Part shown: positions 1 through 6,892 of the stretch, one piece after another | Numbering within the stretch: the first letter of the stretch is position 1 | How the letters are laid out: every line of letters starts with the position of its first letter | Source: Candidatus Desantisbacteria bacterium CG1_02_38_46 | GTDB taxonomy: Bacteria; Desantisbacteria; UBA1551; UBA1559 | DNA: 6,892 nucleotides | Reading direction: 5' to 3' | Assembly: GCA_001871015.1 (NCBI GenBank) | Contig: MNUO01000090.1 | Coordinates: forward strand, 1-6,892 | Translations under genes and position numbers: made by a program | The notes under the pieces: model-generated | Told to the model about the DNA's origin: nothing | Databases searched by the model: none | The model's input: the letters and a program-made list of their open reading frames with translations, nothing else

Positions 1-545
1 ACAATCGCAGGGACAACAGATATTAAAAATATGCTGCGATAATTCATTCCTGCTTTAGAAAAAAGGAAAAATGCTAACAGAGGTCCTGCAACCGCTCCTG
101 AAGTATCCATTGCACGGTGGAAACCAAACGCCCTGCCCCTTTCGCTTTCCGTGCAGGAATCTGCAATTAAAGCATCTCTGGGAGAAGTCCTCATTCCTTT
201 CCCGGTCCTGTCCAAAAACCTCAGTGCTAAAACATGCCAGCCTCTGCTTGCTATCGAAAGGAATGGTCGACTTACAGCAGTAATTCCATATCCTGTTAGA
301 ATGAAAATTTTTCGCGATTTCAACTTGTCAGAGAGCCACCCAAAAAGAACCTTTAAGAAACTCGCTGTTGTCTCCGCTATTCCTTCAATTAATCCTATAA
401 ATGCTTTATTCACCCCAAGGACATTTGCCAGAAACAGAGGCAACAGAGAATAATTCATCTGGCTGGAAACATCCTCAAAAAAACTTGCCCAGCCAAGTAT
501 TGCTATATTCTTTTTTAAATTCTGTTCTTTATTTTGATCTGCCAT
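1..545 (-). CDS. MFS transporter, N-terminal part (cut by left edge)
   Basis: This is the first 181 codons of a major facilitator superfamily inner-membrane transporter. The frame is open to base 1, so the C-terminal half lies outside the window. After a short polar N-terminus (MADQNKEQNLKKN), hydrophobic segments lie at about residues 14-50, 78-98 and 145-181. The loop between helices 2 and 3 carries MFS motif A, GWLSDKLKSRK, at residues 69-79. Residues 109-130 (RFLDRTGKGMRTSPRDALI then ADS) and 137-158 (GRAFGFHRAMDTSGAVAGP and following) are signatures I associate with one MFS subfamily of drug/metabolite-efflux type. Met at 545 is the first start after an in-frame TAA at 554-552. No clear Shine-Dalgarno site precedes it, which may mean reinitiation after the kinase gene ending 45 bp upstream. 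Family assignment is firm; substrate and direction of transport are unknown. Export of a product made by the upstream enzymes is inference. Confidence 0.9.
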   Translation of the reverse strand, partial: MADQNKEQNLKKNIAILGWASFFEDVSSQMNYSLLPLFLANVLGVNKAFIGLIEGIAETTASFLKVLFGWLSDKLKSRKIFILTGYGITAVSRPFLSIASRGWHVLALRFLDRTGKGMRTSPRDALIADSCTESERGRAFGFHRAMDTSGAVAGPLLAFFLFSKAGMNYRSIFLISVVPAI

Positions 546-590
546 CGACGTTTATCTAACGAGAAACAAGCTTTGCTTATTTTCCATCAT
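546..590 (-). other. 45-bp intergenic gap with a 12-codon mini-ORF
   Basis: The gap between the sugar kinase stop and the transporter start holds a tiny open frame, MMENKQSLFLVR, at 590-552. Its ATG directly abuts the kinase stop (TAA then ATG). It is in the same frame as the transporter and separated from it by one TAA (554-552) and two codons. No good Shine-Dalgarno site precedes it; the nearest GAGG is 15 bases away. It could be a coupling or leader peptide, a remnant of a longer transporter N-terminus, or chance. No convincing terminator hairpin is present, so readthrough from the kinase is expected. Confidence 0.25.
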
Positions 591-1970
591 TTAAAAAGTC
601 AATTGCCTCAGACCGTCCTGAGGAAAACATATCTCTACCCCGAGAGGAAGATTTTTAATATCATAATAATTTTCTTTCAATACTTTTTTTAATCCTTCGG
701 TATCTTCTTTTTTTAATAAAACAGCAACGTATCCGCCCAGGCCTCCCCCAACCAATCTTGCTCCTAAAACTCCTGGTGTTTTCAGGGCTAAATCAACTAT
801 TCGGTCAGCCTCCTCACAACTTACAGCATACCCTCCCGGCTGTTGGTAAAGAGGAGAATTATCTTCTAACTCTAATTCTTTTAATCGATCTCCGTTATGA
901 GAAATATTCATTAGCTCTCCAAACTTTTCCATCTCTCCTTTTCTTAAAAAATCCGCACAAATTCTGCTTCTTTCGCTTTCTGCAATTCCAAAAAGAAAAA
1001 CACCGCGAACACGGTATCCCTCTTTTAATTCTTCATGAGTTTTATAAATTATCTCCAATTCTTTTTTTCTCGAAGATAATTTTTTATTTAATTCTTTTCG
1101 AGAAATTCTTAGAGGCAGTGTTTTCAAAATTTTATAGATATAAGAAAGTTCAAAATTTTTAGTATTTATGTCTCTGAGCATTTTTATCGAGTAAAGAGAT
1201 GGGAATTGTTCCTTAACTAAAAAAAGGGAAATTTCATAAGTTGCCACTCTTTCATTAAAAATATTTTTTGCCCCTTCTGATTTTTTTGCCTCCTTAAAAG
1301 TATTACAAATTGCAACGCAATAATCCTCCGGGAAAGAAAGATGCTCTATTTTTAGAGGAGAAAAGGAAATGTGCGAAATGTTTCCTCTCTTACTTAAAAC
1401 AATTGCAGCCTGGTCCCCCTTACCACCCCTTGTCCCGACATACCATTCTGCTTCACCGCAAGAATCGATAAATTCCTCATCAGGTAAAGAAATATCGTTT
1501 ACTTTGAGAAAAGCAAAAGAAGCTCCCATGTTAAGCGCTGTAGAAGAACTTAAACCGCCAGCCATCGGGATATCACTATCAATTAATAAATTCATCCCGG
1601 AAATTTTATTTTCAAAAAATTTATTTTTAAAATATAGAACTCCTGCCTTTATGTAATTTACCCAATTTCCCTTTTCAATCTTTATATTATTAATCCACTG
1701 GTTCCATTCAACCTTATCCGGTATTTCTTCGGAAATTAAAAATTTTTGCTCGGCAAATCTTTCGTCGGAATTAAAAACCTGCACTGTATCGTCAATTCTT
1801 TTCTGCACAATTATTTTCATTTCTCTTGTAGCAATTGGATTAACCGAACCACCACGATGGTCGACATGCATCCCTAATAAATTTACTCTTCCAGGAACAG
1901 ATAAAAAAATAAGATTTTTATCATCGTTGTAGATTTGCTTAAATTTTTTTATCAAATCTTCCCATTCCAT
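591..1970 (-). CDS. Galactokinase-like GHMP family sugar kinase
   Basis: This is a cytoplasmic GHMP-superfamily kinase, most like galactokinases, which phosphorylate a sugar at C1 with ATP. The three family motifs are in order. Residues 26-41 (PGRVNLLGMHVDHRGG) form the N-terminal substrate motif. Residues 138-144 (GGLSSST) form the phosphate-binding loop. Residues 403-414 (ARLVGGGLGGYV) form the C-terminal glycine-rich motif. GKGDQ, with Asp186, matches the galactokinase catalytic Asp region, and SHNGDR (357-362) matches the conserved SH motif. The usual Glu of GEHTDY is Met here (Met34), so the sugar may not be galactose. At 459 residues it is longer than the usual 380-400; the extra length appears to lie in residues ~250-325. 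The ATG at 1970 is preceded by AAAGGAG at a 10-base spacing. The gene overlaps the upstream ATP-grasp gene by 19 bp. A sugar-1-kinase role is well supported; its substrate is not known. Confidence 0.88.
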   Translation of the reverse strand: MEWEDLIKKFKQIYNDDKNLIFLSVPGRVNLLGMHVDHRGGSVNPIATREMKIIVQKRIDDTVQVFNSDERFAEQKFLISEEIPDKVEWNQWINNIKIEKGNWVNYIKAGVLYFKNKFFENKISGMNLLIDSDIPMAGGLSSSTALNMGASFAFLKVNDISLPDEEFIDSCGEAEWYVGTRGGKGDQAAIVLSKRGNISHISFSPLKIEHLSFPEDYCVAICNTFKEAKKSEGAKNIFNERVATYEISLFLVKEQFPSLYSIKMLRDINTKNFELSYIYKILKTLPLRISRKELNKKLSSRKKELEIIYKTHEELKEGYRVRGVFLFGIAESERSRICADFLRKGEMEKFGELMNISHNGDRLKELELEDNSPLYQQPGGYAVSCEEADRIVDLALKTPGVLGARLVGGGLGGYVAVLLKKEDTEGLKKVLKENYYDIKNLPLGVEICFPQDGLRQLTF

Positions 1971-2998
1971 CTTTGCATTACTCCTTTGCCAAAATTCTCA
2001 CCGAGACTTATTTTGTTATTCCCTATAATCCTTGAACCAACAACTACAGGCCGCGGATTAACATCGATAATATAAGGAATATTGTCTTCCACAACTACAT
2101 CAATACCAATAAGAAGGGAAGGCTTGCTGCCCTGAAAAATTTTTTCCGTTGATTCGCAGGCAGTTTTTTTTATACAATCTATTTCCTCTTTTTCGAAAGA
2201 ATTTAATATTTCATTGATATTTTTTTTCTCTGCCTTCCTGATTGCACTGACAACCTCTTCCCTGCCTTGCATTACATAACCGCTATCCGCCTGATAAACT
2301 CCATCATAAGTTACATTGATTCTTAAAACAAAAAAATCGGCTCCTAAACCTGCTCTCCTTGTGCTTCCCCTCTTTTCTCTAATTATTAAATCCTCGTTTT
2401 TATTACTTATATATTCAAAAATGTTTTCAATCTCAGATTTTTTAAAAAATCTGCAGTCAATCCCTTCTGTTCCATGCTCCGGCTGGACAAAAATACCGTC
2501 ACTTTTGATGTCTTCTAAAATTTCTTTCAGACTGTTTAGACCAATTTTATTAAATTTTGATATTTTAAAACAAAGAGGAACTGGAATATTATTTTCTTTA
2601 AGAATTTCATAAGTCCTGAACTTACTTTCGCAATTTAAAACCCCCCTGTTATAAGGATTGACCATCGCTATTTTTCCCTTACCAAAAGAGTCAGACAATA
2701 AACGATGCAATCTGGATTCCTGAAAAGGATTAAGAAAGAGAAAGTGAACAATGTCGGCTTTTAAAGGAGAATCAAACTCAATTTCTTCCAGATTATCTTT
2801 TTTATTAAAATAAAAAGCTTTTTTAAATTTTAAATTCTTGTCTATGCAAGAAGGCAAAACCCCGAAAACAAAAGATGGCAGAGCATCCCTGGTAGAAATT
2901 CCATTTTTTAAATTGTATTCACGAATGTCACAATGAAAATAATAAAGAGTATCCTCAAGATTTTCCAGAGAAGCATTAAAAACAATCAAGTATAGCAA
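1952..2998 (-). CDS. Stand-alone ATP-grasp ligase-like protein
   Basis: This 348-residue soluble protein looks like a complete ATP-grasp enzyme. The family joins a carboxylate to an amine or similar nucleophile through an acyl-phosphate. Residues 1-112 would be the pre-ATP-grasp domain. Residues 113-141 (VNP..., ESKFRTYEILKENNIPVP) match the usual 'N...K..t..L...gipvP' entry to the ATP-binding domain, with Lys126. Residues 171-180 (VQPEHGTEGI) fit the glycine-rich strand-loop, and IIREKRG (205-211) the second nucleotide-binding strand. The metal site reads GIDVVVEDN (298-306) and IIDVNPRP (310-317), with Asp300, Asp312 and Asn314; Asp312 stands where Glu is more usual. TTG at 2998 is the start: TAA TAA lies directly upstream in frame and GGGGG sits 8 bases before it. 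The exact ligase family and substrates are not recognised. The end overlaps the sugar kinase gene by 19 bp, so a shared pathway is likely. Confidence 0.75.
   Translation of the reverse strand: MLYLIVFNASLENLEDTLYYFHCDIREYNLKNGISTRDALPSFVFGVLPSCIDKNLKFKKAFYFNKKDNLEEIEFDSPLKADIVHFLFLNPFQESRLHRLLSDSFGKGKIAMVNPYNRGVLNCESKFRTYEILKENNIPVPLCFKISKFNKIGLNSLKEILEDIKSDGIFVQPEHGTEGIDCRFFKKSEIENIFEYISNKNEDLIIREKRGSTRRAGLGADFFVLRINVTYDGVYQADSGYVMQGREEVVSAIRKAEKKNINEILNSFEKEEIDCIKKTACESTEKIFQGSKPSLLIGIDVVVEDNIPYIIDVNPRPVVVGSRIIGNNKISLGENFGKGVMQRWNGKI
1981..1987 (-). promoter_or_regulatory. Ribosome-binding site of the sugar kinase, inside the upstream gene
   Basis: The sequence AAAGGAG is read on the minus strand, 10 bases before the ATG at 1970. 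It lies within the last codons of the ATP-grasp gene, whose TGA stop falls 16 bases past the first base of the kinase ATG. This arrangement supports the chosen start and suggests translational coupling of the two genes. Confidence 0.7.
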
Positions 2999-3006
2999 TT
3001 ATTAAA

Positions 3007-3011
3007 CCCCC
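3007..3011 (-). promoter_or_regulatory. Ribosome-binding site deciding the TTG start
   Basis: CTGGGGG on the minus strand ends 8 bases before the TTG at 2998, a normal spacing. The spacer TTTAATAA contains two in-frame stops. Initiation therefore cannot lie upstream, and TTG at 2998 is favoured over the next in-frame TTG at codon 4 or any later Met. Confidence 0.55.
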
Positions 3012-3017
3012 AGAAGT

Positions 3018-3045
3018 ATTGTAGCGGTCCCGATTAAATTTACAA
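3018..3045 (-). promoter_or_regulatory. Possible weak sigma-70-type promoter before the ATP-grasp gene
   Basis: TTGTAA (3045-3040) and TACAAT (3023-3018) are separated by 16 bases in the gap after the large upstream gene. They resemble -35 and -10 boxes. Transcription would begin near 3011, almost on the ribosome-binding site, giving a leader of about 13 bases. That is tight, and AT-rich gaps produce such matches by chance. If real, it would give the last three genes expression independent of the large gene. No terminator hairpin separates the two, so readthrough is also possible. Confidence 0.25.
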
Positions 3046-3051
3046 TTTTAA

Positions 3052-6000
3052 TTATATACTTTTTTTGGATTTTGTCAAATCCTTGTATTTTTTTCCCCAT
3101 TCTCCCAAAATACTGAAAACGAGGTAAACACCCTCGCCATCTCTTCCTGCTAATTTTACACGGTCATTGTGTGGTCTCCACAAACCTGCTCCAGGGTTTG
3201 GCTCAATTTTAACAACCGCTAAAGACCTCATTTTTCTTTTCTTCTTTTTTTCCCTGGCATAGCTCCAGAAGAGATTCCTTTTTTTATCACCCTCAAATAG
3301 TTTTACCGGTGGATTCTGCACCTTTCCTTTATCATCATAAATTTTTATTTTTATCATACCCGAGGTAGATCCGCCGTGGCGGACATTTTTAGATAAAGGG
3401 ATAAAAACTTCATTTTCCTCATCGTACACTTTAACAACTTCATCATTCCTATTTACTAAAAAAACAGGAATGTAATCGCCCATTTCATAAAGAATGTTCC
3501 AGTCTGCAACGCCGATTTTATTAACTTTTTCCTCGAAGCTCACACCCTTGGCAAATTCAGGATGCAGTTCAAGGTAGCTTTCAATTATTTTCCTCCTGTT
3601 ATTTTTAATATATTTCTCTTCGGCCTTAATTGAAGATGGAGACACTCTTTCCATTTCTCTTCTCAAGTCTTCGCGGTATTTTACATTTATTTTTTCATCA
3701 CGGTATTCAAAAAGTCGACCTCCCTGCCCTACATTTGCAATTGCAGCACTACTTACAACTGTGATGTAATGAGTAGGTATGAATTCTCCGGATGGTCTCT
3801 TCATCAAAATTACCCTGAAATAAGAAAAGAGCGGAGCATCCACATCAATGCCGATTCCAAGTTCTCTGATAAATCTTTCCTTTAGAGTTTCAAGAAATTT
3901 ATTCGTGTAAAGTTCACGGACATTCGATTTAATTGCCTCCTGTATAACTACATTGTCGGTCTTTGAAATATCATAACTAATTTCTACGAGCTCTTCTATT
4001 TTATCTGCATAAAATATTTTACCGTCTCTAACGGGAAGAATTTTCGACCTTCTACCACCGGATTCTTTCTCTGCTTTAACAATTATAACTTCGCAGTCCC
4101 TGGCAAGGTCCTTGATAATTTTCCTTATTTTCACTTTTGCTTTTTCATTAAATCTCTCTGTATCTTTCCTGTACCAGTTCTCCTGTTTAGGTAAAGCTAC
4201 TCCGCTACCCTTAAGCATTGCCGGATACTCGCATTTTAAATAAGTTGCAGATTCCCACAGGAATGGTTGAATTAGCGGAAGTCCAAGTTGCTCAATCTCC
4301 ATCCTTAAAGGATGCGTAAAATGCAGCCAGCATGCGTGCAGGACAATTAGATTTGAGAATCTTACCAGTTTCCAGTTATTATTTTCATCACGGAAAAATG
4401 CTTCTCTTGCCTTCAATAATCCTTTTTCTATTTCCGGGAAAGGAACAAGGAAGAGGTTTATGTTATTGTCTTTTGCAAGTTTTGGCCCCTGTTCCAGAGC
4501 GACACTTACCGTAGTGTTTCCTAACGGGTATACTATCCCGATATTCACTCTTTCCCTGAATTTAATTAGTTCAGGGTCAAATGAATCAACTATTTCAGGA
4601 ATTGGATAACCGTCATGTATCAATGTGGAAATGTCCCTGAATCTTGCATAGGAAAACCAGAATTTCTCTTCTTCTTTTTCTACTTTTATTCCTATTGCCT
4701 GCTCGATAATCTTACCCTTCTGGATTTTTCCAAACCACAGATTCTTAGACGCGGTAGTTTTGTCTTTAAATTCTGTTTTTTTCTCTATGATTGCGCGGAT
4801 ATATTGATAAGTAATTCTGTGATGCAGTGTTGCGAGTTTAAAGATTTTATCTCTTGACCAGTTTTTGAATGCTGAAGTCCTTTCAATTGAATAATGATAG
4901 GGGTAATAATCAAAAATGTGATTATTTATTGTAAGGTCAAAGAACCTGGCAAAGGCAACCCACGCAGAATGCTCGTCTTCAATTTTAATTGTTTCCTGCA
5001 TGAGAAGGGCAATGTCAAGCAACTCTGCAACCTTCGCTACATTTTCAATGGCTTTATCATCCTTACATAGCTCAAAGAACTTTCCTATTCTTTTTGCCAG
5101 TCCCTGGTATTCACTCTCAAGGATTTCCCCTCCGCGGAAAACAGTTTCTATTTCTTGAGTAATTTCTTCAGGAGAAACAGAAAAATTGGTAATTAACTTT
5201 TGCCATGCCTTTTTGTTCTTGGCAAGAAACTTTCCAAATATCTCTTCGCATTTCTCCGGGTCCTTTTCTTTGAAAAAGAAGGAAGAAAGAGGAATTGCAC
5301 TGCGGTAAATTTCCTGAATATTATTTTCCTGTTTTTTCATCTCTTCACTAAAAGAATTTCTTCTCTTGCCCAATCTTATTGCTTCTAAATACTGTTTCCT
5401 CCTGATTTCTTTTGTTTCAAGCTTCAGATGCAATTCTTCCACTGCTTTCAAAGAACCTGAAACGCCGGTGGAGATTTCCCAGAATTTTTCTTCCTGCGGA
5501 GTGTATTTTTCCTTGAATACATAGTCTATAACTTTACTGCTCAATCTTGCGGATTTCTGTTTTAATATATCTTCATAATTTTCCCTTATCTGCAAAAGTT
5601 CATCACTGGAGATTTTTCCATTAAAAATATATCTTCCTCCTATAACTAAAAATGCACCGAAGTCCAGCTCTTTCAGATTTATGCCTCTGTTAATTTTTCC
5701 AAGAATTTCACGCTGGATTTTGTAAAAATTAGTGTCCAGCCCTCTTTCTCTTGCTTTTATTTCAAGGCTTATTAATTCTTCTATTTTCTCTTTCTGGTAA
5801 ATATATCTTGAAATTTCCGCTAGGATGAGGGAAGCATCTAATAATCTTTTCTCAAGGACACTGACAAGTAATTTTTGTGCCATCTCTCTTTCTTTAATCA
5901 TCTCTCTTTTCCACTCCTCAATTGTTTCCTTTCCGATTCCCATACAACCGTAAACAGCATTTTCTTCAATCGCGAACAGTTCTTTTACTTTGTCTTTACA

Positions 6001-6892
6001 GGAAGGATAGCGGAAAGCAAAAGTGGGTGTTCTTGCACCTGATGTACCGTCAGCAAAAATAAGCGCGCTGTTATTGTAATCCTTTTTCATTAAATAAATA
6101 ATTTTGGGAAGGTTATCAACAAGAACAAGCAATTCTTTATCAGGAATTCCAAGGTCAAGAAAATCGCAGGAAGTCATAGCAACAGGATATCTTTCCTTGG
6201 AATAAATTCCACGCTCCTCTAAAACAAGCACGTGAATTGCAGGCCCAATACTTTTAATTATTTTTTCTCTCATCTCTGAGGGCTTTTCTTCTATTCCCTT
6301 CCATTTTTTTAAATTTCCTCCGAATGTTTGTGCATTTGCTTTGATTGTTTGCCCGGTTAATCCAAACTTCAACAGTCTATTTTTCACAGCTTGTGAAATC
6401 TGAGCAAGGTTGTCACCGAATGCCATAAATATAACTTTATTTCTTAATTGCGCTAATACTGTTTCATCTTTAATCTTCCATTTCCAGCTTCCTAAATCCA
6501 CGCCAGACTCTTCTACATTTTCATCAATCCATTTTCTGTCATAACCGTTTTTCAAAAGGATTTCATAACCTTCCCTCGCATAAGAAGAAAAGTCCATAGG
6601 AACATGCCCGAACATGTCTTTTGCGGTGCACAGTCCAACCATTCTAATATCTGCAGGATAAGAATATTGGGAAAATATTTTTGCATAAATTTCTCTTCCT
6701 TCAGGGTCTATATCCTCAAGAAGATGTTCTATTCCTGTTCCGCAGAAAATTTCAAATTTACGCGCTCCGGCAGAAAAACGCACATCAGTAACATCTTCCT
6801 TATAGGAAGCTTCTATCATACCAATTAGTTCGTCGGCCCCAGTAACTTTGTGATTTTTATCTTTTGCTTCATTGTACAGAAGGTGGATAAGT
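3052..6892 (-). CDS. Large multidomain protein with C-terminal ATP-grasp-like ligase module (5' end outside window)
   Basis: This is a very large soluble protein. The first in-window Met is at 6819 (1255 residues), but the frame stays open for 24 more codons to the edge (LIHLLYNEAKDKNHKVTGAD and on). No Shine-Dalgarno site precedes that Met, so the gene very probably starts outside. Numbering here is from that Met. Residues 1-300 appear globular and are not recognised; IFADGTSGARTPTFAFRYP (254-272) stands out. Residues 300-700 are mainly helical, Lys/Glu-rich, and may include coiled coil. Residues 758-880 alternate strand and helix like a pre-ATP-grasp domain. ATP-grasp features follow: IIVKAEKESGGRRSKILPV (912-930), VVIQEAIKSN (957-966), FRVILMK (1001-1007), and SSAAIANVGQGG (1023-1034). 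The expected metal-site E-x-N reads LVN (1121-1123). A basic stretch (1189-1198) precedes the C-terminal ~57 residues. No membrane segment was seen. The function is probably ATP-dependent ligation; family and substrate are unknown. Confidence 0.8.
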   Translation of the reverse strand, partial: LIHLLYNEAKDKNHKVTGADELIGMIEASYKEDVTDVRFSAGARKFEIFCGTGIEHLLEDIDPEGREIYAKIFSQYSYPADIRMVGLCTAKDMFGHVPMDFSSYAREGYEILLKNGYDRKWIDENVEESGVDLGSWKWKIKDETVLAQLRNKVIFMAFGDNLAQISQAVKNRLLKFGLTGQTIKANAQTFGGNLKKWKGIEEKPSEMREKIIKSIGPAIHVLVLEERGIYSKERYPVAMTSCDFLDLGIPDKELLVLVDNLPKIIYLMKKDYNNSALIFADGTSGARTPTFAFRYPSCKDKVKELFAIEENAVYGCMGIGKETIEEWKREMIKEREMAQKLLVSVLEKRLLDASLILAEISRYIYQKEKIEELISLEIKARERGLDTNFYKIQREILGKINRGINLKELDFGAFLVIGGRYIFNGKISSDELLQIRENYEDILKQKSARLSSKVIDYVFKEKYTPQEEKFWEISTGVSGSLKAVEELHLKLETKEIRRKQYLEAIRLGKRRNSFSEEMKKQENNIQEIYRSAIPLSSFFFKEKDPEKCEEIFGKFLAKNKKAWQKLITNFSVSPEEITQEIETVFRGGEILESEYQGLAKRIGKFFELCKDDKAIENVAKVAELLDIALLMQETIKIEDEHSAWVAFARFFDLTINNHIFDYYPYHYSIERTSAFKNWSRDKIFKLATLHHRITYQYIRAIIEKKTEFKDKTTASKNLWFGKIQKGKIIEQAIGIKVEKEEEKFWFSYARFRDISTLIHDGYPIPEIVDSFDPELIKFRERVNIGIVYPLGNTTVSVALEQGPKLAKDNNINLFLVPFPEIEKGLLKAREAFFRDENNNWKLVRFSNLIVLHACWLHFTHPLRMEIEQLGLPLIQPFLWESATYLKCEYPAMLKGSGVALPKQENWYRKDTERFNEKAKVKIRKIIKDLARDCEVIIVKAEKESGGRRSKILPVRDGKIFYADKIEELVEISYDISKTDNVVIQEAIKSNVRELYTNKFLETLKERFIRELGIGIDVDAPLFSYFRVILMKRPSGEFIPTHYITVVSSAAIANVGQGGRLFEYRDEKINVKYREDLRREMERVSPSSIKAEEKYIKNNRRKIIESYLELHPEFAKGVSFEEKVNKIGVADWNILYEMGDYIPVFLVNRNDEVVKVYDEENEVFIPLSKNVRHGGSTSGMIKIKIYDDKGKVQNPPVKLFEGDKKRNLFWSYAREKKKKRKMRSLAVVKIEPNPGAGLWRPHNDRVKLAGRDGEGVYLVFSILGEWGKKYKDLTKSKKSI

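Follow-up and report, generated by a model that had tools for sequence, protein, structure and literature searches.

The DNA analysed here (the window, a complete contig of 6,892 bp) encodes the C-terminal part of a giant protein, probably of 2,292 amino acids, in which a nucleotide-sugar dehydrogenase fold enlarged by insertions precedes an ATP-grasp ligase domain. A stand-alone ATP-grasp protein and a sugar kinase are encoded downstream on the same strand. Both folds are already known; the fusion, the inflation of the dehydrogenase and the gene module are absent as units from Pfam, NCBIfam and PADLOC, and no dehydrogenase/ATP-grasp fusion was found in the papers searched. With homologous loci numbering about 40 and spread over roughly ten phyla, the giant protein is real far beyond chance.

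A giant gene cut by a contig end

The first-pass annotation described an open reading frame at 3052-6819 on the minus strand, encoding 1,255 amino acids. This frame is real and contains the motifs quoted for it, but it covers just part of the protein: the reading frame is still open at base 6891, where the contig (G000:C10) stops, and C123, another contig from this genome, whose end overlaps that of the window by an exact 308 bp, carries the frame on. The Met at 6819 is thus internal and not the true start. The joined C123 + C10 frame encodes 2,292 amino acids from an ATG at L003:14265, which is preceded by AGGAG. The true length is therefore approximately 1.8 times that reported earlier, the boundaries given earlier reflect truncation at the contig end, and what had been described as an N-terminal region of ~750 residues lies in the middle of the joined protein. 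We infer the join from the overlap, and homologues encoded in one piece back it: the copy in G028 (an Aerophobetes record) has 2,443 amino acids on a single contig, is collinear end to end, and is 44% identical to the joined protein over 2,188 aligned residues. The features of the locus are as follows.

591-1970, minus strand: GHMP kinase, galactokinase-like, 459 amino acids (PF00288/PF10509/PF08544); overlaps the ATP-grasp partner gene by 19 bp
1952-2998, minus strand: second, stand-alone ATP-grasp protein, 348 amino acids (PF02655, E 1.1e-8); 53 bp downstream of the giant gene
3052-6892, minus strand: giant gene, C-terminal 1,279 codons (full residues 1014-2292), stop codon at 3052-3054; based on the 308-bp overlap and full-length homologues
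3076-4548, minus strand: pre-ATP-grasp and ATP-grasp ligase domain, full residues 1795-2285 (AlphaFold pLDDT 84, Foldseek, VIA Z 17-20)
3196-3477, minus strand: predicted metal-binding Asp2152 (3475-3477) and Glu2243 with Asn2245 (3196-3204), invariant in both clades
3718-3735, minus strand: NVGQGG motif, residues 2066-2071; N.G.GG in every aligned row
4051-4077, minus strand: ATP-binding Lys1952 and ESGGR loop; K, S, G and R kept in both clades
4561-5883, minus strand: helical region, full residues 1350-1790; helices seen as part of the 1350-2292 model
5896-6831, minus strand: dehydrogenase C-terminal nucleotide-binding domain, full residues 1034-1345 (hhalign E 2.3e-4, fold, Lys1044/Arg1051)
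6775-6804, minus strand: 'YKED..DVRFSAG' within the dehydrogenase C-terminal domain
Contig C123, L003:14265-17609: giant gene, residues 1-1013; based on the exact 308-bp overlap

Seven tRNA genes in a run precede the giant gene on C123. Just upstream of the giant (L003:13640-14240), inserts of about 110-160 bp follow tRNA-Lys, tRNA-Leu and tRNA-Gly. Each of the three terminates in a copy of its own tRNA's 3' end, all contain CGCCACTGGTAAAGCGA, and two are 95% alike over 109 nt; the core common to them has no further copy in the genome assembly searched. They are perhaps a tiny element targeting tRNA 3' ends, or duplicated tRNA tails.

Dehydrogenase and ATP-grasp folds

Searches of Pfam, NCBIfam and PDB sequences with the window part alone gave nothing usable, and a match to the CvfB S1 domain (E 0.057) was dismissed as chance. 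TIGR03026 matches the N-halves of all 33 homologues (best E 2.7e-17). The window organism's protein matches at residues 753-887 with E 1e-8 and 34.4 bits, which lies below the curated cut-off of 189.8 bits. The Pfam central domain of UDP-glucose/GDP-mannose dehydrogenases matches 14 of 33 N-half members (best E 4.7e-6), with one giant copy above the Pfam cut-off. As a profile, the N-half alignment matches 3g79, an NDP-GalNAcA dehydrogenase, in the PDB (E 5e-8), and hhalign comparison with the ordinary UGDHs that these genomes also encode recovers the central (E 3.8e-10) and C-terminal (E 2.3e-4) domains. A model of the N-half of homologue L018 (pLDDT 86, pTM 0.83) matches the three-domain nucleotide-sugar dehydrogenase fold across residues 73-1186 with Z 19-21, so that an enzyme of ~430 residues is spread across ~1,100. 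Matches include 3g79 (Z 21.0 over 413 residues) and the GDP-mannose dehydrogenase 1mfz (Z 19.3, rmsd 3.6 over 351); some rmsd values are large because the domains are shifted, as for 3g79 (17.7). Full residues ~238-1345 are thus shown by computation to be a nucleotide-sugar dehydrogenase fold enlarged by insertions. One insertion of ~45 residues in the C-terminal domain (full residues 1116-1160, window about 6451-6585) is seen in hardly any other copy, with a column occupancy of about 2/22.

Eighteen residues are invariant in the nucleotide-sugar dehydrogenase family (PMC4794789), and many of them persist in the giants down to about 25% identity. Family Glu201, Lys204, Asn208, Gly257, Gly258, Cys260 and Lys320 correspond to E816, K819, N823, G872, G873, C875 and K1044, each present in 34/34; Cys875, Lys819 and Asn823 are the catalytic ones among these. 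Arg1051 is likewise retained in 34/34, Pro140, Asn287 and Thr118 also have invariant counterparts, and that of Gly7 is present in 29 of 31. Other positions have changed. The base, Glu141, is Ser764 in all 34 giants; Ser117 has become Thr and Asn219 Ser; and the Asp264 position holds Glu in main-clade giants and Asp in the divergent ones. Tyr10 is missing, as are two of the three Rossmann glycines, the GxGxxG NAD loop being GR[FM]SRA in the giants, with C for G in the window organism's protein. The P-loop and Thr118 were placed by structural match and inspection, not by scored sequence alignment, and family Thr83 was given no position in the giants.

The giants thus share with the TIGR03026 enzymes (UDP-ManNAc/NDP-GalNAcA dehydrogenases such as 3g79 and 4r16) and 1mfz the three-domain order and fold, the active-site Lys, Asn and Cys, the GG.C.PK loop and the YK..DxR nucleotide-binding motif. 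They differ in size (about 1,100 vs ~430 residues), in fusion to a ligase, in Ser at Glu141, in a degenerate P-loop and in score (34 vs 190 bits for the family cut-off). Because of the score, Glu141 and GxGxxG, we do not file the giant as a plain member of the nucleotide-sugar dehydrogenases. The idea that it replaces the ordinary UGDH was rejected, since the same genomes carry normal ones.

Residues 1350-2292 of the window organism's protein were modelled with AlphaFold from an alignment with 35 homologues (mean pLDDT 84). Foldseek ranked D-Ala-D-Ala ligase, DcsG and RimK at the top, and VIA, whose fold rows cover model residues 443-943, gave DcsG (Z 20.3, rmsd 3.6, 275 aligned), LysX (19.5) and RimK (19.2). 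The last ~490 residues therefore have the ATP-grasp fold, as had been proposed from the motifs. Lys1952, the SGGR loop, Arg2039, N.G.GG (2066-2071), Asp2152, Glu2243 and Asn2245 are conserved in both clades, with K1952, D2152, E2243 and N2245 invariant across all aligned rows; by analogy, the last three may bind metal. The domain shares its fold (Z 17-20), the Lys, the Arg, N..GG and the Asp/Glu/Asn metal set with DcsG (6jil), LysX/ArgX, RimK and D-Ala-D-Ala ligase. Unlike these amide ligases, to which it is 8-17% identical, it terminates a giant dehydrogenase, has strands inserted between the GG and E-x-N motifs, and matches no Pfam model at a convincing E-value (best, ATPgrasp_ST, E 0.0044 in 9/36 members).

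These assignments alter the earlier picture of the region preceding the ligase. It had been said to match no recognisable family. The first ~330 window residues are in fact the C-terminal domain of an NDP-sugar dehydrogenase; the helical stretch of ~440 residues that follows, covered as part of a larger model, is still without an assignment. A second catalytic domain had been anticipated there, and the dehydrogenase does precede the ATP-grasp, with its catalytic half on the other contig; the alternative suggestion of a carrier or scaffold found no support. The proposal of an undescribed multidomain ligase stands in that an ATP-grasp follows a second catalytic domain and no Pfam or NCBIfam family spans the full giant protein, but that second domain is a known dehydrogenase fold.

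Distribution and partner genes

A first genome scan with the lone window protein found no relative. With a two-row alignment as query against GTDB genomes, 20 loci were recovered, labelled Omnitrophota, Armatimonadota, Planctomycetales, Sumerlaeota, Hydrothermota, Latescibacterota, Aerophobetes, Bathyarchaeota, UBP4, Elusimicrobia and Zipacnadia. The total is now ~40 further giant loci besides that of the window, with complete copies of 2,195-2,690 amino acids. A divergent clade, about 25% identical to the main clade, is hosted by Latescibacterota with larger genomes. Giants of both clades combined occur in 20 of 64 Latescibacterota genomes and are rare elsewhere (4/256 Bathyarchaeia, 2/40 Sumerlaeota and 6/386 in a wide sample, in which a seventh match was rejected as an ordinary dehydrogenase-sized frame of 442 amino acids). 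A quick tree nests the archaeal giants among bacterial copies and puts Omnitrophota and Sumerlaeota at two places each, as gene transfer would predict; long branches leave the details unsure. No giant was found in the phage, plasmid and viral collections searched, and a PADLOC search gave no match and thus no sign of a defence system. In one Bathyarchaeota locus (L031:4105-11770), the giant lies in two overlapping frames with a break near full residue 1655, whereas it is fused in the sister strain L033; the break is a frameshift, an assembly error or a true split.

A stand-alone ATP-grasp homologue lies directly downstream of the giant, on the same strand and often overlapping, at 25 of the 33 loci with enough flank for this test. 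Of the 18 giants with wide flanks, 13 have a GHMP sugar kinase nearby. These tallies take every locus as found, including a few from close relatives, and do not represent independent events. The module of giant, ATP-grasp and sugar kinase is conserved across bacteria and Bathyarchaeota, several giants lack the partner genes, and no nucleotidyltransferase belongs to it. Profile comparison with hhalign relates the partner ATP-grasp to the giant's own ATP-grasp end (E 2e-8). At the position of the usual ATP-binding Lys, the partner (1952-2998 and homologues) has Gln in most of the main clade (VQP.xGTEG); the Lys is kept in most of the divergent clade. A gene upstream of two Latescibacterota giants was dropped as a candidate ATP-grasp partner because Pfam shows TPR repeats.

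In the main clade the kinase partner resembles galactokinases, and in the divergent clade fucokinases; that different kinase branches fill one role speaks for selection acting on sugar activation and against chance linkage. Like galactokinases and fucokinases, these proteins have GHMP motifs and either the GalKase signature or the FKP kinase half. Unlike them, they fall below equivalog cut-offs; the kinase at 591-1970 matches TIGR00131 with E 6e-50 and 170.2 bits, below the cut-off of 226.65 bits. The Glu of the GEH motif has a recognised role in galactokinases, and it is replaced in every galactokinase-like homologue aligned. Galactose itself is thus an unlikely substrate.

Behind the kinase, the start of an MFS transporter (window 3-545) is cut by the contig end and does not cluster with neighbours of other giants. 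At three Omnitrophota loci (L022:14292-16124, L024:7218-8834 and L036:2817-4667), the module is followed by a radical SAM protein of the KamA family (lysine 2,3-aminomutase-like), which hints at a beta-amino acid as the amine to be ligated.

Proposed reaction and alternatives

What the computation shows is the folds, the conserved residues and the gene linkage; from these we infer a kind of substrate, an acceptor and a hand-over between the heads, and we lean toward a two-headed enzyme of ~2,300 residues that takes an activated sugar to the acid level by oxidation before ligating the acid. The sugar kinase partner would activate the sugar at C1; the dehydrogenase head, using NAD(P) and its Cys, would take the primary alcohol of the sugar to the acid level; and the ATP-grasp head would convert the carboxylate to an acyl phosphate and couple this with a nucleophile, for instance an amine. 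A further unit may be appended by the partner ATP-grasp. Uronamides and aminoacylated uronates are examples of the sugar-acid conjugates that would result. Against this reading count the lack of a nucleotidyltransferase in the module and the giants that have no partner genes.

The loss of two Rossmann glycines, Glu141 and Tyr10 makes a full four-electron oxidation with hydrolysis uncertain, and the absence of Glu141 leaves room for an altered end to the dehydrogenase reaction. With Ser in place of the base in 34/34 giants and the equivalents of Cys260, Lys204 and Asn208 invariant, the head might halt at an aldehyde or a Cys-bound thioester, with hydrolysis switched off and either an amine or the fused ATP-grasp head taking over the acyl group. 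A precedent is human UGDH E161Q, which was crystallised with a thiohemiacetal intermediate (PMC3184952; 3khu) and whose E161 is, by our own mapping, the counterpart of Glu141. However, a residue in the large insertions could supply the base, and the Asp264 position is still acidic in both clades; we regard halted oxidation as unlikely, if worth keeping in view. If it were true, one giant enzyme would make a sugar amide or peptide-like conjugate directly from an activated sugar, a new dehydrogenase-ligase chemistry.

The degenerate NAD P-loop and the enlargement of about 2.5 times could be read as signs that one head is catalytically dead, a scaffold or sensor, with only the ATP-grasp active and ligating a sugar or amino acid that the kinase provides. 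Against this, neither the catalytic Cys, Lys and Asn nor the GG.C.PK motif varies across two clades at 25% identity, and we consider it rather improbable. We give least credence to a secondary-metabolite or surface-polysaccharide enzyme whose halves use different substrates and are fused merely for co-expression: the patchy, transfer-like distribution and the varied wider neighbours (SDR, 6PGDH-like, KamA-like) would fit, but no PKS, NRPS or glycosyltransferase set recurs among the clustered and annotated neighbours.

The giants form an enzyme family without a name, of 2,200-2,700 residues, with active sites conserved in bacteria and archaea. They join two familiar enzyme folds in one protein, a pairing unreported in the sources searched, with a fixed partner set. 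The replacement of Glu by Ser is a natural test of thioester release in nucleotide-sugar dehydrogenases, and the order of sugar kinase, oxidase, ligase and second ligase offers a testable pathway in host lineages known almost only from metagenomes.
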